Shown here piece by piece: positions 1 through 64,000 of a stretch of DNA of 64,000 nt. The translations under genes were made by a program, and so were the position numbers. The DNA is taken from NCBI GenBank assembly GCA_017478225.1, contig JAFVDX010000045.1:1-64000 (forward strand), in the 5' to 3' direction. The stretch comes from Paludibacteraceae bacterium. GTDB lineage: Bacteria > Bacteroidota > Bacteroidia > Bacteroidales > Paludibacteraceae. The notes below the pieces were generated by a model. It saw nothing but the letters and a program-made list of their open reading frames with translations, ran no database searches and was not told the DNA's origin. Position 1 is the first letter of the stretch. Each line of letters opens with the position of its first letter.

Positions 1-2685
1 ATAAGCATATTCATCATCTACAGTTACTATCTGAACAGAACCATCATCAAAGGCTACTTCTTGTATCAATGTACCTTGAGTAGAAGAATTATATAACTCA
101 CTCGCTGCTGTATAGGCGGTGTTGCTACCATATATCGACAATACGCGACCGGCAGTGGTATTGCTGTTGAAAGTAACCTTTATACTACTTACATTGCCTG
201 CTGACTTGGTTACTACTATACCCGAATTGCTGTTGTTTGAGCGCAACTGAACAGAACCATTGCCACCGGCACTATTACCTGCATACTCCGCACCTGAAGC
301 ACCAGTATATGTCCATTCGGCATACTGTGTCGTTGTCGCATTTACTGTGTTCGCATTATTGATTATATCCGAATCACTTGTACTTCCTCCTTCGCCTCCT
401 TCATCAGATTTGACGACATAAGATAAAGTAAGAGAACCATCAGTATTCTCTACCAATGTGAAGGTATATGTGCCAGCCGGTACATACATCTTTTCAGAAT
501 TTCCTTGCGCAAATGTTGCAGTCGTACCTGACGAAATATATGTTGCAGTATTATAATTCTTATTATCTGCTGTAGTTATAAAGATATATGCATCAGTAGT
601 GAAGGTATAGTCCAACTTGCCTTCGGTAAATTTATTTGCATCGCTTGCAGATTGGTCCGCTGAATCCCAATATCCTACGAGGTAATATTCAGGTGTTTCT
701 TCGCCGCCACCTTCACCACCTTCGCTGTCTGTTGTATCCCATTCTATGAGCAGTTGGTCTAAATACATTGCGCCACTACTTGAACGGACACCGAAATAAG
801 CATATTCACCTTTTGCTGCCACATCAATAGTTTGCTCTGCTCCGTCAGCAAAGGCAACGCTTGCGATAAGAGTACCTTGAGTGGAGGATGAATAAAGATT
901 AGAAGCGGCGGTGTAAGCGGTGTTACTACCATAGATACTCAAAATACGAGCACTTGCTGTATTAGAATTGAATGTAACTTTAATGCTACTTACTTTTCCT
1001 GCGGAAGTAGTTGTAACAATACCTGAATTACTATTGGTGGAGCGTAATTGTATTGATGTGTTTCCGCCTGCGGAGTTACCTGCATAAACGGCACCAGACT
1101 CACCAGTCTTTTCGCTCCAGTCGCCATAAGATGAACCTGAGATGCCGACGAACGCATAATCAATCACATCTTCAGCCACTGCAAGTACTTCGTCAGTAAC
1201 AGTTATTGAGCATGTTGCGGTGATACCACTTTCATCGGTAGCGGCAGCGGTGATTGTAGCATTACCTTTGGCAATACCTTTTACCACTCCGTTGGTTACG
1301 GTAGCCACTGCTGTATTGCTTGATGTCCATGCAACAGTCTGCTCGGCAGTAGATGGCAGCACAGTAGGAGTAAGTGTTTGCTTCTCATTGATTTTAAGAG
1401 TAAGCGTGGTAGGTGCAAGAGTTATGCTTGTAACGGGCGTTTCCGGTTTGTCAGGTATAATTCCAACAATAACATCTTGCATATAACTATAGTCACCGTT
1501 GCCGGCTCCTGAGCCTGAAGCATCTGCAGTAACGAGATTATTTACATCATAATAGCCATCGCACCAGCCTGACCATCCCCAATTGAAGTGGAATTTATTA
1601 GACGAGTCGTAACCATCGCAAACGAAACTATGTCCTGACTCGCCGGCCTGATCACCACCGGCATACATAATGGGTCTTGCGTTGTCTAACTCTTCCTTGA
1701 GCATAGCCAACCATTCTGCTTCTGTCCAACTTTTCATTCCGTCCTCGGACGATCCGTCACGATAATAGCCTTTGACGGTAGATGATTTATATCCGAAGAA
1801 TTGTGTAAGAGCAGTTTCAGCGCACATTTCACCTTGTCCGGAGAAATATCCGTTGTAGTCGATAGTCATGGCTCCACTACCCTCGGTTGAATACTCCATA
1901 TCTACAGCCACGCCACAGTGGTACATGAGTGTAGCGACGGCATTCTTTTGAGCGGTTGTGGTGCTTGATACTGAAACAGAGGTGCCACTTGCGTTATAAT
2001 AGGAAGTGTAATGGTCAACCATATTATCCCAATCATAGGTAGTAGCACCGAAATTTGCGGTATATGTTGTGCCATTATACTTAATAGAATGTGAGCCTGT
2101 TCCTTGTTTGGGCCATTGCCAATAGTTCATCACCTGCGCCATAGCAGTAGCCACACAACCTACATAGCAATTTTTAGGGCAGTTGTTCCAATAAGGAGCA
2201 TCTTGATCCCAAGTAGTTTTGATTAAAGGGGCAACGACTACAGCAGCGGTAGCGGTTCGCTGTCCGGCACGCAATGCTTTCCATTCTGTTTTTACTTCCT
2301 CTGATGCCTCAAGAGATTTGGCTTCAGCGAGTCGGATTTGTTCGTCGTACTTACCAAGCCATTTTTTGAGGTTAGAGGGTTGGTTTTCGGTTTGGAACTG
2401 ACCTGTTGGAGAGTAGGCAATGATAGGTCTAGCCACATCATTGGCAGCAACCATTACCCATCCGTTACCATTTTGTCCTTCATACACAAAATACTCATTT
2501 TGGCTTTGTGTAGCAGCCTTTTTGAGTACCATTTTCCGTGCGGTAGCAGTTTTCATTCCCGGCTGCGATACTGTCACATTCATAAAGTTATTTGCCACAA
2601 GAGCCGCATCTTCTTGCGTAATTCTCTCGGCAAACAACATTGTTGCCATAGACAAGGCAACAAGTAAGGTTAGATGTTTTTTCAT
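1..2685 (-). CDS. C10 (streptopain-like) secreted cysteine protease, C-terminus beyond window
   Basis: Secreted papain-fold protease of the streptopain/SpeB family. The visible 895 codons run from an ATG at 2685 off the left edge without a stop. Residues 1-19 are a signal peptide (MKKHLTLLVALSMATMLFA). Residues ~20-130 look like a Spi/propeptide region. The catalytic Cys177 sits in GCVATAMAQVMNYW and the catalytic His352 in SGHSFVCDGYD, followed by FHFNWGWSG, all diagnostic of C10. A Big_2 Ig-like domain covers ~417-500. Two copies of a beta-rich module (~508-647 and ~778 to the edge) share AGNSAGG, IKVTFNSNT and LSIYGSNTAYTAAS and flank a different module (~662-758). The rest, possibly a T9SS tail, is not visible. 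It lies 21 bp after a small secreted protein gene in the mlaEF operon. The family call is firm; the substrate is unknown. Confidence 0.9.
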   Translation of the reverse strand, partial: MKKHLTLLVALSMATMLFAERITQEDAALVANNFMNVTVSQPGMKTATARKMVLKKAATQSQNEYFVYEGQNGNGWVMVAANDVARPIIAYSPTGQFQTENQPSNLKKWLGKYDEQIRLAEAKSLEASEEVKTEWKALRAGQRTATAAVVVAPLIKTTWDQDAPYWNNCPKNCYVGCVATAMAQVMNYWQWPKQGTGSHSIKYNGTTYTANFGATTYDWDNMVDHYTSYYNASGTSVSVSSTTTAQKNAVATLMYHCGVAVDMEYSTEGSGAMTIDYNGYFSGQGEMCAETALTQFFGYKSSTVKGYYRDGSSEDGMKSWTEAEWLAMLKEELDNARPIMYAGGDQAGESGHSFVCDGYDSSNKFHFNWGWSGWCDGYYDVNNLVTADASGSGAGNGDYSYMQDVIVGIIPDKPETPVTSITLAPTTLTLKINEKQTLTPTVLPSTAEQTVAWTSSNTAVATVTNGVVKGIAKGNATITAAATDESGITATCSITVTDEVLAVAEDVIDYAFVGISGSSYGDWSEKTGESGAVYAGNSAGGNTSIQLRSTNSNSGIVTTTSAGKVSSIKVTFNSNTASARILSIYGSNTAYTAASNLYSSSTQGTLIASVAFADGAEQTIDVAAKGEYAYFGVRSSSGAMYLDQLLIEWDTTDSEGGEGGGEETPEYYLVGYWDSADQSASDANKFTEGKLDYTFTTDAYIFITTADNKNYNTATYISSGTTATFAQGNSEKMYVPAGTYTFTLVENTDGSLTLSYVVKSDEGGEGGSTSDSDIINNANTVNATTTQYAEWTYTGASGAEYAGNSAGGNGSVQLRSNNSNSGIVVTKSAGNVSSIKVTFNSNTTAGRVLSIYGSNTAYTAASELYNSSTQGTLIQEVAFDDGSVQIVTVDDEYAY

Positions 2686-2706
2686 GATATATATAATTAA
2701 ATTAGT

Positions 2707-3099
2707 TTATTCGGTTTTCTTGGTCTCTGTATTTTTATTTTCCTCCACTTCAAATACTTTTCCCATTTGTGGTACTTCTTTTAAGAGGAATTGAATTTCT
2801 TTTTTAGTTCGTTTTTCCTCGTTATGTGCTTTTTTACTACTTACTATCAGTTCTCCTTTGTGCGAATAGTATGCGTAGCAATAGTACCCTTTTTTGTTTT
2901 GCATGATAGCATAATTGTCGAGTGTTGTACGGAAATGATAGTGTTCGTCGCCATGCAGTCGAATAGTGAGTGTGTCGCCATTAGGTTGAATAACCTCGAT
3001 GGGATATGGCGTAGCAGGAACGCCTCTTTTTTGTGCTGTTTGCGCCTGTGTGGTGAAAGCGAATGCCACAATGGCTAATAAGATAAGTAATTTTTTCAT
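2707..3099 (-). CDS. Small secreted protein resembling an M6-peptidase N-terminal prodomain
   Basis: A 130-aa protein with a clear signal peptide (MKKLLILLAIVAFAFTTQA, cleavage near residue 20). The body contains GVPATPYPIEVIQPNGDTL, then LHGDEHYHFRTTLDNYAIM and KKGYYCYA. This matches the leader region I know from Bacteroidales M6-type (immune inhibitor A-like) metallopeptidases, which are normally several hundred residues longer. Here the protein stops after a charged tail rich in K and E, with no HExxH catalytic motif. The ATG is 1 bp after the mlaF stop and the stop codon is 21 bp before the C10 protease start, so it is very likely cotranscribed with both. It may be a remnant of a full protease or a free-standing prodomain that acts as chaperone or inhibitor. 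The similarity is seen; the role is inference. Confidence 0.7.
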   Translation of the reverse strand: MKKLLILLAIVAFAFTTQAQTAQKRGVPATPYPIEVIQPNGDTLTIRLHGDEHYHFRTTLDNYAIMQNKKGYYCYAYYSHKGELIVSSKKAHNEEKRTKKEIQFLLKEVPQMGKVFEVEENKNTETKKTE

Positions 3100-3100
3100 T

Positions 3101-3865
3101 TTATTGTTTATTATGTGCTTGTTTTACTTTTTTGAACAGGTCGCTGGCGAAGACGAAATCTTGCAATGCCTCGCTTGGAGCATCATATATTTCAAATCGG
3201 CTTCCTTGCCATTCTTTTTTGCCTTTGAGCAGAAAGACTATGTTATCGCCAATCTCCATAATGGAGTTCATATCGTGAGAGTTGATGATGGTGCAGATAT
3301 TGTATTCTTGGGTGATATCCTGTATCAAACGGTCGATGACAAGACTTGTTCTTGGGTCGAGTCCTGAGTTAGGTTCGTCGCAGAACAAGTACTTAGGGTT
3401 CATAGCAATGGCTCTTGCTATGGCAACTCGTTTTTGCATACCACCGGAGATTTCAGACGGCGGCAGTTGCCATGCTGTTTCTTGGATATTAACCCTTGAG
3501 AGGCAGAATTTTGCTCTTTTTTCCATTTCTAATCGGGTCATAGAAGCCCACATCTCGAGTGGATACATAACATTTTCTATTACCGATTGAGAGTCAAAAA
3601 GGGCAGCACCTTGAAAGAGCATACCTACTTCTCGTCTGAGGAGGCGAATTTCTTTTTGTTTCATATCAGGCAGATTCCTGCCATCGTATTCGATTCTGCC
3701 ACTGTCGATAGTGTGTAGTCCGATGACGGATTTCATAAGAACGGTCTTACCGCTCCCCGACTGACCGATAATCATATTTACCTTTCCGTCTTGAAAAGAG
3801 GTGCTGACATCGTTGAGGACGACATTCCCATCGAAACTTTTAATTATGTTTTTTACATCTATCAT
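3101..3865 (-). CDS. mlaF: MlaF-type ABC transporter ATP-binding protein
   Basis: ATPase of a Mla-type phospholipid transport system, acting on the inner face of the inner membrane with the MlaE permease. The 254 aa show Walker A GQSGSGKT (34-41), a Q-loop region (MLFQGAALFDSQSV), the signature SGGMQKRVAIARA, Walker B YLFCDEPNSGLDP and the H-loop INSHDMNS. The DEPNSGLDP and GMQKR forms are typical of MlaF/Ttg2A rather than of importers. It starts 19 bp after mlaE. The usual third gene, a periplasmic MCE-domain protein (MlaD), does not follow; two secreted-protein genes do. Confidence 0.9.
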   Translation of the reverse strand: MIDVKNIIKSFDGNVVLNDVSTSFQDGKVNMIIGQSGSGKTVLMKSVIGLHTIDSGRIEYDGRNLPDMKQKEIRLLRREVGMLFQGAALFDSQSVIENVMYPLEMWASMTRLEMEKRAKFCLSRVNIQETAWQLPPSEISGGMQKRVAIARAIAMNPKYLFCDEPNSGLDPRTSLVIDRLIQDITQEYNICTIINSHDMNSIMEIGDNIVFLLKGKKEWQGSRFEIYDAPSEALQDFVFASDLFKKVKQAHNKQ

Positions 3866-3884
3866 TTTTGAGCAATTGAGGATA

Positions 3885-4628
3885 TCAACTAAGCATAAGT
3901 TTAGTTAGGAAAATATCAAGGAAGAGTATGATAACACTTGATTTAACCACAGCATTGGTACTTGCCTTACCGACTTCTAAAGCCCCGCCCTTGGTGAAGT
4001 AGCCATAATATGAAGATACGGATGTTATAACAAAAGCATAAATCACCGATTTAATGATTGCATAGGGCACATGGAATTCTATAAAAGCATAGGTGATGCC
4101 ATATATATACTCATCGACGGTTAGTATGTCAGTAGTCATTGCCATAACATAGCCACCAATCAATGCGGAAGCGACAGAGAATATGACGAGGATAGGCATC
4201 ATAGTCATGAATGCGACTATTTTTGGCAAAATAAGATAATTGGCACTATTGACGCCCATAATTTCCATAGCGTCGATTTGTTCGGTGATTCGCATGGTTC
4301 CTATTTCGGATGCTATATTTGACCCAACTTTTCCGGCAAGTATAAGACACAAGATAGTAGAAGAGAACTCAAGGAGCATTGTATCGCGAGTAACCACGCC
4401 AACAGTGTAATATGGCAAGAGCGGGTTTGCCATATCGAGTTTTATTTGCATAGTCATGATGGCTCCGATAAAGACAGATATAATCAAGTCGATAGGAACG
4501 GACATAGTGCCTTGTTTTTCCAATTCGCGCGAGAGTTGTCGCCAAAACATTCTTTGTCTGTCAGGTGCGCGAAAGACTCTTCCCATCAGGAGGGTATATT
4601 CACCTATCGTTTGCAGAAAACGCCTCAT
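3885..4628 (-). CDS. mlaE: MlaE-type lipid ABC transporter permease
   Basis: Inner-membrane permease of the Mla lipid transport complex, 247 aa. The conserved MlaE core is visible: AGKVGSNIASEIGTMRITEQ followed by IDAMEIMGVN, flanked by five or six hydrophobic segments. The N-terminal amphipathic stretch (FLQTIGEYTLLMGRVF) also fits the family. It is the first gene of a - strand operon (mlaE, mlaF, small secreted protein, C10 protease), with a -7 box TACCTTTG at 4655-4662 just upstream. In Bacteroidota this system commonly includes an MlaD/MCE protein; none lies next to it here. Confidence 0.9.
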   Translation of the reverse strand: MRRFLQTIGEYTLLMGRVFRAPDRQRMFWRQLSRELEKQGTMSVPIDLIISVFIGAIMTMQIKLDMANPLLPYYTVGVVTRDTMLLEFSSTILCLILAGKVGSNIASEIGTMRITEQIDAMEIMGVNSANYLILPKIVAFMTMMPILVIFSVASALIGGYVMAMTTDILTVDEYIYGITYAFIEFHVPYAIIKSVIYAFVITSVSSYYGYFTKGGALEVGKASTNAVVKSSVIILFLDIFLTKLMLS

Positions 4629-4654
4629 TTGATATATATTAATTATAAAGTGTG

Positions 4655-4662
4655 CAAAGGTA
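4655..4662 (-). promoter_or_regulatory. -7 promoter element for mlaE
   Basis: TACCTTTG on the - strand, matching the Bacteroidota consensus TAnnTTTG, 27 bp before the mlaE ATG. The expected transcription start is near 4648. Confidence 0.7.
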
Positions 4663-4705
4663 AGGAAAAAAAATGAGATAGGAAACTACTATGCTTAAAA
4701 GCATA

Positions 4706-4741
4706 AAAAGAACAGGCATTTATCTGAGATAAACACCTGTT
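4706..4741 (-). terminator. Rho-independent terminator after tRNA-Asn
   Basis: A 14-bp stem (AACAGGCATTTATC with GATAAACACCTGTT, two G-T wobbles) and a 3-nt loop. On the - strand it is followed by CTTTTTATG, which fits termination of the tRNA transcript. The + strand also ends in a short T-run. Confidence 0.8.
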
Positions 4742-4753
4742 TTTGTGATTTTG

Positions 4754-4827
4754 CGCTCCCTCAAGGACTTGAACCTTGGACCCCCTGATTAACAGTCAGA
4801 TGCTCTAACCGACTGAGCTAAGGAAGC
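4754..4827 (-). tRNA. tRNA-Asn (GTT)
   Basis: A 74-nt cloverleaf on the - strand. The acceptor stem is GCTTCCT pairing with AGGGAGC, the D-arm GCTC...GAGC, the anticodon stem TCTGA...TCAGG with loop CTGTTAA (anticodon GTT, Asn), and the T-arm CAAGG-TTCAAGT-CCTTG. The discriminator base is G. The 3' CCA is not encoded. A -7 box lies at 4857-4864 and a terminator at 4706-4741, so it appears to be its own transcription unit. Confidence 0.95.
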
Positions 4828-4856
4828 GTAGCCTCAGGATTTCCCTAAAGCGGGTG

Positions 4857-4864
4857 CAAAAGTA
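4857..4864 (-). promoter_or_regulatory. -7 promoter element for tRNA-Asn
   Basis: TACTTTTG (TAnnTTTG consensus) on the - strand, about 30 nt upstream of the mature tRNA 5' end. Confidence 0.65.
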
Positions 4865-4895
4865 CGGCAAATTTTTTATACCACCAAATCTTTTT

Positions 4896-5819
4896 TTATT
4901 TTTTTGTAATTTTCTCTGTTTTTTCTTGTTTTTGGCAGATAAAGAGTCCAATGATAACAACAATCATAGCCACCCACTTTTGCCATGGAAGTTGCTCATT
5001 AAAAGCGATTAACATGATGATTGCTGTAAATACGGGTCTTATATTATTAAAAGCATTGGCTCTGGTAACTCCAATTTGTCTGACCACATAACTAAACAAA
5101 ACAAAGGCTATAACAGATGAGAACAATGCTAAATAGATTACTGCATATAGTGCATTTAGATTAAAAATAGCAGATAGTTGTACGAACTGCTTGAAGTCGG
5201 TTATCAGCCACAAAGGAATAAAGAATAAGAGCGAGGAAGACTGTATGTATAGGATTGTGCTCAGATTGTTATATCTAAGTGGAATTTTTCTCAGCAAGAT
5301 TGTATAGGATACGGCAGAGAATACGGCGAGTAACAATAGTGGTACTGCCCACGGATTTCCCAATGCAAAAGATTGGCTTCGGAAGGCTATTATATAAAAC
5401 ACTCCCAAAGAAGATAACACTATACCAATGATATTATATTTGGAGATATTTTCTTTAAGAAAAATCCACGCAAAAATCGGGGCAAACAACGGGCTTGTAC
5501 AAAGCAACACTTCTGCTATAGTGGGTGATGCTATAAGTTTCATTCCGAATGTTTCGAATAAGAAATAGCAAAACGGCTGAAAGAAGCCTGCGAGCAGAAA
5601 GAGCGGCAGGTCTTTTTTTTGAGGTTTGACAAGAGAAGATGTTGCCAAGCCTATTATAAGCATAAGCAAGACAGCGAGAGCAAAACGACATGTAACGAGC
5701 GAAATAGGCAGGAAACCGGTAAGTGCAATTTTGGTAGCAATTCCTGCAGTTGCCCAAATTATCATAGCAACAATTATTGCTATATATGGCAACCAACGAC
5801 GAACAATAACATTCATCAT
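4896..5819 (-). CDS. EamA/DMT-family metabolite exporter
   Basis: Inner-membrane transporter of the drug/metabolite superfamily, 307 aa. It has about ten hydrophobic helices in two EamA halves, for example IIWATAGIATKIAL near the start and LGVFYIIAFRSQSFALGNPW at the half boundary, and a short lysine-rich C-terminal tail. The ATG overlaps the lolA stop (ATGA), so the two are translationally coupled; a second in-frame ATG is adjacent (5816). The exported substrate cannot be read from the sequence; amino acids or other small metabolites are usual for the family. Confidence 0.88.
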   Translation of the reverse strand: MMNVIVRRWLPYIAIIVAMIIWATAGIATKIALTGFLPISLVTCRFALAVLLMLIIGLATSSLVKPQKKDLPLFLLAGFFQPFCYFLFETFGMKLIASPTIAEVLLCTSPLFAPIFAWIFLKENISKYNIIGIVLSSLGVFYIIAFRSQSFALGNPWAVPLLLLAVFSAVSYTILLRKIPLRYNNLSTILYIQSSSLLFFIPLWLITDFKQFVQLSAIFNLNALYAVIYLALFSSVIAFVLFSYVVRQIGVTRANAFNNIRPVFTAIIMLIAFNEQLPWQKWVAMIVVIIGLFICQKQEKTEKITKK

Positions 5820-6433
5820 TCAACCTCCCACACTTCTTGAGGAATAAGTTTTTTAGTTACGGGATCTATAGTTTCGTAAGAGGTGTAATTGCCATTTACT
5901 TCTTCCATTTTAAGCAGAAGCAATGCTCCTGTAACTTTATCATATACGAGTTGTAATCGACAAACGCCCACTTTAGGTGTATGTTTTTTCTCAATAGTAA
6001 ACAAGAATCGTGTAGCACTTTCTTGTGCTTTAATTTTAGCATCATTTTCTTTAGCAACAGCCTCAACATCACCGGAAAGAGAGAATATAAGTGTATTTCT
6101 GAGGTGCGAAAATTGCGAGTCAGAGTCTTTTAGGTTGAGTTTCATTTTTTTCTGCCCGCGTTTAGTGTAGAATTTACCCCCGTCTTTTATAACCGAATAA
6201 TCGCCTTCAGGATTGGTATAACGCATTGACAGAGCATTAGGATACTGAAAGTATAAGTTGCCTTCTTTTCTGATTTCTTTTTTCAGTTTGGGCATAACCT
6301 TAACTTCGGTAAACGGTGCAACAAGTGTTTCATTGCGTTCATTGAGGGCAAGTAGGCGTTTTTCGATTTGCTGAGCCGAAACAGAACCTATTAAAAAGAA
6401 AAGACTTAATGTCGTAAGGATATACTTCTTCAT
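5816..6433 (-). CDS. lolA: LolA-like outer-membrane lipoprotein carrier
   Basis: Periplasmic chaperone that shuttles lipoproteins toward the outer membrane. The 205-aa product has a signal peptide (MKKYILTTLSLFFLIGSVSA) followed by the LolA-like half-barrel pattern: KVMPKLKKEIRKEGNLYF, then NALSMRYTNPEGDYSVIKDG and, near the end, GALLLLKMEEVNGNYTSYET. Length is normal for the family. It is the first gene of a two-gene operon with the DMT exporter. A -7 box at 6504-6511 and a leader hairpin at 6471-6490 precede it. Family assignment is fairly sure; the family is divergent, so some paralogues do other lipid or glycolipid jobs. Confidence 0.8.
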   Translation of the reverse strand: MKKYILTTLSLFFLIGSVSAQQIEKRLLALNERNETLVAPFTEVKVMPKLKKEIRKEGNLYFQYPNALSMRYTNPEGDYSVIKDGGKFYTKRGQKKMKLNLKDSDSQFSHLRNTLIFSLSGDVEAVAKENDAKIKAQESATRFLFTIEKKHTPKVGVCRLQLVYDKVTGALLLLKMEEVNGNYTSYETIDPVTKKLIPQEVWEVE

Positions 6434-6470
6434 ATTTGTTGTTTAATTTCAATTGATAATATCTCTTTTT

Positions 6471-6490
6471 CGCGAGCAGTGACACTCGCG
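6471..6490 (-). promoter_or_regulatory. Hairpin in the lolA leader
   Basis: CGCGAG and CTCGCG separated by 8 nt, between the -7 box and the lolA start codon. The G+C-rich stem stands out in an A+T-rich leader. Role unknown. Confidence 0.4.
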
Positions 6491-6503
6491 CTTTTTGAGA
6501 TTG

Positions 6504-6511
6504 CAAAATTA
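6504..6511 (-). promoter_or_regulatory. -7 promoter element for lolA
   Basis: TAATTTTG on the - strand (TAnnTTTG consensus), 70 bp upstream of the lolA ATG and divergent from the element at 6550-6557. Confidence 0.7.
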
Positions 6512-6549
6512 TGGTTTTTATTTGGTTTGTGCAATTAAAAAAAATGGCG

Positions 6550-6557
6550 TAATTTTG
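6550..6557 (+). promoter_or_regulatory. -7 promoter element for the LytTR gene
   Basis: TAATTTTG 14 bp before the ATG at 6572; it implies a very short leader. Confidence 0.65.
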
Positions 6558-6571
6558 CAGGCAATAAGTAT

Positions 6572-7438
6572 ATGAAGACTATCATACCTAAATACTTGAC
6601 ATCAGGGAAGAATACGGCATGGCTTGTTTGCGGTACGGCTTTGTTTGCATTGTTATTTATCATTATCTTCAAGCCTTTTGACTCATACGATTGGGTGGAT
6701 GGAAATTTTTGGCTTTTCACAATATATAGCCTTTTGGCGGTATTGACGGGCATGTTTGTGATAGCGGTAAGCCGCACCGTGATGCATTTTTACAATAAAA
6801 AGAAGGATATTGGTCCTTTGGATTATTCAATATGGTTGGTGTCAGAACTTACTTTTATGGTGTTTTTTCTGACGATTCTTGCAATCATATTCGGCAAACA
6901 AAATACATGGCAAGATTTTGAGAGTATTTTTGGGAGAGCAATTATATATTCTACCCTCATATTACTTATTCCTTATACTATTTTCACTTTAGGTTTTATG
7001 CTCAGGGAGAAGTCGGAGCGATTGCATTTGCTTGAGCAGGCAAACGAAGAGAGTATAGGTACACAAAAAATAAGCGGAGATGAGTTGCTGAACTTCAGAG
7101 ACGAGAAGGGAGAACTAAAATTGTCAATTAGGGCCAACTCGCTTTATTATATTGAGGCTGCTGATAATTATGTTACTTTACATTTCAAAAATGCCAACAA
7201 GATGCAGCGATATTTATTGCGTAACTCATTGAAACGGATTGAGGGGGAATTTATGGAGAGAGACTTGATTAGGTGTCACAGATCATATATTGTGAACTTC
7301 AACAAGATACAACTGCTACAGAAGACCGACGGAGGACTTATATTAGATTTTGGTGAAGAAAAGGTACAAACGATTCCTGTGTCTAAGACATATAGCAAAC
7401 AATTGTTATTGAGATTTACGGAGGATCTGAAGAATTAG
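6572..7438 (+). CDS. Membrane-anchored LytTR-domain transcription regulator
   Basis: A 288-aa protein with four predicted membrane helices (~17-37, 47-66, 86-106, 120-142), a short linker, and a C-terminal LytTR DNA-binding domain (~178-285). LytTR signs include LYYIEAADNYVTLHF, the LRNSLKRIE segment, and RCHRSYIVNFNKI. There is no receiver domain and no kinase motif, so it is not a classical response regulator; it would bind DNA while tethered to the membrane. It stands divergent from lolA and 55 bp before upp. Signal and targets cannot be inferred from the sequence. Confidence 0.85.
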   Translation: MKTIIPKYLTSGKNTAWLVCGTALFALLFIIIFKPFDSYDWVDGNFWLFTIYSLLAVLTGMFVIAVSRTVMHFYNKKKDIGPLDYSIWLVSELTFMVFFLTILAIIFGKQNTWQDFESIFGRAIIYSTLILLIPYTIFTLGFMLREKSERLHLLEQANEESIGTQKISGDELLNFRDEKGELKLSIRANSLYYIEAADNYVTLHFKNANKMQRYLLRNSLKRIEGEFMERDLIRCHRSYIVNFNKIQLLQKTDGGLILDFGEEKVQTIPVSKTYSKQLLLRFTEDLKN

Positions 7439-7493
7439 TTGGGAAAAGCGAATTGAAGAATTATAGTTAGAAACAAAAGAAAAAAATAATTAT

Positions 7494-8147
7494 ATGATGA
7501 GAATAATAAATTTATCGGAGCAGAATTCTGTGCTCAATAGTTTTATGCGTGAGTTGCGCGATGAAGTAATACAAAAAGACTCAATGCGTTTTCGCAGGAA
7601 TATAGAGCGAGTGGGAGAGATTGTAGCATACGAGATGTCGAAGTTGCTGGACTACTCAGAGCACGAGATAAAGACTCCATTGGAGAATATGGAGATAAGT
7701 TTGCCAGAGGACCCAATAGTGTTAGCCACTATTCTTCGTGCCGGTTTGCCTTATCATCAAGGTTTTTTGAATTATTTTGACCACGCAGAGAATGCTTTTG
7801 TGAGTGCATATAGACAATATACCTCAGAAAATGATTTTGTTATACATACAGAATATATAGCATCGCCTGATTTAAGCGGTAAGACATTGGTTATTACAGA
7901 CCCTATGTTAGCAACAGGCAGTTCAATGCATGTGGCATACGAAGCCTTGTTGCAAAAAGGTAGCCCTAAGAAGGTATTTTTGGCAAGTTTGCTTGCTACA
8001 CCTCAGGCTATTGAGTATCTGGAGAGTGTAATGCCGAAGGATATAGTTTTGTTTACGGCTGCGATAGACCCCGTATTAAATGCTCATAAATATATAGTTC
8101 CGGGGCTTGGAGATGCAGGAGATTTAGCATTCGGAGAAAAACTATAG
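7494..8147 (+). CDS. upp: Uracil phosphoribosyltransferase
   Basis: Cytosolic pyrimidine-salvage enzyme making UMP from uracil and PRPP; 217 aa, normal length. The PRPP-binding loop VITDPMLATGSSM (from residue 133) and the C-terminal uracil-binding segment PGLGDAGDLAFG are clear. Two ATG codons are adjacent (7494 and 7497); either could start. There is no clear -7 box in the 55-bp gap after the LytTR gene, so cotranscription is possible. Confidence 0.95.
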   Translation: MMRIINLSEQNSVLNSFMRELRDEVIQKDSMRFRRNIERVGEIVAYEMSKLLDYSEHEIKTPLENMEISLPEDPIVLATILRAGLPYHQGFLNYFDHAENAFVSAYRQYTSENDFVIHTEYIASPDLSGKTLVITDPMLATGSSMHVAYEALLQKGSPKKVFLASLLATPQAIEYLESVMPKDIVLFTAAIDPVLNAHKYIVPGLGDAGDLAFGEKL

Positions 8148-8169
8148 AGAGATAAACCATAAGGAAAAA

Positions 8170-8232
8170 TTAGACATATTCGCCGTTTTAGAAAAGTTAG
8201 ACGACTTAGAGAATTTAGAAAGATTAGGGAGA
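8170..8232 (+). repeat. Nonamer tandem repeat after upp
   Basis: Seven phased 9-bp steps beginning 23 bp after the upp stop. Six begin TTAG (for example TTAGACGAC, TTAGAGAAT); one step has drifted to TTCGCCGTT. The - strand reads as the CTAA-type unit seen elsewhere in the window. Confidence 0.75.
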
Positions 8233-8307
8233 GGAGATTTGTGGGATATGAAAGAATGGTGTTGTAAAGTAGAGAAAAAATAATTTTTCACATTCAAAAA
8301 ATTATAG

Positions 8308-8315
8308 TAATTTTG
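8308..8315 (+). promoter_or_regulatory. -7 promoter element for the small membrane protein / parC unit
   Basis: TAATTTTG; its last bases are also part of the 13-bp inverted repeat 8313-8359. Confidence 0.65.
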
Positions 8316-8365
8316 CAAGTTGTAATCGAGGGAGTAATTCCAAAGGTTATAACTTGCAATTTTTT
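8313..8365 (+). promoter_or_regulatory. Inverted repeat at the parC-unit promoter, followed by a T-run
   Basis: TTGCAAGTTGTAA (8313-8325) and TTATAACTTGCAA (8347-8359) pair over 13 positions with one G-T wobble, around a 21-nt loop, followed by TTTTTT at 8360-8365. It overlaps the -7 box and lies before the ATG at 8390. It could be an operator, a leader attenuator, or the terminator of upstream transcription. Confidence 0.5.
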
Positions 8366-8389
8366 ATATCAGATATAAATAAAAAATCT

Positions 8390-8557
8390 ATGAAAACACT
8401 TCTTCAATACTCGGGTGCAATAGTTGTATTGCTCGGTGTAATTTTCCTGTTGATTTATGCTTTTGCTGTACCAAGTAACGCTTTGTTGGTAACTGCATTA
8501 GTGTTAGAGGTAGTTGGTATTCTGGGTTATATTGTAGTGAATCGTTATATTGAGTGA
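8390..8557 (+). CDS. Small two-helix membrane protein, coupled to parC
   Basis: A 55-aa protein starting at the ATG at 8390 (MKTLLQYSGAIVVLLGVI), with two hydrophobic helices (~8-27 and ~32-50) and a short charged C-terminus (NRYIE). A longer upstream frame start at 8354 falls inside the promoter-proximal hairpin and T-run and is unlikely. Its TGA overlaps the parC ATG (TGATG). The family is not recognised; no catalytic motif is visible. Confidence 0.7.
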   Translation: MKTLLQYSGAIVVLLGVIFLLIYAFAVPSNALLVTALVLEVVGILGYIVVNRYIE

Positions 8558-11376
8558 TGCAGGATGCTCAGGAGCAGATAAATTCGGAGTTAGGAGTTTC
8601 AAAAGATTCTGATTTAGTTGATGCCGAAGGTGTAGAATCTACTACAGATGTGGATGCAGGCGTTGCAGAGGAAACAAGTGAAGAGTCCTTTAATTCAACA
8701 AATTCGGGATCTCCAAAGCCAAAAGGTGTATTTTCCGACTCTGTGAAGTATCACTTGACGGGTATGTATCAAGACTGGTTCTTGGACTATGCGTCGTATG
8801 TGATATTGGAGCGTGCTGTGCCTGATATATACGATGGTTTGAAGCCTGTTCAGCGTCGCATATTGCATGCGATGAAGAACATGGACGATGGCAGATATAC
8901 TAAAGTGGCCAATATCATTGGTCAGACGATGCAGTATCATCCTCATGGTGATGCGTCGATAGGTGATGCGTTAGTAGCTTTAGGTCAGAAAGATTTGTTG
9001 ATTGACTGTCAGGGTAACTGGGGAAACATACTGACAGGTGATGGTGCTGCTGCTCCACGATATATAGAGGCTCGACTGACTAAATTTGCCCTTGAGACAG
9101 TGTTTAATGCCAAGACGACTCATTGGATGTTGTCTTATGACGGCAGGAACAAAGAGCCTATAAACCTGCCTGTGAAGTTTCCATTGCTATTGGCACAAGG
9201 AGTAGAGGGAATAGCAGTGGGATTAAATTCTAAGATTCTTCCCCATAATTTCAACGAACTATGTGATGCTTCATTGGCTTACTTGCGTGGTGAGCCGTTT
9301 TCGTTGTATCCTGATTTTCCGACAGGCGGTTCGATAGATGTGAGTCGCTATAATGATGGAGAGCGCGGCGGAGTGGTTAAGATTCGTTCGAAGATAAGCA
9401 AATCGGCAGACAACAAGACGCTGACCATAACAGAGATACCTTTTGGTACCACCTCGGCGAGCATAATAGAGTCGATTCTTCGTGCCAATCAGAAAGGTAA
9501 GATTAAGATAAAGAAAGTGGATGATGCAACGGCGGCAGAAGCAGAGATAGTGGTTCAGTTGGCTCCAGGAGCATCGTCGGACAAGACGATAGATGCATTA
9601 TATGCCTTTACAGATTGCGAGGTGAGCATATCCCCTAACTGCTGCGTAATCAAAGACAAAAAGCCTGTCTTTACGAATGTGAGCGAGTTGTTGAGGATGT
9701 CTGCTGACCACACGAGAGAACTGCTCAAATGGGAATTGGAAATAAAGAAGGGTGAGTTGGAAGAGCAGTATTTTTACACCTCGCTGGAGAAGATATTTAT
9801 AGAGAACAGAATTTATAAAGAGAAGCAATTCGAGGACTCCACTTCCCCCGAAAAGGCCATTAGATTTATAGATAAGGCTTTGGAGCCGTTTAAGCCTAAG
9901 TTACTTAGGGCTGTAACGGATGATGATATAAAGAAGTTGCTTGACATAAAGATGGTAAGGATTACCAAATTTGACTCAAAGAAAGCAGATGAGCAACTCA
10001 AAGCACTTGGGGAAAAGATTAAAGAGACAGAGTATCATTTGTCGCACCTGACGGAATATACTATAGATTGGTTTAGCGGTTTGAAGGAGCGTTATGGCAG
10101 CAAATACATGAGAAAAACGGAAGTTAGGAATTTTGCGGCAATAAATGTAAAGACGGTAGTAGAGGCTAACCAGAAATTATATTGGAACAAAGAGGAAGGT
10201 TTTATAGGTACGGGACTGAAGAAGAACGAGTATTTGTTTGATTGCTCAGATATTGATGATATAATTATCTTCTTCAAAGACGGCAAATATAAGATAATAA
10301 AAGTAGCGGAGAAGGTGTTTATCGGTACGAATACTTTGCATATTGCTGTATTCAAGAAGAACGATGAGCGCACTATATATAATGTAGTATATAGGGACGG
10401 CAAGCAGGGTCCGTATTATATGAAGCGTTTTGCCGCAACGGGTTTGACTCGCGACAAAGAGTACGACTTGACGATGGGCAAAGCAGGCAGTAAGGTGATG
10501 TATTTTACTGCCAATGCAAATGGTGAGGCTGAGGTGATAAAAGTAACTTTAGAGCCGGCATTGCATCTGAAGCGTTTGGAGGTACTGAAAGACTTGTCGG
10601 AATTGGCGGTAAAGGGTCGTGCGTCGAGAGGCAACCTACTGACTAAATTCAAGATAAAAAATATCACTTTGAAGCAAAAAGGCGGTTCTACTCTTGGTGG
10701 CAGGAAAGTATGGTTCGACCCTGATGTGCTCCGTATCAACTACGACGGTCAGGGCAAGTATTTAGGCGAGTTCCAGTCGGAAGACAGAGTGTTAGTGATT
10801 ACCAATACGGGCGATTACTACACTACGACCTTTGAGTTGACAGCCCATTTTGAGGATAATATTTACAAGATAGAGAAATACAACTCTGAAAAGACTTGGT
10901 CGCTTGCGTTATGGGATGCGGAGCAGGGTTATTATTATGCAAAGCGCTTTATGCTTCAGGCAACGCAAAAGCCTCAGAATTTTCTTGGTGAGAACAAAGA
11001 TTCGCGTTTGATATTGCTCTCCGACAAAGATGATGCCACTTTTGTTGTGCATCTGAAAGACGATTGGCGCGAAGATATGACGATATTGATGTCTGAATTT
11101 ATTTCCGTGAAAGGTGCTACTGCAAAAGGCAAGCGCTTGACCACCTACGAGGTAAGCGGAATAGAAGACATCACCCCTGAGGCTAAAGAGGCGGCAGAGG
11201 AAGAAAACTTAGAGGAAGTAGAGGAGACAAAGAATGTAGAGGAAATAGAGAATGTAGAGGAGGAAAAAAAAATCAAAGAAGTGGAAGGAAGTGAGAAGGT
11301 AGATGATGTTGCCTTCACCATAACTCCGCCAAAGCAAGACGACATAGTAAAAGATGATCAGTTGTCGTTGTTTTGA
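8557..11376 (+). CDS. parC: DNA topoisomerase IV subunit A
   Basis: Type IIA topoisomerase A subunit, 939 aa, which cuts and rejoins DNA for chromosome decatenation. The hallmarks are LKPVQRRILHAMKNM, the DNA-gate loop YHPHGDASIGDAL, and the active-site Tyr169 in GAAAPRYIEARL. The N-terminal ~60 residues are an acidic, low-complexity extension. The C-terminus ends in a long Glu-rich tail and DQLSLF. It is called ParC rather than GyrA because of the overall form known in Bacteroidota; the B subunit is not in this window. A GTG at 8554 is an alternative start, but the ATG at 8557 overlaps the upstream TGA, suggesting coupled translation. Confidence 0.88.
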   Translation: MQDAQEQINSELGVSKDSDLVDAEGVESTTDVDAGVAEETSEESFNSTNSGSPKPKGVFSDSVKYHLTGMYQDWFLDYASYVILERAVPDIYDGLKPVQRRILHAMKNMDDGRYTKVANIIGQTMQYHPHGDASIGDALVALGQKDLLIDCQGNWGNILTGDGAAAPRYIEARLTKFALETVFNAKTTHWMLSYDGRNKEPINLPVKFPLLLAQGVEGIAVGLNSKILPHNFNELCDASLAYLRGEPFSLYPDFPTGGSIDVSRYNDGERGGVVKIRSKISKSADNKTLTITEIPFGTTSASIIESILRANQKGKIKIKKVDDATAAEAEIVVQLAPGASSDKTIDALYAFTDCEVSISPNCCVIKDKKPVFTNVSELLRMSADHTRELLKWELEIKKGELEEQYFYTSLEKIFIENRIYKEKQFEDSTSPEKAIRFIDKALEPFKPKLLRAVTDDDIKKLLDIKMVRITKFDSKKADEQLKALGEKIKETEYHLSHLTEYTIDWFSGLKERYGSKYMRKTEVRNFAAINVKTVVEANQKLYWNKEEGFIGTGLKKNEYLFDCSDIDDIIIFFKDGKYKIIKVAEKVFIGTNTLHIAVFKKNDERTIYNVVYRDGKQGPYYMKRFAATGLTRDKEYDLTMGKAGSKVMYFTANANGEAEVIKVTLEPALHLKRLEVLKDLSELAVKGRASRGNLLTKFKIKNITLKQKGGSTLGGRKVWFDPDVLRINYDGQGKYLGEFQSEDRVLVITNTGDYYTTTFELTAHFEDNIYKIEKYNSEKTWSLALWDAEQGYYYAKRFMLQATQKPQNFLGENKDSRLILLSDKDDATFVVHLKDDWREDMTILMSEFISVKGATAKGKRLTTYEVSGIEDITPEAKEAAEEENLEEVEETKNVEEIENVEEEKKIKEVEGSEKVDDVAFTITPPKQDDIVKDDQLSLF

Positions 11377-11454
11377 GGATAGGAGTTAGGTTCAAGCAAC
11401 TTTTATTAAGATGAAATTGAAAAACAAATAACAAAAATAAAAAAAACTAACATT

Positions 11455-12396
11455 ATGTCAAAAGTAACAGTAGTAGGCGCGGGCAATGTAGGTGCCACAT
11501 GCGCGAATGTGTTGGCAGTAAATGAAGTTGCCAGCGAGGTATGTCTAATCGACATCAAGGAAGGTCTTGCCGAGGGTAAGGCAATGGATATTATGCAGAC
11601 AGCCCAATTGATGGGTTTTGACACTGTAGTAACAGGCGTGACTAACGACTATTCGAAGACAGCCAATTCGGATGTAGTAGTAATCACGAGTGGTCTGCCT
11701 CGCAAGCCCGGTATGACTCGTGAGGAGTTGATAGGTGTAAATGCCGGTATAGTAAAGAGCGTTGCCAAAAGCATACTTGAGTATTCTCCTAATGCTATCT
11801 TAATAGTAGTGAGCAACCCGATGGACACAATGGCATATTTAGCACTTCATTCACTTGGTTTGCCCAAGAACAGAGTGATAGGTATGGGTGGTGCATTAGA
11901 CTCTTCTCGTTTCAAATATTTCTTGTCACAGAAATTAGGTTGCAACCAAAACGAGGTTGAGGGCTTTGTTATCGGTGGTCATGGTGATACAACAATGATA
12001 CCTATGGCTCGTTTTGCCACATACAAAGGAATTCCTGTAAGTGAGTTGCTCTCGAAAGAGGAGTTGGATGAGGTGGTTAAATCAACTATGGTAGGTGGTG
12101 CCACACTGACCGGTTTATTAGGAACTTCGGCATGGATGGCTCCGGGTGCAGCAGCATCGTCGGTAGTAGAGTCTATCATCAAAGACCAGAAGAAGATGAT
12201 TCCTTGCTCAGTAGCATTGGAAGGTGAATATGGCTACAATGATATCACAATAGGTGTACCTGTAATATTGGGTAAGAATGGTATCGAGAAGATCGTTGAG
12301 TTGCCACTCAACGAAGAGGAGAAGGCCTTGTTTGCCGCTTCAGAAGCAGCCGTAGCAAAGACGACCGCTGTTCTGAAAGAGATGAATGTGCTTTGA
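11455..12396 (+). CDS. mdh: Malate dehydrogenase
   Basis: NAD-dependent interconversion of malate and oxaloacetate in the cytosol; 313 aa. The Rossmann loop is GAGNVGAT (8-15), the substrate arginines lie in LPRKPGMTREEL, and the catalytic His176 is in GGHGDTTMIPM. It belongs to the LDH-like MDH group by length and motif spacing. It stands alone 78 bp after parC; no -7 box is obvious in that gap. The 3' side is an inverted repeat shared with the next gene's promoter (12440-12474). Confidence 0.95.
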   Translation: MSKVTVVGAGNVGATCANVLAVNEVASEVCLIDIKEGLAEGKAMDIMQTAQLMGFDTVVTGVTNDYSKTANSDVVVITSGLPRKPGMTREELIGVNAGIVKSVAKSILEYSPNAILIVVSNPMDTMAYLALHSLGLPKNRVIGMGGALDSSRFKYFLSQKLGCNQNEVEGFVIGGHGDTTMIPMARFATYKGIPVSELLSKEELDEVVKSTMVGGATLTGLLGTSAWMAPGAAASSVVESIIKDQKKMIPCSVALEGEYGYNDITIGVPVILGKNGIEKIVELPLNEEEKALFAASEAAVAKTTAVLKEMNVL

Positions 12397-12439
12397 TTCT
12401 TCACAAGCAAGGTTTTTGTTTGTGTATATCAGATTTTTG

Positions 12440-12474
12440 CACTACTTTTGCCGTGTTCAACGACAAAAGTAGTG
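12440..12474 (+). promoter_or_regulatory. Promoter embedded in a perfect inverted repeat (mdh 3' side / OPT 5' side)
   Basis: CACTACTTTTG (12440-12450) and CAAAAGTAGTG (12464-12474) are perfect 11-bp arms with a 13-nt loop. The left arm contains the -7 box TACTTTTG (12443-12450) for the OPT gene; the right arm holds the same box on the - strand. A TTTTATT run leads into the ATG at 12482. It may also terminate mdh transcripts. Confidence 0.6.
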
Positions 12475-12481
12475 TTTTATT

Positions 12482-14449
12482 ATGTCAAAGGTACAACTTC
12501 CGGAAAACGCGTCTCGTCCGCTAAAAGAAGGCGAAGAATACAAACCGATACTTCCTTCTGACAAGCAATTTGCAGAGGTAACTCCGTATTCGGTAATCAC
12601 AGGTCTGATAATGGCAGTTATATTCTCGGCAGCGGCTGCTTATTTAGGTTTGAAGGTCGGTCAGGTGTTTGAGGCTGCAATACCAATTGCCATTATAGCA
12701 GTAGGTCTGAGTTCAGCCACACGCCGAAAGAATGCATTAGGTGAGAATGTAATTATACAATCGATAGGAGCATCGTCGGGCGTGATTGTCGCCGGTGCGA
12801 TATTCACTTTGCCTGCCTTGTATATACTGCAAGCCAAATATCCTGATATAACTGTTAGTTTTATGCAGGTATTTATGGCATCGTTGTTGGGCGGATGTTT
12901 GGGTATATTATTTTTGATTCCGTTCCGCAGATATTTCGTAAAGGATATGCACGGAAAATATCCTTTCCCGGAGGCCACAGCCACTACACAGGTATTGGTT
13001 AGCGGCGAGCAGGGTGGCAGTCAGGCCAAGCCTCTTATTTGGGCTGCAGCGATAGGCGGATTATACGATTTCATAGTATCTACATTTGGTTTGTGGACAG
13101 AAGAGTTAAGCACTCGTATGACCACATGGGGCGAAGCGTTGGCAGCAAAGTGGAAATTAGTGTTTTCTATAAACACCTCGGCTGCTGTATTGGGTTTGGG
13201 CTATATAGTAGGTTTGAAATACGCAGCGATTATCTGCTGCGGCTCGTTGTTTGTGTGGTGGATACTGATTCCGTTGCTGGGCATGACAACTGTGGATTCG
13301 GTTATGCTCTCTGAGATGGACCCACAATATATCTTCTCCAATTATGCCCGCTATATAGGTATAGGTGCCATTGCGATGGCAGGGGTGATAGGAATTGTAA
13401 AGAGTTGGGGAGTGATAGAAGGCGCTGTTGGTTTGGCGGGAAGAGAACTGAAGGGGAAAGGAAAACAAGTAGCGGAAAGTACGCTTCGTACTGACAGAGA
13501 TTTGTCGATGAAGTTTTTGTTGATTGCTATTGTAGTGGCATTGACAATAGTATTGGTTTTCTTTTGGTTGGGTGTAGTTCATAATTTCTGGCAGGCACTG
13601 ATTGCGTGGTTGGTTGTGACGGTGATAGCCTTTTTGTTCACCACAGTAGCAGCCAACGCGATAGCGATAGTGGGCAGCAACCCTGTGTCGGGTATGACCC
13701 TTATGACCTTGATTATTGCCTCGGTGATTTTGGTGGCAGTTGGACTAAAAGGTACGAGCGGAATGGTGGCCTCGATGGTGATTGGCGGTGTGGTATGTAC
13801 GGCACTGAGCATGGCAGGCGGATTTATCACCGACTTGAAGATAGGTTATTGGATAGGTACCACACCAGAGAAACAAGAGACATGGAAATTCCTTGGCACA
13901 TTGGTTTCTGCAGCCACAGTGGGCGGGGTGATAATCATCCTAAATAAGACATACGGTTTTTCAGGTGACGATGCTCTTGTGGCTCCTCAGGCTAATGCGA
14001 TGGCTGCAGTGATTGAGCCGCTGATGATGGGTCAGGGAGCACCATGGTTGCTATATGGTGTAGGCGCCGTATTGGCTCTGATTCTCAATATATTAGGCGT
14101 GCCGGTATTGGCTTTTGCCTTAGGTATGTTTATACCATTGCAACTGAATACTCCGTTGGTTGTAGGCGGTGCAATATCATGGTTGATGAACAAGTCGAAA
14201 GACAAAGAGTTGGCTCAAAAGCGCCAGGATAAAGGTACTCTGATTGCAAGCGGATTTATTGCCGGTGGTGCATTGATGGGAGTGGTTAGCGCAGCATTGA
14301 AGTTCGCAGGCGCCGACTGGTGGATGACCGGCTGGACTAAAGGCATATATGCAGGAGGATGGCTCATACATGGCGACCAAATACTGGGAGTGGTGATGTA
14401 TGCAGTGCTGATTACTTATTTCATAGTTGCAAGCAAGAGGGTGAAATAG
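12482..14449 (+). CDS. OPT-family oligopeptide/metal-chelate transporter
   Basis: A polytopic inner-membrane transporter of 655 aa with about fourteen hydrophobic helices. OPT signs include YSVITGLIMAVIFSAAAAYL near the N-terminus, KYPFPEATATTQVL, NPVSGMTLMTLII and GAPWLLYGVGAVLALILNI. Bacterial OPT proteins take up oligopeptides or metal-siderophore-like compounds; the substrate is not predictable here. It is preceded by the promoter/inverted repeat at 12440-12474 and followed 56 bp later by birA. Confidence 0.9.
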   Translation: MSKVQLPENASRPLKEGEEYKPILPSDKQFAEVTPYSVITGLIMAVIFSAAAAYLGLKVGQVFEAAIPIAIIAVGLSSATRRKNALGENVIIQSIGASSGVIVAGAIFTLPALYILQAKYPDITVSFMQVFMASLLGGCLGILFLIPFRRYFVKDMHGKYPFPEATATTQVLVSGEQGGSQAKPLIWAAAIGGLYDFIVSTFGLWTEELSTRMTTWGEALAAKWKLVFSINTSAAVLGLGYIVGLKYAAIICCGSLFVWWILIPLLGMTTVDSVMLSEMDPQYIFSNYARYIGIGAIAMAGVIGIVKSWGVIEGAVGLAGRELKGKGKQVAESTLRTDRDLSMKFLLIAIVVALTIVLVFFWLGVVHNFWQALIAWLVVTVIAFLFTTVAANAIAIVGSNPVSGMTLMTLIIASVILVAVGLKGTSGMVASMVIGGVVCTALSMAGGFITDLKIGYWIGTTPEKQETWKFLGTLVSAATVGGVIIILNKTYGFSGDDALVAPQANAMAAVIEPLMMGQGAPWLLYGVGAVLALILNILGVPVLAFALGMFIPLQLNTPLVVGGAISWLMNKSKDKELAQKRQDKGTLIASGFIAGGALMGVVSAALKFAGADWWMTGWTKGIYAGGWLIHGDQILGVVMYAVLITYFIVASKRVK

Positions 14450-14454
14450 AGAAC

Positions 14455-14490
14455 CTAAAAAATCTAGAGAGACTAGAGAGACTAGAAAAA
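14455..14490 (+). repeat. Nonamer tandem repeat between the OPT gene and birA
   Basis: Four phased 9-bp units starting 6 bp after the stop codon: CTAAAAAAT, then CTAGAGAGA twice exactly, then CTAGAAAAA. A further TTAG-type pair (from 14493) runs up to the birA ATG. Confidence 0.75.
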
Positions 14491-14505
14491 AATTAGCGAA
14501 CTTAG

Positions 14506-15300
14506 ATGATACATTATATCGAAAGCACGGATAGTACCAATAACTTGATAAAGCGGATGTTGAGTGAGAGTAAAGAGGTGGATGAGGGTTATTGTGTGTA
14601 TGCCGGTTATCAGACAGCAGGCAGAGGGCAACAAGGTAATGGTTGGGAGAGCGAAGCAGGCAAGAACCTGACCTTTTCCGTTTTGCTCAAGCCTACACAT
14701 CTAAAAGCAACAGAACAATTCGTGCTGACTGAGGTTATCACTGTGGCTCTAACAAAGACGCTAAGAGAAATAGCAGGAGAAAACATGCTTACGAAAGAAG
14801 TAAGGATTAAATGGCCAAATGATATATATGCAGGCAACAGGAAGTTGGCAGGGATATTGGTGGAGAATGAGATTAACAGCAGTGGAATTTGTAGTGCGGT
14901 GATAGGCGTAGGTCTGAATGTGAATCAAGAAAAATTCAGGAGCAATGCGCCCAATCCTGTGTCGCTCAAGCAACTGACAGGCAATGAACATAGTGTGAAG
15001 CATTTGCTTGAACAGATAATGAGCAACCTAATAAGCATCTATCAACTGACAAAGATAGAAGAGGGACGGATAAGGCTGCACGAAGAGTATATGAAACATC
15101 TGTATAGATATGGCGAATGGCATTGGTACAAAGAGACAGAGGTGGGCATTGCACCAATAAATATACTAAGTCATGCAGAAGGCGGTTTTGAGGCAAAAAT
15201 AACTGATGTATTGAGTAACGGGGAGATAGAATTACAAACAAAAGACAACGAAAAGAAAACATATCATTTCAAGGAAATAAAATACATAATTGAACCATGA
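14506..15300 (+). CDS. birA: Biotin--[acetyl-CoA-carboxylase] ligase
   Basis: Attaches biotin to carboxylase carrier domains through biotinyl-AMP. The 264 aa contain STDSTNNLIK near the start, the ATP/biotin loop GRGQQGNGW, KWPNDIY, KLAGILVEN and IGVGLNVN, all typical of BirA. There is no N-terminal helix-turn-helix, so it is a monofunctional ligase rather than a repressor. The stop codon overlaps the next gene's ATG (ATGA). Confidence 0.93.
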   Translation: MIHYIESTDSTNNLIKRMLSESKEVDEGYCVYAGYQTAGRGQQGNGWESEAGKNLTFSVLLKPTHLKATEQFVLTEVITVALTKTLREIAGENMLTKEVRIKWPNDIYAGNRKLAGILVENEINSSGICSAVIGVGLNVNQEKFRSNAPNPVSLKQLTGNEHSVKHLLEQIMSNLISIYQLTKIEEGRIRLHEEYMKHLYRYGEWHWYKETEVGIAPINILSHAEGGFEAKITDVLSNGEIELQTKDNEKKTYHFKEIKYIIEP

Positions 15301-16760
15301 GAAGATTGTTAAACATAATTTTTGCGATTATTTTCTCTGCATCTGCTTTTGCACAGTTGCAAGTGTGGAAAGGTGGTAAGGTAATCTACCAAAAGCCTGT
15401 AGCAGAGGTTGACAGCATGACCTTTGGCGATAATAATCAGTATGACGACCAGATGCGTAATTTGGATTATCTGTTCGACTTGGATGTATTGGCAGAGGTG
15501 AAGATTTCTGTTACACTGAAAGACTGGAATCAGTTTTTGGAGAATATATATGTATTGGAATTGAAGGATGCGTATGTACCTGCACAGTTTGATTTCACCA
15601 AAGGGACAGAAACATGGCATCGTGATAGTGTGGGTTTGCGTCCTCGCGGCAACACTTCGTTCCGTTGTGCTGAGTTGTCAGATGTACATCAGAAAAACAG
15701 CAGTTGGCAGCCTGCTCATTTTGGTGTGAAGTTCACGGAATATGCATCGGGCGAACGCTTCTTTGGTATGGACAGGATTATCTTTAAGTTTTTCAAGGAT
15801 GATCATGCTTTTTGCCGTGAGGTGTTCTGCTATGATTTGTTCCGCAGATTTGGTGTATGGTCGGCTCCACATGTGTCTTATTGCAGGTTTTCCATATATG
15901 TCGAGGGCGACAGCAAACCTGTATATTTGGGAGTATATGCCATGATAGAGAATCCCCGAAACGGCTGGCTTGACGACCGCCAGAAAGACGGGTATATACC
16001 TGACACAAACGGGAACATGTGGAAATGCGCAATTAACGCCGAGTTGAACAATACCGACAAGAGTCTGATGGGACTAACAGACGGAATAACATACGAACTG
16101 AAGACCAACAAGACCGCACTTGCAAGTGCACAAAACGAATTATGCGATTTTATCAACGGACTGAAGAAATACTCTGATGGTTCAAACAACCTCAAGCAAT
16201 GGTTAGAAACCAATGTGGATGTGGATTTGCTACTTAGAGAGATGGCTGTCAATGTGGCAGTAGGCGGTTGGGACGAGTACTGGGTGCTTTGTAATAATTA
16301 CTTCTTTTATTTCGACTCTAATCATAAGTTCTATTACATACCTTTCGACTACGACAACACACTTGGCACCTGCAATCAGTCCGGCAACCCGGGCACGCAA
16401 AATCCGCTTTATTGGGGAAGCCGCGGTGAAGACCGCATGCTGATAAAGAAAGTGCTATCGATAAAAGAATATGAAGACAGATATAAAGCCTATCTAAAAG
16501 AGATTGTGTCTGACGACGAGTTGATGAGCCCTGATGGTGCAATAGCGCGAATCAAAAAATGGCACGCTATGATTTCGCCTTATATAGCCAACGACACTCG
16601 CACAGACGATTATATGACCACACATTATATAGAAGATGTACCGGGATATTGGGGATGGTACGGGAATTATCGTCTGCTTTCGGGGGCTGAAAACGGAGAT
16701 GGTCAGAACAAAGAGACCAATTTCTTCAAAGTAAAAAAGAAATCAATCGATGCATTATAA
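15297..16760 (+). CDS. Secreted CotH-kinase-family protein
   Basis: A 487-aa exported protein with a signal peptide (LLNIIFAIIFSASAFA). The CotH core is visible as GLRPRGNTSFR, then a FKFFKDDHAFCREVFCYDLF segment, SIYVEGDSKPVYLGVYAMI, and IPFDYDNTLG, matching the acidic metal-binding motif of this atypical kinase fold. CotH proteins phosphorylate secreted proteins or act in surface assembly in other bacteria; the partner here is unknown. The gene overlaps birA by 4 bp and is followed 19 bp later by rfbB, so the three are probably cotranscribed although functionally unrelated. Confidence 0.82.
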   Translation: MRRLLNIIFAIIFSASAFAQLQVWKGGKVIYQKPVAEVDSMTFGDNNQYDDQMRNLDYLFDLDVLAEVKISVTLKDWNQFLENIYVLELKDAYVPAQFDFTKGTETWHRDSVGLRPRGNTSFRCAELSDVHQKNSSWQPAHFGVKFTEYASGERFFGMDRIIFKFFKDDHAFCREVFCYDLFRRFGVWSAPHVSYCRFSIYVEGDSKPVYLGVYAMIENPRNGWLDDRQKDGYIPDTNGNMWKCAINAELNNTDKSLMGLTDGITYELKTNKTALASAQNELCDFINGLKKYSDGSNNLKQWLETNVDVDLLLREMAVNVAVGGWDEYWVLCNNYFFYFDSNHKFYYIPFDYDNTLGTCNQSGNPGTQNPLYWGSRGEDRMLIKKVLSIKEYEDRYKAYLKEIVSDDELMSPDGAIARIKKWHAMISPYIANDTRTDDYMTTHYIEDVPGYWGWYGNYRLLSGAENGDGQNKETNFFKVKKKSIDAL

Positions 16761-16779
16761 TATAATAAGAACTAATAAG

Positions 16780-17913
16780 ATGCAAACAATACTTATCACC
16801 GGTGGAGCGGGATTTATAGGCTCGCATGTTGTCAGGCTTTTTGTGAATAAATACCCTGACTATAAGATTATCAACTTAGACAAACTGACCTATGCAGGCA
16901 ACCTTGCCAACTTGAAAGACATCGAGAACAAGCCTAATTATAAGTTTGTCAAAGGAGATATATGCGATTTTGATTTTATGAGTAGGCTTATTCAAGATGA
17001 GCATGTAACGGGCATTATTCACCTTGCAGCCGAGAGCCATGTGGATAGGTCGATAAAAGACCCGTTTACTTTTGCCCGCACCAATGTGTTGGGCACGCTA
17101 TCGTTGCTTCAGGCGGCAAGACTCTACTGGGAGTCGCTTGAGGAGAAGTACGAAGGCAAGCGATTTTATCATATATCAACCGACGAAGTATATGGTGCAC
17201 TTGAGATGACCGTTCCCGAAGGCATAGAGCCGCCTTTTACAACAAAGGCATCGTCCGGCAAGCATCACTTGGCATACGGCAGAGAGTTTTTTGAGGAGAC
17301 CACCAAATATAATCCTCACTCACCTTACTCCGCCTCTAAAGCCTCGTCGGACCATTTCGTCAGAGCATTTCACGACACCTATGGTATGCCAACCATAGTT
17401 ACCAACTGCTCCAACAACTACGGACCATATCAGTTCCCTGAGAAGTTGATTCCGCTGTTTATCAATAACATCCGCCATAGGAAACCTCTACCTGTGTATG
17501 GCAAAGGTGAGAATGTAAGAGACTGGCTTTATGTTGAGGACCATGCACGCGCTATCGACCTGATTTTCCACCAAGGCAAGGTGGCTCAGACATATAATAT
17601 CGGCGGATTCAACGAGTGGAAAAACATAGATATCATCAAGGTAGTGATACAAACCGTTGACCGTCTGCTCGGCAGAAAAGAAGGTGAGGATATGGATTTA
17701 ATCACTTTCGTTACCGACCGTGCAGGACATGACATGCGCTATGCTATCGACTCCAGAAAACTACAAAAAGAATTGGGCTGGGAACCCTCGCTACAATTCG
17801 AAGAAGGTATAGAAAAAACTGTGAGATGGTATTTAGATAATCAGGAATGGCTCGATAATGTTACTTCCGGGGATTATCTTGAATACTACGAGAAGATGTA
17901 CAGCCACAGATAA
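16780..17913 (+). CDS. rfbB: dTDP-glucose 4,6-dehydratase
   Basis: Second step of dTDP-L-rhamnose/6-deoxyhexose synthesis: dTDP-glucose to dTDP-4-keto-6-deoxyglucose. The 377 aa have the NAD loop GGAGFIGS (8-15), HLAAESHVDRSI, the STDEVYG catalytic segment and Y183SASK187. The ATG at 16780 is chosen; a longer in-frame start at 16750 would overlap the previous gene and add residues not found in the family. The companion rfbA is about 25 kb away (42177); rfbC and rfbD are not in the window. Confidence 0.94.
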   Translation: MQTILITGGAGFIGSHVVRLFVNKYPDYKIINLDKLTYAGNLANLKDIENKPNYKFVKGDICDFDFMSRLIQDEHVTGIIHLAAESHVDRSIKDPFTFARTNVLGTLSLLQAARLYWESLEEKYEGKRFYHISTDEVYGALEMTVPEGIEPPFTTKASSGKHHLAYGREFFEETTKYNPHSPYSASKASSDHFVRAFHDTYGMPTIVTNCSNNYGPYQFPEKLIPLFINNIRHRKPLPVYGKGENVRDWLYVEDHARAIDLIFHQGKVAQTYNIGGFNEWKNIDIIKVVIQTVDRLLGRKEGEDMDLITFVTDRAGHDMRYAIDSRKLQKELGWEPSLQFEEGIEKTVRWYLDNQEWLDNVTSGDYLEYYEKMYSHR

Positions 17914-17949
17914 CTTGCCCCAAAAGCCCTGCCCCACCTGATACCTCGG

Positions 17950-17976
17950 AATAATCAGAATAATCAGAATAATCAG
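17950..17976 (+). repeat. Three perfect nonamer repeats after rfbB
   Basis: AATAATCAG repeated three times exactly, then AAT, in the 83-bp gap between the convergent rfbB and rsgA genes. Same 9-bp period as the other repeats but a different unit. Confidence 0.8.
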
Positions 17977-17996
17977 AATCCCCTTGCAAAAACTCT

Positions 17997-18959
17997 CTAA
18001 CGATATTTACTCTCCTCTATATCTCCAAGCAAGGAGAGGTAGGAGTTGAAGCGCGAGGCGGCAATAGTACCGTTCTCTACCGCCGGCAATACAGCGCAAC
18101 CCGTCTCGCCGGTATGAGTACAGTTAGAAAAACGGCAGTCTTTGCTCAGACTGAATATCTCGCGGAAATAATGCCCTACCTCATATTTATCCATATCGAA
18201 TGTTCCGAAACCTTTGATTCCCGGAGTGTCGATTATCCAACCTTTAGAAGAAGCAACAGAAGACAATTCTTGGTTGCTTCTTTTTTGTTCTTCACAGAGC
18301 GGATACATCTCAGAGAAAGTGGTTGTGTGCATACCTTTGTCGTGAACAGAGGATATCGCCGCAGTGCGTGCCACCTGCTTTCCAAGTAAGGCATTGAGCA
18401 GCGTGGATTTACCTACGCCGCTATTGCCGGAAAAAAGAGTTATCTTACCTTTCAAAAAATCAAAGACCGAAGTATCAAGGTTGGTTGCGGAAATCGCGAG
18501 CGTCTGATAACCCAATGACGCATATAAGTGGCTGATTTGGTGCAACTCTGCCTGCTCATCCTCTGAAAGCAGATCTACTTTATTAAACACTATACATACA
18601 GGAACTTGATAGGCTTGGGCAGTAGCAAGAAACCGGTCAATAAAAGTAAGAGAGGTCTGTGGGTGGCGCAGCGTTACAACAAGACAAACCAAATCTAAGT
18701 TGGCGGCAATGATATGACTTTGCTTGCTTAGATTAGTAGCGCGGCGGATGATATAGTTTTTGCGGTCTGAGATATCGGTTATCCAATTGGTGCCGTCGGT
18801 AAGTTGCTGCACCTCAACCCTATCGCCTACTGCAACAGGATTGGTAGAGCGAATACCACGAATACGAAAATTACCTTTTACATGACACACCAACTCAGCA
18901 CCATCGTCAGTTAGAACATGGTACATACTGCCTGTCGATTTAATCACTAATCCTGACAT
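17997..18959 (-). CDS. rsgA: Ribosome small-subunit biogenesis GTPase RsgA
   Basis: Circularly permuted GTPase that checks late 30S maturation. The 320-aa product has an N-terminal OB fold (~1-65), G4 FNKVD, G1 GNSGVGKS (178-185), G3 DTPG, and a C-terminal zinc knuckle CRFSNCTHTGETGC. The ATG at 18959 is chosen because the longer frame start at 19007 lies on top of the -7 box TACCTTTG (19005-19012). It is convergent with rfbB and divergent from the 140-aa protein gene. Confidence 0.93.
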   Translation of the reverse strand: MSGLVIKSTGSMYHVLTDDGAELVCHVKGNFRIRGIRSTNPVAVGDRVEVQQLTDGTNWITDISDRKNYIIRRATNLSKQSHIIAANLDLVCLVVTLRHPQTSLTFIDRFLATAQAYQVPVCIVFNKVDLLSEDEQAELHQISHLYASLGYQTLAISATNLDTSVFDFLKGKITLFSGNSGVGKSTLLNALLGKQVARTAAISSVHDKGMHTTTFSEMYPLCEEQKRSNQELSSVASSKGWIIDTPGIKGFGTFDMDKYEVGHYFREIFSLSKDCRFSNCTHTGETGCAVLPAVENGTIAASRFNSYLSLLGDIEESKYR

Positions 18960-19004
18960 ATCAATTGATTGGGCTATGAAACTTTTATGCTCACAAAAGG
19001 TGAG

Positions 19005-19012
19005 CAAAGGTA
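19005..19012 (-). promoter_or_regulatory. -7 promoter element for rsgA
   Basis: TACCTTTG on the - strand, 45 bp before the rsgA ATG. It decides against the longer start at 19007. Confidence 0.75.
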
Positions 19013-19071
19013 CGGCGAAACATTAACATACACAACACAAATCATGTATGCACCTTAGCAAAGATAATTCA

Positions 19072-19374
19072 CAAACTTTACCATCAAAGAGATAACAAGA
19101 TTCAATTTTGAGCCACTATTGGATAATTGCGAGAAATTTTGATTAATTTTGAGTAATTTTGGGTAATTTTTGACCAAACAAAAAGATGAAAAACGAAGTT
19201 TTTCATTTAATTAGTATAATTAGTAGATAATATCAATGAAAAAGAAAAACGAAGTTTTTGTTTAATTAGTATAATTCGTAGATAGAATCAATGAAAAACG
19301 AAGTTTGTTTAATTTGTTAAATTAGTAGATTAAGAAAATATAATTCGCTGATTATCTGATGCGGAAGACTTTAG
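19072..19374 (+). repeat. Three-copy intergenic element, copy A (expanded)
   Basis: Begins CAAACTTTACCATC and ends GATGCGGAAGACTTTAG, imperfect inverted ends. Inside are AGAGATAA, repeated TAATTTTG-like boxes spaced 10 bp (19141-19172), and the hairpin GAAAAACGAAGTTTTT followed by TTTAATTAG-type nonamers. A module of about 50 bp (starts at 19188, 19244, 19293) is triplicated, making this copy about twice as long as the others. The right third matches copy B closely (ATAATTCGCT, GATTATCTGATG-like, CTTTAGTTATTCT). It fills the intergenic region between rsgA and the 140-aa protein gene. Confidence 0.75.
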
Positions 19375-19572
19375 TTATTCTTTACTTTGCGAAAAAAATT
19401 CTTTTTCTCTCTGCTCAATCTGTTTAATCTGCGGACAAAAAAACACTCATCAATTTGTAGTCATTGCCTCTAAGTATTGCCAAATATCTATTAGTAGCAG
19501 CCTTGCAGGAAACAGAAACTAATAGCGTTGGTAAATTTTATATTGCCGTTCGTCAAGCGGAATAAACTGTTC
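19375..19572 (+). other. Non-coding stretch before the G-tract
   Basis: No gene seen. It contains another pair of 9-bp-spaced motifs (CTCAATCTG, TTTAATCTG near 19415-19433) and otherwise A+T-rich sequence leading to the G-run and promoters. Confidence 0.5.
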
Positions 19573-19581
19573 GGGGGGGGG
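19573..19581 (+). repeat. Homopolymer of nine G's at a promoter
   Basis: Nine consecutive G's directly abutting the -7-like box TATTTTTG (19582-19589). It is the only such G-run I noticed in the window. Homopolymeric G tracts in promoter spacers are classical slippage sites. Confidence 0.85.
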
Positions 19582-19615
19582 TATTTTTGCAGTTCGGAAT
19601 TTAGAATTAACTTTG
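19582..19615 (+). promoter_or_regulatory. Tandem -7 elements for the 140-aa protein / giant protein unit
   Basis: TATTTTTG at 19582-19589 and TAACTTTG at 19608-19615, both matching TAnnTTTG. The second gives a leader of about 100 nt. Confidence 0.6.
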
Positions 19616-19666
19616 CGCGCCTGAAAATGTGTGCAGGTGGCGTTATGTGTGTGAAGACGCCTCGTT

Positions 19667-19694
19667 GCCGAGCGGCGTGCGAGCCGCTTTCGGC
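19667..19694 (+). promoter_or_regulatory. G+C-rich hairpin in the leader
   Basis: AGCGGC-GTGCGA-GCCGCT forms a 6-bp stem, extended by GCCG/CGGC across a 2-nt bulge, 27 nt before the ATG at 19721. A second weaker hairpin (GGCGT...ACGCC, 19639-19661) precedes it. Confidence 0.5.
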
Positions 19695-19720
19695 AGCGAA
19701 AAACAAATACATTTAAGACC

Positions 19721-20143
19721 ATGAAAAGCAAGATTCTAATATCAGTATGCTTGTTCGCAGGTGTATTATCAATGAGTGGACAGGCTATTTACCAAGTTAG
19801 TAAAGACAATGTGAAGAGTTCGGGAGTTACCAGCAGTTTGGTTGCGCCCTCTGTAAGTACGCCGGAGCCTGCACTAAAGCAGCCGGCTACAATGATTAGC
19901 AGTGGTTCGTCGTATTCATCGCAGATTTATGCTATCGGTGCTCAGTCGGCATCAGGAGACTACAACCAGGTGAGTATGCGCCGAGGCAATGGCATCGGCG
20001 GCGGTGGTGTCACCCCGGGCGACCCGGGTCAGCAAGGCAACGAATCGCCTATTGGCAGCGGCATGGGATTTATGATGATGATAGCGATGTTTTTTGGTGG
20101 TTATAAAGCGTTTAGGAATAGGCTTAGAAACACCAAGAAATAG
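19721..20143 (+). CDS. Small exported protein with C-terminal membrane anchor-like tail
   Basis: A 140-aa protein not recognised as a known family. It has a signal peptide (MKSKILISVCLFAGVLSMSG), a Ser/Thr-rich body (SSGSSYSSQIYAIGAQSASG), a Gly/Pro linker (GIGGGGVTPGDPGQQG), then PIGSGMGFMMMIAMFFGGYK and a basic end (RNRLRNTKK). The P-x-G, hydrophobic helix, Arg/Lys-rich tail resembles C-terminal anchoring or sorting tails. It lies 47 bp before the giant protein gene on the same strand and shares its promoter region, suggesting a functional pair. Function unknown. Confidence 0.7.
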   Translation: MKSKILISVCLFAGVLSMSGQAIYQVSKDNVKSSGVTSSLVAPSVSTPEPALKQPATMISSGSSYSSQIYAIGAQSASGDYNQVSMRRGNGIGGGGVTPGDPGQQGNESPIGSGMGFMMMIAMFFGGYKAFRNRLRNTKK

Positions 20144-20190
20144 CATTTAAGAAGATATATATACTTTAATTGACTAAACACAACAAATAT

Positions 20191-23100
20191 ATGAAAACTA
20201 ATTTACTTAACTCGTCTGAATCTAAAGTGAGAAACAACAGTATATTATATGGTGTCAAAGAGGGCGCTGCATCGTCTGTAGTATCTGCCGTATCTGTCCC
20301 GTATGTGTCCTGTAAGTCGCTCGTAAGCCGCCTTATGCGCACCGCTGCCATCGTGGTGCTACTAATGACTGTCGGCGTAGGAGAGATGTGGGCTTCGGAT
20401 GCTTCAGGTGCCACTTTCATTTATGACAACACTAAATCTAACTGGAGTGATGTCCAACTTCTTATAGGACATAGCACATGGTCAAGCGTAGCAAAAATGA
20501 CTAATATACCCAACACTAAACTTTACTACCTCACAAATTACTCTTGGGGAGGATATACAGAGTTTTATTTTGTTACAGGTGCATCCAGTTGGGGGGATGA
20601 AGACAACAGCCCTACACATAGGAAAGATTATGTAAGTGGGTATTCTGGTAAGATGACAACCAATGTAGGTTCAAATAAATATAAATTTGTTTCTTCCGGA
20701 ACAGCAAATGGCGCAAGTGTTACCGCTACAACTATATCAGCATATTCTTCGCTAAACTTCACGCAGACATTATCAAAAGAACTCTCAACGGATGGTGGTT
20801 CTACTTATTCATCTTCTACAGCAAGTCTTGCTACATTGAATATATCATCGTATAAATTAACATCATTTACTGCTTCAACGGCAGATAATGGAACTGGTAG
20901 TTGTACTGCGGCACAGTCTGCAACTGTTACATGCACCGTATCAGATGTTACAAATGGTTATGAGTTTGTTGGATGGTATGTTGGTACAGCACAAAAATCT
21001 ACTTCTACAACATATACATATACTGCCACTGGTGCCACAACGGTCAAGGCTCGTTTCAAAGAAAAACGCTATGAAGTTAAGGTTGCGACAATCACCCCTT
21101 CGGCAGGTGGTACGGCAACGCCGACAAGTTGGACTTATATGAGTCAGGTGGCAGGTGGTGATATCACTGCAACGCCAAACACCGGTTATACTTTCTCCGG
21201 TTGGTCGATACTCTCTGGCGGTGGCGGATATTTTGGTGCTTCGGGTACTGCTACTACAAGTTCAACAGCAAGCACTAAATTCCGTCCTACAAAAAACACT
21301 TCACTCAAAGCCACCTTCACACCAAACGACTATATTGTTACTCTCGATGGTAATGGTGGCACCGGTGGTACGGCAACTGCTACATACGATGCAAGTACGC
21401 TCAAAAGTATCACCCACGCCAGCCGTGCAGGTTATTCGCTTAACGGCTACTATACAGCCTCAAGCGGTGGAAACAAGGTCATCAATGCCGACGGTTCGCT
21501 GAATAATGTGTCTGATTGGGTAAGTGGCGGTTATTGGAAAAAAGCCGCAAACAGCACGCTCTATGCTCAATGGACAGAGAATGCTGTGTATTATACCCTT
21601 AGTTTCAGTGCAGGTACAGGTATGTCAGGTAATGTTACAGTGGCTGCAAAGAACTCATCAACAAGTGATGCCATCTCTTCAGGTGCTTCATTGTTGTCAG
21701 GCACAGGCGTAACCATAACCGCCACACCTGCAACACACTATAAGTTTGTTGGTTGGTATAGCAATGCCGCTTGCACAACTCAGGTTTCAACCAACAACCC
21801 ATATACTTTCTCTATCAGCGGAAACACCACTTTGTATGCCAAAGTGGAGTATAACACCACTGCCATCACTCTCAACCGCAATGGTGGTACAGCAGGCACG
21901 GAGTCAGTAACTGCCACCTATGGTAGTACTCTGCCTTCATTCACTGCTCATACACGCACAGGCTACACGCTCAACGGCTATTACACAGCCGAAAGCGGAG
22001 GCACAAAAATCATCGAGGATAATGGTAATTTAGTTGCAAGCACCGACTATGCTGATGCATCAAGGAAATGGAAGAGCGACGCTACAACTCTTACCCTCTA
22101 TGCTCAGTGGACGGAGAAAATGACGACCGTTACTATCAACGCTTCACCTACAGGAGCAGGTACTTTCACCGTTGGCGGAAGCGCTTTCACTGAAGACAGT
22201 ACCACCACAGCAGGTGTGGCTACAAGTCGTACGGTTGTGGCAACTCCTATCAGTGACTATACCTTCTCATCATGGAGTGTCACAGACAATGCCACAGGAA
22301 CTAACTCTACCAATACTTATACGCTGAAAGGCAATGGCTCTGCAGGTACAGGTACGCTGACGGCTAACTTCACTCTTGTGCCGTGTACACTATATTATGG
22401 TGTATCAACACCACTTAACTCGCCTTCAAGCGCTGTGATGTCGTATGATATAGCAACAGGCGCATATTATAAGGATGTTACCACTAACGCCTCGCCTTAT
22501 TATTTCCGTTTCCTGCACTCAACCGGCAGTAAGCAATGGTCATACAACGGTTGGGGCAGTGGCGGGTATCCTGATGTAGTAGAAGCCGTTGCCAATGGTG
22601 ATAAGGTTGCTTGCGATACCGAAGTGCAAGGTTGGGATAATAAATCGTCAATCAAATTCACAGGACCAACAAGCAGTTCCATCCGTATCTGGTTTGATTA
22701 TCAGAACAAGGAAGCATGGATAACAGAGCCGGGATATAGTGTTACTATCAACAATGGCACCAATGGTACCGTTTCGCCCAACGGCTCAAAGACCGTAGGT
22801 GCATCGGGTATAACGATAACCGCCACACCGGCAGAAGGGTATAAGTTCGTCAGTTGGACCACAACAGGAGGAGCGCATGTGGCAAGCAGTACTTCTAAAA
22901 CCACTACTCTTACCGCCACCGCAGCAGGTACGGTAACTGCTACATACGTAGCTGCACAGAAAGTGAAACTATACTACAAGAACACCAATGGCTGGAGCAA
23001 TGTATATGCTTATCTGTGGGATGATAGCAACACCTCTGACCATAATGCCGATTGGCACGGAACAGACATAACAAGCAACACATTCTTATACAACTGCGAG

Positions 23101-26100
23101 ACCTATTATTACTATGAGTTCTATATGGACTCGCACAACTGGAACCGCATTATCTTCAATGATGGTGGTAGCAATAAGACAAGTGATATCACCTTCACAA
23201 GTGCCAATGCCAATCAGTATTATATAAACGATGCTTGGGTGGCAGAGCCGACTAACCCTTGGGCACTTCATGGTTCTTGGGACGATTGGGCAGCCGCTTC
23301 GGCTCTCACCTGCACAAGTGCCACATCGGGTTATGCAGAAGTTGCACTTGCTGCCAATCAAGACTATGAGTTTAAGTTCGTCGAGAATGGCAGTAATTGG
23401 TATGGCGCAACGACTGTTACTCAGATAACTTACAGCAACAAAGCCACTGCTCAAACGATGAACAGCACTTCGGGTAGCAACCAAACTATCCGTACCGCCT
23501 CTGCAGGTACTTATCGCTTCATTTGGGACATAACCAACAAGGAAGTAACGGTTACTTATCCTACCTCTTACACGGTTACCTACAGCGCAACGACTGTTTC
23601 AGGAACTAATGGTCAGTCGGCAGCACCAACAGCAACATACAACTCTGGTGCAGTGTCGGTTACGAGTGGCGACTATGTGCCTTCAGCAACAAGCGTTACC
23701 TTCACTGCAGCAGCAGCCAATTCAGGCTATACCTTCAATGGTTGGTACACCGCAACCACAGGTGGCACGCAGAAGTCGTCTGCCTTGAGTTATTCAGAGA
23801 CTATCAGTGCTAACACTACTCGTTATGCTCGCTATACGCAGAACACCTATTCGGTTACTCTGACCAACGAGAGCAGCACTTATGGTACTGTGAACACCAC
23901 TTCGCCCGTTACGGTAGGTCAGGCGGAAGCGGTGCAGATCAAAGCCACAGCCAATACGGGGTATAAGTTCAAAGCGTGGGTAAAGACCGCAGGCACTGGT
24001 ACAGTCAGTTACTGGACTGCAGCCGGCACAGCAGGCTCAACTGATGCCGACGGAGCCAACAAAGCCACTACATATATTAAGGTGACAGGAGCGGTAACCC
24101 TTCAAGCCACATACGAGGAATATCTTGCTACAGGATGGTATTTGGCAGGCACACTGAATGCTCAAGGTGATAGCGACCCTGGATGGGGTGATGGCAAGGT
24201 AGAATTCACCAAGCAGTCGGGATACTCTGCAGGGTCGATAGGTTATATAACCAAGACTATTGCACCCGCAGATTATGCCGATACGGATTATGTGCTGTCA
24301 GTAAAACTGGTAAATGGAGACAATTGGTATGGCAACAACGGAACCTATACCTATGCCTCAAACCATAATACTGCATGGACGATGTCAACAAGTGATGGAA
24401 ATATGAGTATTAAGGTTGATTATCCCGGCACTTACACCTTCAAAGTTGACTACACAACGCCTTCAAGTCCTAAACTGACTATCACCTTCCCTATACTCAA
24501 ACAACTGCAGATATACACCGCTGACCCTGCTCACGCTGCAGCATTAGGCAATTGGGATTTGTCGGCACCTGTGTCGAATGTGGCATCCACTACAGTATCA
24601 CTCAACGCAAACACTACTTATAAGTTCAAGATAGTCTATGACAATGTTTTCTATGGCAACAATGGCACAATGAGGACAAAAGATCATACTGATTGGACTA
24701 TGTCTTCAAGTGAAAATGATTGCCATATAACTACAAGCACAGCGGCAGACTATATCTTTAATTACAATACCTCTACTAATAAACTGACTGTAGTTTATCC
24801 GCCTGATGTAGAATGGTCGGCAGCGTCAGTTTATTCCGGCGATGCAGCCACCATCAATGTAAGTGCATGGAATCTGACATCCGGTCAGTCGCTCAAATAT
24901 GAGTTGTTTGAAGGAGCCACTGCTACAGGTACTGCTCTGCAAACAAAGAATGTTACCACATCTGCCGTAACAGATCAGACCACTTTCACAGTTACCCCAT
25001 CGTTTGGAGCGAGCGAGATAAGCAAGCAATACACTGTCAGAATCACCTTTGCAGAAAAGCAAATCACCTACACAAGTTATGTCTATCGCAAATGGGACAT
25101 TTATGTTCAGAATGGTAGAGAATGGGGTACAATGAAATACTATGCTTGGGCTGCAGGAGACCAGAAGAATGCCGACTATCCGGGCGTGGCATGCGTAAAG
25201 AAATATGAAAGTGCTTCCGATACATGCGATTGGTACACAGCAACAATAGATGGTCGCTACAGCGGCGATTCGAGCGTAAGCGGATTCTTAATAAATAATG
25301 GCGAGTCGGGCGATGCAGAACGCAAAACCACTAACCTACAGACCGACATAACGGTATATGGCGAAAACACCTATTGGTATATGTTTGCAGGTAGCGGGAA
25401 TAGTGATTTCTACCTCAGCACTGCAGCAGTTGTAGCGCCAACAGTATCAATATCAGCATCCACACAAGTAAGAAACACCTCGATAGGTGTTATAGGAAAG
25501 ATAGACAATTATGGTGGAGACTGTGTAGTACCGAAGATATATTTGGACGATGTAGAGCAAACGGTTTGTCGCATAGCAAACAATGGTGAGTTCTTTGCAG
25601 AAATCACCGGTCTGACAGCAGGCACAACACATACTCTCAAAGTAACCGCCACCAATGTGAAGGGTACCGCTCAGGCTACGCGTTCTATCACTCTTAGTAC
25701 AGGCACAAGCCGTGTTTGGGTGAAGAACTCACAAGACTGGGAAGGCGACTTGTACTGCTACTGCTGGTATATGAATGTATGCTCCGAATCAGCAACCGAA
25801 TACATTGCATGGCGCGGTCTGACAATGACCAACCTAAGCGGCACCGACTGGTTCTACTGCGACATACCATCTGACTATCCGTACTTCGCTGTTTCTTCAG
25901 ATGAATCCAATAAGCAGTCAGCAGATATGTTTATTGAAAACTGTGATTTCTTCAACATCAAGTCAACCACTACGACCAATAGTCAAAACCAAACGGTTTA
26001 CGAGACAGAATGTACAACCGGCCCTACTTACTATTATGTAGAGACCACCAAGGAAACAAGACATTTCTTGAGCAATGTAGTAAGCAGTCCAACAGAGATT

Positions 26101-28722
26101 ATGTCGTTCTATGCGTCCTCTACAGGCACTGTTAAGTTGCATAAGTTCGAGGCAGGCGAGGAGGTAACAGGCAGTCCGTTTGATGTAAAGAGTAAAATCA
26201 GTTTTGGCTCAGATGCAGGTAATGTATATGTAGCCAAACCCGACGGCAATACTATAAAAGATGTGGCAGTGTATGATGGCGATTTCTATCTGTATGCACA
26301 GTGTGAGCGAGCCAACGAAACCGAAGATGGTGTAACCACTATTCACCACTCGTCGATTCACACCTCATACGCCAACACCTCAGCCGCCGACCGCGAACGC
26401 TCTAAGTTTATTGCCTTCAACCCCGACCGCACAAGAGAGAATGAGTACTACAACCACTACTGGGTTGAGTGGCTTGTACCCGGGCAAGACATACGAGCCA
26501 CAGTGGGTAATCAGTACAATAGCAACTTGTCGGTATATCTGGGAGCAGATAAGTTTACCACAGAAGCGGGCGTGATACCTAACGATATGCCTGGAACAGC
26601 AGACCAACACGGATACAATGTGCGCTTTATATATGACAACTACTCCAATGTGTTCGAGCGTAATGTGATGGAAGGCTCCACCAACTCCACAGCAGAGTTG
26701 TACCTGACTATGTATTCGCCTTCGTCAGCGCCGATATACAACAAAGCCACAGGTACAACAGATGCCGACAAATACTTGGATGGTTCTCCTGCCTTCTTTA
26801 TCGATGCCAGCAACTGGGTATATCAGTCGGATGTGTATGTGGATAAGTTGTCTGAGATAACTATCGTATCAGGAATCTACAAAAACGACATCTCTAAGAA
26901 ATATGGCGAAAATTACCCGCTGGGTATTACCGACGAAGACATGCCTAAATCGGTGCGCGTGCTCTCCGACGAATCCACCTCAGGCAAACGCTGGAAAACT
27001 CGACTTATCTACGACTACAAGACCAACAAGATTGTAGTAGGCTGGCTCGTGGCTGACGATGAGATTGACGATGTGATTATCTTGGATGGTAATATGATGA
27101 TTGAGCGCGTGGAAAAAGGTAGTTCCTCTGACTGGAACGCCAAAGCAGATATTGCACAACTCACCATGGGCGATAACGGACAAGTACAGAAAGTGAAGAA
27201 TATATATACCGTTTTGGAACTCACCAAGAACAGTTGGAGAAACAGTAATCCATACGGTGTGTTCTGGCTTTCACTGCCGTACGACTGCCATGTGAACGAT
27301 ATATTTGGACTTGATGGTTATTCCAACGACGGCTACTTGAATGGTTCGAGCAAGAAATGGTTTGTAACACGCTATCGCGGCGACCTGCGTGCCCAGATAG
27401 GTTGGTGGAAAGACATATCCAGTTTCTGGGAGTCGCAATGGCAGAATTATACTCTTCCAAACGGCGAATTGTCGGACGACATCATCCCTGCTAACGAAGG
27501 CTTCTGCTTGATGGTACAACTCACCGACACTGACTTCCCCGAAATCGGTGGTGTAAACCGCTTGCGCTTCTTCTTCCCGTCAAGAAACGAGACCGAAGAG
27601 TATTTCAATATTGAGAAAGAGACAGTAACAAATACCTATGCTCCGATGATATACGACAAGACTCAACACGCCCAAACGGAAGACAGGACGAAGAAAGACT
27701 CTAACTGGCGTTGCTTTGGAGTGCCGGGTTATAAGCAAATGACCGTTACAGCCGCAGGCACAGGTCTGAACGATTACACCGACCACCCCAGCACCAACAC
27801 CATGTTCTTCTACGACTACGACTTCACCAAGGGTTCTGTAAATTCAGCAGGTTCATCGGCTTCGGCAAGATACTCTATCACCTCCGCCTCAGGCTACAAT
27901 TTCTTACCCACCTACGGATATATGATGCAGTTTGCCGGCACCTTGACATGGACAGGTTCATCGGCTGCCTCAAGATCGGTTGCTGCAAGAAGGTCGGAAG
28001 TCAAAGCCAATCGTATGATCGAGTTGCAACTCATACCTCAAGCCGACAACAATGATCAGGCAGAAGCAGACGCCTACACCGCTTGGACTGACCGCACATA
28101 CATCAACCTGACAGAGAACGCGACCAACGATTATGATATGTCGATGGATATGATGAAGGTGATGAACTCTACCGACAACCTCTACACCTATTCTCACAAA
28201 GGCTCCACACAAGACGAGCGTGAGATGGAATATGCAGCCAACAACTTACCTGTAGAAGATGCTATCGTGCCTTTGGTTTTGGATATTAAGAGCCGGAGCG
28301 AATACCAACTCACTATCAACAATGCTAACAGCCTCAATGGCGTGGATGTAGTGCTTGTGGACAAAGTGCTTGACAAACGCACACCTCTCAACAGTGAGAA
28401 CTACACGGTTGCACTTGAGAAAGGCAAATACGCCGATCGTTTTGAGTTGCACTTGCAAGTGAGCGAGCCTAAGGACGAGGATGAGAATCAAGGTCAAACC
28501 ACCTCGCTTGACGATGCTCAGGCAGACTTCAAGGTAACATACGCTGACGGCAAACTGATCTTAAGTGGCATTGAGAACACAAGTCTTATGGAAATGTTCG
28601 ACGCTACCGGCAAGTTGGTTACTCGTCGTCAGGTTAGCGCAGGCGACTACATCACCGCTCCCGCAGCAGGGGTATATATGGTTCGCATCGGCAGCAACAC
28701 ACAAAGAGTGATTATCAAATAA
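20191..28722 (+). CDS. Giant modular surface protein with InlB-like and starch-binding-like repeats and T9SS tail
   Basis: A 2843-aa exported protein. The ATG at 20191 is chosen over an in-frame TTG at 20170. An unusually long N-terminus (~70 aa) contains the signal helix AAIVVLLMTVGVGEMWA. A first starch-binding-like module covers ~74-170. InlB/Flg_new-type repeats follow to ~900 (GYSLNGYYTASSGGNK, then GYTLNGYYTAESGGTK, each ending LYAQW). CBM26-like modules lie at ~926-1010, ~1634-1737 and ~1841-1942 (KLYYKNTNGWSNVYAYLW, RVWVKNSQDWEGDLYCY). Three beta-sandwich repeats (~1021-1127, 1311-1435, 1436-1540) share FK(F/I)V and WYG or YGNNGT. Residues ~1950-2760 are unassigned. The last ~80 residues end GVYMVRIGSNTQRVIIK, as in T9SS type A domains. 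Probably a carbohydrate-binding adhesin (inference). Confidence 0.85.
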   Translation: MKTNLLNSSESKVRNNSILYGVKEGAASSVVSAVSVPYVSCKSLVSRLMRTAAIVVLLMTVGVGEMWASDASGATFIYDNTKSNWSDVQLLIGHSTWSSVAKMTNIPNTKLYYLTNYSWGGYTEFYFVTGASSWGDEDNSPTHRKDYVSGYSGKMTTNVGSNKYKFVSSGTANGASVTATTISAYSSLNFTQTLSKELSTDGGSTYSSSTASLATLNISSYKLTSFTASTADNGTGSCTAAQSATVTCTVSDVTNGYEFVGWYVGTAQKSTSTTYTYTATGATTVKARFKEKRYEVKVATITPSAGGTATPTSWTYMSQVAGGDITATPNTGYTFSGWSILSGGGGYFGASGTATTSSTASTKFRPTKNTSLKATFTPNDYIVTLDGNGGTGGTATATYDASTLKSITHASRAGYSLNGYYTASSGGNKVINADGSLNNVSDWVSGGYWKKAANSTLYAQWTENAVYYTLSFSAGTGMSGNVTVAAKNSSTSDAISSGASLLSGTGVTITATPATHYKFVGWYSNAACTTQVSTNNPYTFSISGNTTLYAKVEYNTTAITLNRNGGTAGTESVTATYGSTLPSFTAHTRTGYTLNGYYTAESGGTKIIEDNGNLVASTDYADASRKWKSDATTLTLYAQWTEKMTTVTINASPTGAGTFTVGGSAFTEDSTTTAGVATSRTVVATPISDYTFSSWSVTDNATGTNSTNTYTLKGNGSAGTGTLTANFTLVPCTLYYGVSTPLNSPSSAVMSYDIATGAYYKDVTTNASPYYFRFLHSTGSKQWSYNGWGSGGYPDVVEAVANGDKVACDTEVQGWDNKSSIKFTGPTSSSIRIWFDYQNKEAWITEPGYSVTINNGTNGTVSPNGSKTVGASGITITATPAEGYKFVSWTTTGGAHVASSTSKTTTLTATAAGTVTATYVAAQKVKLYYKNTNGWSNVYAYLWDDSNTSDHNADWHGTDITSNTFLYNCETYYYYEFYMDSHNWNRIIFNDGGSNKTSDITFTSANANQYYINDAWVAEPTNPWALHGSWDDWAAASALTCTSATSGYAEVALAANQDYEFKFVENGSNWYGATTVTQITYSNKATAQTMNSTSGSNQTIRTASAGTYRFIWDITNKEVTVTYPTSYTVTYSATTVSGTNGQSAAPTATYNSGAVSVTSGDYVPSATSVTFTAAAANSGYTFNGWYTATTGGTQKSSALSYSETISANTTRYARYTQNTYSVTLTNESSTYGTVNTTSPVTVGQAEAVQIKATANTGYKFKAWVKTAGTGTVSYWTAAGTAGSTDADGANKATTYIKVTGAVTLQATYEEYLATGWYLAGTLNAQGDSDPGWGDGKVEFTKQSGYSAGSIGYITKTIAPADYADTDYVLSVKLVNGDNWYGNNGTYTYASNHNTAWTMSTSDGNMSIKVDYPGTYTFKVDYTTPSSPKLTITFPILKQLQIYTADPAHAAALGNWDLSAPVSNVASTTVSLNANTTYKFKIVYDNVFYGNNGTMRTKDHTDWTMSSSENDCHITTSTAADYIFNYNTSTNKLTVVYPPDVEWSAASVYSGDAATINVSAWNLTSGQSLKYELFEGATATGTALQTKNVTTSAVTDQTTFTVTPSFGASEISKQYTVRITFAEKQITYTSYVYRKWDIYVQNGREWGTMKYYAWAAGDQKNADYPGVACVKKYESASDTCDWYTATIDGRYSGDSSVSGFLINNGESGDAERKTTNLQTDITVYGENTYWYMFAGSGNSDFYLSTAAVVAPTVSISASTQVRNTSIGVIGKIDNYGGDCVVPKIYLDDVEQTVCRIANNGEFFAEITGLTAGTTHTLKVTATNVKGTAQATRSITLSTGTSRVWVKNSQDWEGDLYCYCWYMNVCSESATEYIAWRGLTMTNLSGTDWFYCDIPSDYPYFAVSSDESNKQSADMFIENCDFFNIKSTTTTNSQNQTVYETECTTGPTYYYVETTKETRHFLSNVVSSPTEIMSFYASSTGTVKLHKFEAGEEVTGSPFDVKSKISFGSDAGNVYVAKPDGNTIKDVAVYDGDFYLYAQCERANETEDGVTTIHHSSIHTSYANTSAADRERSKFIAFNPDRTRENEYYNHYWVEWLVPGQDIRATVGNQYNSNLSVYLGADKFTTEAGVIPNDMPGTADQHGYNVRFIYDNYSNVFERNVMEGSTNSTAELYLTMYSPSSAPIYNKATGTTDADKYLDGSPAFFIDASNWVYQSDVYVDKLSEITIVSGIYKNDISKKYGENYPLGITDEDMPKSVRVLSDESTSGKRWKTRLIYDYKTNKIVVGWLVADDEIDDVIILDGNMMIERVEKGSSSDWNAKADIAQLTMGDNGQVQKVKNIYTVLELTKNSWRNSNPYGVFWLSLPYDCHVNDIFGLDGYSNDGYLNGSSKKWFVTRYRGDLRAQIGWWKDISSFWESQWQNYTLPNGELSDDIIPANEGFCLMVQLTDTDFPEIGGVNRLRFFFPSRNETEEYFNIEKETVTNTYAPMIYDKTQHAQTEDRTKKDSNWRCFGVPGYKQMTVTAAGTGLNDYTDHPSTNTMFFYDYDFTKGSVNSAGSSASARYSITSASGYNFLPTYGYMMQFAGTLTWTGSSAASRSVAARRSEVKANRMIELQLIPQADNNDQAEADAYTAWTDRTYINLTENATNDYDMSMDMMKVMNSTDNLYTYSHKGSTQDEREMEYAANNLPVEDAIVPLVLDIKSRSEYQLTINNANSLNGVDVVLVDKVLDKRTPLNSENYTVALEKGKYADRFELHLQVSEPKDEDENQGQTTSLDDAQADFKVTYADGKLILSGIENTSLMEMFDATGKLVTRRQVSAGDYITAPAAGVYMVRIGSNTQRVIIK

Positions 28723-28736
28723 CCACTAACACATAA

Positions 28737-28775
28737 AAACAAATCAGCGGCTCCTTTGGAACCGCTGATTTGTTT
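28737..28775 (+). terminator. Bidirectional terminator between the giant gene and deoC
   Basis: A perfect 14-bp stem (AAACAAATCAGCGG with CCGCTGATTTGTTT) around an 11-nt loop, in the convergent gap. Confidence 0.85.
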
Positions 28776-28785
28776 ATGTATAATA

Positions 28786-28812
28786 CTAAGGTATCTAAAG
28801 TATCTAATTCTC
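28786..28812 (+). repeat. Short nonamer repeat before the deoC 3' end
   Basis: Three phased 9-bp units: CTAAGGTAT, CTAAAGTAT, CTAATTCTC. Ends 5 bp from the deoC stop. Confidence 0.6.
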
Positions 28813-28816
28813 GATT

Positions 28817-29698
28817 TTAGAAGTACTTGGTTTCTGTACCGCAGATGCTTGTGAGCAGGTTATTAGCAAGACGGCTTGCACCGAAACGGAAATTCTGATT
28901 ATTGAGCCATGCCTCGCCCAACACTTCTTTAACGATAGTATAGTGCTGCACAGCCTCTTCGGTTGTAGAAACTCCACCGGCAGGCTTATAACTTACTTTT
29001 ACACCTGTTTTCTCATACCAGTCTTTGATAGCACGGCACATAACATAAGTAGCCTCAGGAGTGGCATTAACAGCAATCTTACCGGTGGAAGTCTTAATGA
29101 AATCACAACCTGCCTGCATAGCAAGAAGCGAGGCCTTATAGATATTATCGGCTGTCTTCAAATCGCCTGTTTCAAGAATCACCTTCAGGTGAGTAGGTTC
29201 TTTGCATACGGCACGCAACTCGCACAATTCGTCATACACCTCCTCATATTTGCCCTCAAGGAATTTGCCGATAGAAATCACTACATCTATCTCTGTTGCA
29301 CCTGCTTTGATAGCCAAAGCCGTTTCTGCCACTTTAACTTCTATAAAAGTCTGCGAAGCAGGGAAACCGGCACTTACGGCTGCAATACCTATATTCTCTT
29401 TCAACTCGGCTCTTACATCCGCCACCATTGCAGGATAAACACAAATGGCAGCCACATTAGGTATCTGAGGATAATGCTCATGAAATTCATTTACTTTCTT
29501 TGCCATTCCACGCACTTTGGCACTGGTATCATTGCCATTGAGAGTGGTCAAGTCAATCTGGTGCAAGCATTGCTTCCACACTTCAGGGGTGTTGTTCTCA
29601 TCGAAATGTTTGGCAAGAATATCAGCCACCTGCTGCTTTACTTGCTCATCGGTGAGCGCTAAATCATACTGCGCAAAGAGTTGTTCAAACTTGTTCAT
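28817..29698 (-). CDS. deoC: Deoxyribose-phosphate aldolase
   Basis: Splits 2-deoxyribose-5-phosphate into glyceraldehyde-3-phosphate and acetaldehyde in nucleoside catabolism. The 293 aa show a class I aldolase pattern: AVSAGFPASQTFIEVKVAE, GATEIDVVISIGKFLEGKY, LKVILETGDLK, and Schiff-base Lys202 in FIKTSTGK, then SYKPAGGVST. The ~290-aa length is the longer DeoC form. It follows psd by 59 bp on the same strand; the two are functionally unrelated. It ends convergent with the giant protein gene. Confidence 0.94.
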   Translation of the reverse strand: MNKFEQLFAQYDLALTDEQVKQQVADILAKHFDENNTPEVWKQCLHQIDLTTLNGNDTSAKVRGMAKKVNEFHEHYPQIPNVAAICVYPAMVADVRAELKENIGIAAVSAGFPASQTFIEVKVAETALAIKAGATEIDVVISIGKFLEGKYEEVYDELCELRAVCKEPTHLKVILETGDLKTADNIYKASLLAMQAGCDFIKTSTGKIAVNATPEATYVMCRAIKDWYEKTGVKVSYKPAGGVSTTEEAVQHYTIVKEVLGEAWLNNQNFRFGASRLANNLLTSICGTETKYF

Positions 29699-29757
29699 AA
29701 TGGTAATATTTTTAAGGTTAATAATTATCTATATTTTTGCTTCCAAAAGCCCCATGA

Positions 29758-30441
29758 TCATTTATTTACTTCGTTCATCTTGGCAATTATTGTCATATTG
29801 CCTCTAACGGTATCACCTATCTCTACTAACATCTCTGTGTCAAGCGGCAGATACATATCCACACGCGAGCCAAACTTAATAAATCCTAAGTGTTTGTTGC
29901 GTTTAGCCTCGCCGTCTTTGCGGGCGTATGTAACTATTCTTCTTGCCATTGCCCCCGCTATTTGTCGCACAAGCACCTTTTGCCCCGAGGCAGTCTCTAT
30001 CAAAACGGCAGAACGCTCGTTCTCTGTGCTCGATTTGGGCAACCATGCGCCACGATGCCTTCCGCTTTGATGCTCTGACAAAAGCACCTTGCCCTCGATA
30101 GGATACCAATTGGCATGTACATTAAAAGGCGACATGAAGATGCTCACCTGCAAGCGACGCTCATGCAATATCTCCTGCTCATCAGTCTCCTCCACCACTA
30201 CCACATTCCCGTCGGCAGGGGCTATAATATAATTAGGATTATCCACCTCTAAGACACGGGTCGGATTGCGGAAAAAATAAGTAACAAAACATAGTAAAAT
30301 CGCAGTTATTATAAGTCCCGTAGCAAATACCCAGTGAGGTGAATATAAATACAAGGGGACATTTATAAGAAATAATAACAGCACAAAAACAATTATAAAA
30401 TTGCGCCCTTCTCTATGAATTTTCAAAGGAATCTTTTTCAT
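29758..30441 (-). CDS. psd: Phosphatidylserine decarboxylase-family protein
   Basis: Makes phosphatidylethanolamine from phosphatidylserine at the inner membrane. The 227 aa have two adjacent N-terminal hydrophobic helices, APADGNVVVVEE, MSPFNVHANWYPIEGKV, and the self-cleavage motif KFGSRVD, where Ser192 would become the pyruvoyl group. This is the short (PSD-A-like) form common in Bacteroidota. The usual partner pssA is not adjacent here. A -7 box lies at 30502-30509. Confidence 0.92.
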   Translation of the reverse strand: MKKIPLKIHREGRNFIIVFVLLLFLINVPLYLYSPHWVFATGLIITAILLCFVTYFFRNPTRVLEVDNPNYIIAPADGNVVVVEETDEQEILHERRLQVSIFMSPFNVHANWYPIEGKVLLSEHQSGRHRGAWLPKSSTENERSAVLIETASGQKVLVRQIAGAMARRIVTYARKDGEAKRNKHLGFIKFGSRVDMYLPLDTEMLVEIGDTVRGNMTIIAKMNEVNK

Positions 30442-30501
30442 CTTCTTTATAATACAATCCTTTTATTGTCTAACACAAAAATCAGTGCACCATGCACCTC
30501 G

Positions 30502-30509
30502 CAAAATTA
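30502..30509 (-). promoter_or_regulatory. -7 promoter element for psd
   Basis: TAATTTTG on the - strand, about 60 bp upstream of the psd ATG. Confidence 0.65.
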
Positions 30510-30584
30510 CTACTTTTATTTAATACCTACAAACTCGATTTTTTGTGCTATGCAAGCATATATCTTTCAGCAATATGAGAATAA

Positions 30585-30747
30585 CTAAAGTTTTCCACAT
30601 CATATAATTAGCGAATTATGTTTTTCTTTATCTACAAATTTAACGAATTAGACAAAAAACTTCGTTTTTCTATATTTTTAGGTTGTCAAAAATTATCCAA
30701 AATTACTCAAAATTAAATTTTATTCTCTTAGATGTGGGAAAGTTTAG
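30585..30747 (-). repeat. Three-copy intergenic element, copy B
   Basis: 163 bp with 17-bp terminal inverted repeats, CTAAAGTTTTCCACATC (30585-30601) and GATGTGGGAAAGTTTAG (30731-30747), matching at 15 of 17 positions. On the - strand the core reads AGAGAATAAAATTTAATTTT, two more TAATTTT-type boxes, GAAAAACGAAGTTTTTTG, TAATTCGTTAAATTTGTAGA and ACATAATTCGCTAATTATAT. It lies between the divergent psd and TolC-family genes, in the opposite orientation to copies A and C. No ORF inside. Confidence 0.8.
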
Positions 30748-30803
30748 AGAATATTTTATTTATAAAATTCCAGAATGGCACTAAAATTGCGGTAAACACG
30801 AGA

Positions 30804-30830
30804 ATTAAGAGATTTAAGAGAATTAAATAA
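30804..30830 (+). repeat. Nonamer repeat before the TolC-family gene
   Basis: ATTAAGAGA, TTTAAGAGA, ATTAAATAA in exact 9-bp phase, 7 bp before the ATG at 30838. Confidence 0.65.
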
Positions 30831-30837
30831 ATTACTT

Positions 30838-32271
30838 ATGAAAAAAATTGCATTTACAATCATAGTATCTCTATTATCGTTTACATATTCATTTGCCAAC
30901 GACACTATACTACTCAGCCTTGATTACTGCCACCAGAAAGCATTGGAAGGCAACAAACAAGCACAAATAGACAAAGAGAACCAAGAAGCAGCAAAATACA
31001 TGCGGAAAGCCGCTTTGGCCAAATTTTTCCCGAAGGTAACAGCCAACGGAGCGTATGTCTGGGTGCAAAACAACTTATATATGATGTCAGACGAGCACGA
31101 ATTCTCGTTTGGCAAGATGAATAACGATGGCACCTTCACCTTCAACCCTAATATTTTCAACACTTATTTTCCCGGATTAGATGCGTCGGTAAGTCAGTGG
31201 GTGGCTGACGAATATATGCACTACAGAGAGGAGACGAAGATAGATATCAATCATGTGCTGGTAGGTCAAGTGGGTGTTACACAGCCTGTTTTCCTTGGCG
31301 GAAAAATCGTTCAGATGTACAAGATTGCCAAAGCCTATGAGCAGATTGAAGGTATCAAATCGGGCAAAAGCACGGCAGATATATTAGTAAATGTGGATGA
31401 GGCATATTGGCGAGTGATTTCTGTAGAGCAGAAACTGCAACTCGCCGAGAAATACTGCTCTATGCTTGAGAAAGTAGTAGAAGACATAACCACAGCAGAG
31501 GCAGAGGGCACTATGACAAAAGGTGATCTGCTCAAAGTAAAGGTCAAACTCAACGAAGCGCAAGTAAGTCGCCAGAAAGCAGAAGACGGCCTAAGGCTCT
31601 CAAAAATGGCTCTTTGCCAAATCATCGGCATGCCTCTTGACAGTGAAATCAAGTTAGACGACAGTCAACTCAACAGTGTGTCGCTCGAGACTATCTCCGA
31701 CCCAAATATGGACGAGGTATGGGGACAAAGAAAAGAACTGCAACTCTTAGAGCAAGCCGACAAAATTGCCAAAGCGGGAGTAAAAATAACAGCGTCGGGA
31801 CTGATGCCCAACATCGTTGCCAATGCAAGTTATGTAACATCTAATCCTAATTTCTTCAATGGCTTTTTCAACAACAACTCTTTTGGTGGCACATTTATGG
31901 CGGGGGTAGTGGTAAATGTACCTATTGCTCATGCTGACGACATACTTCAACTCAAAGCAGCCAAGCACAAAGCCAAAGTGGTGGAATTACAGTTGGAAGA
32001 AGCAAAAGAGAAAATCGAACTGCAGATCACCCAAACCTCACAACAACTCACCGAAGCCAATCGCAAACTTGTGATGGCCACTTCCAACATAGAAAATGCC
32101 GAAGAAAACCTCAGGATGGCGCAAGCAGCATTCGACGAAGGTATGCTCACCTCCACAGAACTCTTAGGAGCACAAACAGCATGGCTCAAAGCATATTCCG
32201 AGAAAATCGATGCTGCCATTGATGTACGCATGTATGAGGTCTATCTAAAACAACACTCAGGCAAACTTTGA
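30838..32271 (+). CDS. TolC-family outer-membrane efflux protein
   Basis: Outer-membrane channel component of an efflux or secretion system, 477 aa. A signal peptide (FTIIVSLLSFTYSFA) is followed by the OEP pattern of two long helical repeats: NKQAQIDKENQEAAKYMRKA with FFPKVTANGAYVW, and the second-half VELQLEEAKEKIELQITQTS with AAFDEGMLTSTELLGAQTAW. No membrane-fusion protein or inner-membrane pump gene is next to it; the next gene is a lipoprotein with its own promoter. The pump partner is therefore unknown. Confidence 0.9.
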   Translation: MKKIAFTIIVSLLSFTYSFANDTILLSLDYCHQKALEGNKQAQIDKENQEAAKYMRKAALAKFFPKVTANGAYVWVQNNLYMMSDEHEFSFGKMNNDGTFTFNPNIFNTYFPGLDASVSQWVADEYMHYREETKIDINHVLVGQVGVTQPVFLGGKIVQMYKIAKAYEQIEGIKSGKSTADILVNVDEAYWRVISVEQKLQLAEKYCSMLEKVVEDITTAEAEGTMTKGDLLKVKVKLNEAQVSRQKAEDGLRLSKMALCQIIGMPLDSEIKLDDSQLNSVSLETISDPNMDEVWGQRKELQLLEQADKIAKAGVKITASGLMPNIVANASYVTSNPNFFNGFFNNNSFGGTFMAGVVVNVPIAHADDILQLKAAKHKAKVVELQLEEAKEKIELQITQTSQQLTEANRKLVMATSNIENAEENLRMAQAAFDEGMLTSTELLGAQTAWLKAYSEKIDAAIDVRMYEVYLKQHSGKL

Positions 32272-32300
32272 TTCGTGTTGTATAATTCATTTTTTTACTG

Positions 32301-32308
32301 TAATTTTG
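32301..32308 (+). promoter_or_regulatory. -7 promoter element for the lipoprotein gene
   Basis: TAATTTTG, 50 bp before the ATG at 32359. Confidence 0.7.
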
Positions 32309-32358
32309 CACGCTCAAAAGAAAAAAATAGCAATTAACAACCAATCATATTTTTTCCT

Positions 32359-33120
32359 ATGAAAAGACTTTCAAAAGTTATGTGTATGTTGTCTGTTATG
32401 GCAATTGCACTCGTTATGCCTTCGTGCAAACTCTACGAAGGCAGTATGCTTGACGGAAAATGGCTCTGCTTGGAGCAACAAAACACTCAAGCCACTTTGT
32501 TTATCTTCAATTCTGACTCCCAAAAAGGCAATATCTCCACCTACCACTACAACACCAAGTGGATAGAAGATTCACGCAAGCAGTTCTCATATAGTTTCAG
32601 TGAAGCAATAGGTTTCCTTACTATCAATTATGGTTTAAGCATTGAAGAACTCAATGTGCAAACACTGAGCAGAGATGTGATGCATATTGATATGAACGGA
32701 GTAAACAAAAAATTCGTAAAGGTAAATAGTTCTGACATAGAGAAAGCCGTTCAGGAAGTATTAGGCGGAAGCAATTCCGACAACGGAGGCAATAGCGGTT
32801 TGGAACCTTCTGTTCCAACCGGCACAGACTATGCTCCCGATAATAACAATATCCGCCATCACCATTTCTCTATCGACACCGACACACAGGATTTAGAGAT
32901 TTATTTTGCAGGTCAATACTCAGTGGATACTGACTACAAAAACACCCTCAATGGTGATAATGTCTTGGCAGAATACTACCACAAAGAAACCAACATTGCC
33001 CAAATCAAATACGGCAAAAACAAAAAGGAAACTATCACACTCTATTTCATGAATAATAAGGGTGGAACAGCCATTTATGGTGAAGAAGTAGGTACATTTA
33101 CTTTTGAAAAATATAAATAA
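32359..33120 (+). CDS. Lipoprotein of unknown function
   Basis: 253 aa with a lipoprotein signal peptide; the lipobox LVMPSC puts the acylated Cys at residue 23. The N-terminal ~100 residues (LDGKWLCLEQQ, then TLFIFNSDSQKGNISTYHY) look like a lipocalin-like or DUF beta-barrel domain. A Gly/Asn/Ser linker (~137-160) leads to a second beta-rich half ending TFTFEKYK. No family is recognised with confidence. It has its own promoter, so it is not obviously part of the upstream efflux gene. Confidence 0.75.
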   Translation: MKRLSKVMCMLSVMAIALVMPSCKLYEGSMLDGKWLCLEQQNTQATLFIFNSDSQKGNISTYHYNTKWIEDSRKQFSYSFSEAIGFLTINYGLSIEELNVQTLSRDVMHIDMNGVNKKFVKVNSSDIEKAVQEVLGGSNSDNGGNSGLEPSVPTGTDYAPDNNNIRHHHFSIDTDTQDLEIYFAGQYSVDTDYKNTLNGDNVLAEYYHKETNIAQIKYGKNKKETITLYFMNNKGGTAIYGEEVGTFTFEKYK

Positions 33121-33135
33121 ACACTATTAACATAA

Positions 33136-33188
33136 AAGCACTTGGTGCTTACACCAAACAAGGGCTGGAGCATATACTGCTTCAGCCC
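33136..33188 (+). terminator. Two consecutive hairpins between the lipoprotein gene and ddl
   Basis: AAGCAC-TTG-GTGCTT (33136-33150), then an 11-bp stem GGGCTGGAGCA with TGCTTCAGCCC (33162-33188, one wobble). The T-run after the second stem is weak, so termination is uncertain. Confidence 0.45.
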
Positions 33189-33202
33189 GATTTCTGAAAA
33201 TT

Positions 33203-34192
33203 ATGAAAAGGAAAGTAGCAATAGTTTGCGGTGGCGACTCGTCAGAGCATGATGTGTCCATACGCTCAGCAAAAGGTTTGTATTCGTTTTTAGACAAAGA
33301 CCGCTATGACCTCAAGATAGTAGTTTTAAGCGGTTCCGATTGGCAGGTATGTATCTCAGATGAAACAACAGTAGCAATCGACAAAAACGATTTCTCATAT
33401 TCCTACAACGGCGAGAAGCATAATTTCGACTTTGCTTACATCACCATACACGGCATTCCGGGAGAAAGCGGACAATTACAAGGGTACTTCGACATGTTAC
33501 ATATCCCTTACTCATGTTGCTCTGTGCTGGCAGCAGCCCTTACATGCAACAAATACACATGCAACCACTATCTCAATGCTTTTGGTGTTTCTATCGCGAA
33601 ATCTATACTCTTGCGACACTCCGACCTAAGCGACTCTGCTCTGATAGAGAAGCGAGTAATCAACGAGGTGGGACTACCATGTTTTATCAAATCAAACACA
33701 GGCGGTAGTAGTTATGGTTGCACCAAAGTAAAAACCACAGAGCAAATCCTACCTGCCATCAACAAAGCCTTTGCCGAGGGACAAGAGGTTATAGTAGAGG
33801 CTTTTATGAAAGGCACGGAGGTAACATGCGGAGTGTATAAGACCAAGACCAAATCAGTTGCTTTCCCGCTTACCGAAGTGGTGGCTCACAACGAGTATTT
33901 CGACTACGACGCCAAATACAAAGGCGAGTCAGACGAAATCACACCTGCTAGAATTCCTGACCAAGTAAGCAAAAAAATACAAGACCTTACTCTGAGAATC
34001 TACGACCTGATAGGCTGCAAAGGAATAATTCGCACCGACTATATCATCTTGGAAGACGGGACAGTGAATGTAATGGATATCAACACCACCCCAGGCATGA
34101 CCGCAACAAGTTTTATTCCGCAACAAGTGCGTGCTGCAGGACTGGATATAAAACAAGTGCTCACCGATATTATTGAGGACCAATTCGCATGA
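33203..34192 (+). CDS. ddl: D-alanine--D-alanine ligase
   Basis: ATP-grasp enzyme making the D-Ala-D-Ala dipeptide for peptidoglycan; 329 aa. The start is VCGGDSSEHDVSIRSA, then HGIPGESGQLQGYFD, a lid/ATP loop SNTGGSSYGCTKV, and the Mg-binding end MDINTTPGMTATS. Its TGA overlaps the ATG of the polyprenyl synthase (ATGA), starting a tightly packed three-gene run ddl, polyprenyl synthase, tsaB. Confidence 0.95.
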   Translation: MKRKVAIVCGGDSSEHDVSIRSAKGLYSFLDKDRYDLKIVVLSGSDWQVCISDETTVAIDKNDFSYSYNGEKHNFDFAYITIHGIPGESGQLQGYFDMLHIPYSCCSVLAAALTCNKYTCNHYLNAFGVSIAKSILLRHSDLSDSALIEKRVINEVGLPCFIKSNTGGSSYGCTKVKTTEQILPAINKAFAEGQEVIVEAFMKGTEVTCGVYKTKTKSVAFPLTEVVAHNEYFDYDAKYKGESDEITPARIPDQVSKKIQDLTLRIYDLIGCKGIIRTDYIILEDGTVNVMDINTTPGMTATSFIPQQVRAAGLDIKQVLTDIIEDQFA

Positions 34193-35124
34193 CACCATTT
34201 GAAACCATACAATCAGCCGTTCAATCTCTCAACTGGGACAAGACGCCCCAAGGGCTTTACGAGCCAATTGATTATGCCCTTTCTTCGGGTGGCAAGCGAC
34301 TCAGACCTGCCTTGGTTATTATGGCATCCGATATGTTCGGCGGCAACAGAGAAAAAGCCCTGCCCGCTGCGCTCGCATTAGAGATCTTCCATAATTTCAC
34401 ACTTCTCCATGACGATGTGATGGACCATGCCGCAACTCGACGGGGTAGGCCAACCGTTCATAAACAATTTGGGACCAACGCTGCCATCCTTTCCGGCGAC
34501 CAAATGCTTATCGAAGCCTATGCTCAACTCGAAGCAATAGAAACGGACAAATTGCCACAAGTGATACATTGGTTCTCACAGATGGCAACACAGATTTGTG
34601 AGGGGCAACAATTGGATGTAGATTTCGAGCAAAAGACAGATGTTACTATTGACGACTACCTATACATGATTCGCCTAAAAACATCAGTTCTTCTTGCAAA
34701 TGCACTTCGAACCGGCGCATACCTTGCCAATGCCACTACACAACAACAAAACCTGCTTTATGAATTTGGCATCAATATAGGTATAGCCTTTCAGTTGCAA
34801 GACGACCTGCTCGATGTCTATGGCAATCCTGATACCTTCGGCAAAAAAATAGGAGGCGACATCATGGAAGGCAAAAAAACTTTTCTTTATCTGACAGCAC
34901 AAGCCCAAAATAACAACTTGCTTGAGAAAGCACTAAAAGAAAAAGACAAAATACATGCTGTCACACAAGTGTATAATCAGTTGGATGTAAGACAAACCAC
35001 AGAAAAAGAAATAGTTAACTTCACCAACAAAGCACTGCAGTGTCTTGATAATATTCAAGTTTCAGACAACCTAAAGCAACCCCTGCGAGATATCGCATTC
35101 AAACTGACTAAAAGAAATGATTAG
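34189..35124 (+). CDS. Trans-type polyprenyl diphosphate synthase
   Basis: Prenyltransferase that condenses isopentenyl diphosphate onto allylic diphosphates, 311 aa. The first aspartate motif is DDVMD (75-79) followed by RRGRPTVH; the second is DDLLD (205-209), preceded by GIAFQLQ. GGKRLRPALV is the pyrophosphate-binding segment. The residues before the first motif (FHNFTLLH) are bulky, so a farnesyl/geranylgeranyl-range product is plausible, but chain length is inference. Overlaps ddl by 4 bp and tsaB by 8 bp. Confidence 0.92.
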   Translation: MTPFETIQSAVQSLNWDKTPQGLYEPIDYALSSGGKRLRPALVIMASDMFGGNREKALPAALALEIFHNFTLLHDDVMDHAATRRGRPTVHKQFGTNAAILSGDQMLIEAYAQLEAIETDKLPQVIHWFSQMATQICEGQQLDVDFEQKTDVTIDDYLYMIRLKTSVLLANALRTGAYLANATTQQQNLLYEFGINIGIAFQLQDDLLDVYGNPDTFGKKIGGDIMEGKKTFLYLTAQAQNNNLLEKALKEKDKIHAVTQVYNQLDVRQTTEKEIVNFTNKALQCLDNIQVSDNLKQPLRDIAFKLTKRND

Positions 35125-35818
35125 TCTTAACATAGAAACCGCTACAGATATTTGTTCTTTGTCGCTTGCTAAAGATAAAGAAATCCTTTTTTCTGATTGC
35201 AGCAGTGAGGGTAATCATGCTCGCACTCTGCCACTTTTTATCCAAAAGGCTGTACAAATAGCGCAATCTAAAGGCCTAAAGATAGGCGCAGTTGCCGTCT
35301 CTGCAGGACCGGGAAGTTATACAGGTCTTCGCATCGCCACTGCCACAGCCAAAGGACTTTGCTACGCATCTAATATCCCGCTTATCTTTATCCCCACCCT
35401 ATCCATTCTTTGTCAAGCACTTATAGACAGACACAAACAACTACTAACAGAAGACACCATACTTTGTCCTATGATAGATGCTCGACGAATGGAGGTATAT
35501 ACAGCACTATACGACAATCAACTACATCCCCTTACACCAACCGAAGCCAAAATCATTGACAGCGATAGTTTCACGCAATCACTTGAGAACCATCATATTC
35601 TCTTTTTCGGGAATGGTGCCGTCAAGTGTCAGACCACTATCAAGCATCCTAATGCGATATTTATAAACGACATACCTCTTTTGGCTGATTATATGGCTCC
35701 TTTATCCTACGAAGCCTACCTGGCAAAACAATTTCAGGATATTGCCTATGCCGAACCCAATTACCTCAAGCAATACAACGCCATTAAATCAACCAACAGA
35801 GTGCTCAACAATATATAA
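35117..35818 (+). CDS. tsaB: tRNA threonylcarbamoyladenosine biosynthesis protein TsaB
   Basis: Partner of TsaD in making t6A37 on tRNAs that read ANN codons; 233 aa. The ASKHA fold start MISLNIETATDICSLSLA, NHARTLPLFIQ, and AVSAGPGSYTGLRIATATAK with GLCYASNIPL are diagnostic. It begins inside the polyprenyl synthase gene, so translation is coupled. A nonamer repeat begins at the base after its stop codon. Confidence 0.93.
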   Translation: MISLNIETATDICSLSLAKDKEILFSDCSSEGNHARTLPLFIQKAVQIAQSKGLKIGAVAVSAGPGSYTGLRIATATAKGLCYASNIPLIFIPTLSILCQALIDRHKQLLTEDTILCPMIDARRMEVYTALYDNQLHPLTPTEAKIIDSDSFTQSLENHHILFFGNGAVKCQTTIKHPNAIFINDIPLLADYMAPLSYEAYLAKQFQDIAYAEPNYLKQYNAIKSTNRVLNNI

Positions 35819-35854
35819 TCTAAATCATCTAAATTCTCTAAGACATCTAAAAAA
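35819..35854 (+). repeat. Nonamer tandem repeat after tsaB
   Basis: Four exact 9-bp steps beginning TCTAA directly after the tsaB stop: TCTAAATCA, TCTAAATTC, TCTAAGACA, TCTAAAAAA. Ends 10 bp before the proS ATG. Confidence 0.8.
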
Positions 35855-35864
35855 ATAAAATAAT

Positions 35865-37370
35865 ATGGCAAAATTTTCCAAATTAACCTCTCGTTCAGAG
35901 GACTATAGCAAATGGTACAATGAATTAGTAGTCAAAGCCGACTTAGCAGAGCAGTCAGCCGTGCGTGGATGCATGGTAATCAAGCCTTACGGCTACGCAA
36001 TCTGGGAAAAAATTCAAGCAGAGTTAGACCGACGCTTTAAGGAAACAGGGCATGTTAATGCCTATTTTCCGCTTCTTATTCCCAAGTCGTTTCTCAGCCG
36101 CGAAGCAGAGCATGTAGAAGGATTTGCCAAAGAGTGCGCAGTGGTTACTCATCATCGTCTCAAAAACGACCCTAATGGTAAAGGTGTCATTGTAGATCCT
36201 GATGCTAAATTGGAAGAAGAACTCATCATCCGTCCTACAAGTGAGACTATTATTTGGAGTACTTATAAAAACTGGATTTCTTCTTATCGCGACCTGCCTA
36301 TACTTTGCAACCAATGGGCAAATGTGATGCGTTGGGAAATGCGTACAAGACTCTTTCTTCGCACTGCAGAATTTCTCTGGCAAGAAGGTCATACCGCGCA
36401 TGCCACCAAAGAAGAAGCCATCGCTGAAGCGGAAAAAATGCTGGGTGTATATGCCGAATTTGCAGAGAACATAATGGCTATTCCTGTTATCAAAGGAGTC
36501 AAATCACCTAACGAACGATTTGCAGGAGCACTCGACACATATTGTATCGAGGCTATGATGCAAGACGGCAAAGCGCTACAAGCAGGCACAAGCCATTTCC
36601 TCGGACAAAATTTTGCCAAATCGTTCGATGTACAATTCCTCTCCAAAGAGAATCAATATGAATATGTATGGGCAACCTCTTGGGGTGTTTCCACAAGATT
36701 AATGGGAGCACTTATCATGACACACTCCGACGACAACGGACTCGTCTTGCCTCCACATCTGGCACCTATACAAGTAGTAATAGTACCTATCTTCAAGAAA
36801 GAAGAAGATTTAGCTCAACTCATGACCAAACTGCAACCTCTTGCCGACCACCTCAAAGCAAAAGGGATAAGAGTAAAAGTAGATACCTCAGACAAACAAA
36901 CTCCGGGATTCAAATTTGCAGACTACGAACTCAAAGGCGTTCCTGTACGCTTGGCTATGGGAGGCAGAGACTTAGAAAACAATACTATAGAAATTGCGCG
37001 CAGAGACACTATGACCAAAGAGACGCTTTCTCTTGATGGTATCGAGGAACATATCATCAACCTGCTTGAACAGATTCAGCAAAACATGTACAAAAAAGCA
37101 CTCGATTTCCGTCTCGCCAACACACGAGAAGTAAATTCGTATGACGAGTTCAAAGAAGAGATCAAGAAAGGCGGATTCTTACTATGCCATTGGGACGGAA
37201 CACCTCAGACCGAAGAGAAAATCAAAAACGACACTAAAGCAACCATCCGCTGCATACCATCTAAAGAGAATATACTCTTCAACGGCAATAATACTATCTT
37301 CCAAGAAGGCAAATGTATGGTTACAGGTAAACCCTCAAAACAAAGAGTTGTATTTGCCATTGCATACTAA
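35865..37370 (+). CDS. proS: Proline--tRNA ligase (archaeal/eukaryotic-like type)
   Basis: Class II aminoacyl-tRNA synthetase charging tRNA-Pro; 501 aa. Motif 1 is around [20 protein letters not shown], motif 2 is [20 protein letters not shown] followed by QEGHTAHA, and motif 3 is [14 protein letters not shown]. The absence of a YbaK-type editing insertion and the C-terminal extension place it in the short archaeal/eukaryotic-like group, which is usual in Bacteroidota. It ends in a strong bidirectional terminator. Confidence 0.95.
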
Positions 37371-37383
37371 ACACACTTTATAA

Positions 37384-37430
37384 ATATAAAAGCAGCACTG
37401 ACAATCTACATATCAGTGCTGCTTTTATAT
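37384..37430 (+). terminator. Strong bidirectional terminator after proS
   Basis: A perfect 18-bp stem (ATATAAAAGCAGCACTGA with its complement at 37413-37430) and an 11-nt loop. The stem is flanked by A-run and T-run, so it can work on both strands. Confidence 0.85.
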
Positions 37431-37461
37431 CCTTTAGAGTACTTCTAAGAATTGATTTATA

Positions 37462-37569
37462 TTGTTTTCGAGGTTTTTCTTAGGTAGATTGCCGGCTTGA
37501 ACGAGGGAGCAATGCGGGCATTGTGACCAAGTGAAAGTCAGTAAGATACAAGAAAAAAACCGAAAACAA
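37462..37569. other. Intergenic inverted repeat, function unknown
   Basis: TTGTTTTCG (37462-37470) and CGAAAACAA (37561-37569) pair perfectly; the stem continues imperfectly through GGTTTTTCTT and AAGAAAAAAAC. The enclosed ~68 nt hold a small palindrome CAATGC-GG-GCATTG (37510-37523). No gene is supported between 37431 and 37635. Confidence 0.4.
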
Positions 37570-37635
37570 GTAAAAGTTTACATCTATTCTTTTTTAGAGA
37601 ACAAACTAATAACGATGAATTTTTAGAAGTGCCCT

Positions 37636-39663
37636 TTATTTATTCACTTCTGGATAGGCTATTCGGTGATGATTTATCGACACTATCCTTGCCACAAACA
37701 CTTTTTTTATTTCCTCCACATCGGCAAAACTAAGCGGCGTCAAACTAAATTGTCCGTCGGCTATCTGTGCCCCCACCATCTGCTCTACCATCTGCTCTAT
37801 CGACTCCTCTGTATATTCCGCCAAACTTCTTGAACGCGCCTCCACAGCATCTGCCATCATAAGAATAGCCGTTTCCTTCGAATTAGGCATAGGACCGGGG
37901 TAGGTAAACAAACTTGCATCTATCTCCTCACCAGGATGCTCATTCAAATATGTGTTGTAAAAATACTTCACTTTACTCGTTCCATGATGAGTGGCTATGA
38001 AATTTTGTATAATCGCAGGCAACTTCTGTTTCTTGGCGATAGTCAAACCATCTGATACATGAGCGATTATTTTCTGTGCAGCCTCCTGCGGCGTCAGTTG
38101 ATTGAGCGGATTCACATTATCAGTCTGATTTTCAGTAAACAAATGAGGATTATTCATCTTACCTATATCATGATACAAAGCCCCCGCCCTTACCAACAAA
38201 GCATTAGCACCTATATGCTTAGCGGCTTCAAAAGCCAATGTGCTCACCTGCATACTATGCTGAAACGACCCAGGAGCACGCTCCGCAAACTCACGCAACA
38301 AATCATTGTTAACATTCGTCAACTCAACAAGCGTTATTGAACTCACTAACCTGAATACACGCTCTAATATATATATCAGACCATAAGAACATATCAGCAA
38401 CAATGCATTCACAGCAATACATACATATACAGGTATTTGCAATAATTTATAATCACCTGCCGAAAATAAAGTGAATATTGTATATGACAATATATACGCA
38501 AGCAACACATACGCCACTGTACTTGCCAACTGCGAGCGCTCGGTTATATCTCGCAAACTACTTACCGCTACCAAACCTACCGTAGTCTGCACTATTATGA
38601 ATTCTAATGGTGAATTTACATACAAGGCAAGTATGAGCGTTGTTATCAGATGAGCAAAAAAGGCTGTGCGAGAATCCAAAAACAACCTGATCAATATTGT
38701 TGTCCAAACTATTGGCACTATATATATGCTCAGACGAGTGTAGCGAAGCGTCAAACTTGCTATAATTATTGTTAGAAGCATAGTTGATGCAATAAGCCAC
38801 AAACTCTTGTTATCACTGATAATATGTCGCCTAAAGATAGCAAGATACAATATCAACATACCTACCAACATACAAAGCAGCAATACATTAGCAGCCAATG
38901 ACACCATCTCGCTCCTACGATCTTTCTCTTTCTCGTCCATCGTTCGCTGAATAGATGTCAGTATCTGATATGTTCGGTCATCAACTATCTCCCCTTTATC
39001 TATTATCTTCTCACCCTTCTGAATAACACCTTGAGTTAACGAAATATCCGCAATCAAACTCTCCTTTACTATCTCAGTGGTTGTACTATCGTATGCTAAA
39101 TTAGGCACGATATATGTCTCCAACTGCAATCTCTTAAGTTGATTCTGCTGCGAACGAGTAGCGTTGTTCATTATCATTGTATAAGCACTACGAGGCGTAT
39201 AAAGCACATTCACCCTCGCAGTCTTGGACACATGTTTGTCGCTTATCAAAGTGATTTTCTTTATCTTATCATTATTCAAATTCTCTTGCTCTTGAGGATC
39301 TATTATTCCTAATTGATATGCACGCTTAACCTGACGCAAAAGAAAATCTGATGTTCGGTTGTTTAATTTCTTCACACCATCCGACTGCATTAGCAAATCC
39401 ACTTGCTGACGAGCAATCTCATTGTTTATATTGTAGTACGGTGCAAAATCACGAAGCACCTGCTCTTGTTCCAAAAGCAACTGATCATCAGTTTTATATA
39501 TCGGATAGTCTTGCTCGGCTGTCAGAAGACTATACCCCCAAGGCTTACCTATCTCAAAATAATACTTGAAATTACTCGTATGACGAGGAAACAACAACAA
39601 ACTCACCACCACTATTGATAGTGCAGCCGATATCTTTACTATATAATCTAATACTCTATTCAT
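37636..39663 (-). CDS. PgpH-like 7TM receptor with HD phosphohydrolase domain
   Basis: A 675-aa membrane protein of the YqfF/PgpH group, known as cyclic-di-AMP phosphodiesterases. One N-terminal helix (LSIVVVSLLLFP) is followed by a large extracytoplasmic domain (~35-265, 7TMR-HDED), about seven membrane helices (~270-455), and a cytosolic HD domain with H498D499 in RAGALYHDIGKMNNPHLF, then HVSDGLTIAKKQKLP and ATHHGT. The domain order and length match the family. Enzyme substrate is from the family, not shown here. It stands alone between the proS terminator and tadA. Confidence 0.9.
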   Translation of the reverse strand: MNRVLDYIVKISAALSIVVVSLLLFPRHTSNFKYYFEIGKPWGYSLLTAEQDYPIYKTDDQLLLEQEQVLRDFAPYYNINNEIARQQVDLLMQSDGVKKLNNRTSDFLLRQVKRAYQLGIIDPQEQENLNNDKIKKITLISDKHVSKTARVNVLYTPRSAYTMIMNNATRSQQNQLKRLQLETYIVPNLAYDSTTTEIVKESLIADISLTQGVIQKGEKIIDKGEIVDDRTYQILTSIQRTMDEKEKDRRSEMVSLAANVLLLCMLVGMLILYLAIFRRHIISDNKSLWLIASTMLLTIIIASLTLRYTRLSIYIVPIVWTTILIRLFLDSRTAFFAHLITTLILALYVNSPLEFIIVQTTVGLVAVSSLRDITERSQLASTVAYVLLAYILSYTIFTLFSAGDYKLLQIPVYVCIAVNALLLICSYGLIYILERVFRLVSSITLVELTNVNNDLLREFAERAPGSFQHSMQVSTLAFEAAKHIGANALLVRAGALYHDIGKMNNPHLFTENQTDNVNPLNQLTPQEAAQKIIAHVSDGLTIAKKQKLPAIIQNFIATHHGTSKVKYFYNTYLNEHPGEEIDASLFTYPGPMPNSKETAILMMADAVEARSRSLAEYTEESIEQMVEQMVGAQIADGQFSLTPLSFADVEEIKKVFVARIVSINHHRIAYPEVNK

Positions 39664-39723
39664 AAGCCTACTTACTTTATTTATAAGTCTTTCAAACTAT
39701 TATTCTAAAGGCAAATTAGCCAT

Positions 39724-40170
39724 TTACTCCGCCCTTTTCCTTTTCCTCTCAAAAAAACTCTTTATCAATTCTTTACACTCATTTTCAAGTATTCCTTTTT
39801 CCACTTGACATTTCGGATGCAACGCTCCGCTTGACAATATCGAATAGCCTTTTTTCTCATCTGAGGCCCCATAAACCAACCTACTTACCTGCGCCCAACC
39901 TATTGCCCCAGCACACATAACACAAGGCTCCATAGTAACATACATAGTACACCCCTGCAAGTACTTACCACCTAAAGTCTGTGCAGCAGCAGTTATCGCC
40001 TGAATCTCAGCATGAGCAGTAACATCCGACAATGTCTCTGTCAAATTATACCCTCTGCCCACCACTCTGTTTTCACACACTATCACACAGCCAACAGGGA
40101 CCTCGTCGCTTTCAAAAGCCTTCCGAGCCTCTCCTATTGCCATTGCCATATAACGCTCATCGTCAGTCAT
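39724..40170 (-). CDS. tadA: tRNA-specific adenosine deaminase
   Basis: Deaminates A34 to inosine in tRNA-Arg(ACG). The 148 aa have the zinc-binding and catalytic residues H53-A-E55 (TAHAEIQAI) and P-C83-V-M-C86 (TMEPCVMCAGAIGWAQ). The start MTDDERYMAMAIGEARKA is typical of the family. A -7 box on the - strand is at 40196-40203; it lies divergent from potA. Confidence 0.94.
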   Translation of the reverse strand: MTDDERYMAMAIGEARKAFESDEVPVGCVIVCENRVVGRGYNLTETLSDVTAHAEIQAITAAAQTLGGKYLQGCTMYVTMEPCVMCAGAIGWAQVSRLVYGASDEKKGYSILSSGALHPKCQVEKGILENECKELIKSFFERKRKRAE

Positions 40171-40195
40171 TACATACTAAGGCTTTTCAACGCCG

Positions 40196-40203
40196 CAAAT
40201 TTA
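40196..40203 (-). promoter_or_regulatory. -7 promoter element for tadA
   Basis: TAAATTTG on the - strand, 26 bp before the tadA ATG. Confidence 0.6.
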
Positions 40204-40253
40204 CACACAATTTTCCATTCCACAAAGTTGTTGGTAGATATTAAATTTATTTG

Positions 40254-40261
40254 TACCTTTG
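40254..40261 (+). promoter_or_regulatory. -7 promoter element for potA
   Basis: TACCTTTG, 56 bp before the potA ATG. Confidence 0.7.
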
Positions 40262-40316
40262 CAGCGCACTTGAGGCACTAATGGAGTTAATCATAATATA
40301 ACATATAGTTCATAGG

Positions 40317-41789
40317 ATGCAAGATAATAAATACATTATTGAAGTCAACAATGTCTCAAAGCAATTCGAAGACGGAAAGTATGCTTTGAAAGATGTCAGT
40401 TTGCAAGTAGAAAAAGGCGAGTTCGTAACGATTCTCGGTCCTTCGGGATGCGGTAAAACCACTTTGCTGCGCTGCATCGCAGGCTTTCAAGTAGCATCAT
40501 CAGGCGATATCTTGCTCAAAGGAGAAGACATCACCCAAACTCCGCCACACAAACGACCGGTTAATACTGTATTCCAAAAATATGCACTTTTCCCGCATCT
40601 TAATGTATTCGACAATGTAGCCTTCGGGCTTAAACTCAAGAAACTCAACAAAGGAGTTATCATCACCAAGGTCAAACAAGCCCTTAAAACCGTTGGCATG
40701 ACCGACTATGAATATCGTGATGTTGATTCTCTGTCCGGCGGACAGCAGCAGCGCGTGGCAATTGCAAGAGCAATAGTCAATCAACCTGAAGTATTGCTCC
40801 TTGACGAACCTCTGGCTGCACTCGACCTTAAGATGCGAAAAGATATGCAACTCGAACTCAAAGAGATGCACAAAAAACTTGGCATCACCTTTATTTATGT
40901 AACACACGACCAAGAAGAAGCCCTTACACTATCCGACCGAGTGGTAGTAATGAACGAAGGACGCATTCAACAAATAGGTACTCCTACTGACATATACAAC
41001 GAGCCGCAAAACTGCTTCGTGGCTGACTTTATAGGAGAAAGCAATATCCTGAGCGCCACTATGATACGCGACCGCAAAGTCAAATTCTGCGATAAAGAAT
41101 TTGATTGTATCGACGAAGGATTCGGAGAAAATACCCCCGTAGATGTTGTCATCCGACCGGAAGATATATATATATGGGAATCTAAATCCAAACGCGACTC
41201 ACAGGCTACCATTGAGGCACAACAAGAAGATTACGACCCCGACGACCGGATTCCTAAAGGGAAATTCACTAAGTGGTACGGACAAGTTCAAAGTAGCATA
41301 TTCAAAGGTGTACACTACGAAATGACTGTTCTTACCGACGACGGATACGAATTTATGGTACAAGACTATCACGAGTTCAAACCAGGCACCACGGTGGGTA
41401 TGCTCGTTAAGCCGGAGGACATTCAAGTAATGCGTAAAGAAAGATACCAATTCAACTATTTTGATGGAGAAGTACTCAAAAATGGTAAAGTACATTTTCT
41501 CGGTGCTGAATGGGAAGTTAGTCAAGAACAAATAGCCGAATTTGCCCCGGGAGAACAAGTACAAGTACGAGTACCATTCAAAGAAATCGACCTTCATGAC
41601 CACGAAGACGAAGGAACACTCTCAGGCGAAGTACACTTCATACTCTTCAAAGGCAACCACTATAACCTAACCATTAGAACCGACGACGGAGACGACTTGT
41701 TTGTCTATACAAAAGATGTATGGGATGATGGAGACAGAGTTGGAATATACATTCAACCTAATTCAATATACTTATCAAAAAAAGAATAA
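40317..41789 (+). CDS. potA: PotA-like ABC transporter ATP-binding protein with extended C-terminus
   Basis: ATPase of a spermidine/putrescine-type importer, 490 aa. Walker A GPSGCGKT (41-48), signature [14 protein letters not shown], Walker [12 protein letters not shown] and the H-loop [10 protein letters not shown] are intact. The family is usually ~360-380 aa. The extra length is made of three TOBE-like repeats after residue ~235 ([18 protein letters not shown], then [19 protein letters not shown], then [20 protein letters not shown]). The permease and binding-protein genes (potB, potC, potD) do not follow: the next 387 bp hold no gene and rfbA is next. Confidence 0.87.
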
Positions 41790-41844
41790 ACTTCTAAACC
41801 ACCTAACATAGTTTTTTTATAAACAACTATAAAACAGCAATAAC

Positions 41845-42015
41845 AACCACACTTGTCAGAGACCGGAAAACTCAACAAACATTTTTTTCAGAGATAAATA
41901 CTTGTTCAATGGCGTGCTGCTATCCTTTAGGATTGGGCAGATTACAGAAAGCAAGCAAATCTCAAATCCTATTCATTAGGAGTTTTCTCGCGCAAGAACA
42001 AGTGTGGTTTTTTTA
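41845..42015 (+). ncRNA. Candidate structured RNA (6S-like architecture)
   Basis: AACCACACTTGT (41845-41856) pairs perfectly with ACAAGTGTGGTT (41998-42009), followed by a T-run (42008-42014) like a terminator. Inside, GAAAACTC (41866-41873) pairs with GAGTTTTC (41980-41987). An apical hairpin joins CTGC-ATCC with GGAT-GCAG (41917-41941), and TAGGATT (41928-41934) can alternatively pair with AATCCTA (41965-41971). A long closing stem, a large internal loop and a terminal hairpin over ~165 nt is the layout of 6S RNA. The gap has no ORF. No exact -7 box was found upstream, and sequence identity to 6S was not shown, so the name is a suggestion only. Confidence 0.5.
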
Positions 42016-42143
42016 TACACTACTAATATTTTGACATATATAACCAATAATCTATAATGTTCAGTAAAAACAATAAACAGCAGATATCTAATTAGTGAAC
42101 TAAACTATTCTTATCGCCTTTTGCCCAATTAAAATAATTGTTG

Positions 42144-42151
42144 TACTTTTG
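42144..42151 (+). promoter_or_regulatory. -7 promoter element for rfbA
   Basis: TACTTTTG, 26 bp before the rfbA ATG; the longer frame start at 42138 lies upstream of it and is excluded. Confidence 0.7.
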
Positions 42152-42176
42152 CATTATATTCAAAACTATTCATACT

Positions 42177-43040
42177 ATGAAAGGAATTATTCTTGCTGGT
42201 GGTAGTGCAACCCGCCTCTATCCGCTTTCTAAAGCCATATCTAAGCAAATCATGCCTGTATATGACAAGCCTATGATTTACTATCCGCTTTCCACTCTTA
42301 TGCTTGCAGGCATTCGCCAAGTACTTATCATATCTACCCCACGCGACTTACCTATGTTCAAAGAACTGCTCTCAGACGGCAAGAGAATAGGCATGTCTAT
42401 AGAATACAAAGTGCAGGAAGTTCCTAATGGTCTTGCACAAGCCTTTGTATTGGGAAAAGAATTTCTCAACGGCGAACCCGGATGCCTTATCTTAGGTGAT
42501 AATCTCTTCTACGGTAGGAGTTTCAGCGCTATGCTTCGCCGCGCCGCATCAATTAACAAAGGTGCTTGCATATTTGGCTATTATGTCAAGGACCCACGAG
42601 CATACGGAGTGGTAGAATTTGATAATAATGGCAAAGTACTCTCTCTTGAAGAGAAGCCAAGCACTCCAAAAAGCAACTACGCCGTCCCGGGACTCTATTT
42701 CTACGACTCCTCTGTCTGCCAAAAAGCAGCATCTCTACAACCATCAGCAAGAGGTGAATACGAAATCACAGACCTCAATAAACTCTATTTAGAAGAAGGC
42801 TCTCTGCAAGTAGAACTCTTCGGAAGAGGCTTTGCATGGCTCGATACAGGCAATCCAGATAGCCTACTCGATGCATCTAATTTCATAGCAACCATCCAAA
42901 AAAGACAAGGATTTTATGTCAGTTGCATAGAAGAAATAGCATGGCGAAACGGCTGGATAACCACCGAGCAACTATACGCACTCGGCAAAGAACTCGAAAA
43001 AACCGAATACGGAAAATACCTAATGGAACTAAACAACTAA
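42177..43040 (+). CDS. rfbA: Glucose-1-phosphate thymidylyltransferase
   Basis: First step of dTDP-sugar synthesis: dTTP plus glucose-1-phosphate to dTDP-glucose. The 287 aa begin [20 protein letters not shown], then [28 protein letters not shown], and [18 protein letters not shown], all standard for RmlA. The ATG at 42177 is set by the -7 box at 42144-42151. rfbB is 25 kb away in the same orientation, and the next genes are clpP-clpX, so there is no dTDP-rhamnose cluster here. Confidence 0.94.
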
Positions 43041-43090
43041 ACTTTCCTCGCCCCAAAAAGTATATAAACAACTTATTAAACAACAACTAT

Positions 43091-43750
43091 ATGAACGATT
43101 TTCTGAAATTTGCAAAAAGCAAAGGTCTTAATACTATGCATGTAGAAAAAACCATGCAAGTCAGCGACAATTATATCTCTCCGTCTATCTTGGAAGAAAG
43201 ACAACTTAATGTAACTCAGATGGATGTCTTCTCACGCCTTATGATGGACCGTATTATTTTTCTCGGTACAGAAGTAAACGACTATACCGCCAATGTCATT
43301 CAGGCACAATTACTATATTTAGACTCCGTGGATTCCGACAGAGACATATCTCTCTATCTCAACACCCCCGGAGGCAGTGTATATGCAGGTTTAGGTATTT
43401 ACGATACCATGCAGTTTATTACTGCCAAAGTCGGCACTATATGCACCGGTATGGCTGCCTCAATGGGCGCTGTACTTTTAGTTGCAGGAGAAAAAGGCAT
43501 GAGAGCCGCACTGCCTCATTCAAGAGTAATGATTCACCAACCTATGGGAGGCATTCAAGGACAAGCAAGCGATATTGAAATCACTGCACGAGAAATTCTT
43601 AAACTCAAAACAGAACTATACCAAATCATATCTGACCACTCCGGACAATCAATGGAAAAAATAATTGCAGACGCCGACCGCGACTATTGGATGACAGCAG
43701 AAGAAGCACTCAAATATGGTATGATTGATAATGTATTTAGAAAAAAATAA
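43091..43750 (+). CDS. clpP: ATP-dependent Clp protease proteolytic subunit
   Basis: Serine protease chamber of ClpXP, 219 aa. The catalytic Ser124 is in [11 protein letters not shown], His149 in MIHQPMGG, and the Asp in the DRDYWM segment. [18 protein letters not shown] is the conserved substrate groove. The ATG at 43091 is chosen because the longer frame start (42923) lies inside rfbA. The TAA overlaps the clpX ATG (TAATG), so ClpP and ClpX are cotranslated. Confidence 0.95.
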
Positions 43751-45009
43751 TGGCAAAAAAAGATAATAACACACCACATTGTTCTTTTTGCGGACAAGCA
43801 AAAGAAGGGCTACTCTCAGGAATTGATGGGTATATCTGCCCCGATTGCGTTGCACAAGCAATGACTATATACAAAAGTATGGGCATTCCGCTCAACAACA
43901 ACAAAACACATTCCAACAAAAACGACATCAACTCTCTCTCCTTGAGCCAACTGCCCAAACCCGCACAAATCAAACAATATCTCGACCAATATGTAATCGG
44001 ACAAGACGAGGCTAAAAAATACCTCTCTGTGGCTGTATATAACCACTACAAGCGAATACTGCAACCCAAGACCGACGATGATGTAGAAATCGAGAAGTCT
44101 AACATCATTTTAGTAGGCTCTACAGGAACAGGCAAAACCTTACTTGCCAAAACTATCGCCAAATTACTCAAAGTCCCCTTTGCCATTGTCGATGCCACCG
44201 TTCTTACAGAAGCAGGTTATGTAGGAGAAGATGTTGAATCATTGCTTGCCAGACTGCTGCAGGAATGTAACGGAGATATAGAAAAAGCACAGAAAGGTAT
44301 CGTCTTTATTGACGAAATCGACAAAATAGCACGCAAACAAGACAACCCGTCCATAACTCGCGATGTCAGCGGCGAAGGAGTACAGCAAGGCCTGCTAAAA
44401 CTATTAGAAGGCTCCATCGTCAATGTACCACCACTCGGCGGCAGGAAACACCCCGAACAAGAGTTTGCACATGTGGACACACACAATATCCTATTCATCT
44501 GTGGCGGAGCATTCGACGGCATTGAACGCAAAATAGCACAACGGCTCAACACTCAAGTAGTAGGCTTCGACAGCGTGGGCAAACGCAAACAAATCGACAA
44601 AAACAACCTCTTGCAGTACATCGCACCGCAAGACCTCAAAGCATTCGGACTAATACCTGAGATAGTCGGACGATTACCTATTCTCACCTATCTTGAGCCA
44701 CTCTCACGCGAGGCACTTAGAAGTATTCTTACTGAACCAAAAAACGCTATTATCAAACAATACATCAAACTACTTGAAATGGACAATGTAAAACTCCAAT
44801 TCGAGCCTCAAGTACTTGATTATATTGTGGACAAAGCAGTGGAATATAAACTCGGAGCACGCGGACTTCGATCTCTAACTGAAACCATCATGATGCCTAT
44901 TATGTATTCTTTGCCCGACCAACATAAAGACGAATACATAGTCACTCTCGATTTCGCTAAACAAAAAATCGAAGCCGCAGACATGGCACGAATGCAAAAC
45001 TCGCTATAA
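43750..45009 (+). CDS. clpX: ATP-dependent Clp protease ATP-binding subunit ClpX
   Basis: AAA+ unfoldase that feeds tagged proteins to ClpP; 419 aa. The N-terminal zinc-binding domain has CSFC (from residue 11) and CPDC. Walker A is GSTGTGKT (123-130), Walker B VFIDEID, and the pore-loop region [15 protein letters not shown] and arginine finger segment are present. It ends at the terminator 45029-45057. Confidence 0.96.
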
Positions 45010-45028
45010 ATACCGATATATATAAGAA

Positions 45029-45057
45029 AAAGCGTGAGAGCATTGCCCTCACGCTTT
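45029..45057 (+). terminator. Terminator between clpX and the PpiD-like gene
   Basis: AAAGCGTGAG and CTCACGCTTT form a 10-bp stem with a 9-nt loop, flanked by A- and T-rich sequence; suits both converging genes. Confidence 0.8.
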
Positions 45058-45075
45058 CTTGTTAAACCTTTTATA

Positions 45076-47124
45076 TCAATAGAAATTTGCTCTATTGTCT
45101 TCTATCTCAGCCTTTTCCTCAATCAAGTTGATTGCTTGATATGGCAAACTGTACTGATAACGCATGCCTAATTGCTGGATTTGCTGTTTGATAGCATCTT
45201 CTGCAGGCTCTGCATCATTGGCTGTCTTTGCTTTACAAAGCACTACATATACTCCGTTATTACCCTCTATAGGAGCCGATAATGCACCTTGCTCAAGAGC
45301 AACTGAAGCACCAACAACTGCCGGTTCTTGACCTGCATTGCCAAAACGATAACTATTCAGTGTGATGCCTTCGGCTGACTGAACACCTACACTGAGTTTC
45401 TGAGCGGCCTCATCCAAAGTGCTTATTCCTTTAAAGTCATTTATTATCAATGCAGCCTTCTTTTCTTGCATTATCTCTCTACGCAACTCAGCCGATGCAT
45501 CCGACAAAGAACGATATTTTCCATCTTTTACATCAGTCAAAGTGGCTACAATAAACTGCTCTCCACACTCAAACACATCACTCACATCACCTTCCTTTGC
45601 TCCAAATGCCCAACGAACAATTGCACGACTTTGCTTCAACTCACCTACCTTATTTGCATTTTCCTGCAAATTAAATGCAGGTTGCACTGTCAGATTTTGC
45701 TCTGCTGCAGCATCGTTGAATTTGGTTTCTGTGTTATTGCTTACTGCAAATTGCTTTGCTTGATTATAGATATTGGCGTATGTCTTGCTCGAAGGAATAA
45801 CAGTGCGTGCCAATATAGCCACCTTTACCTTTGGAGTAGCAACCGACTTATCAACCACTTGTATTGCCTGCAAAGCAGAACCATACTCCACTGTTACCCA
45901 CTCATTCTTCTTTGCCGAGAAAGCCTTTTCCGCTATATCTTTGCTTACCTGAGCCTCAGTTACCCACATGGCCTCTACTTCGCCATAATTACCCTTTGCC
46001 CATTCTGCTTTCAGAGAATCTAACTCCTTCTCATCAGCAACCACAGCACCACGCAACTCCACTGAGTCCGGCAACTGATAACCTACTTGCATCATGCGAG
46101 CCATCTCATAAGTGTCGTTCTCAAAGAGTACCTCTGTAACATCACCTGCTTTCCTACCCTTCTCAAACGCCCAAGCCTTCAATTCGGCAGGAATAGTAGC
46201 CTCTGAATAGTTCTGACCATTATAAAGAATATCTGAATTGCCATTAACCACACCTGCTACATCTTCTGTATTGGCAAACTCGTCTTTCAACTTGTTTATC
46301 CACTTCTCTACATCCTGATAGTCTTGCTCAGAAGGTACTATATCAAAAGCAACATAACTCAACGAACGATTTGGAGTTTGCTTGAGTTGCTCCTTACGCT
46401 TGTTGTAAAGATTCTTTATCTCAGTATTAGTTACATTAACCAACGAATCAGCAACTGAGAAATACGATTTCTGAACATAATCCACATTCACCGATGTCTG
46501 TTCTGCCAACAAATTACATTTGGCATCCAAAGCATTCGCACCTACAAGATTCTGCAATAAATCAGTATATTTCTCTTGAATATAGGTCAAACGAACTGCC
46601 TTCTCCCAATACATCCAATAGTTACGCCATTGTTTGTACTGCCCATCCTCGTCATCCGAGAAAACTACATTATAGAAATTTTGGAACAACTCAGGACTAA
46701 ACTGACCATTCTCATCTTGGAAAAGTCTTCTCTGACTGATGAGTTGGTGTACATGCTGACCTTGGCACAAGTCTGACAATTCCTCATTTGTTACAGTCAT
46801 TCCTATCTTTGCAGCCTGCTTGCCAAGAGTGTGCTGCAAGACATACAACTGCCATACTTGATTGTTGATCTGAGCCTGCATATCCTCATCAAAATCCTGC
46901 CTGCCACTCTCAATCTTATAAACATCCGTCAACTGCTCGCGTTGGAGTTCATAATCCTGAATGTGAATATCCTCACCCTCTATCTCACCTACATACTGAC
47001 GAGAACGGTTGAAGAAAGATGAACCTGAGTTCATAAAATCACCCATAATAAAAGCAAGCATAGCCACACCCACTATTATGAGCAGTAATGCGCCATGGTT
47101 GCGAATTCTTTGTAATGAAGCCAT
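45076..47124 (-). CDS. PpiD/SurA-like periplasmic peptidyl-prolyl isomerase
   Basis: Membrane-anchored periplasmic foldase, 682 aa. A single N-terminal helix (ALLLIIVGVAMLAFIMGDFM) with a short cytosolic lead is followed by a SurA_N/PpiD-type chaperone domain (~37-240: GEIEGEDIHIQDYELQREQL and TNEELSDL) and parvulin-like segments (~340-620: KVAILARTVIPSS, EGDVSDVFECGEQFIVATL). Acts on exported and outer-membrane proteins by family role. It is divergent from batB, with back-to-back promoters at 47187-47194 (-) and 47270-47277 (+). Confidence 0.88.
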   Translation of the reverse strand: MASLQRIRNHGALLLIIVGVAMLAFIMGDFMNSGSSFFNRSRQYVGEIEGEDIHIQDYELQREQLTDVYKIESGRQDFDEDMQAQINNQVWQLYVLQHTLGKQAAKIGMTVTNEELSDLCQGQHVHQLISQRRLFQDENGQFSPELFQNFYNVVFSDDEDGQYKQWRNYWMYWEKAVRLTYIQEKYTDLLQNLVGANALDAKCNLLAEQTSVNVDYVQKSYFSVADSLVNVTNTEIKNLYNKRKEQLKQTPNRSLSYVAFDIVPSEQDYQDVEKWINKLKDEFANTEDVAGVVNGNSDILYNGQNYSEATIPAELKAWAFEKGRKAGDVTEVLFENDTYEMARMMQVGYQLPDSVELRGAVVADEKELDSLKAEWAKGNYGEVEAMWVTEAQVSKDIAEKAFSAKKNEWVTVEYGSALQAIQVVDKSVATPKVKVAILARTVIPSSKTYANIYNQAKQFAVSNNTETKFNDAAAEQNLTVQPAFNLQENANKVGELKQSRAIVRWAFGAKEGDVSDVFECGEQFIVATLTDVKDGKYRSLSDASAELRREIMQEKKAALIINDFKGISTLDEAAQKLSVGVQSAEGITLNSYRFGNAGQEPAVVGASVALEQGALSAPIEGNNGVYVVLCKAKTANDAEPAEDAIKQQIQQLGMRYQYSLPYQAINLIEEKAEIEDNRANFY

Positions 47125-47186
47125 TTCTTTATTTTGTTTTAGTTATTTCTTACTACTATAAATAGGCATAACGCCATAAAAGCGTG

Positions 47187-47194
47187 CAAAATTA
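47187..47194 (-). promoter_or_regulatory. -7 promoter element for the PpiD-like gene
   Basis: TAATTTTG on the - strand, 63 bp before the ATG at 47124. Confidence 0.65.
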
Positions 47195-47269
47195 CTCATT
47201 TTTTTCTATACAACAAAATTATTATTTATTTTTCAATTACCTTAACTTAAAATTCACATTAAAAACATC

Positions 47270-47277
47270 TACTTTTG
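47270..47277 (+). promoter_or_regulatory. -7 promoter element for batB
   Basis: TACTTTTG, 82 bp before the ATG at 47359. Confidence 0.6.
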
Positions 47278-47358
47278 CTGCTACTATACCCAATTTATCA
47301 GTATATATCTTAATTATGGTATGTTTTTTGCAACATATAAGAAAACAAAAGAAAATGT

Positions 47359-48393
47359 ATGTTTAGATTCGCAAACATAGAGTACCTTTGGTTACTCATT
47401 TTGATTCCTGTTTTAGTAGTATTATTTATTTTATACGATCGCCACAAACGGCGTCAGTTGGCTCAATTTGGCGATGCCGAGTTAGTAGCATTACTCATGC
47501 CTAACGCTTCTCGAACTCGACCAATAGTTAAGTTCTCGCTTCTACTACTTGCCTATACGCTACTCGTTTTTGCCTTAGCAAGACCACAGTATGGCACCAA
47601 AGAACAAACCATCAAACGACAAGGCATTGAAGTTATGTTCGCTCTTGACATAAGCAACTCTATGCTTGCCGAAGATGTGGCACCTAATCGACTTGAAAGA
47701 GCAAAACAGATGCTGTCCAAACTCATCGACAAAATGCAGGACGACAAAGTAGGGCTTATCGTCTTTGCTGGTCAAGCATTTGTTCAACTCCCCATCACCG
47801 CTGACTATGTCTCAGCAAAGATGTTTCTGCAATCCATTTCTCCCGACCTTATCAAAACGCAGGGTACTGCAATAGGCGACGCTATCAACACCTCTGTTAG
47901 AGCATTCGGCGACAACCAATCACAAGCAAGTCGAGTAATTATTCTTATAACCGACGGCGAAAATCATGAAGACGATGCAAAAACAGCAGCACAAGAAGCA
48001 AAACAAAAAGGTATAGAAGTTATTGTTGTCGGTATAGGCAAACCCAAAGGCAGTCCCATACCTATAGCAGGCACCAACAACTTCATGAAAGACAGAAGCG
48101 GAAATGTTGTAGTAAGTAGGTTAAACGAAGAGATGTGTAAAGATATCGCTTCTGCGGCAGGCGGAATCTATGTCCGCTGCGATAATACCAACACAGCCAT
48201 GAGAGCAGTCCAAAAAGAAGTGGACACACTCGCAAAATCTGACATAGAAGCCAAAGTCTTTACCGATTATAACGAACAATATCAATCGTTTGTACTCTTG
48301 GCGTTGCTCGTCTTAATATTCGATTTCTTTATCTTTAGTCGTAAAAATAAGAAACTCTCCCGTATAAACTTATTCGAAAAAGAAACATTATGA
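47359..48393 (+). CDS. batB: BatB-like VWA-domain membrane protein
   Basis: Inner-membrane protein with a von Willebrand A domain, 344 aa, of the Bat (Bacteroides aerotolerance) group. Two N-terminal helices (LWLLILIPVLVVLFILY and FSLLLLAYTLLVFALA) precede the VWA domain with MIDAS residues D97-I-S-N-S101 (MFALDISNSMLAEDVAP) and TDGENHEDDA. One helix follows at the end (FVLLALLVLIFDFFIF). An upstream ATG at 47354 is followed by a stop after three codons. The stop overlaps the batC ATG. Other bat genes (batA, batD, batE) are not in the window. Confidence 0.85.
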   Translation: MFRFANIEYLWLLILIPVLVVLFILYDRHKRRQLAQFGDAELVALLMPNASRTRPIVKFSLLLLAYTLLVFALARPQYGTKEQTIKRQGIEVMFALDISNSMLAEDVAPNRLERAKQMLSKLIDKMQDDKVGLIVFAGQAFVQLPITADYVSAKMFLQSISPDLIKTQGTAIGDAINTSVRAFGDNQSQASRVIILITDGENHEDDAKTAAQEAKQKGIEVIVVGIGKPKGSPIPIAGTNNFMKDRSGNVVVSRLNEEMCKDIASAAGGIYVRCDNTNTAMRAVQKEVDTLAKSDIEAKVFTDYNEQYQSFVLLALLVLIFDFFIFSRKNKKLSRINLFEKETL

Positions 48394-49052
48394 AACGCAC
48401 AATTATAACAGTAGGACTTTTTCTTTGTCTTATGCAACTTCATGCCCAGAAGGAAAGCAGCGATATTAGCAAAGGTAATAAAAACTACAAAAAAGAAAAC
48501 TATATAGAAGCAGAAGTTGACTATAGGCGTGGAATAGAAAAAAACAACAAATCGTTTGAAGGACACTTCAATCTTGGCGACGCATTGTTTCGCCAAGAGA
48601 AATACGATGACGCCATCAGCGAGTTCCGTTTGGCAGAAGGATATACCAACGACGACAAAACCAAACAAGCAGCCATTGACCATAATATAGGCAATGCACA
48701 ATTCGCTCAACAAAAATACCAAGAAGCCATCGAAAGTTACAAACGGTCACTCAAAAACAACCCCTCCGACGACAATACCCGCTATAATCTTGTCAAAGCC
48801 TTGCAAATGCTACAACAGCAACAGCAACAACAAAAACAACAGAAACAAGAACAGCAACAACAAGAACAACAGCAACAAGAACAGCAACAACAAGAGCAAC
48901 AACAAGAGCAACAACAACAAGAGCAACAACAAATGGACAAAGAGACGGCAGAGCAAATCCTGCAAGCACTTGAACAAGACGAGCAAGAGACACAAGAAAA
49001 GGCAAAAATGCAACAAGTCAAAGGGGGCAAACGAGTAGAGAAAAACTGGTAA
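48390..49052 (+). CDS. batC: BatC-like TPR protein with Gln-rich tail
   Basis: A 220-aa exported TPR protein. A signal peptide (TVGLFLCLMQLHAQ) is followed by three tetratricopeptide repeats (~26-140: SFEGHFNLGDALFRQEKYDD, then AAIDHNIGNAQFAQQKYQEA). Residues ~141-182 are almost only Gln with some Glu and Lys, encoded by CAA/CAG/GAA triplets (48812-48935), a natural slippage site. A basic end (KGGKRVEKNW) closes it. It overlaps batB by 4 bp and is probably its periplasmic partner. Confidence 0.8.
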   Translation: MKRTIITVGLFLCLMQLHAQKESSDISKGNKNYKKENYIEAEVDYRRGIEKNNKSFEGHFNLGDALFRQEKYDDAISEFRLAEGYTNDDKTKQAAIDHNIGNAQFAQQKYQEAIESYKRSLKNNPSDDNTRYNLVKALQMLQQQQQQQKQQKQEQQQQEQQQQEQQQQEQQQEQQQQEQQQMDKETAEQILQALEQDEQETQEKAKMQQVKGGKRVEKNW

Positions 49053-49072
49053 CCCACCTACTCTCAAAATTT

Positions 49073-49117
49073 TCTAAGATATCTAAAGCCTCTAAGACCT
49101 CTAATATATCTAAAAAA
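49073..49117 (+). repeat. Nonamer tandem repeat after batC
   Basis: Five exact 9-bp units from TCTAAGATA to TCTAAAAAA, beginning 21 bp after the batC stop; the last unit runs into the stem of the terminator 49112-49150. Confidence 0.8.
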
Positions 49118-49150
49118 CATCGGACAACTTCTCGTTGCCCGATGTTTTTT
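49112..49150 (+). terminator. Bidirectional terminator between batC and the M16 gene
   Basis: AAAAAACATCGG with CCGATGTTTTTT, a 12-bp stem, plus an inner CAAC/GTTG pairing. T-runs on both sides. Confidence 0.85.
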
Positions 49151-49164
49151 ATTTAAGGAATACA

Positions 49165-52071
49165 TTAGAAGTCCAAATCCAGTGGAGCAAATAAGCGTCC
49201 CTTACTTAGTTTCTGATATTTACCATGGTTGGCCTTAATCTGCTTTAGATTAATCAACTTCGGATCACCCATCACAACTATCGTTATAGGCTTACCCTTG
49301 ATATGAGCATTGTAGAAGTCAACTATCTGCTCAAACTTCAAGTTATTAATATCAGCCATGTGAACCTTTGCTGGATCCTCTTTATAACCCAATCGTTGCC
49401 AACTTTCATAAACCATACTCTTACTACGCATCGATGGTTTGGCAGTTAGCGAAGTCTGACGAAGATAAGTCTTTATATTATCTATACGATCAGGATATAA
49501 TGGCATATTCTTCAACAAATCCATATATACATCTATCGCATCAGCCACCTTGTCATTCTGAGCACCTACATAACCAATAAAGTATGATTTCTTCTCAGGT
49601 ACCGGAGGTGTGGACATATATCCATAGGCTGTATATGCCATCGAACGCTTCTCGCGAATCTCATTCATAACAAGACCTGAAAAACCTCCGGAGAAATACT
49701 GATCAAAAGCCTCATAACCTACATCCTGACTAATATCATAAGGATCACCATCTATATAGAAGTATATACGAGCCTGTTGGATATCACTATTCGGCAAGAA
49801 ATATATCGTCTGCTTGTCGTATGTCTGACGCTCTCTTACTATCGGCGATTCGCTGGCACGCATACCCTCTTTCAAAGGCAAGTTACCCAACAATGTCGTT
49901 TTCACCTCTTCCAATGGTTTGGCACCGCAATAATGTATCTGCAAATCATATTCGGTAGCCGATTGGAACTCAGCAAGCAACTGAGGAATACTCATTTGAT
50001 ATACATCCATAAACGGCACTACATCCAAATAAGGAGATTTCTTTCCGTAAATCACATAAGAAAGTAATGCACTTGCTTGAGCACCATTTTGTCTTGGCAA
50101 CATCATACGACCTGAGAATTCAGAACCTTTGATATTATCCAACTGCTGCTGATCCAACTTAGGCATAAGCATCTGGCGCTGTACCAACTGACATATACTT
50201 GCTAAATTATTCTCATCACCCTCAATACTTGCATAGAAATAACTATCCGACACTGAATATCCACACACACCACCTAATTCTGCCAATTGACGACGGAACT
50301 GCTGTGGCTCTGTATTAGGCATCACACCTGCAGTATTCATCAAGTTAACCGCATATTCCAATTTAGGCTTCTTCTCCGTGCCTATACCATAACGCAAAGT
50401 CAATGAGAAGATATCATTCTTGTTATTCTCTGTATAATACAACTTGATATGGTCATCCAAAGAAACTATCTTTACATCCTCAAAGTTATTGTATTTCTCT
50501 TCTACTTCTCCTACAGGCAATTTCTTGAAATTCTTTGAGTATTCAGTCTCCACACCCTTAGGCGACTCCAATGGCTTAATCTCTGGCTTTGCCAACTTAT
50601 GCTTCTTAGGATCACCCTCCTCAAAATTGAAAGTAACATGCTCAGCATCAAAATACTTCTTCGCTACACGAGCAATATCTTCCTTAGTAAACGCCATCAC
50701 TTTCTCTTTTATACTGAACATTTCCTTAGGATCCTTCTGATAAATAAAAGTACTTACCAACATGCTCATTATAGCATCCGAACTCTCAAACGCCATATCC
50801 ATCGTCATGGAATATTCTTTCTTCAATGCATCCACCATCCAATCCTCTATTTGACCCGTGCGCAATTTGTTAATCTCTTTTTGCACAATCACCTCTGTCG
50901 CCTTGTTCGATTCGTATGATTGTTGATTTACATCGAAATATGGCACTGCATATATCTCAATCATACCCATATCACGACGAGAATCCACACCCGCACCTAC
51001 ATAACTTACTACACCATCCATGTTCAACTTGTCAAACAAACCGGTATTCATACTGTTGTTCAAGAGCGAAGTAACAAATTCCAAGGCAAGTGCATCCGGG
51101 TGATTTTCAGGAACACCTTTATATGCCCAAATAATTTGAGGATAATAACCACATTTCTTCTCATATTTCGGATTGCCCTCAAACGAAGGTTGAGGCCATA
51201 CAGTACGCTCCGGCAATGGCTTCCTTTCAAGCCGACCAAAGGTCTTTGCAATCATCGGCTTCGTCTTCTCAGCATCAAAATTACCTACCAAAATCAAAGC
51301 CATATTATTTGGCACATACCAAGTGTTGTAAAATTCAATAATCTTACTCAAACGAGGATTCTTCAAATGCTCAGGAGTACCTATCACATCACGAGCATAA
51401 GGATGCCCCTGATACAATTTCTCTGACACAAAATTCTGCTGATGAGCCTGCATCTCATCTTGATACATATTATACTCCTCAAACACATTCTCCAATTCCG
51501 CTTGAAACGAACGGAAAACAGGGTTGATCAGTCGGTCAGTATATATCGTCAACCACTTCTCCATCTCATATCCGGGAAAAGAATTGTGATAACATGTCAT
51601 ATCATAACTCGTAAACGCATTCAATCCCTCACCACCCATACTCTCTATCAAATTAGAGAAATCATCTGTCAGAGTATATTGAGCAGCCTCCATCGACTTC
51701 TCATTTATAAGTTTGGTCAACTCCTGACGACGCTCAGGATCGGTGGAATCAGAAAACTCATCATACAACTTTATGATTTCCTCATACAAAGGCTTTTCCT
51801 TCTCCCAATCAAGCGAACCTATTGTCTGAGTTCCCTTGAAAAGCATATGCTCCAAGTAATGAGCCAAACCGGTATACTCCACCGGCTCATCTAATGCACC
51901 TGCCCTCACCGCTACATAACCCGTTACATCTGCCTGAGTCTTATCTTCCCACAAATACACAGTCAAACCATTGTCCAATGTGTACATCGTGAAGTTCTTA
52001 GGCAATTCAGCAGCTATTATATTCACCACTGACATCAATGCTATAAGCATTACACTCAAAATCTTTTTCAT
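49165..52071 (-). CDS. Secreted M16-family metallopeptidase
   Basis: Pitrilysin-type zinc protease, 968 aa, exported (signal peptide MKKILSVMLIALMSVVNIIA). The inverted zinc motif HxxEH is H71YLE74H75 in LAHYLEHMLFKGT; the more distal Glu lies in the ENVFEEYNMYQDEM region. The second half (from ~530) repeats the fold without the motif, as in the family. Probably degrades peptides in the periplasm. It follows tdh on the same strand with a heptamer repeat between them. Confidence 0.92.
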   Translation of the reverse strand: MKKILSVMLIALMSVVNIIAAELPKNFTMYTLDNGLTVYLWEDKTQADVTGYVAVRAGALDEPVEYTGLAHYLEHMLFKGTQTIGSLDWEKEKPLYEEIIKLYDEFSDSTDPERRQELTKLINEKSMEAAQYTLTDDFSNLIESMGGEGLNAFTSYDMTCYHNSFPGYEMEKWLTIYTDRLINPVFRSFQAELENVFEEYNMYQDEMQAHQQNFVSEKLYQGHPYARDVIGTPEHLKNPRLSKIIEFYNTWYVPNNMALILVGNFDAEKTKPMIAKTFGRLERKPLPERTVWPQPSFEGNPKYEKKCGYYPQIIWAYKGVPENHPDALALEFVTSLLNNSMNTGLFDKLNMDGVVSYVGAGVDSRRDMGMIEIYAVPYFDVNQQSYESNKATEVIVQKEINKLRTGQIEDWMVDALKKEYSMTMDMAFESSDAIMSMLVSTFIYQKDPKEMFSIKEKVMAFTKEDIARVAKKYFDAEHVTFNFEEGDPKKHKLAKPEIKPLESPKGVETEYSKNFKKLPVGEVEEKYNNFEDVKIVSLDDHIKLYYTENNKNDIFSLTLRYGIGTEKKPKLEYAVNLMNTAGVMPNTEPQQFRRQLAELGGVCGYSVSDSYFYASIEGDENNLASICQLVQRQMLMPKLDQQQLDNIKGSEFSGRMMLPRQNGAQASALLSYVIYGKKSPYLDVVPFMDVYQMSIPQLLAEFQSATEYDLQIHYCGAKPLEEVKTTLLGNLPLKEGMRASESPIVRERQTYDKQTIYFLPNSDIQQARIYFYIDGDPYDISQDVGYEAFDQYFSGGFSGLVMNEIREKRSMAYTAYGYMSTPPVPEKKSYFIGYVGAQNDKVADAIDVYMDLLKNMPLYPDRIDNIKTYLRQTSLTAKPSMRSKSMVYESWQRLGYKEDPAKVHMADINNLKFEQIVDFYNAHIKGKPITIVVMGDPKLINLKQIKANHGKYQKLSKGRLFAPLDLDF

Positions 52072-52105
52072 TTCTATAATTTATTTAGTGATTATTCTTC
52101 TTTAA

Positions 52106-52147
52106 CCATTCACCATTCATCATTCACCATTCACCATTAACCATTAT
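52106..52147 (+). repeat. Heptamer tandem repeat upstream of the M16 gene
   Basis: Six 7-bp steps of CCATTCA-type (for example CCATTCA, TCATTCA, CCATTAA) between tdh and the M16 gene. Period 7, different from the nonamer repeats. Confidence 0.75.
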
Positions 52148-52169
52148 AACACAATCCCCGTGCCAAAAC

Positions 52170-53195
52170 CTACCACTCAAGCAACACCTTACCACACTGA
52201 CCACTCACCATCACATCAAAACCCTTCTGAAAATCAGCAAATTTAAATCTATGTGTTATCACAGGCGACAAATCCAAACCACCAAGCAACATCTGCTCCA
52301 TTTGATACCATGTCTCCCACATTCGCCGACCCGTTATTCCTTTTATAGTAAGAGCATTAAATATCACATCCGACCAATTCACCTGAGTGTTCGAAGGTAA
52401 TATGCCCAACTGCGCTATATTCCCGCCTTTATACATATACTTCACCATCTCATTGAATGCCTGCGGAGCACCCGACATCTCCAAACCCACATCAAAACCT
52501 TTTATTCCTAATTGCTTCATCGCATTCTCTATTGTCTCACCCTCTCGCTCGTTCACAGTTATCGTCGCACCCATCTTCTTTGCTATATCCAATCGCAGTC
52601 GATTCAAATCCGTTACCACCACATTTTTAGCACCGGCATAACGGCATATACCCGCCGCCATCGTACCTATCAAACCCGCACCCGTAATCAACACATCCTC
52701 ACCCAACAAAGGAAAAGCCAATGCCGTATGAGTGGCATTGCCAAACGGGTCCATAATCGCTGCAAAATCATCACTTATCTCAGGCCTGAGTTTCACTATG
52801 TTACTCTCAGGTATCGACACATATTCCGCAAAAGCACCATCCTTGCCAAATATACCTACCGACAAAGAATTTTCACACACATGCCCCATCCCTCTTCGGC
52901 AATTCCGACAATGACCACATACTATATGGCCCTCTGCCGTCACTCGCTCACCCACTTTTATGCTACGCACACCTGCACCTATCTCCACCACATCACCCAC
53001 AAATTCATGACCCATAGTATATGGAGGCACACAATGCTGCTCACTCCACTCATCCCATTTATACATGTGCAAATCAGTACCGCATATCGCAGCCTTCCTT
53101 ACTTTTATCAACACATCATTCACACCTACCTGAGGCAACGGAACTTCTTCCATCCAAATACCAGGTTCCCTATAGCGTTTAACAAGTGCTTTCAT
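52170..53195 (-). CDS. tdh: L-threonine 3-dehydrogenase
   Basis: Zinc-dependent MDR enzyme oxidising threonine to 2-amino-3-ketobutyrate. The 341 aa have the catalytic-zinc Cys38 (AAICGTDLH), MGHEFVGDV, the structural-zinc cysteines in CGHCRNCRRGMGHVC, and the NAD loop GAGLIGTMAAGI. The ATG at 53195 is used; the longer frame would need a TTG at 53207. The partner kbl is not adjacent. A -7 box lies at 53218-53225. Confidence 0.93.
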   Translation of the reverse strand: MKALVKRYREPGIWMEEVPLPQVGVNDVLIKVRKAAICGTDLHMYKWDEWSEQHCVPPYTMGHEFVGDVVEIGAGVRSIKVGERVTAEGHIVCGHCRNCRRGMGHVCENSLSVGIFGKDGAFAEYVSIPESNIVKLRPEISDDFAAIMDPFGNATHTALAFPLLGEDVLITGAGLIGTMAAGICRYAGAKNVVVTDLNRLRLDIAKKMGATITVNEREGETIENAMKQLGIKGFDVGLEMSGAPQAFNEMVKYMYKGGNIAQLGILPSNTQVNWSDVIFNALTIKGITGRRMWETWYQMEQMLLGGLDLSPVITHRFKFADFQKGFDVMVSGQCGKVLLEW

Positions 53196-53217
53196 ATAAA
53201 TATACAATTATAGCGCG

Positions 53218-53225
53218 CAAAATTA
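53218..53225 (-). promoter_or_regulatory. -7 promoter element for tdh
   Basis: TAATTTTG on the - strand, 22 bp before the tdh ATG. Confidence 0.65.
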
Positions 53226-53340
53226 CTGTTTTTTTTGAATATATGAAATACGAAAAAGCAATAACCACATTTCAAAACATATACGCACAAAAAAAAACAT
53301 TGCTATTTTTCATATATTTGCCCATTCAAAATCTTTGTTG

Positions 53341-53348
53341 TAACTTTG
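53341..53348 (+). promoter_or_regulatory. -7 promoter-like element upstream of copy C and the 651-aa protein gene
   Basis: TAACTTTG; a second match TATATTTG is at 53313-53320. If used, element C (53380-53533) would lie in the mRNA leader. Confidence 0.45.
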
Positions 53349-53379
53349 CAGTCCAATGTGAATTTGAAAAAATAAACAT

Positions 53380-53533
53380 CTAAAGTTTCCCATATAAGAG
53401 ATAATAAAATTCAATTTTACGGTAATTTTGGATGATTTTTGAAAATTAAAAAAACGATGTTTTTGTTTAATTCGTTTTATTCGTAAACAATCAAAAAAAC
53501 ATAATTTGTTGATTATCTAATTGAAAAACTTTA
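53380..53533 (+). repeat. Three-copy intergenic element, copy C
   Basis: 154 bp in the same orientation as copy A. It starts CTAAAGTTTCCCATAT, then AGAGATAATAAAATTCAATT, GGTAATTTTGGATGATTTTT, AAAAAAACGATGTTTTTG, TTTAATTCGTTTTATTCGTA, ACATAATTTGTTGATTATCT, and ends GAAAAACTTTA. The ends are weakly inverted (TAAAGTTT). It sits just before the gene for a secreted protein. No ORF inside. Confidence 0.75.
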
Positions 53534-53564
53534 ATAAACATAAAATAACTAAAATTTATCTATC

Positions 53565-55520
53565 ATGAAAAAATTTACTTTACTTGCAGCAACTCTCTTT
53601 ATGTATGCTGCCATGTTTGCCGCTGAACTGAGCATCGCCGGAGTAGATGTTCCAGAGGCTTACACCACTAAAAGTTTTACTGTTGACAACATCGAGTTTG
53701 GTTGCGCTGACATCATGCAAAACCAAAAGAACACTCCTACCGATGCAGCCAAAGCAGATTTTATTCAAATTAAGAAAAACACCGGAGAATTGTATAATAA
53801 AACTGCCTTGAACAATATCTCTACTATTGTTGTATCACTCTATCAAGAAGGCTCTTTCCAACTCTTTGCAGGCAATTCTGAGAAACCCGCCGAAGAAATC
53901 ACTCCCGTTGTTTCTGACGCAGAATACACATTTGACCTTAGCAGCAAAAAGCCCGCTTATTTCTACCTAAAAAACGGAAGTAAAGTCCTTTATGTAGAAA
54001 GCATCGAAGTTACTTATGAAGGCGGTGAGGTAACTCCTCCGGATCCCATTTTTGTTGAGGCCCTCGGCTTGGACGATTCACGCGTGGCTGTAGGCAAGAC
54101 CATCAAACTCCAAGTTAAGTATTTCGATGCTGCCGGCGCTCCAGCCAACGCAGGTATGGATGGCCTGGAATTTGAATGGAGCAGCAGCGACGAAGCCATC
54201 GCTACCGTTAAAGACGGAGTGGTTACAGGCGTTAAAGCAGGTCAGGCTACCATCGCTGTCAATGTAAAAAAAGAATCATCTCCTACCCATGTCATCCAAG
54301 GTGCTGAATGTACAGTAACCGTTTATGAAAACGAAGGCGGAGAACAACCCGAGCCACAGACCTCAGACTTTGCAAAAGTAGGTACAAGCAACATTCTTCC
54401 CGTGGATGGCAACAAAGCCGAGGCATGCAAAGTTAATGACTTCGACGGAGTTAAATGCGGTACCGGCTCCGAAGCAGGTACATGGGAAATAACCGTTCCT
54501 GCAGGCACCGAACGACTTCACTTACATGCTGCAGCATGGAAAGATAAAGCATGCAAACTCAGCGTAGAAGGTGGACCGGCCAATCTTACCCTGCAACTTA
54601 AAGCAGACGACGGATTCACTCAGAACTCACCATTCACACTCGTCGGAAACATCGAAGACTACTATTTCGTTATCGACCTTACCGCTGCCAAGACTTCACA
54701 ACTAAAGACAGCAGGCGTCGCTTCTGCTACCAAACTCACTTTCAGCATCGAAGACGCTAATGTAACTAAAAAAGTCACACGCTTCATCGTTTGGGGCGTA
54801 AATGCAGAAGGCGAAGGCATCAATCCTGACGACCTCAACAATGGCGGTGACGATGATGGTAACGACGACGGTGATGACGACGGAAACGACGATATGGAAG
54901 CCGACTTCTCGTTAGAACCTACCACAAAAGGCAATTTCAACGAGACATACGATTATGCTGACTATACAGACTACACAATCGTAGAAGACCCTGCAGAAGA
55001 AACTCCTTATGTTGAACTCTACTTCGAGAACGAAGAAACTGTACTTACTCTCGATTTCATTACCAACAGCATCACCAACGGAACTATCATCCCCGCAGGC
55101 ACATATCCTATTGACAACTCAGGAAAAGCAAACACATTCACCGCTTCTATAGGTGCAATCGATTTCATGGGCATGGCTTTCCCAACGCCTTGTTACTTCG
55201 CTAATAACTTCCAAGGAACCTCTGAGGAAGATATGACATACGACATGTACTTCATCGTTAGCGGTACCGTAAAGGTAGAAGCCGTTGAAGGAGGCGCTAA
55301 ATACACTATTGACGCAAAATCACACAATGGCTCAACCATCAAAGCCACATATAGCGGCGAAGTGATTGAATATCAAGAAGAAGAGGAAGAAGATGCACTC
55401 GAAGAGGTTGTCGTTCCATTAGACAAAACCGCTCCTATGTATAATGTACTCGGCGTACAAGTTGGTCCTAACTACCACGGAGTTGTTATACAAAACGGAC
55501 ATAAATATCTCTTGAAATAA
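53565..55520 (+). CDS. Secreted Big_2-domain protein with Bacteroidales C-terminal tail
   Basis: A 651-aa secreted protein not assigned to a known family overall. Signal peptide (LLAATLFMYAAMFAAE); an N-terminal beta-rich domain (~20-152); a Big_2 Ig-like domain (~160-262: FEWSSSDEAIATVKDGVVTG, then GQATIAVNV); another beta domain (~270-425); an Asp/Gly/Asn-rich linker (GGDDDGNDDGDDDGND); a last beta domain (~445-615); and the tail APMYNVLGVQVG with GVVIQNGHKYLLK. The same kind of tail ends the next protein. It may be a T9SS cargo signal (inference). Confidence 0.75.
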   Translation: MKKFTLLAATLFMYAAMFAAELSIAGVDVPEAYTTKSFTVDNIEFGCADIMQNQKNTPTDAAKADFIQIKKNTGELYNKTALNNISTIVVSLYQEGSFQLFAGNSEKPAEEITPVVSDAEYTFDLSSKKPAYFYLKNGSKVLYVESIEVTYEGGEVTPPDPIFVEALGLDDSRVAVGKTIKLQVKYFDAAGAPANAGMDGLEFEWSSSDEAIATVKDGVVTGVKAGQATIAVNVKKESSPTHVIQGAECTVTVYENEGGEQPEPQTSDFAKVGTSNILPVDGNKAEACKVNDFDGVKCGTGSEAGTWEITVPAGTERLHLHAAAWKDKACKLSVEGGPANLTLQLKADDGFTQNSPFTLVGNIEDYYFVIDLTAAKTSQLKTAGVASATKLTFSIEDANVTKKVTRFIVWGVNAEGEGINPDDLNNGGDDDGNDDGDDDGNDDMEADFSLEPTTKGNFNETYDYADYTDYTIVEDPAEETPYVELYFENEETVLTLDFITNSITNGTIIPAGTYPIDNSGKANTFTASIGAIDFMGMAFPTPCYFANNFQGTSEEDMTYDMYFIVSGTVKVEAVEGGAKYTIDAKSHNGSTIKATYSGEVIEYQEEEEEDALEEVVVPLDKTAPMYNVLGVQVGPNYHGVVIQNGHKYLLK

Positions 55521-55557
55521 TTCTCTAAGAAATATTTAGTTCTATACTAAAACTATT

Positions 55558-55590
55558 CAGCCGTAGCCCGCCTACGGCTGTTTGTTTTAT
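55558..55590 (+). terminator. Terminator after the 651-aa protein gene
   Basis: CAGCCGTAG-CCCGC-CTACGGCTG, a 9-bp perfect stem, followed by TTTGTTTTAT. Confidence 0.85.
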
Positions 55591-55595
55591 ACTTC

Positions 55596-55667
55596 TCTAA
55601 AGTCTCTAAAGCCTCTAAATAAGCGAAGCGGTCTAAAGTCTCTAAGACCTCTATAGCCTCTCCCCTA
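55596..55667 (+). repeat. Nonamer tandem repeat, eight phased units
   Basis: Eight exact 9-bp steps. Units such as TCTAAAGTC, TCTAAAGCC, TCTAAGACC, TCTATAGCC keep phase across one diverged unit (GCGAAGCGG). It follows the terminator 55558-55590. Confidence 0.85.
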
Positions 55668-55708
55668 ATTCTGCTGCAAAACATTTTTCAAGTATCAACA
55701 AATAATCA

Positions 55709-55716
55709 TAACTTTG
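55709..55716 (+). promoter_or_regulatory. -7 promoter element for the 756-aa protein gene
   Basis: TAACTTTG, 80 bp before the ATG at 55797. Confidence 0.65.
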
Positions 55717-55796
55717 CGCTTGAATATGCGGCATAGTACGCACTCGAACACATAAAATAATTAACCCTAAATACAAATCATTTAAAACTCAACATT

Positions 55797-58067
55797 ATGA
55801 AAAAGAATTTCTTCTTAATGGCAATGCTATTGATTGCATCCTTTAGTTTTGCAGCCACTCCAGAAGTCACTTACGACTTCACCAATTCTGAGCAAAATTG
55901 GGGTATGAAGGCTGACAAAGAAACACTCACAGAGGCCACCACATATAACGATGGCACTCTCTCATACACCGTAGAAGCAGGGTCATCAATCCGCTTTTTC
56001 CACCAAACCAATAACGGCCAAGACTACTACTGCTTTATGGCATACAATGGTGCAGTAATCAATTTCCCCGCTTTTGATTTTAAGGTAGATAAAATTATCA
56101 TCACCGGCTCCGAAGGCGAGGCTAATGGCTCGCACAAACAATTCTTTGTAGGCGACGAGGCTGCAAGTAATAAAATCACCAAAGGCAAAGGCGAACAAGT
56201 GTTTGTAATTGATGAGAAATTCAAAGTGGCAAACACTGCATTCACACTCAAATGCACCAATGGTAATGCACAAATGTCTAAAATTGAAATCTACAAAGTC
56301 AATGAAAACGCTCCTAAGGCTCCTACTTTCGATATGGCTGAAGGTGCATACCTCAAAGATATCGATGTTACTATTGCTTCCGCAACCGAAGGCGCCGACA
56401 TATTCTATACCTTAGACGGCACCGACCCCACCGCTGCTTCAACCAAATACGCAGCACCTGTTAAAATCAATGCAGGCAAAGAAGTTACTATCAAAGCCAT
56501 CGCTATCAAAGACGGCGAAGAGAGCGATATCGTTTCCGCTACCTACAATGTAGTTATCACCGAAGGCAACGGATCATACGAAAATCCTTTCTCTGCTGCT
56601 GATGTATTGGCTCTCAATAACAAACTCGTCATTCCCCAAGACCAAGAAGACAAAGACCAATGGGTTGTTGCCTATATCCTTGGCGGAGCAAAGAAATCAG
56701 GCGATAATTATGTCATTGACAACACTGTTGCTTCCGCTATAATTGTTGCTGATGCAAAAGACGAAGAAGATATGACAAAAGTGATTGGTGTTCAACTCGA
56801 AGGCAACTCTAAAGCACGCACCGCATTGAATCCTGTTGATAATGCAGACATTGCAGGCACTCAAGTTAAACTCAAGGGCTCTCTTGAAGCCTACAACTCA
56901 CTACCGGGTCTTAAAGGTGTTGGTGCAGAAAAAGACTACGAAATCCTCACCGAAGAATTCAAACGCCCCGTTTATTATACTCTCACTATCGAGCAACCAG
57001 CCGAAGGTGGTACCATCAGTGCCGACAAATCAGGCAAAGTAGCAGCAGGCGCTACCGTAACTCTCAGCGCAACTCCCGCTGACGAATACGGACTCGAGAA
57101 ATATATCGTCACCAAAGAAGACAAGACAGAAGTTGCCGTTACCGACAATACCTTCCTCATGCCGGAAGCCAATGTAACCGTTACCGCTTCATTCGTTAAG
57201 GCTGCTAAACACAAAATCACCATCGCAGCCGTTGAACACGGAAAAGTAGTCGCTACACCCGCCGAAGCAACCAAAGGCACCACCATCGTACTCACCATCA
57301 CTCCTGACGCTGACTATGTATTAGACGCTGTCAAAGTTGAAGACGCCGACAATAAGGCTATCGAAGTCAAAGACAATAAATTCGCTATGCCGGATGCTGA
57401 TGTAACCGTTACCGTTACCTTCAAAGCATATTCTTACACCCTCGCTCAGTTTATGGCTGAACAACCATCAGAGCCTAAGAAAATCACCGAAGACCTCACC
57501 ATCGCATTCAACAGCGGAGACAATAGTTATGCAACCAACGGAACTCTCTTTATCTGCGTTTACGACAAAGGCAGCGCACTCGTTAAGAATGTAAAGAACG
57601 GATCCATTCTCAAAGGCATCACAGGTAAATTCGAGAGTTACAACGGCGTGCCCGAAATCATTCCTACTGCCGCTCCTACTGTTGAGGAAGGCAAGGCTGT
57701 TGCAGCACAAGAAATCACTGCCGCACCTACCGCAGCCGATGTTTGCAAACTCGTTAGCCTCAAAGAACAACATATCGACAAAGACGCACTCGTATTCGGT
57801 TCCGTTAAGGTTTACGACCAATTCAAACTCAACGAGGCAATTGTTGCAGGTACATGGAGTTTCGAAGCAATAGTAAGCATCTATAAAGAAGCCGTTCAAC
57901 TCCTACCGACAACCGTCCTCGAAGGAACACCCGACAGCGATGCTCTCGACAATGTAGAAATCAGCCTCGATATCAATGCCCCAATGTACAACATCCTTGG
58001 ACAACCCGTTGACGCTAATTACAAAGGCATCGTTATCCAAAATGGCAAAAAGTTCATGCTCAGATAA
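55797..58067 (+). CDS. Secreted multidomain protein (chitobiase-like, DUF6359-like, InlB-like repeats)
   Basis: 756 aa, secreted (signal peptide MKKNFFLMAMLLIASFSFAA). An N-terminal beta domain (~22-172) is followed by a chitobiase/hexosaminidase C-terminal-type domain (~178-258: GADIFYTLDGTDPTAAST). A DUF6359-like OB-type domain (~260-395: GSYENPFSAADVLALNNKL, then DQWVVAYILGG) comes next, then two InlB-like divergent repeats (~400-545: EGGTISADKSGKVAAGATV; ANVTVTASF, DADVTVTVTF). A second OB-like domain ends in the tail APMYNILGQPVD with GIVIQNGKKFMLR. Binding or structural role likely; no catalytic motif seen. Confidence 0.78.
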   Translation: MKKNFFLMAMLLIASFSFAATPEVTYDFTNSEQNWGMKADKETLTEATTYNDGTLSYTVEAGSSIRFFHQTNNGQDYYCFMAYNGAVINFPAFDFKVDKIIITGSEGEANGSHKQFFVGDEAASNKITKGKGEQVFVIDEKFKVANTAFTLKCTNGNAQMSKIEIYKVNENAPKAPTFDMAEGAYLKDIDVTIASATEGADIFYTLDGTDPTAASTKYAAPVKINAGKEVTIKAIAIKDGEESDIVSATYNVVITEGNGSYENPFSAADVLALNNKLVIPQDQEDKDQWVVAYILGGAKKSGDNYVIDNTVASAIIVADAKDEEDMTKVIGVQLEGNSKARTALNPVDNADIAGTQVKLKGSLEAYNSLPGLKGVGAEKDYEILTEEFKRPVYYTLTIEQPAEGGTISADKSGKVAAGATVTLSATPADEYGLEKYIVTKEDKTEVAVTDNTFLMPEANVTVTASFVKAAKHKITIAAVEHGKVVATPAEATKGTTIVLTITPDADYVLDAVKVEDADNKAIEVKDNKFAMPDADVTVTVTFKAYSYTLAQFMAEQPSEPKKITEDLTIAFNSGDNSYATNGTLFICVYDKGSALVKNVKNGSILKGITGKFESYNGVPEIIPTAAPTVEEGKAVAAQEITAAPTAADVCKLVSLKEQHIDKDALVFGSVKVYDQFKLNEAIVAGTWSFEAIVSIYKEAVQLLPTTVLEGTPDSDALDNVEISLDINAPMYNILGQPVDANYKGIVIQNGKKFMLR

Positions 58068-58098
58068 TCAAAAGCATAAATACAAAAGTATAAATACA

Positions 58099-58136
58099 AA
58101 AATAATAAGGTGGCCGCAAGACCACCTTATTATTTT
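58099..58136 (+). terminator. Bidirectional terminator between the 756-aa gene and the TonB receptor gene
   Basis: A perfect 15-bp stem built on AATAATAAGGTGG and CCACCTTATTATT, loop of 8 nt, T- and A-runs on either side. Confidence 0.85.
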
Positions 58137-58142
58137 CTCCAC

Positions 58143-58223
58143 CCTAAGTTCTCTAAACCCTCTAAGATTTCTAAGTCCTCTAAGGTTTCTAAGTTCTCTA
58201 AATCCTCTAAAGTCCCTAAATCA
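58143..58223 (+). repeat. Nonamer tandem repeat, nine phased units
   Basis: The longest example in the window. Nine exact 9-bp steps, seven beginning TCTAA (TCTAAACCC, TCTAAGATT, TCTAAGTCC and so on) and two CCTAA. The last unit covers the TAG stop of the TonB receptor gene on the other strand. Confidence 0.88.
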
Positions 58224-60282
58224 CCACCCTTATCTTACCCATCACCCAATGCGGCGGCTGCTCCACTCCCCCAATATCTACATACCGCCTATTTGTCATG
58301 TTCTTGCACTCAACCGACATCCTTAGCCATTTGTTCTCCCAATACACATAACCATCCAACAAAAAACATGTCTTATAAGGAGTAACCACACCCGCTTTAT
58401 TAGTATATTCGCCCGCTCTGTCCTCCACCCTCATACACCATGAAGCACCAAAACCCTTATATATCTTATGCTCTATCGTCAACACAGCCTTATGACGCAT
58501 ATAATCCAAAGCATACAACGACAACATCTCACCCGCATCGGCTTTCACATCACAAAACGAATAACTCAAACCTACTCTCTTTATATACTCGTACCCTGCC
58601 ACACCCGCTTGTATCTCCACACCACCAGCATTCACCCTCGAGTGATTCATCGACTGCCATACCACTACACTCTCGTCCTTTTCCTTTACCCAATCTATTA
58701 TATCTCTCCCCCAACGATAATAAGCCGACACATCTGCATATAAAAACGGTCGCTTCTCACCGCTCGCAGGCAAATCCCACTTGTATTTACTCGACAACTC
58801 CACCTGCCAAGCCTTCTCCGCACGAGTATTTGGGTCCGCCTTCTGAGTCGCTGTAGTATAATATAAATCTGTATATGTAGGCACCCTTATCGCCCTATTC
58901 ATATTCACATACCACTGCCAATTCCTCAGCGGCTCATAACCTATATTCACACCCATTGACCAATCCCAGCCAAAAGCCGTATTATATATACCACATGCTC
59001 CTAACGAAGCCGACAACTTGCGCCAATAAACCCGCTCTTGAGCAAAATAACGCACATTCAACCGGTTATGATCACCCAGCGAAGTTGACCTGATAAGTTC
59101 ATCCCTCACATCCACTCCAAACAGCGTCTTCGACCACTCATTATGCCAACTTCCTTCAATATGCAATCCCTGAGTATGTGTCCATGTCTTATTCGCTCCC
59201 TTATACCAATCAGGTGCCATATCGCCATTCTCATCCTTTCCATCCCTAAAAGTCTCAAACATATCATAATGACCCCTGTAATATATATTTCCACTCACAC
59301 TCCAACCACTCTTCCAATTATGCTTATAATCGGCCGAAGCAATCAAAGTGCGAGTCCTGTCATACTGATTTGGGAACTTCACTGTATAAAACGAATTGGC
59401 ACCCGCATCCTTCATCTGCGCACCTACCTGCACACTCAAGCCCCTCCAACCCGTCTGTACATATATATTACTTATCTTATAATCAGTATCAGTCTGATAA
59501 CCCTCTGACCTGTTATACGATGCCGACATATTTCCCCACCACATTTTCTTACCCACACGCATCGCCAAAACCGGATTCACCAAACCATACTCACCTCCGG
59601 CAAGCGAACCAACTATCTTATATCTTCTGTCACCCTCATCCTTCTTCTCACTTTCCAATGCTGACTTGGTTATGATATTCACCGCCCCTGAGAAAGCATC
59701 CAACTGATAATTCGTACCCTGCAACAACTCCACACGCTCTATCAACTCCACATCCACAGGTATATCCATCGTGTAATGGTCCGTCTGAGGATCCGTTATA
59801 TCCACTCCGTTCAAAAGCACCTTCACCTGCCTACCCGTTCCACCACGCATAGTCAAGTCCGCCTGAACTCCACTCGGACCTCGCTCTCGCAAATCCACAC
59901 CAGGCATGTACCTAAGCAAATCACCCACCGTCCTAACAGGCAATTGCTCAATCTCTGAAGAGGATAAATTACTGACTAATCGGAACCTGTCCGACTCAAA
60001 CTGCGACATACTTGCTACCACACTCACCTCATCTACAGTGAGCAAATTGGCTATGTCGCTGCCATCTGGTGGAACACCATCGTCCGCCAACACACAGCAG
60101 CAGGCTACTAACAACATCGTCAGTGCCACACTCCTGCCCGATTTCAGCAATTCCAAATTGGCTATCAACGCCGACACCCTGCCTATCTGCACCTCTCTGT
60201 GCATCGAACAAAATGCAGCATAACCCTTGTTCAGAAACTGCCTGAATCGAATGGCTCTACGCTTAAGAAATTGTTTTAACAT
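58216..60282 (-). CDS. TonB-dependent outer-membrane receptor (BtuB-like)
   Basis: A 688-aa outer-membrane uptake receptor. The long N-terminus (AIRFRQFLNKGYAAFCSMHR, then a signal helix ALTMLLVACCCVLA) resembles the form common on Bacteroidales receptors. A plug domain (~80-195) has EIEQLPVRTVGDLLRYMPGV, DLTMRGGTGRQVKVLLNGVD and LQGTNYQLDAFSGAVNIITK. The barrel follows and ends VMGKIRVVI with the usual aromatic strands. Small size and plug type resemble BtuB-like receptors for corrinoids; the ligand is not shown. Two tandem palindromes lie just upstream (60293-60343). No SusD gene follows. Confidence 0.88.
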   Translation of the reverse strand: MLKQFLKRRAIRFRQFLNKGYAAFCSMHREVQIGRVSALIANLELLKSGRSVALTMLLVACCCVLADDGVPPDGSDIANLLTVDEVSVVASMSQFESDRFRLVSNLSSSEIEQLPVRTVGDLLRYMPGVDLRERGPSGVQADLTMRGGTGRQVKVLLNGVDITDPQTDHYTMDIPVDVELIERVELLQGTNYQLDAFSGAVNIITKSALESEKKDEGDRRYKIVGSLAGGEYGLVNPVLAMRVGKKMWWGNMSASYNRSEGYQTDTDYKISNIYVQTGWRGLSVQVGAQMKDAGANSFYTVKFPNQYDRTRTLIASADYKHNWKSGWSVSGNIYYRGHYDMFETFRDGKDENGDMAPDWYKGANKTWTHTQGLHIEGSWHNEWSKTLFGVDVRDELIRSTSLGDHNRLNVRYFAQERVYWRKLSASLGACGIYNTAFGWDWSMGVNIGYEPLRNWQWYVNMNRAIRVPTYTDLYYTTATQKADPNTRAEKAWQVELSSKYKWDLPASGEKRPFLYADVSAYYRWGRDIIDWVKEKDESVVVWQSMNHSRVNAGGVEIQAGVAGYEYIKRVGLSYSFCDVKADAGEMLSLYALDYMRHKAVLTIEHKIYKGFGASWCMRVEDRAGEYTNKAGVVTPYKTCFLLDGYVYWENKWLRMSVECKNMTNRRYVDIGGVEQPPHWVMGKIRVVI

Positions 60283-60292
60283 ATACTAAAGA

Positions 60293-60343
60293 ATCAGCCA
60301 TATATGGCTGATATATAATCGTCTCAGCCATACATGGCTGAGA
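60293..60343 (-). promoter_or_regulatory. Two tandem palindromes before the TonB receptor gene
   Basis: ATCAGCCATATATGGCTGAT (60293-60312) is a perfect 20-bp palindrome. A second one at 60322-60343 has 10-bp arms TCTCAGCCAT and ATGGCTGAGA around a 2-nt centre. Both share CAGCCAT-NN-ATGGCTG and are about 30 bp apart, 10-61 bp before the start codon. They fit a dimeric repressor operator pair or twin leader hairpins. Confidence 0.65.
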
Positions 60344-60372
60344 TATAATACACTGCTCATACAACCCCTTCC

Positions 60373-61254
60373 TCAACTCAAATCATACCCATAATGCTTC
60401 AACCTGCCAGACTTCTGACGCCAATCTGCATCCACCTTCACAAACAACTGCAAGAATATCTGCTTCTGAAAAAACAACTCCAACTCTCTCCTCGCTTCCA
60501 TACCTACCTTCTTCAACGCACTTCCCCTATGACCTATTATTATACCTTTCTGACTCTCACGCTCCACATATACCACCGCACTTATCCTTATCAACCGATC
60601 ATCCTCCTTAAACTGCTCCACCTCTACCTCCACCGAATAAGGTATCTCCTTGTCATAATTCAATAATATCTTCTCCCTGATTATCTCATTTACAAAAAAC
60701 TTCTCAGGCTTGTCAGTCAACTGATCCTTGTCAAAATATGGCGGGCACTCAGGCAACAACTCCTTTATACGCGCAAATAAAACATCCACACCAAAACGCT
60801 CAGTGGCTGATATCGGATATATCTCCGCTGCTGGCAACTCCTTATGCCAATACTCCACCAAATGCTCCAAGGTCTCCTGAGTACTCAAATCTATCTTGTT
60901 TATCACTAACAACACCTTCACACTCAAACTCCTCACCTTATCCACAAAATCCTTGTTCTTCTCCGGATTATCCTGTATATCTGTCACATACAACAACACA
61001 TCCGCATCCACCAATGCCGAACGAGAAAACTCCAACATCTGCTCCTGCAACTTATAATTCGGCTTCAACACACCCGGAGTATCTGAATAAACTATCTGAA
61101 AATCATCTCCATTCACTATACCCATTATCCTATGACGAGTAGTCTGAGCCTTACTCGTTATTATACTTATACGCTCACCTACCAAACAATTCATCAAAGT
61201 CGATTTACCTACATTCGGATTACCTACTATATTTACAAAACCACTCTTATGCAT
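60373..61254 (-). CDS. era: GTPase Era
   Basis: Ribosome-biogenesis GTPase that binds 16S rRNA near the 3' end; 293 aa. G1 GNPNVGKS (11-18), G2 around ITSKAQTTRHRIMGI, G3 DTPG, G4 NKID, and a C-terminal KH domain with GIIIGHRGSALKKVGMEAR. The upstream -7 box at 61284-61291 is divergent from that of the next + strand gene. The TonB receptor gene lies 90 bp downstream. Confidence 0.95.
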   Translation of the reverse strand: MHKSGFVNIVGNPNVGKSTLMNCLVGERISIITSKAQTTRHRIMGIVNGDDFQIVYSDTPGVLKPNYKLQEQMLEFSRSALVDADVLLYVTDIQDNPEKNKDFVDKVRSLSVKVLLVINKIDLSTQETLEHLVEYWHKELPAAEIYPISATERFGVDVLFARIKELLPECPPYFDKDQLTDKPEKFFVNEIIREKILLNYDKEIPYSVEVEVEQFKEDDRLIRISAVVYVERESQKGIIIGHRGSALKKVGMEARRELELFFQKQIFLQLFVKVDADWRQKSGRLKHYGYDLS

Positions 61255-61283
61255 ATTTTTTTGTTCTTTATTCTTTCAGCGTG

Positions 61284-61291
61284 CAAAATTA
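61284..61291 (-). promoter_or_regulatory. -7 promoter element for era
   Basis: TAATTTTG on the - strand, 30 bp before the era ATG; only 13 bp from the divergent element at 61305. Confidence 0.7.
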
Positions 61292-61304
61292 CAAAAATTT
61301 TCCG

Positions 61305-61312
61305 TACCTTTG
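61305..61312 (+). promoter_or_regulatory. -7 promoter element for the 297-aa secreted protein gene
   Basis: TACCTTTG, 16 bp before the ATG at 61329; rules out the longer frame start at 61281. Confidence 0.7.
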
Positions 61313-61328
61313 CCGAAAATTTATCGAT

Positions 61329-62222
61329 ATGAAAAAATTATACATTTTTGCCCTTCTTCTGCTCGCCCTCATACCAGCCAAAGCAGAAGTCCTCTTAGTC
61401 GAAGACTTCGACTACCCTATCAGCGAACTGCTTACTAACCACGATTGGTTCACACAATGGGGAGCAGCCTCACAAATCATGACCACCGCCTCGCTCGGTA
61501 TGGAAGGCTACGCAGGCTGCGGCATTGGCTCTGCAGCACTACTCGACCAAAAAACAACACAACCACTACACCGCGCACTAACAAAAGAAATCACATCCGG
61601 AGATGTCTATGTTAGTTTCCTTCTACAACCCAAATGGGCCGAAAACAACGCTTACTTCCTCGCACTCAGAGACAAAATCACCGACAACTACACCTTCAAC
61701 ATGAACGGAAGAGTATATATCGACGAATACGGCAAAGTAGGACTCTCCTTCGGCAAAGGAAAAGAGAGTTGCAAACAATATCCCACACCACTCAAAGAAG
61801 ACAAAATATACCTCATCGTCCTCAAATACCATATAGAGCCCGGCAACAACAACGATCAAGCATATCTCTATATCCTCAACCAATTTACAGCCAACGAACC
61901 CCCACAACCATCTATCGGACCCCTTTCCAATAGCGCACAACCCGACATCTTCCCCGCCTCCGTACAACTACACTGCGACCACGGCATAAGCCCCTGGATC
62001 ACTATCGATGCCATCAGAGTCGCTACTACATGGCAAGAAGCAGTACAACCAGGCACATGCCCACAAGACACTTACCTCAACCCGGACAACGACTGGGACA
62101 CAACTACCAACCTCAACACCACACTAACACATACACACAAAGCCCGTAAAACATTCGAAAACGGAAACCTCTATATCATACATAATAACCAAAAATACAC
62201 CATCTTAGGTACAAAACTATGA
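61329..62222 (+). CDS. Secreted protein of unknown function with a short conserved C-terminal tail
   Basis: 297 aa with a signal peptide (LYIFALLLLALIPAKA). The body is a single beta-rich domain (LLVEDFDYPISELLTNHDW near the start, DVYVSFLLQPKWAENNAYF in the middle, ISPWITIDAIRVATTW near the end) resembling a concanavalin-like jelly roll, by pattern only. The tail KTFENGNLYIIHNNQKYTI with LGTKL is of a type often seen on Bacteroidales exported proteins. The ATG at 61329 follows the -7 box at 61305-61312. It overlaps the next gene by 4 bp. Confidence 0.75.
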   Translation: MKKLYIFALLLLALIPAKAEVLLVEDFDYPISELLTNHDWFTQWGAASQIMTTASLGMEGYAGCGIGSAALLDQKTTQPLHRALTKEITSGDVYVSFLLQPKWAENNAYFLALRDKITDNYTFNMNGRVYIDEYGKVGLSFGKGKESCKQYPTPLKEDKIYLIVLKYHIEPGNNNDQAYLYILNQFTANEPPQPSIGPLSNSAQPDIFPASVQLHCDHGISPWITIDAIRVATTWQEAVQPGTCPQDTYLNPDNDWDTTTNLNTTLTHTHKARKTFENGNLYIIHNNQKYTILGTKL

Positions 62223-62731
62223 TTGAACTGCTTAAATATACCATCCCCGCACTCGTTGTGCTCCTCACTGCTTGGATCGTACTCAACAAACTGCTCAAAG
62301 AAGAACGAGCAAGACGAGAATACGAACTGCGACGAAAAGACCGCGAAATAACCAACCCCATACGACTCCGCGGATACGAACGACTCGCACTCATGCTCGA
62401 GAGAATCGAACCTGAACACCTGCTCACTAATGTCGATTTCTCCAACATGACCTTGCAAGACTTACAAAGATACCTGCTACAAACCATTCGACTCGAAACC
62501 GACCATAACCTCTCACAACAAATATATGTCAGCCAACAAACATGGCAACTCATCATACTCGCAAGAGACGAAATGGCTAACTTCATCAACTCTATCGCAC
62601 TACAAATGCCTAAAAACTCCACTACACTACAATTCGCACAAACTCTCATCACTGCATACAACCAAAACGGAGAAACACCTACACAAAAAGCCAAACTACA
62701 ACTCCGACAAGAAGCCGCACAACTATTATAA
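62219..62731 (+). CDS. Small single-helix membrane protein (conserved hypothetical)
   Basis: 170 aa. One N-terminal helix (LLKYTIPALVVLLTAWIVLN), then a basic linker (EERARREYELRRKDRE), then a helical cytosolic domain with RGYERLALMLERIEPEHLL and TWQLIILARDEMANFINSIA. I know this pattern as a conserved Bacteroidota hypothetical; no function is established. The start overlaps the stop of the secreted protein, and hflX follows 28 bp later, so the three form one unit. Confidence 0.78.
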   Translation: MIELLKYTIPALVVLLTAWIVLNKLLKEERARREYELRRKDREITNPIRLRGYERLALMLERIEPEHLLTNVDFSNMTLQDLQRYLLQTIRLETDHNLSQQIYVSQQTWQLIILARDEMANFINSIALQMPKNSTTLQFAQTLITAYNQNGETPTQKAKLQLRQEAAQLL

Positions 62732-62759
62732 ATTAGCACTCTAAATCACACCACTAATT

Positions 62760-63956
62760 ATGTCACAAGCAATACTCATCGGACTTATCACACCATCTCA
62801 ACCCGAAGAAAAAACCAACGAATACCTCGACGAACTCGCCTTCCTCGCCGAAACTAACGACATAACACCTACCAAACGATTCATACAACGAATCAACCAA
62901 CCTGATACCAATACCTATGTAGGAAGCGGAAAAATTCAAGAAATAAAACAATTTATCGAACTCAATAAAGACACCGATAAACATATCGACCTCGTCATCT
63001 TCGACGACGAACTCTCACCAAGACAACTCCGAAATATCGAAAAGGAACTCCAAATCCAAATCATGGACCGAACAATCCTTATCCTTGAGATATTCCTCAA
63101 AAGAGCACAAACAAGTTATGCCAAAACACAAGTCGAAGTGGCACACCTACAATATATGCTCCCACGACTCACCCGCATGTGGACCCACTTAGACCGACAA
63201 CGAGGAGGCGGAAATACATCCAGAGGTATGGGAGAAACACAAATCGAAGCCGACAAACGAATCATCAACTCAAGAATCGCACTTCTCAAAGAAGAACTCA
63301 AAAAAATCGACCGACAAATGGCTACTCAACGACAAAACAGAGGCAAACTGGTCAGAGTAGCACTCGTCGGATATACCAATGTGGGCAAATCCACACTCAT
63401 GAACCTCATCTCCAAATCTGATGTATTCGCCGAAAACAAACTCTTCGCTACTCTCGACACCACCGTTCGTAAAGTAACTATCGACAACCTTCCATTCCTG
63501 CTCTCCGACACCGTCGGATTCATACGAAAACTACCACATAACCTCATCGAATCCTTCAAATCTACATTAGACGAAGTACGAGAAGCAGACCTACTCATTC
63601 ATGTAGTCGATATATCACACCCTAACTTCGAAGAACAATTCCAAGTAGTCGAAAAAACTATAGCACAAATATGCTCTCAAAACACTATACCACAAATCGT
63701 TGTATTCAACAAAATCGATGCCTTCACCTACACACCTAAAGAACAAGACGACCTCACACCTCTCACCAAACAAAACCTCTCACTCCAAGACCTGCAAAAA
63801 ACATGGATGGCAAGACTCAACGACAACTGCATCTTTATCTCCGCTAAATCTAAAATCGGAATCGAACAACTCAAACAAGTCATGTACGATAAAATCAAAG
63901 AAATACACATTCAACGATACCCATACAACGACTTCTTATTCCAAAAATACGAATAA
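62760..63956 (+). CDS. hflX: GTPase HflX
   Basis: Ribosome-associated GTPase linked to stalled or dormant ribosomes; 398 aa. The N-terminal HflX domain (~1-190) has NTYVGSGKIQEIK, FDDELSPRQLRNIEKEL and a glycine-rich turn RQRGGGNTSRGMGETQIEAD. The G domain has Walker A GYTNVGKS (204-211), DTVGFIRKLPHNLIESFKST and NKID. Last gene of the window; the remaining 44 bp contain nothing recognisable. Confidence 0.94.
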   Translation: MSQAILIGLITPSQPEEKTNEYLDELAFLAETNDITPTKRFIQRINQPDTNTYVGSGKIQEIKQFIELNKDTDKHIDLVIFDDELSPRQLRNIEKELQIQIMDRTILILEIFLKRAQTSYAKTQVEVAHLQYMLPRLTRMWTHLDRQRGGGNTSRGMGETQIEADKRIINSRIALLKEELKKIDRQMATQRQNRGKLVRVALVGYTNVGKSTLMNLISKSDVFAENKLFATLDTTVRKVTIDNLPFLLSDTVGFIRKLPHNLIESFKSTLDEVREADLLIHVVDISHPNFEEQFQVVEKTIAQICSQNTIPQIVVFNKIDAFTYTPKEQDDLTPLTKQNLSLQDLQKTWMARLNDNCIFISAKSKIGIEQLKQVMYDKIKEIHIQRYPYNDFLFQKYE

Positions 63957-64000
63957 TCTCTATACACACATTTGTCACTTTCATTTTTTTTGAATACCTT

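Follow-up and report, generated by a model that had tools for sequence, protein, structure and literature searches.

A family of short intergenic elements with shared inverted ends, several interiors and hairpins of one loop class in Paludibacteraceae

Introduction

Bacterial MITEs are short, non-coding, mostly intergenic sequences with terminal inverted repeats (TIRs) and target duplications, some of which hold internal promoters (PMC10969869). The element family described here is of this general kind, and it differs in that no parent IS was found, in that four or more unrelated interiors are found between the same ends and in that some of these interiors contain hairpins which follow a loop rule. 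The accessible part of that review mentions MITEs with promoters and none with the present anatomy.

The nearest published relative in kind, unlike it in sequence, is BrickBuilt of P. gingivalis, which also belongs to the Bacteroidales and which, in the available text of its description, has 19 intergenic copies in one strain, TIRs, internal tandem units and no transposase inside (PMC4596501). BrickBuilt has IS5-like ends (GAGACCTTTGCA), a 23-bp satellite, irregular duplications of 2 to 5 bases at three of four two-ended copies and a known full-length IS with like ends (PMC4596501), whereas the present family has mostly exact 7-bp duplications, unrelated ends and no known IS partner. Membership of BrickBuilt was rejected on a comparison of the ends (CTAAA[G/C]TTTCCCACAT against GAGACCTTTGCA) and of the spacing of the internal units (47–56 bp against the 23-bp satellite) with that text (PMC4596501).

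REP sequences are likewise numerous short intergenic hairpins, for which a mobiliser acting in trans (RAYT) has been hypothesised; they are palindromes of 20–40 bp, marked at one end by GTAG or CGTC, and in many of those with GTAG the loop fits TY or CMA (PMC3733652, in the part available). The present family has TIRs with duplications and GNA/GNNA loops instead, and we rejected REP membership because TIRs and duplications are contrary to the definition of a REP. For loops of the GNA/GNNA class there is a separate literature on synthetic DNA, from the accessible portions of which mini-hairpins with at least two G-C pairs emerge as extraordinarily stable and nuclease resistant (PMC4686876), with GAA loops melting 6 degrees higher than GTA loops (PMC6479982, citing Yoshizawa 1997).

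We analysed a window of 64,000 nucleotides (contig JAFVDX010000045.1 of assembly GCA_017478225.1, a Paludibacteraceae bacterium; this genome is called G000 below), in which an initial annotation had pointed out three copies, A, B and C, of an element with inverted ends. What began as a three-copy curiosity is a mobile-element family with defined ends, a target rule and several interiors, present in two genera. The literature searched contains no paper with the string CTAAAGTTTCCCAC and no such family among work on Paludibacteraceae, Bacteroidales MITEs, REPs or GNA loops (subscription papers being mostly outside its scope). We regard the family as real and mobile in kind, and as undescribed in that literature; it is ordinary as a MITE and unusual for its loop rule.

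Results and discussion

Structure of copy B and its two relatives in the window

Copy B is a complete element of 163 bp at 30585–30747 of the window, with the family reading direction on the minus strand. Its terminal repeats, CTAAAGTTTTCCACATC at 30585–30601 on the plus strand and GATGTGGGAAAGTTTAG at 30731–30747 (on the minus strand CTAAACTTTCCCACATC), are 17 bp long and complementary at 15 of 17 positions, just as first described. The bases abutting them, AGAATAA (30578–30584) and AGAATAT (30748–30754), form a target duplication in which six of seven positions agree. Between the ends, all on the minus strand, lie a ACATAATTCGCTAATTATAT block that adjoins the inner edge of one end (30602–30621), a pair of TAATTCGTTAAATTTGTAGAT nonamers (30630–30653), a hairpin near the middle of the element, AAAAAC(GAA)GTTTTT, with a C(GNA)G loop (30655–30669), and two TAATTTTG boxes 10 bp apart (30698–30705 and 30708–30715, together spanning 30698–30715).

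Copy C is also complete, 155 bp long and on the plus strand (53380–53534). It is enclosed by a perfect 7/7 duplication, TAAACAT (53373–53379 on the left and 53535–53541 on the right), and its hairpin (53450–53464, plus strand) carries the loop GAT, an exception to GNA. Copy A, on the plus strand at about 19071–19374, has a degenerate left end (ACAAAC) and three hairpin/nonamer units in tandem where B and C have one each; its hairpins are found on the plus strand at 19189–19203, 19245–19259 and 19294–19308, the third with one mismatch, and comparison of the abutting flanks gave no recognisable target duplication. The original boundaries are thus retained for B and moved for A and C to those given here.

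The core of B aligns with A and with C, and a search of the genome with B recovers both (C at a best E of 1.1e-24, A at 8.4e-21), which bears out the claim of a core common to the three. The 15-mer AAAAACGAAGTTTTT, allowing up to two mismatches, occurs five times in the window (three times in A and once each in B and C) and nowhere outside the copies, while shuffles lead one to expect 0.38. The element observed earlier is therefore confirmed as real. As regards a reading as an RNA family, Rfam gave no match at gathering scores at A, B or C.

Copy number, consensus and distribution

Searching the element's own genome (2.19 Mb, 46 contigs) with B returned 57 matches, so that further copies plainly exist. 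A profile of 164 positions was built from 19 two-ended copies and run over 305,207 bases, nearly all of them in stretches picked because they held hits, and gave 92 hits in 61 clusters. Of these, 36 lie in G000, 17 in G019, 7 in G023 and one in G319; the 24 in G019 and G023 are in relatives of the same genus, and G319 belongs to another genus. Both ends were matched in 36 of the 61 clusters. The initial count of three copies hence holds for the window and not for the genome.

The family has ends of the form CTAAA[G/C]TTTCCCACAT, a length of about 164 bp, 26% GC and an intergenic location. Read in the direction of A and C, the consensus opens with the CTAAA[G/C]TTTCCCACAT end, AAGAGAGAATAAAATT, one or more TAATTTTGG boxes, a final TAATTTTTGACAAC and a spacer, and continues with the hairpin GAAAAAC(GNA)GTTTTTC, GTTTAATTAGTATAATTCGTAGAT, a further spacer and ATAATTCGTTGATTATCTGATGTGGGAAA[C/G]TTTAG. 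Boxes and hairpin/nonamer units differ in number from copy to copy; the two-ended copies scored for duplications are 135 to 330 bp long, and the units are spaced 47–56 bp apart. The interior modules (TAATTTTG boxes, hairpin and nonamers) thus vary in number like a small internal satellite.

With a cutoff of E 1e-8, B finds matches in four of the 178 genomes of the genus, G000 being one of them; in the fourth, G024, the match covers only 75 bp of interior. One two-ended copy of a diverged type is present in G012. The strict end pattern WACTAAASTTTCCCAC occurs in 12 of 358 genomes of the family Paludibacteraceae, 30 times in G319. A shorter end pattern with one mismatch allowed is found in 52 of the 178 genus genomes; outside G000, G019, G023 and G179 its 57 hits compare with 45 of the reversed control pattern, and most single hits in those genomes are accordingly chance. 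Several genus genomes have lone ends beside other sequence. At L123, L125, L129 and L130 (in G024, G046, G137 and G013, respectively) such ends are preceded by TTA, TAA or similar bases, which resemble those at real insertions; a second end or a known interior is absent there.

Searches of plasmids and phages with B gave no match, nor did one G319 element searched against plasmids or another against phages, and a hairpin motif of G319 had no hit in viral contigs. The single hit of the end pattern in viral contigs, with a twin in Cytobacillus, was dismissed as a chance match inside a C-5 cytosine DNA methylase gene, and the hit at L056 likewise proved to have no element. DNA of the G319 elements (type 3) was found in none of 393 other genomes of the order, a result which shows little because the sample held no positive control.

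Target duplications, tandem copies and composites

We compared the bases abutting both ends of 36 two-ended copies and re-paired the flanks 1000 times as a control. The scored copies are copy A and 35 that were kept by hand from 60 candidate end pairs, others being dropped where an 'end' lay within an element, where the pair spanned two elements or where it was due to chance; the set includes two G319 copies (L057, counted also among the 22 of G319) and three from one tandem array. This set is distinct from the 36 two-ended profile clusters and from the 36 clusters of G000. An exact abutting duplication of 7 bp was present at 13 of the 36 copies and one of 8 bp at four, and the re-paired flanks gave a mean of 0.45 and a maximum of four for 7 bp and none at all for 8 bp. 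No copy had an exact duplication of 4, 5, 6 or 9 bp, and one had a duplication of 14 bp, inside a heptamer array. The remaining 19 copies, among them A and B, are without an exact duplication of 7 or 8 bp. All 13 exact 7-mers begin with TWA. Within G319 the same test gave exact duplications at four of 22 copies for 7 bp and at three of 22 for 8 bp, the maximum on re-pairing being one in each case. The target duplications that the initial annotation proposed looking for are thus present in the family and, in the window, perfect at C, 6/7 at B and absent at A. Copy number and duplication statistics together rule out a chance origin.

At four loci of G319 one element has inserted into the end of another. 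Two of these four composites have outer duplications of 8 and 9 bases (ATTGTTTA and TTATTTTAA) and the other two have none; the two with their own outer duplications moved as a unit and so imply past movement. In G000, three copies stand in tandem with the duplicated heptamer, TAAATTA, between them.

These data bear on whether the element needs to have transposed at all. A conserved regulatory or structural site might instead have been spread by duplication of spacer DNA, a reading with which the occurrence of interior pieces (TAATTTTTGAC repeats and the hairpin) without ends elsewhere in the genus would agree, as would the closeness of many copies to gene ends. It fails to account for duplications that abut the ends far beyond chance, for unrelated interiors that have only the ends in common and for two composites that carry new duplications. 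We consider it most improbable, and the duplication statistics largely refute it.

The suggestion of a MITE-like non-autonomous element is instead well supported, by many copies with shared ends and by 7- to 9-bp duplications in excess of the re-pairing controls, and it is further backed by the intergenic sites, the tandem copies and the composites, two of which have their own duplications. The element is short, multi-copy and free of a transposase gene, and it has TIRs and target duplications. Copy B is one of dozens of such repeats in the genome, some 164 bp in length, whose inverted ends read CTAAA[G/C]TTTCCCACAT and whose target duplications are AT-rich and 7 to 9 bp long; very probably it is a MITE, predicted to be moved in trans by a transposase, and the element is likely to be a parasitic mini-transposon. 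Inverted ends together with short duplications point to an enzyme of the DDE type, which would recognise the ends in double-stranded DNA and make a staggered cut of 7 to 9 bp.

Several other repeats were seen around the elements. At L044 5006–5648 (C5:58505–59146 of G000) three two-ended copies and one more end are lined up in tandem, and each copy is followed by TAAATTA or TAAATAA. Tandem arrays of a heptamer flank inserted elements on one or both sides at L063 9009–9222 and L066 1177–1214 (G019); three of the five exact heptamer arrays in the G019 stretches touch an element (two elements in all), and the G000 and G023 stretches contain no such exact array. As the period of 7 bases is the usual length of the duplication, the arrays may be targets, or scars left by repeated insertion and loss. 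Spacers of this genus also contain degenerate direct repeats of 9 to 11 bp of other kinds (AATCTGTTTAATCTGCGG, TCAGAACACTCAGAATA), some of them within elements; examples are at 19414–19437 of the window, at L033 and at C16:241460 (L045).

The same ends enclose unrelated interiors

Elements with these ends and interiors unrelated to that of B were found in two further genomes. G179 has a 262-bp element in L116 with TGAATAA on both sides and a second two-ended copy, in L117, without a matching duplication, and in G319 there are elements of about 235 bp and about 270 bp. Within a single bacterial family these ends enclose no fewer than four different interiors.

The draft genomes searched yielded no autonomous partner with these ends. 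Convergent end pairs 0.6–5 kb apart were picked out by eye in the lists of ends for G000, G019, G023 and G319, and in these four genomes they enclose ordinary genes and no transposase: a pyrophosphatase and an unnamed ORF in contig C5 of G000, BrkB- and CobW-type genes in C29 of the same genome, and genes for ferritin, glutathione peroxidase, a phosphatase and a phosphotransferase in C40 of G319. The one-ended copies examined continue into genes that do not look like transposase genes. A search for transposases covered PF01609 (DDE_Tnp_1) in draft assemblies and gave seven matches in four of five genomes; these were discarded as partners since the flanks retrieved contain no pair of the present ends. 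The clearest of them have inverted repeats of their own, and two flanks ended at contig ends. The missing partner would be explained if the enzyme were domesticated and single-copy, or had been lost from the draft assemblies. With the family defined, the missing transposase becomes findable.

No orthologous empty site for B could be aligned among relatives: one flanking gene matches 15 of them in DNA (14 in the genus, at 67–73% identity) and the spacer is unmatched. The genomes with copies include metagenome assemblies, and for this reason recent movement goes unseen.

Hairpin loops

The core hairpin of the elements related to B (type 1) was examined in 43 distinct units, a number that includes two spurious reads of one other sequence. 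Forty of the 43 are closed by C-G, and 33 of these 40 loops are GNA (GAA in 15, GCA in 12, GGA in four and GTA in two). The others are AAA in two and AGA, ATA, GAG, GAT and GCT in one each. Of these 40 loops, 36 begin with G and 37 finish with A, and all four letters occur in the middle. Such a pattern, G and A facing each other, would be called for by a sheared G-A pair in a hairpin of DNA and not by a palindrome in double-stranded DNA. Three-base loops on stems of at least 6 bp in G000 are of the GNA type in 26 of 35 cases inside elements compared with seven of 43 outside.

In G319, 20 elements with the same ends (leaving aside two of the 22 copies, one of type 1 and one with another interior) contain 64 hairpins that have stems of at least 5 bp with two G/C among their three closing pairs, against 2.2 in shuffles that preserve single-base composition only. 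Read inward from the nearer end, 61 of the 64 have GTA, GTTA or GATA loops; none has a GN(N)A loop read outward, and three have other loops. Stems are not the same in all slots. The loop of three slots switches among GTA, GTTA and GATA, staying within the class; in one slot two copies have ATA. By comparison, GN(N)A accounts for three of 11 triloops and seven of 17 tetraloops on stems of at least 6 bp over whole G319 stretches, genes included. All these loop counts run over related copies and are non-independent; counted by slot, the G319 rule amounts to about eight hairpin positions, sorted into slots crudely. The inward rule is inapplicable to type 1, whose hairpin sits close to the centre (loop centre at 0.50–0.55 of the length in 19 of 19 copies); taken literally, type 1 would break it, as GNA reads from the slightly farther end. 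Folding energies of whole elements are unremarkable (z of −0.35 for B and −0.98 for C), and the folding parameters give equal energy to all triloops on one stem.

The loops, 33 of 40 in type 1 and 61 of 64 in the G319 elements (type 3), fall in the class of the extra-stable DNA mini-hairpins, C(GNA)G and C(GNNA)G, described in the accessible accounts for synthetic oligonucleotides (PMC4686876, PMC6479982). The G319 hairpins have at least two G-C pairs among the three closing ones, whereas that of G000 has a single G-C pair beside the loop, fewer than the two stated there for the extra-stable form. The agreement of the G319 loops with a very stable type of DNA would suggest that these elements fold as single-stranded DNA. 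To a specialist the rule is unexpected: stems vary by slot while loops stay in a highly stable class of DNA, and in G319 only one loop polarity is used.

Hairpins of this kind also raise the question of a quite different mobiliser: a single-strand transposase (HUH, RAYT-type) might act on them, and the element would then be a palindromic repeat of the REP/BIME kind. The GNA/GNNA caps with their strand polarity in G319 would fit such a case, no transposase was found between ends of this type, and the available text on GTAG REPs has them hypothetically moved by RAYT transposases (PMC3733652). Against this, single-strand transposases of the IS200/IS605 type are not known to leave long TIRs with duplications of 7 to 9 bp, and three other interiors with the same ends are without GN(N)A hairpins: type 2 in G179, that of the G012 copy and that of one further G319 element. 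The hairpins are thus unnecessary for having the ends. We judge a REP/BIME origin highly unlikely.

For a MITE moved by a double-strand enzyme the hairpins may serve at another step, which we infer from the conservation of loops alone: they would fold when their strand is single, in the lagging-strand template or in an excised or repaired intermediate, and could then protect or mark that strand. More broadly, and tentatively, these elements could form a Paludibacteraceae superfamily of mini-transposons with interiors selected to fold as single-stranded DNA into GNA/GNNA hairpins, in G319 with a strand polarity (5′ half of each strand), and with a life cycle that is partly single-stranded although insertion resembles that of DDE transposons; we rate this idea as doubtful. 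If the hairpins do act on single-stranded DNA, the elements would be a natural test bed for the roles of mini-hairpins in cells.

Genomic setting and the question of a promoter cassette

Copies A, B and C all lie in divergent spacers, and at each of them one of the two flanking genes has, by eye, a signal-like N-terminus. In Pfam the proteins on this side are a 140-aa protein of no family at A, an outer membrane efflux protein at B and a Big_2 protein at C, and the genes opposite encode, in the same order, RsgA, phosphatidylserine decarboxylase and an alcohol dehydrogenase. B reads toward the decarboxylase gene (psd), and A and C read toward the gene for the exported protein. The setting ahead of such genes stands for the window, and divergent placement does not extend to the genome as a rule: taking ORFs of 100 aa or more as genes, with no gene finder, and leaving out two of the 61 clusters for mixed orientation, the 34 oriented clusters of G000 include 24 between tandem genes, six in divergent and four in convergent spacers. 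None of these 34 overlaps an ORF of at least 100 aa by more than 40 bases, and one of 25 elsewhere does (an ORF of 125 aa).

Where the neighbouring genes are in tandem, the element shares their direction in 26 of 36 cases over all genomes (two-sided p = 0.011, uncorrected for several tests), namely 17 of 24 in G000 (p = 0.064) and nine of 12 elsewhere (p = 0.146). Elements of G000 often start no more than 15 bp from a stop codon, and the TWA start of the duplications would fit insertion at TAA stops.

The note that first drew attention to B had also proposed a mobile regulatory cassette carrying promoter boxes, kept, in the form weighed here, because TAnnTTTG boxes drive the downstream gene. 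The Bacteroidetes promoter has the consensus TTTG at −33 and TAnnTTTG at −7, with a spacing of 17–23. The 36 two-ended copies contain 44 TAnnTTTG in the reading direction and nine on the other strand, against 7.6 in shuffles, but the boxes form an expandable repeat of about 10–11 bp, so that such an enrichment is expected anyway. The strict motif, TTTG-N17-23-TAnnTTTG, is present in only two of the 36 copies (shuffles 0.5, maximum four) and in none of A, B and C; at B, no TTTG stands at promoter spacing from the two TAATTTTG boxes. A loose motif, TTG-N17-24-TAnnTTTG, fares better, with 13 sites against 1.3 in shuffles (maximum six), located in seven of the 36 copies, including A and excluding B and C.

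The same-direction bias in tandem settings would also suit a promoter, as would the promoter activity in E. coli that the available description of BrickBuilt records for this P. gingivalis MITE (PMC4596501). That bias could equally reflect selection against antisense transcription, several distances were tried with uncorrected p values, and the boxes of B point at the phosphatidylserine decarboxylase gene, away from the gene for the exported protein. Of the gene 3′ ends within 15 bp of an element, 13 of 14 in G000 run in the same direction but only two of five in other genomes, so that this part of the bias is not general. The cassette is unsupported in the form first proposed; the promoter idea looks weak from the motifs, least so for A, and as an explanation of why the element is kept we think it unlikely.

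Three other features of the window were recorded. Directly downstream of the small exported protein that follows copy A is an ORF of 2850 aa (20170–28722) with Listeria-Bacteroides repeats, InlB-like repeats and CBM26 modules. A Bacteroidales-1 RNA (suggested 6S RNA) was detected at 41845–42015 with 65.1 bits, and a tRNA is present at 4754–4827.
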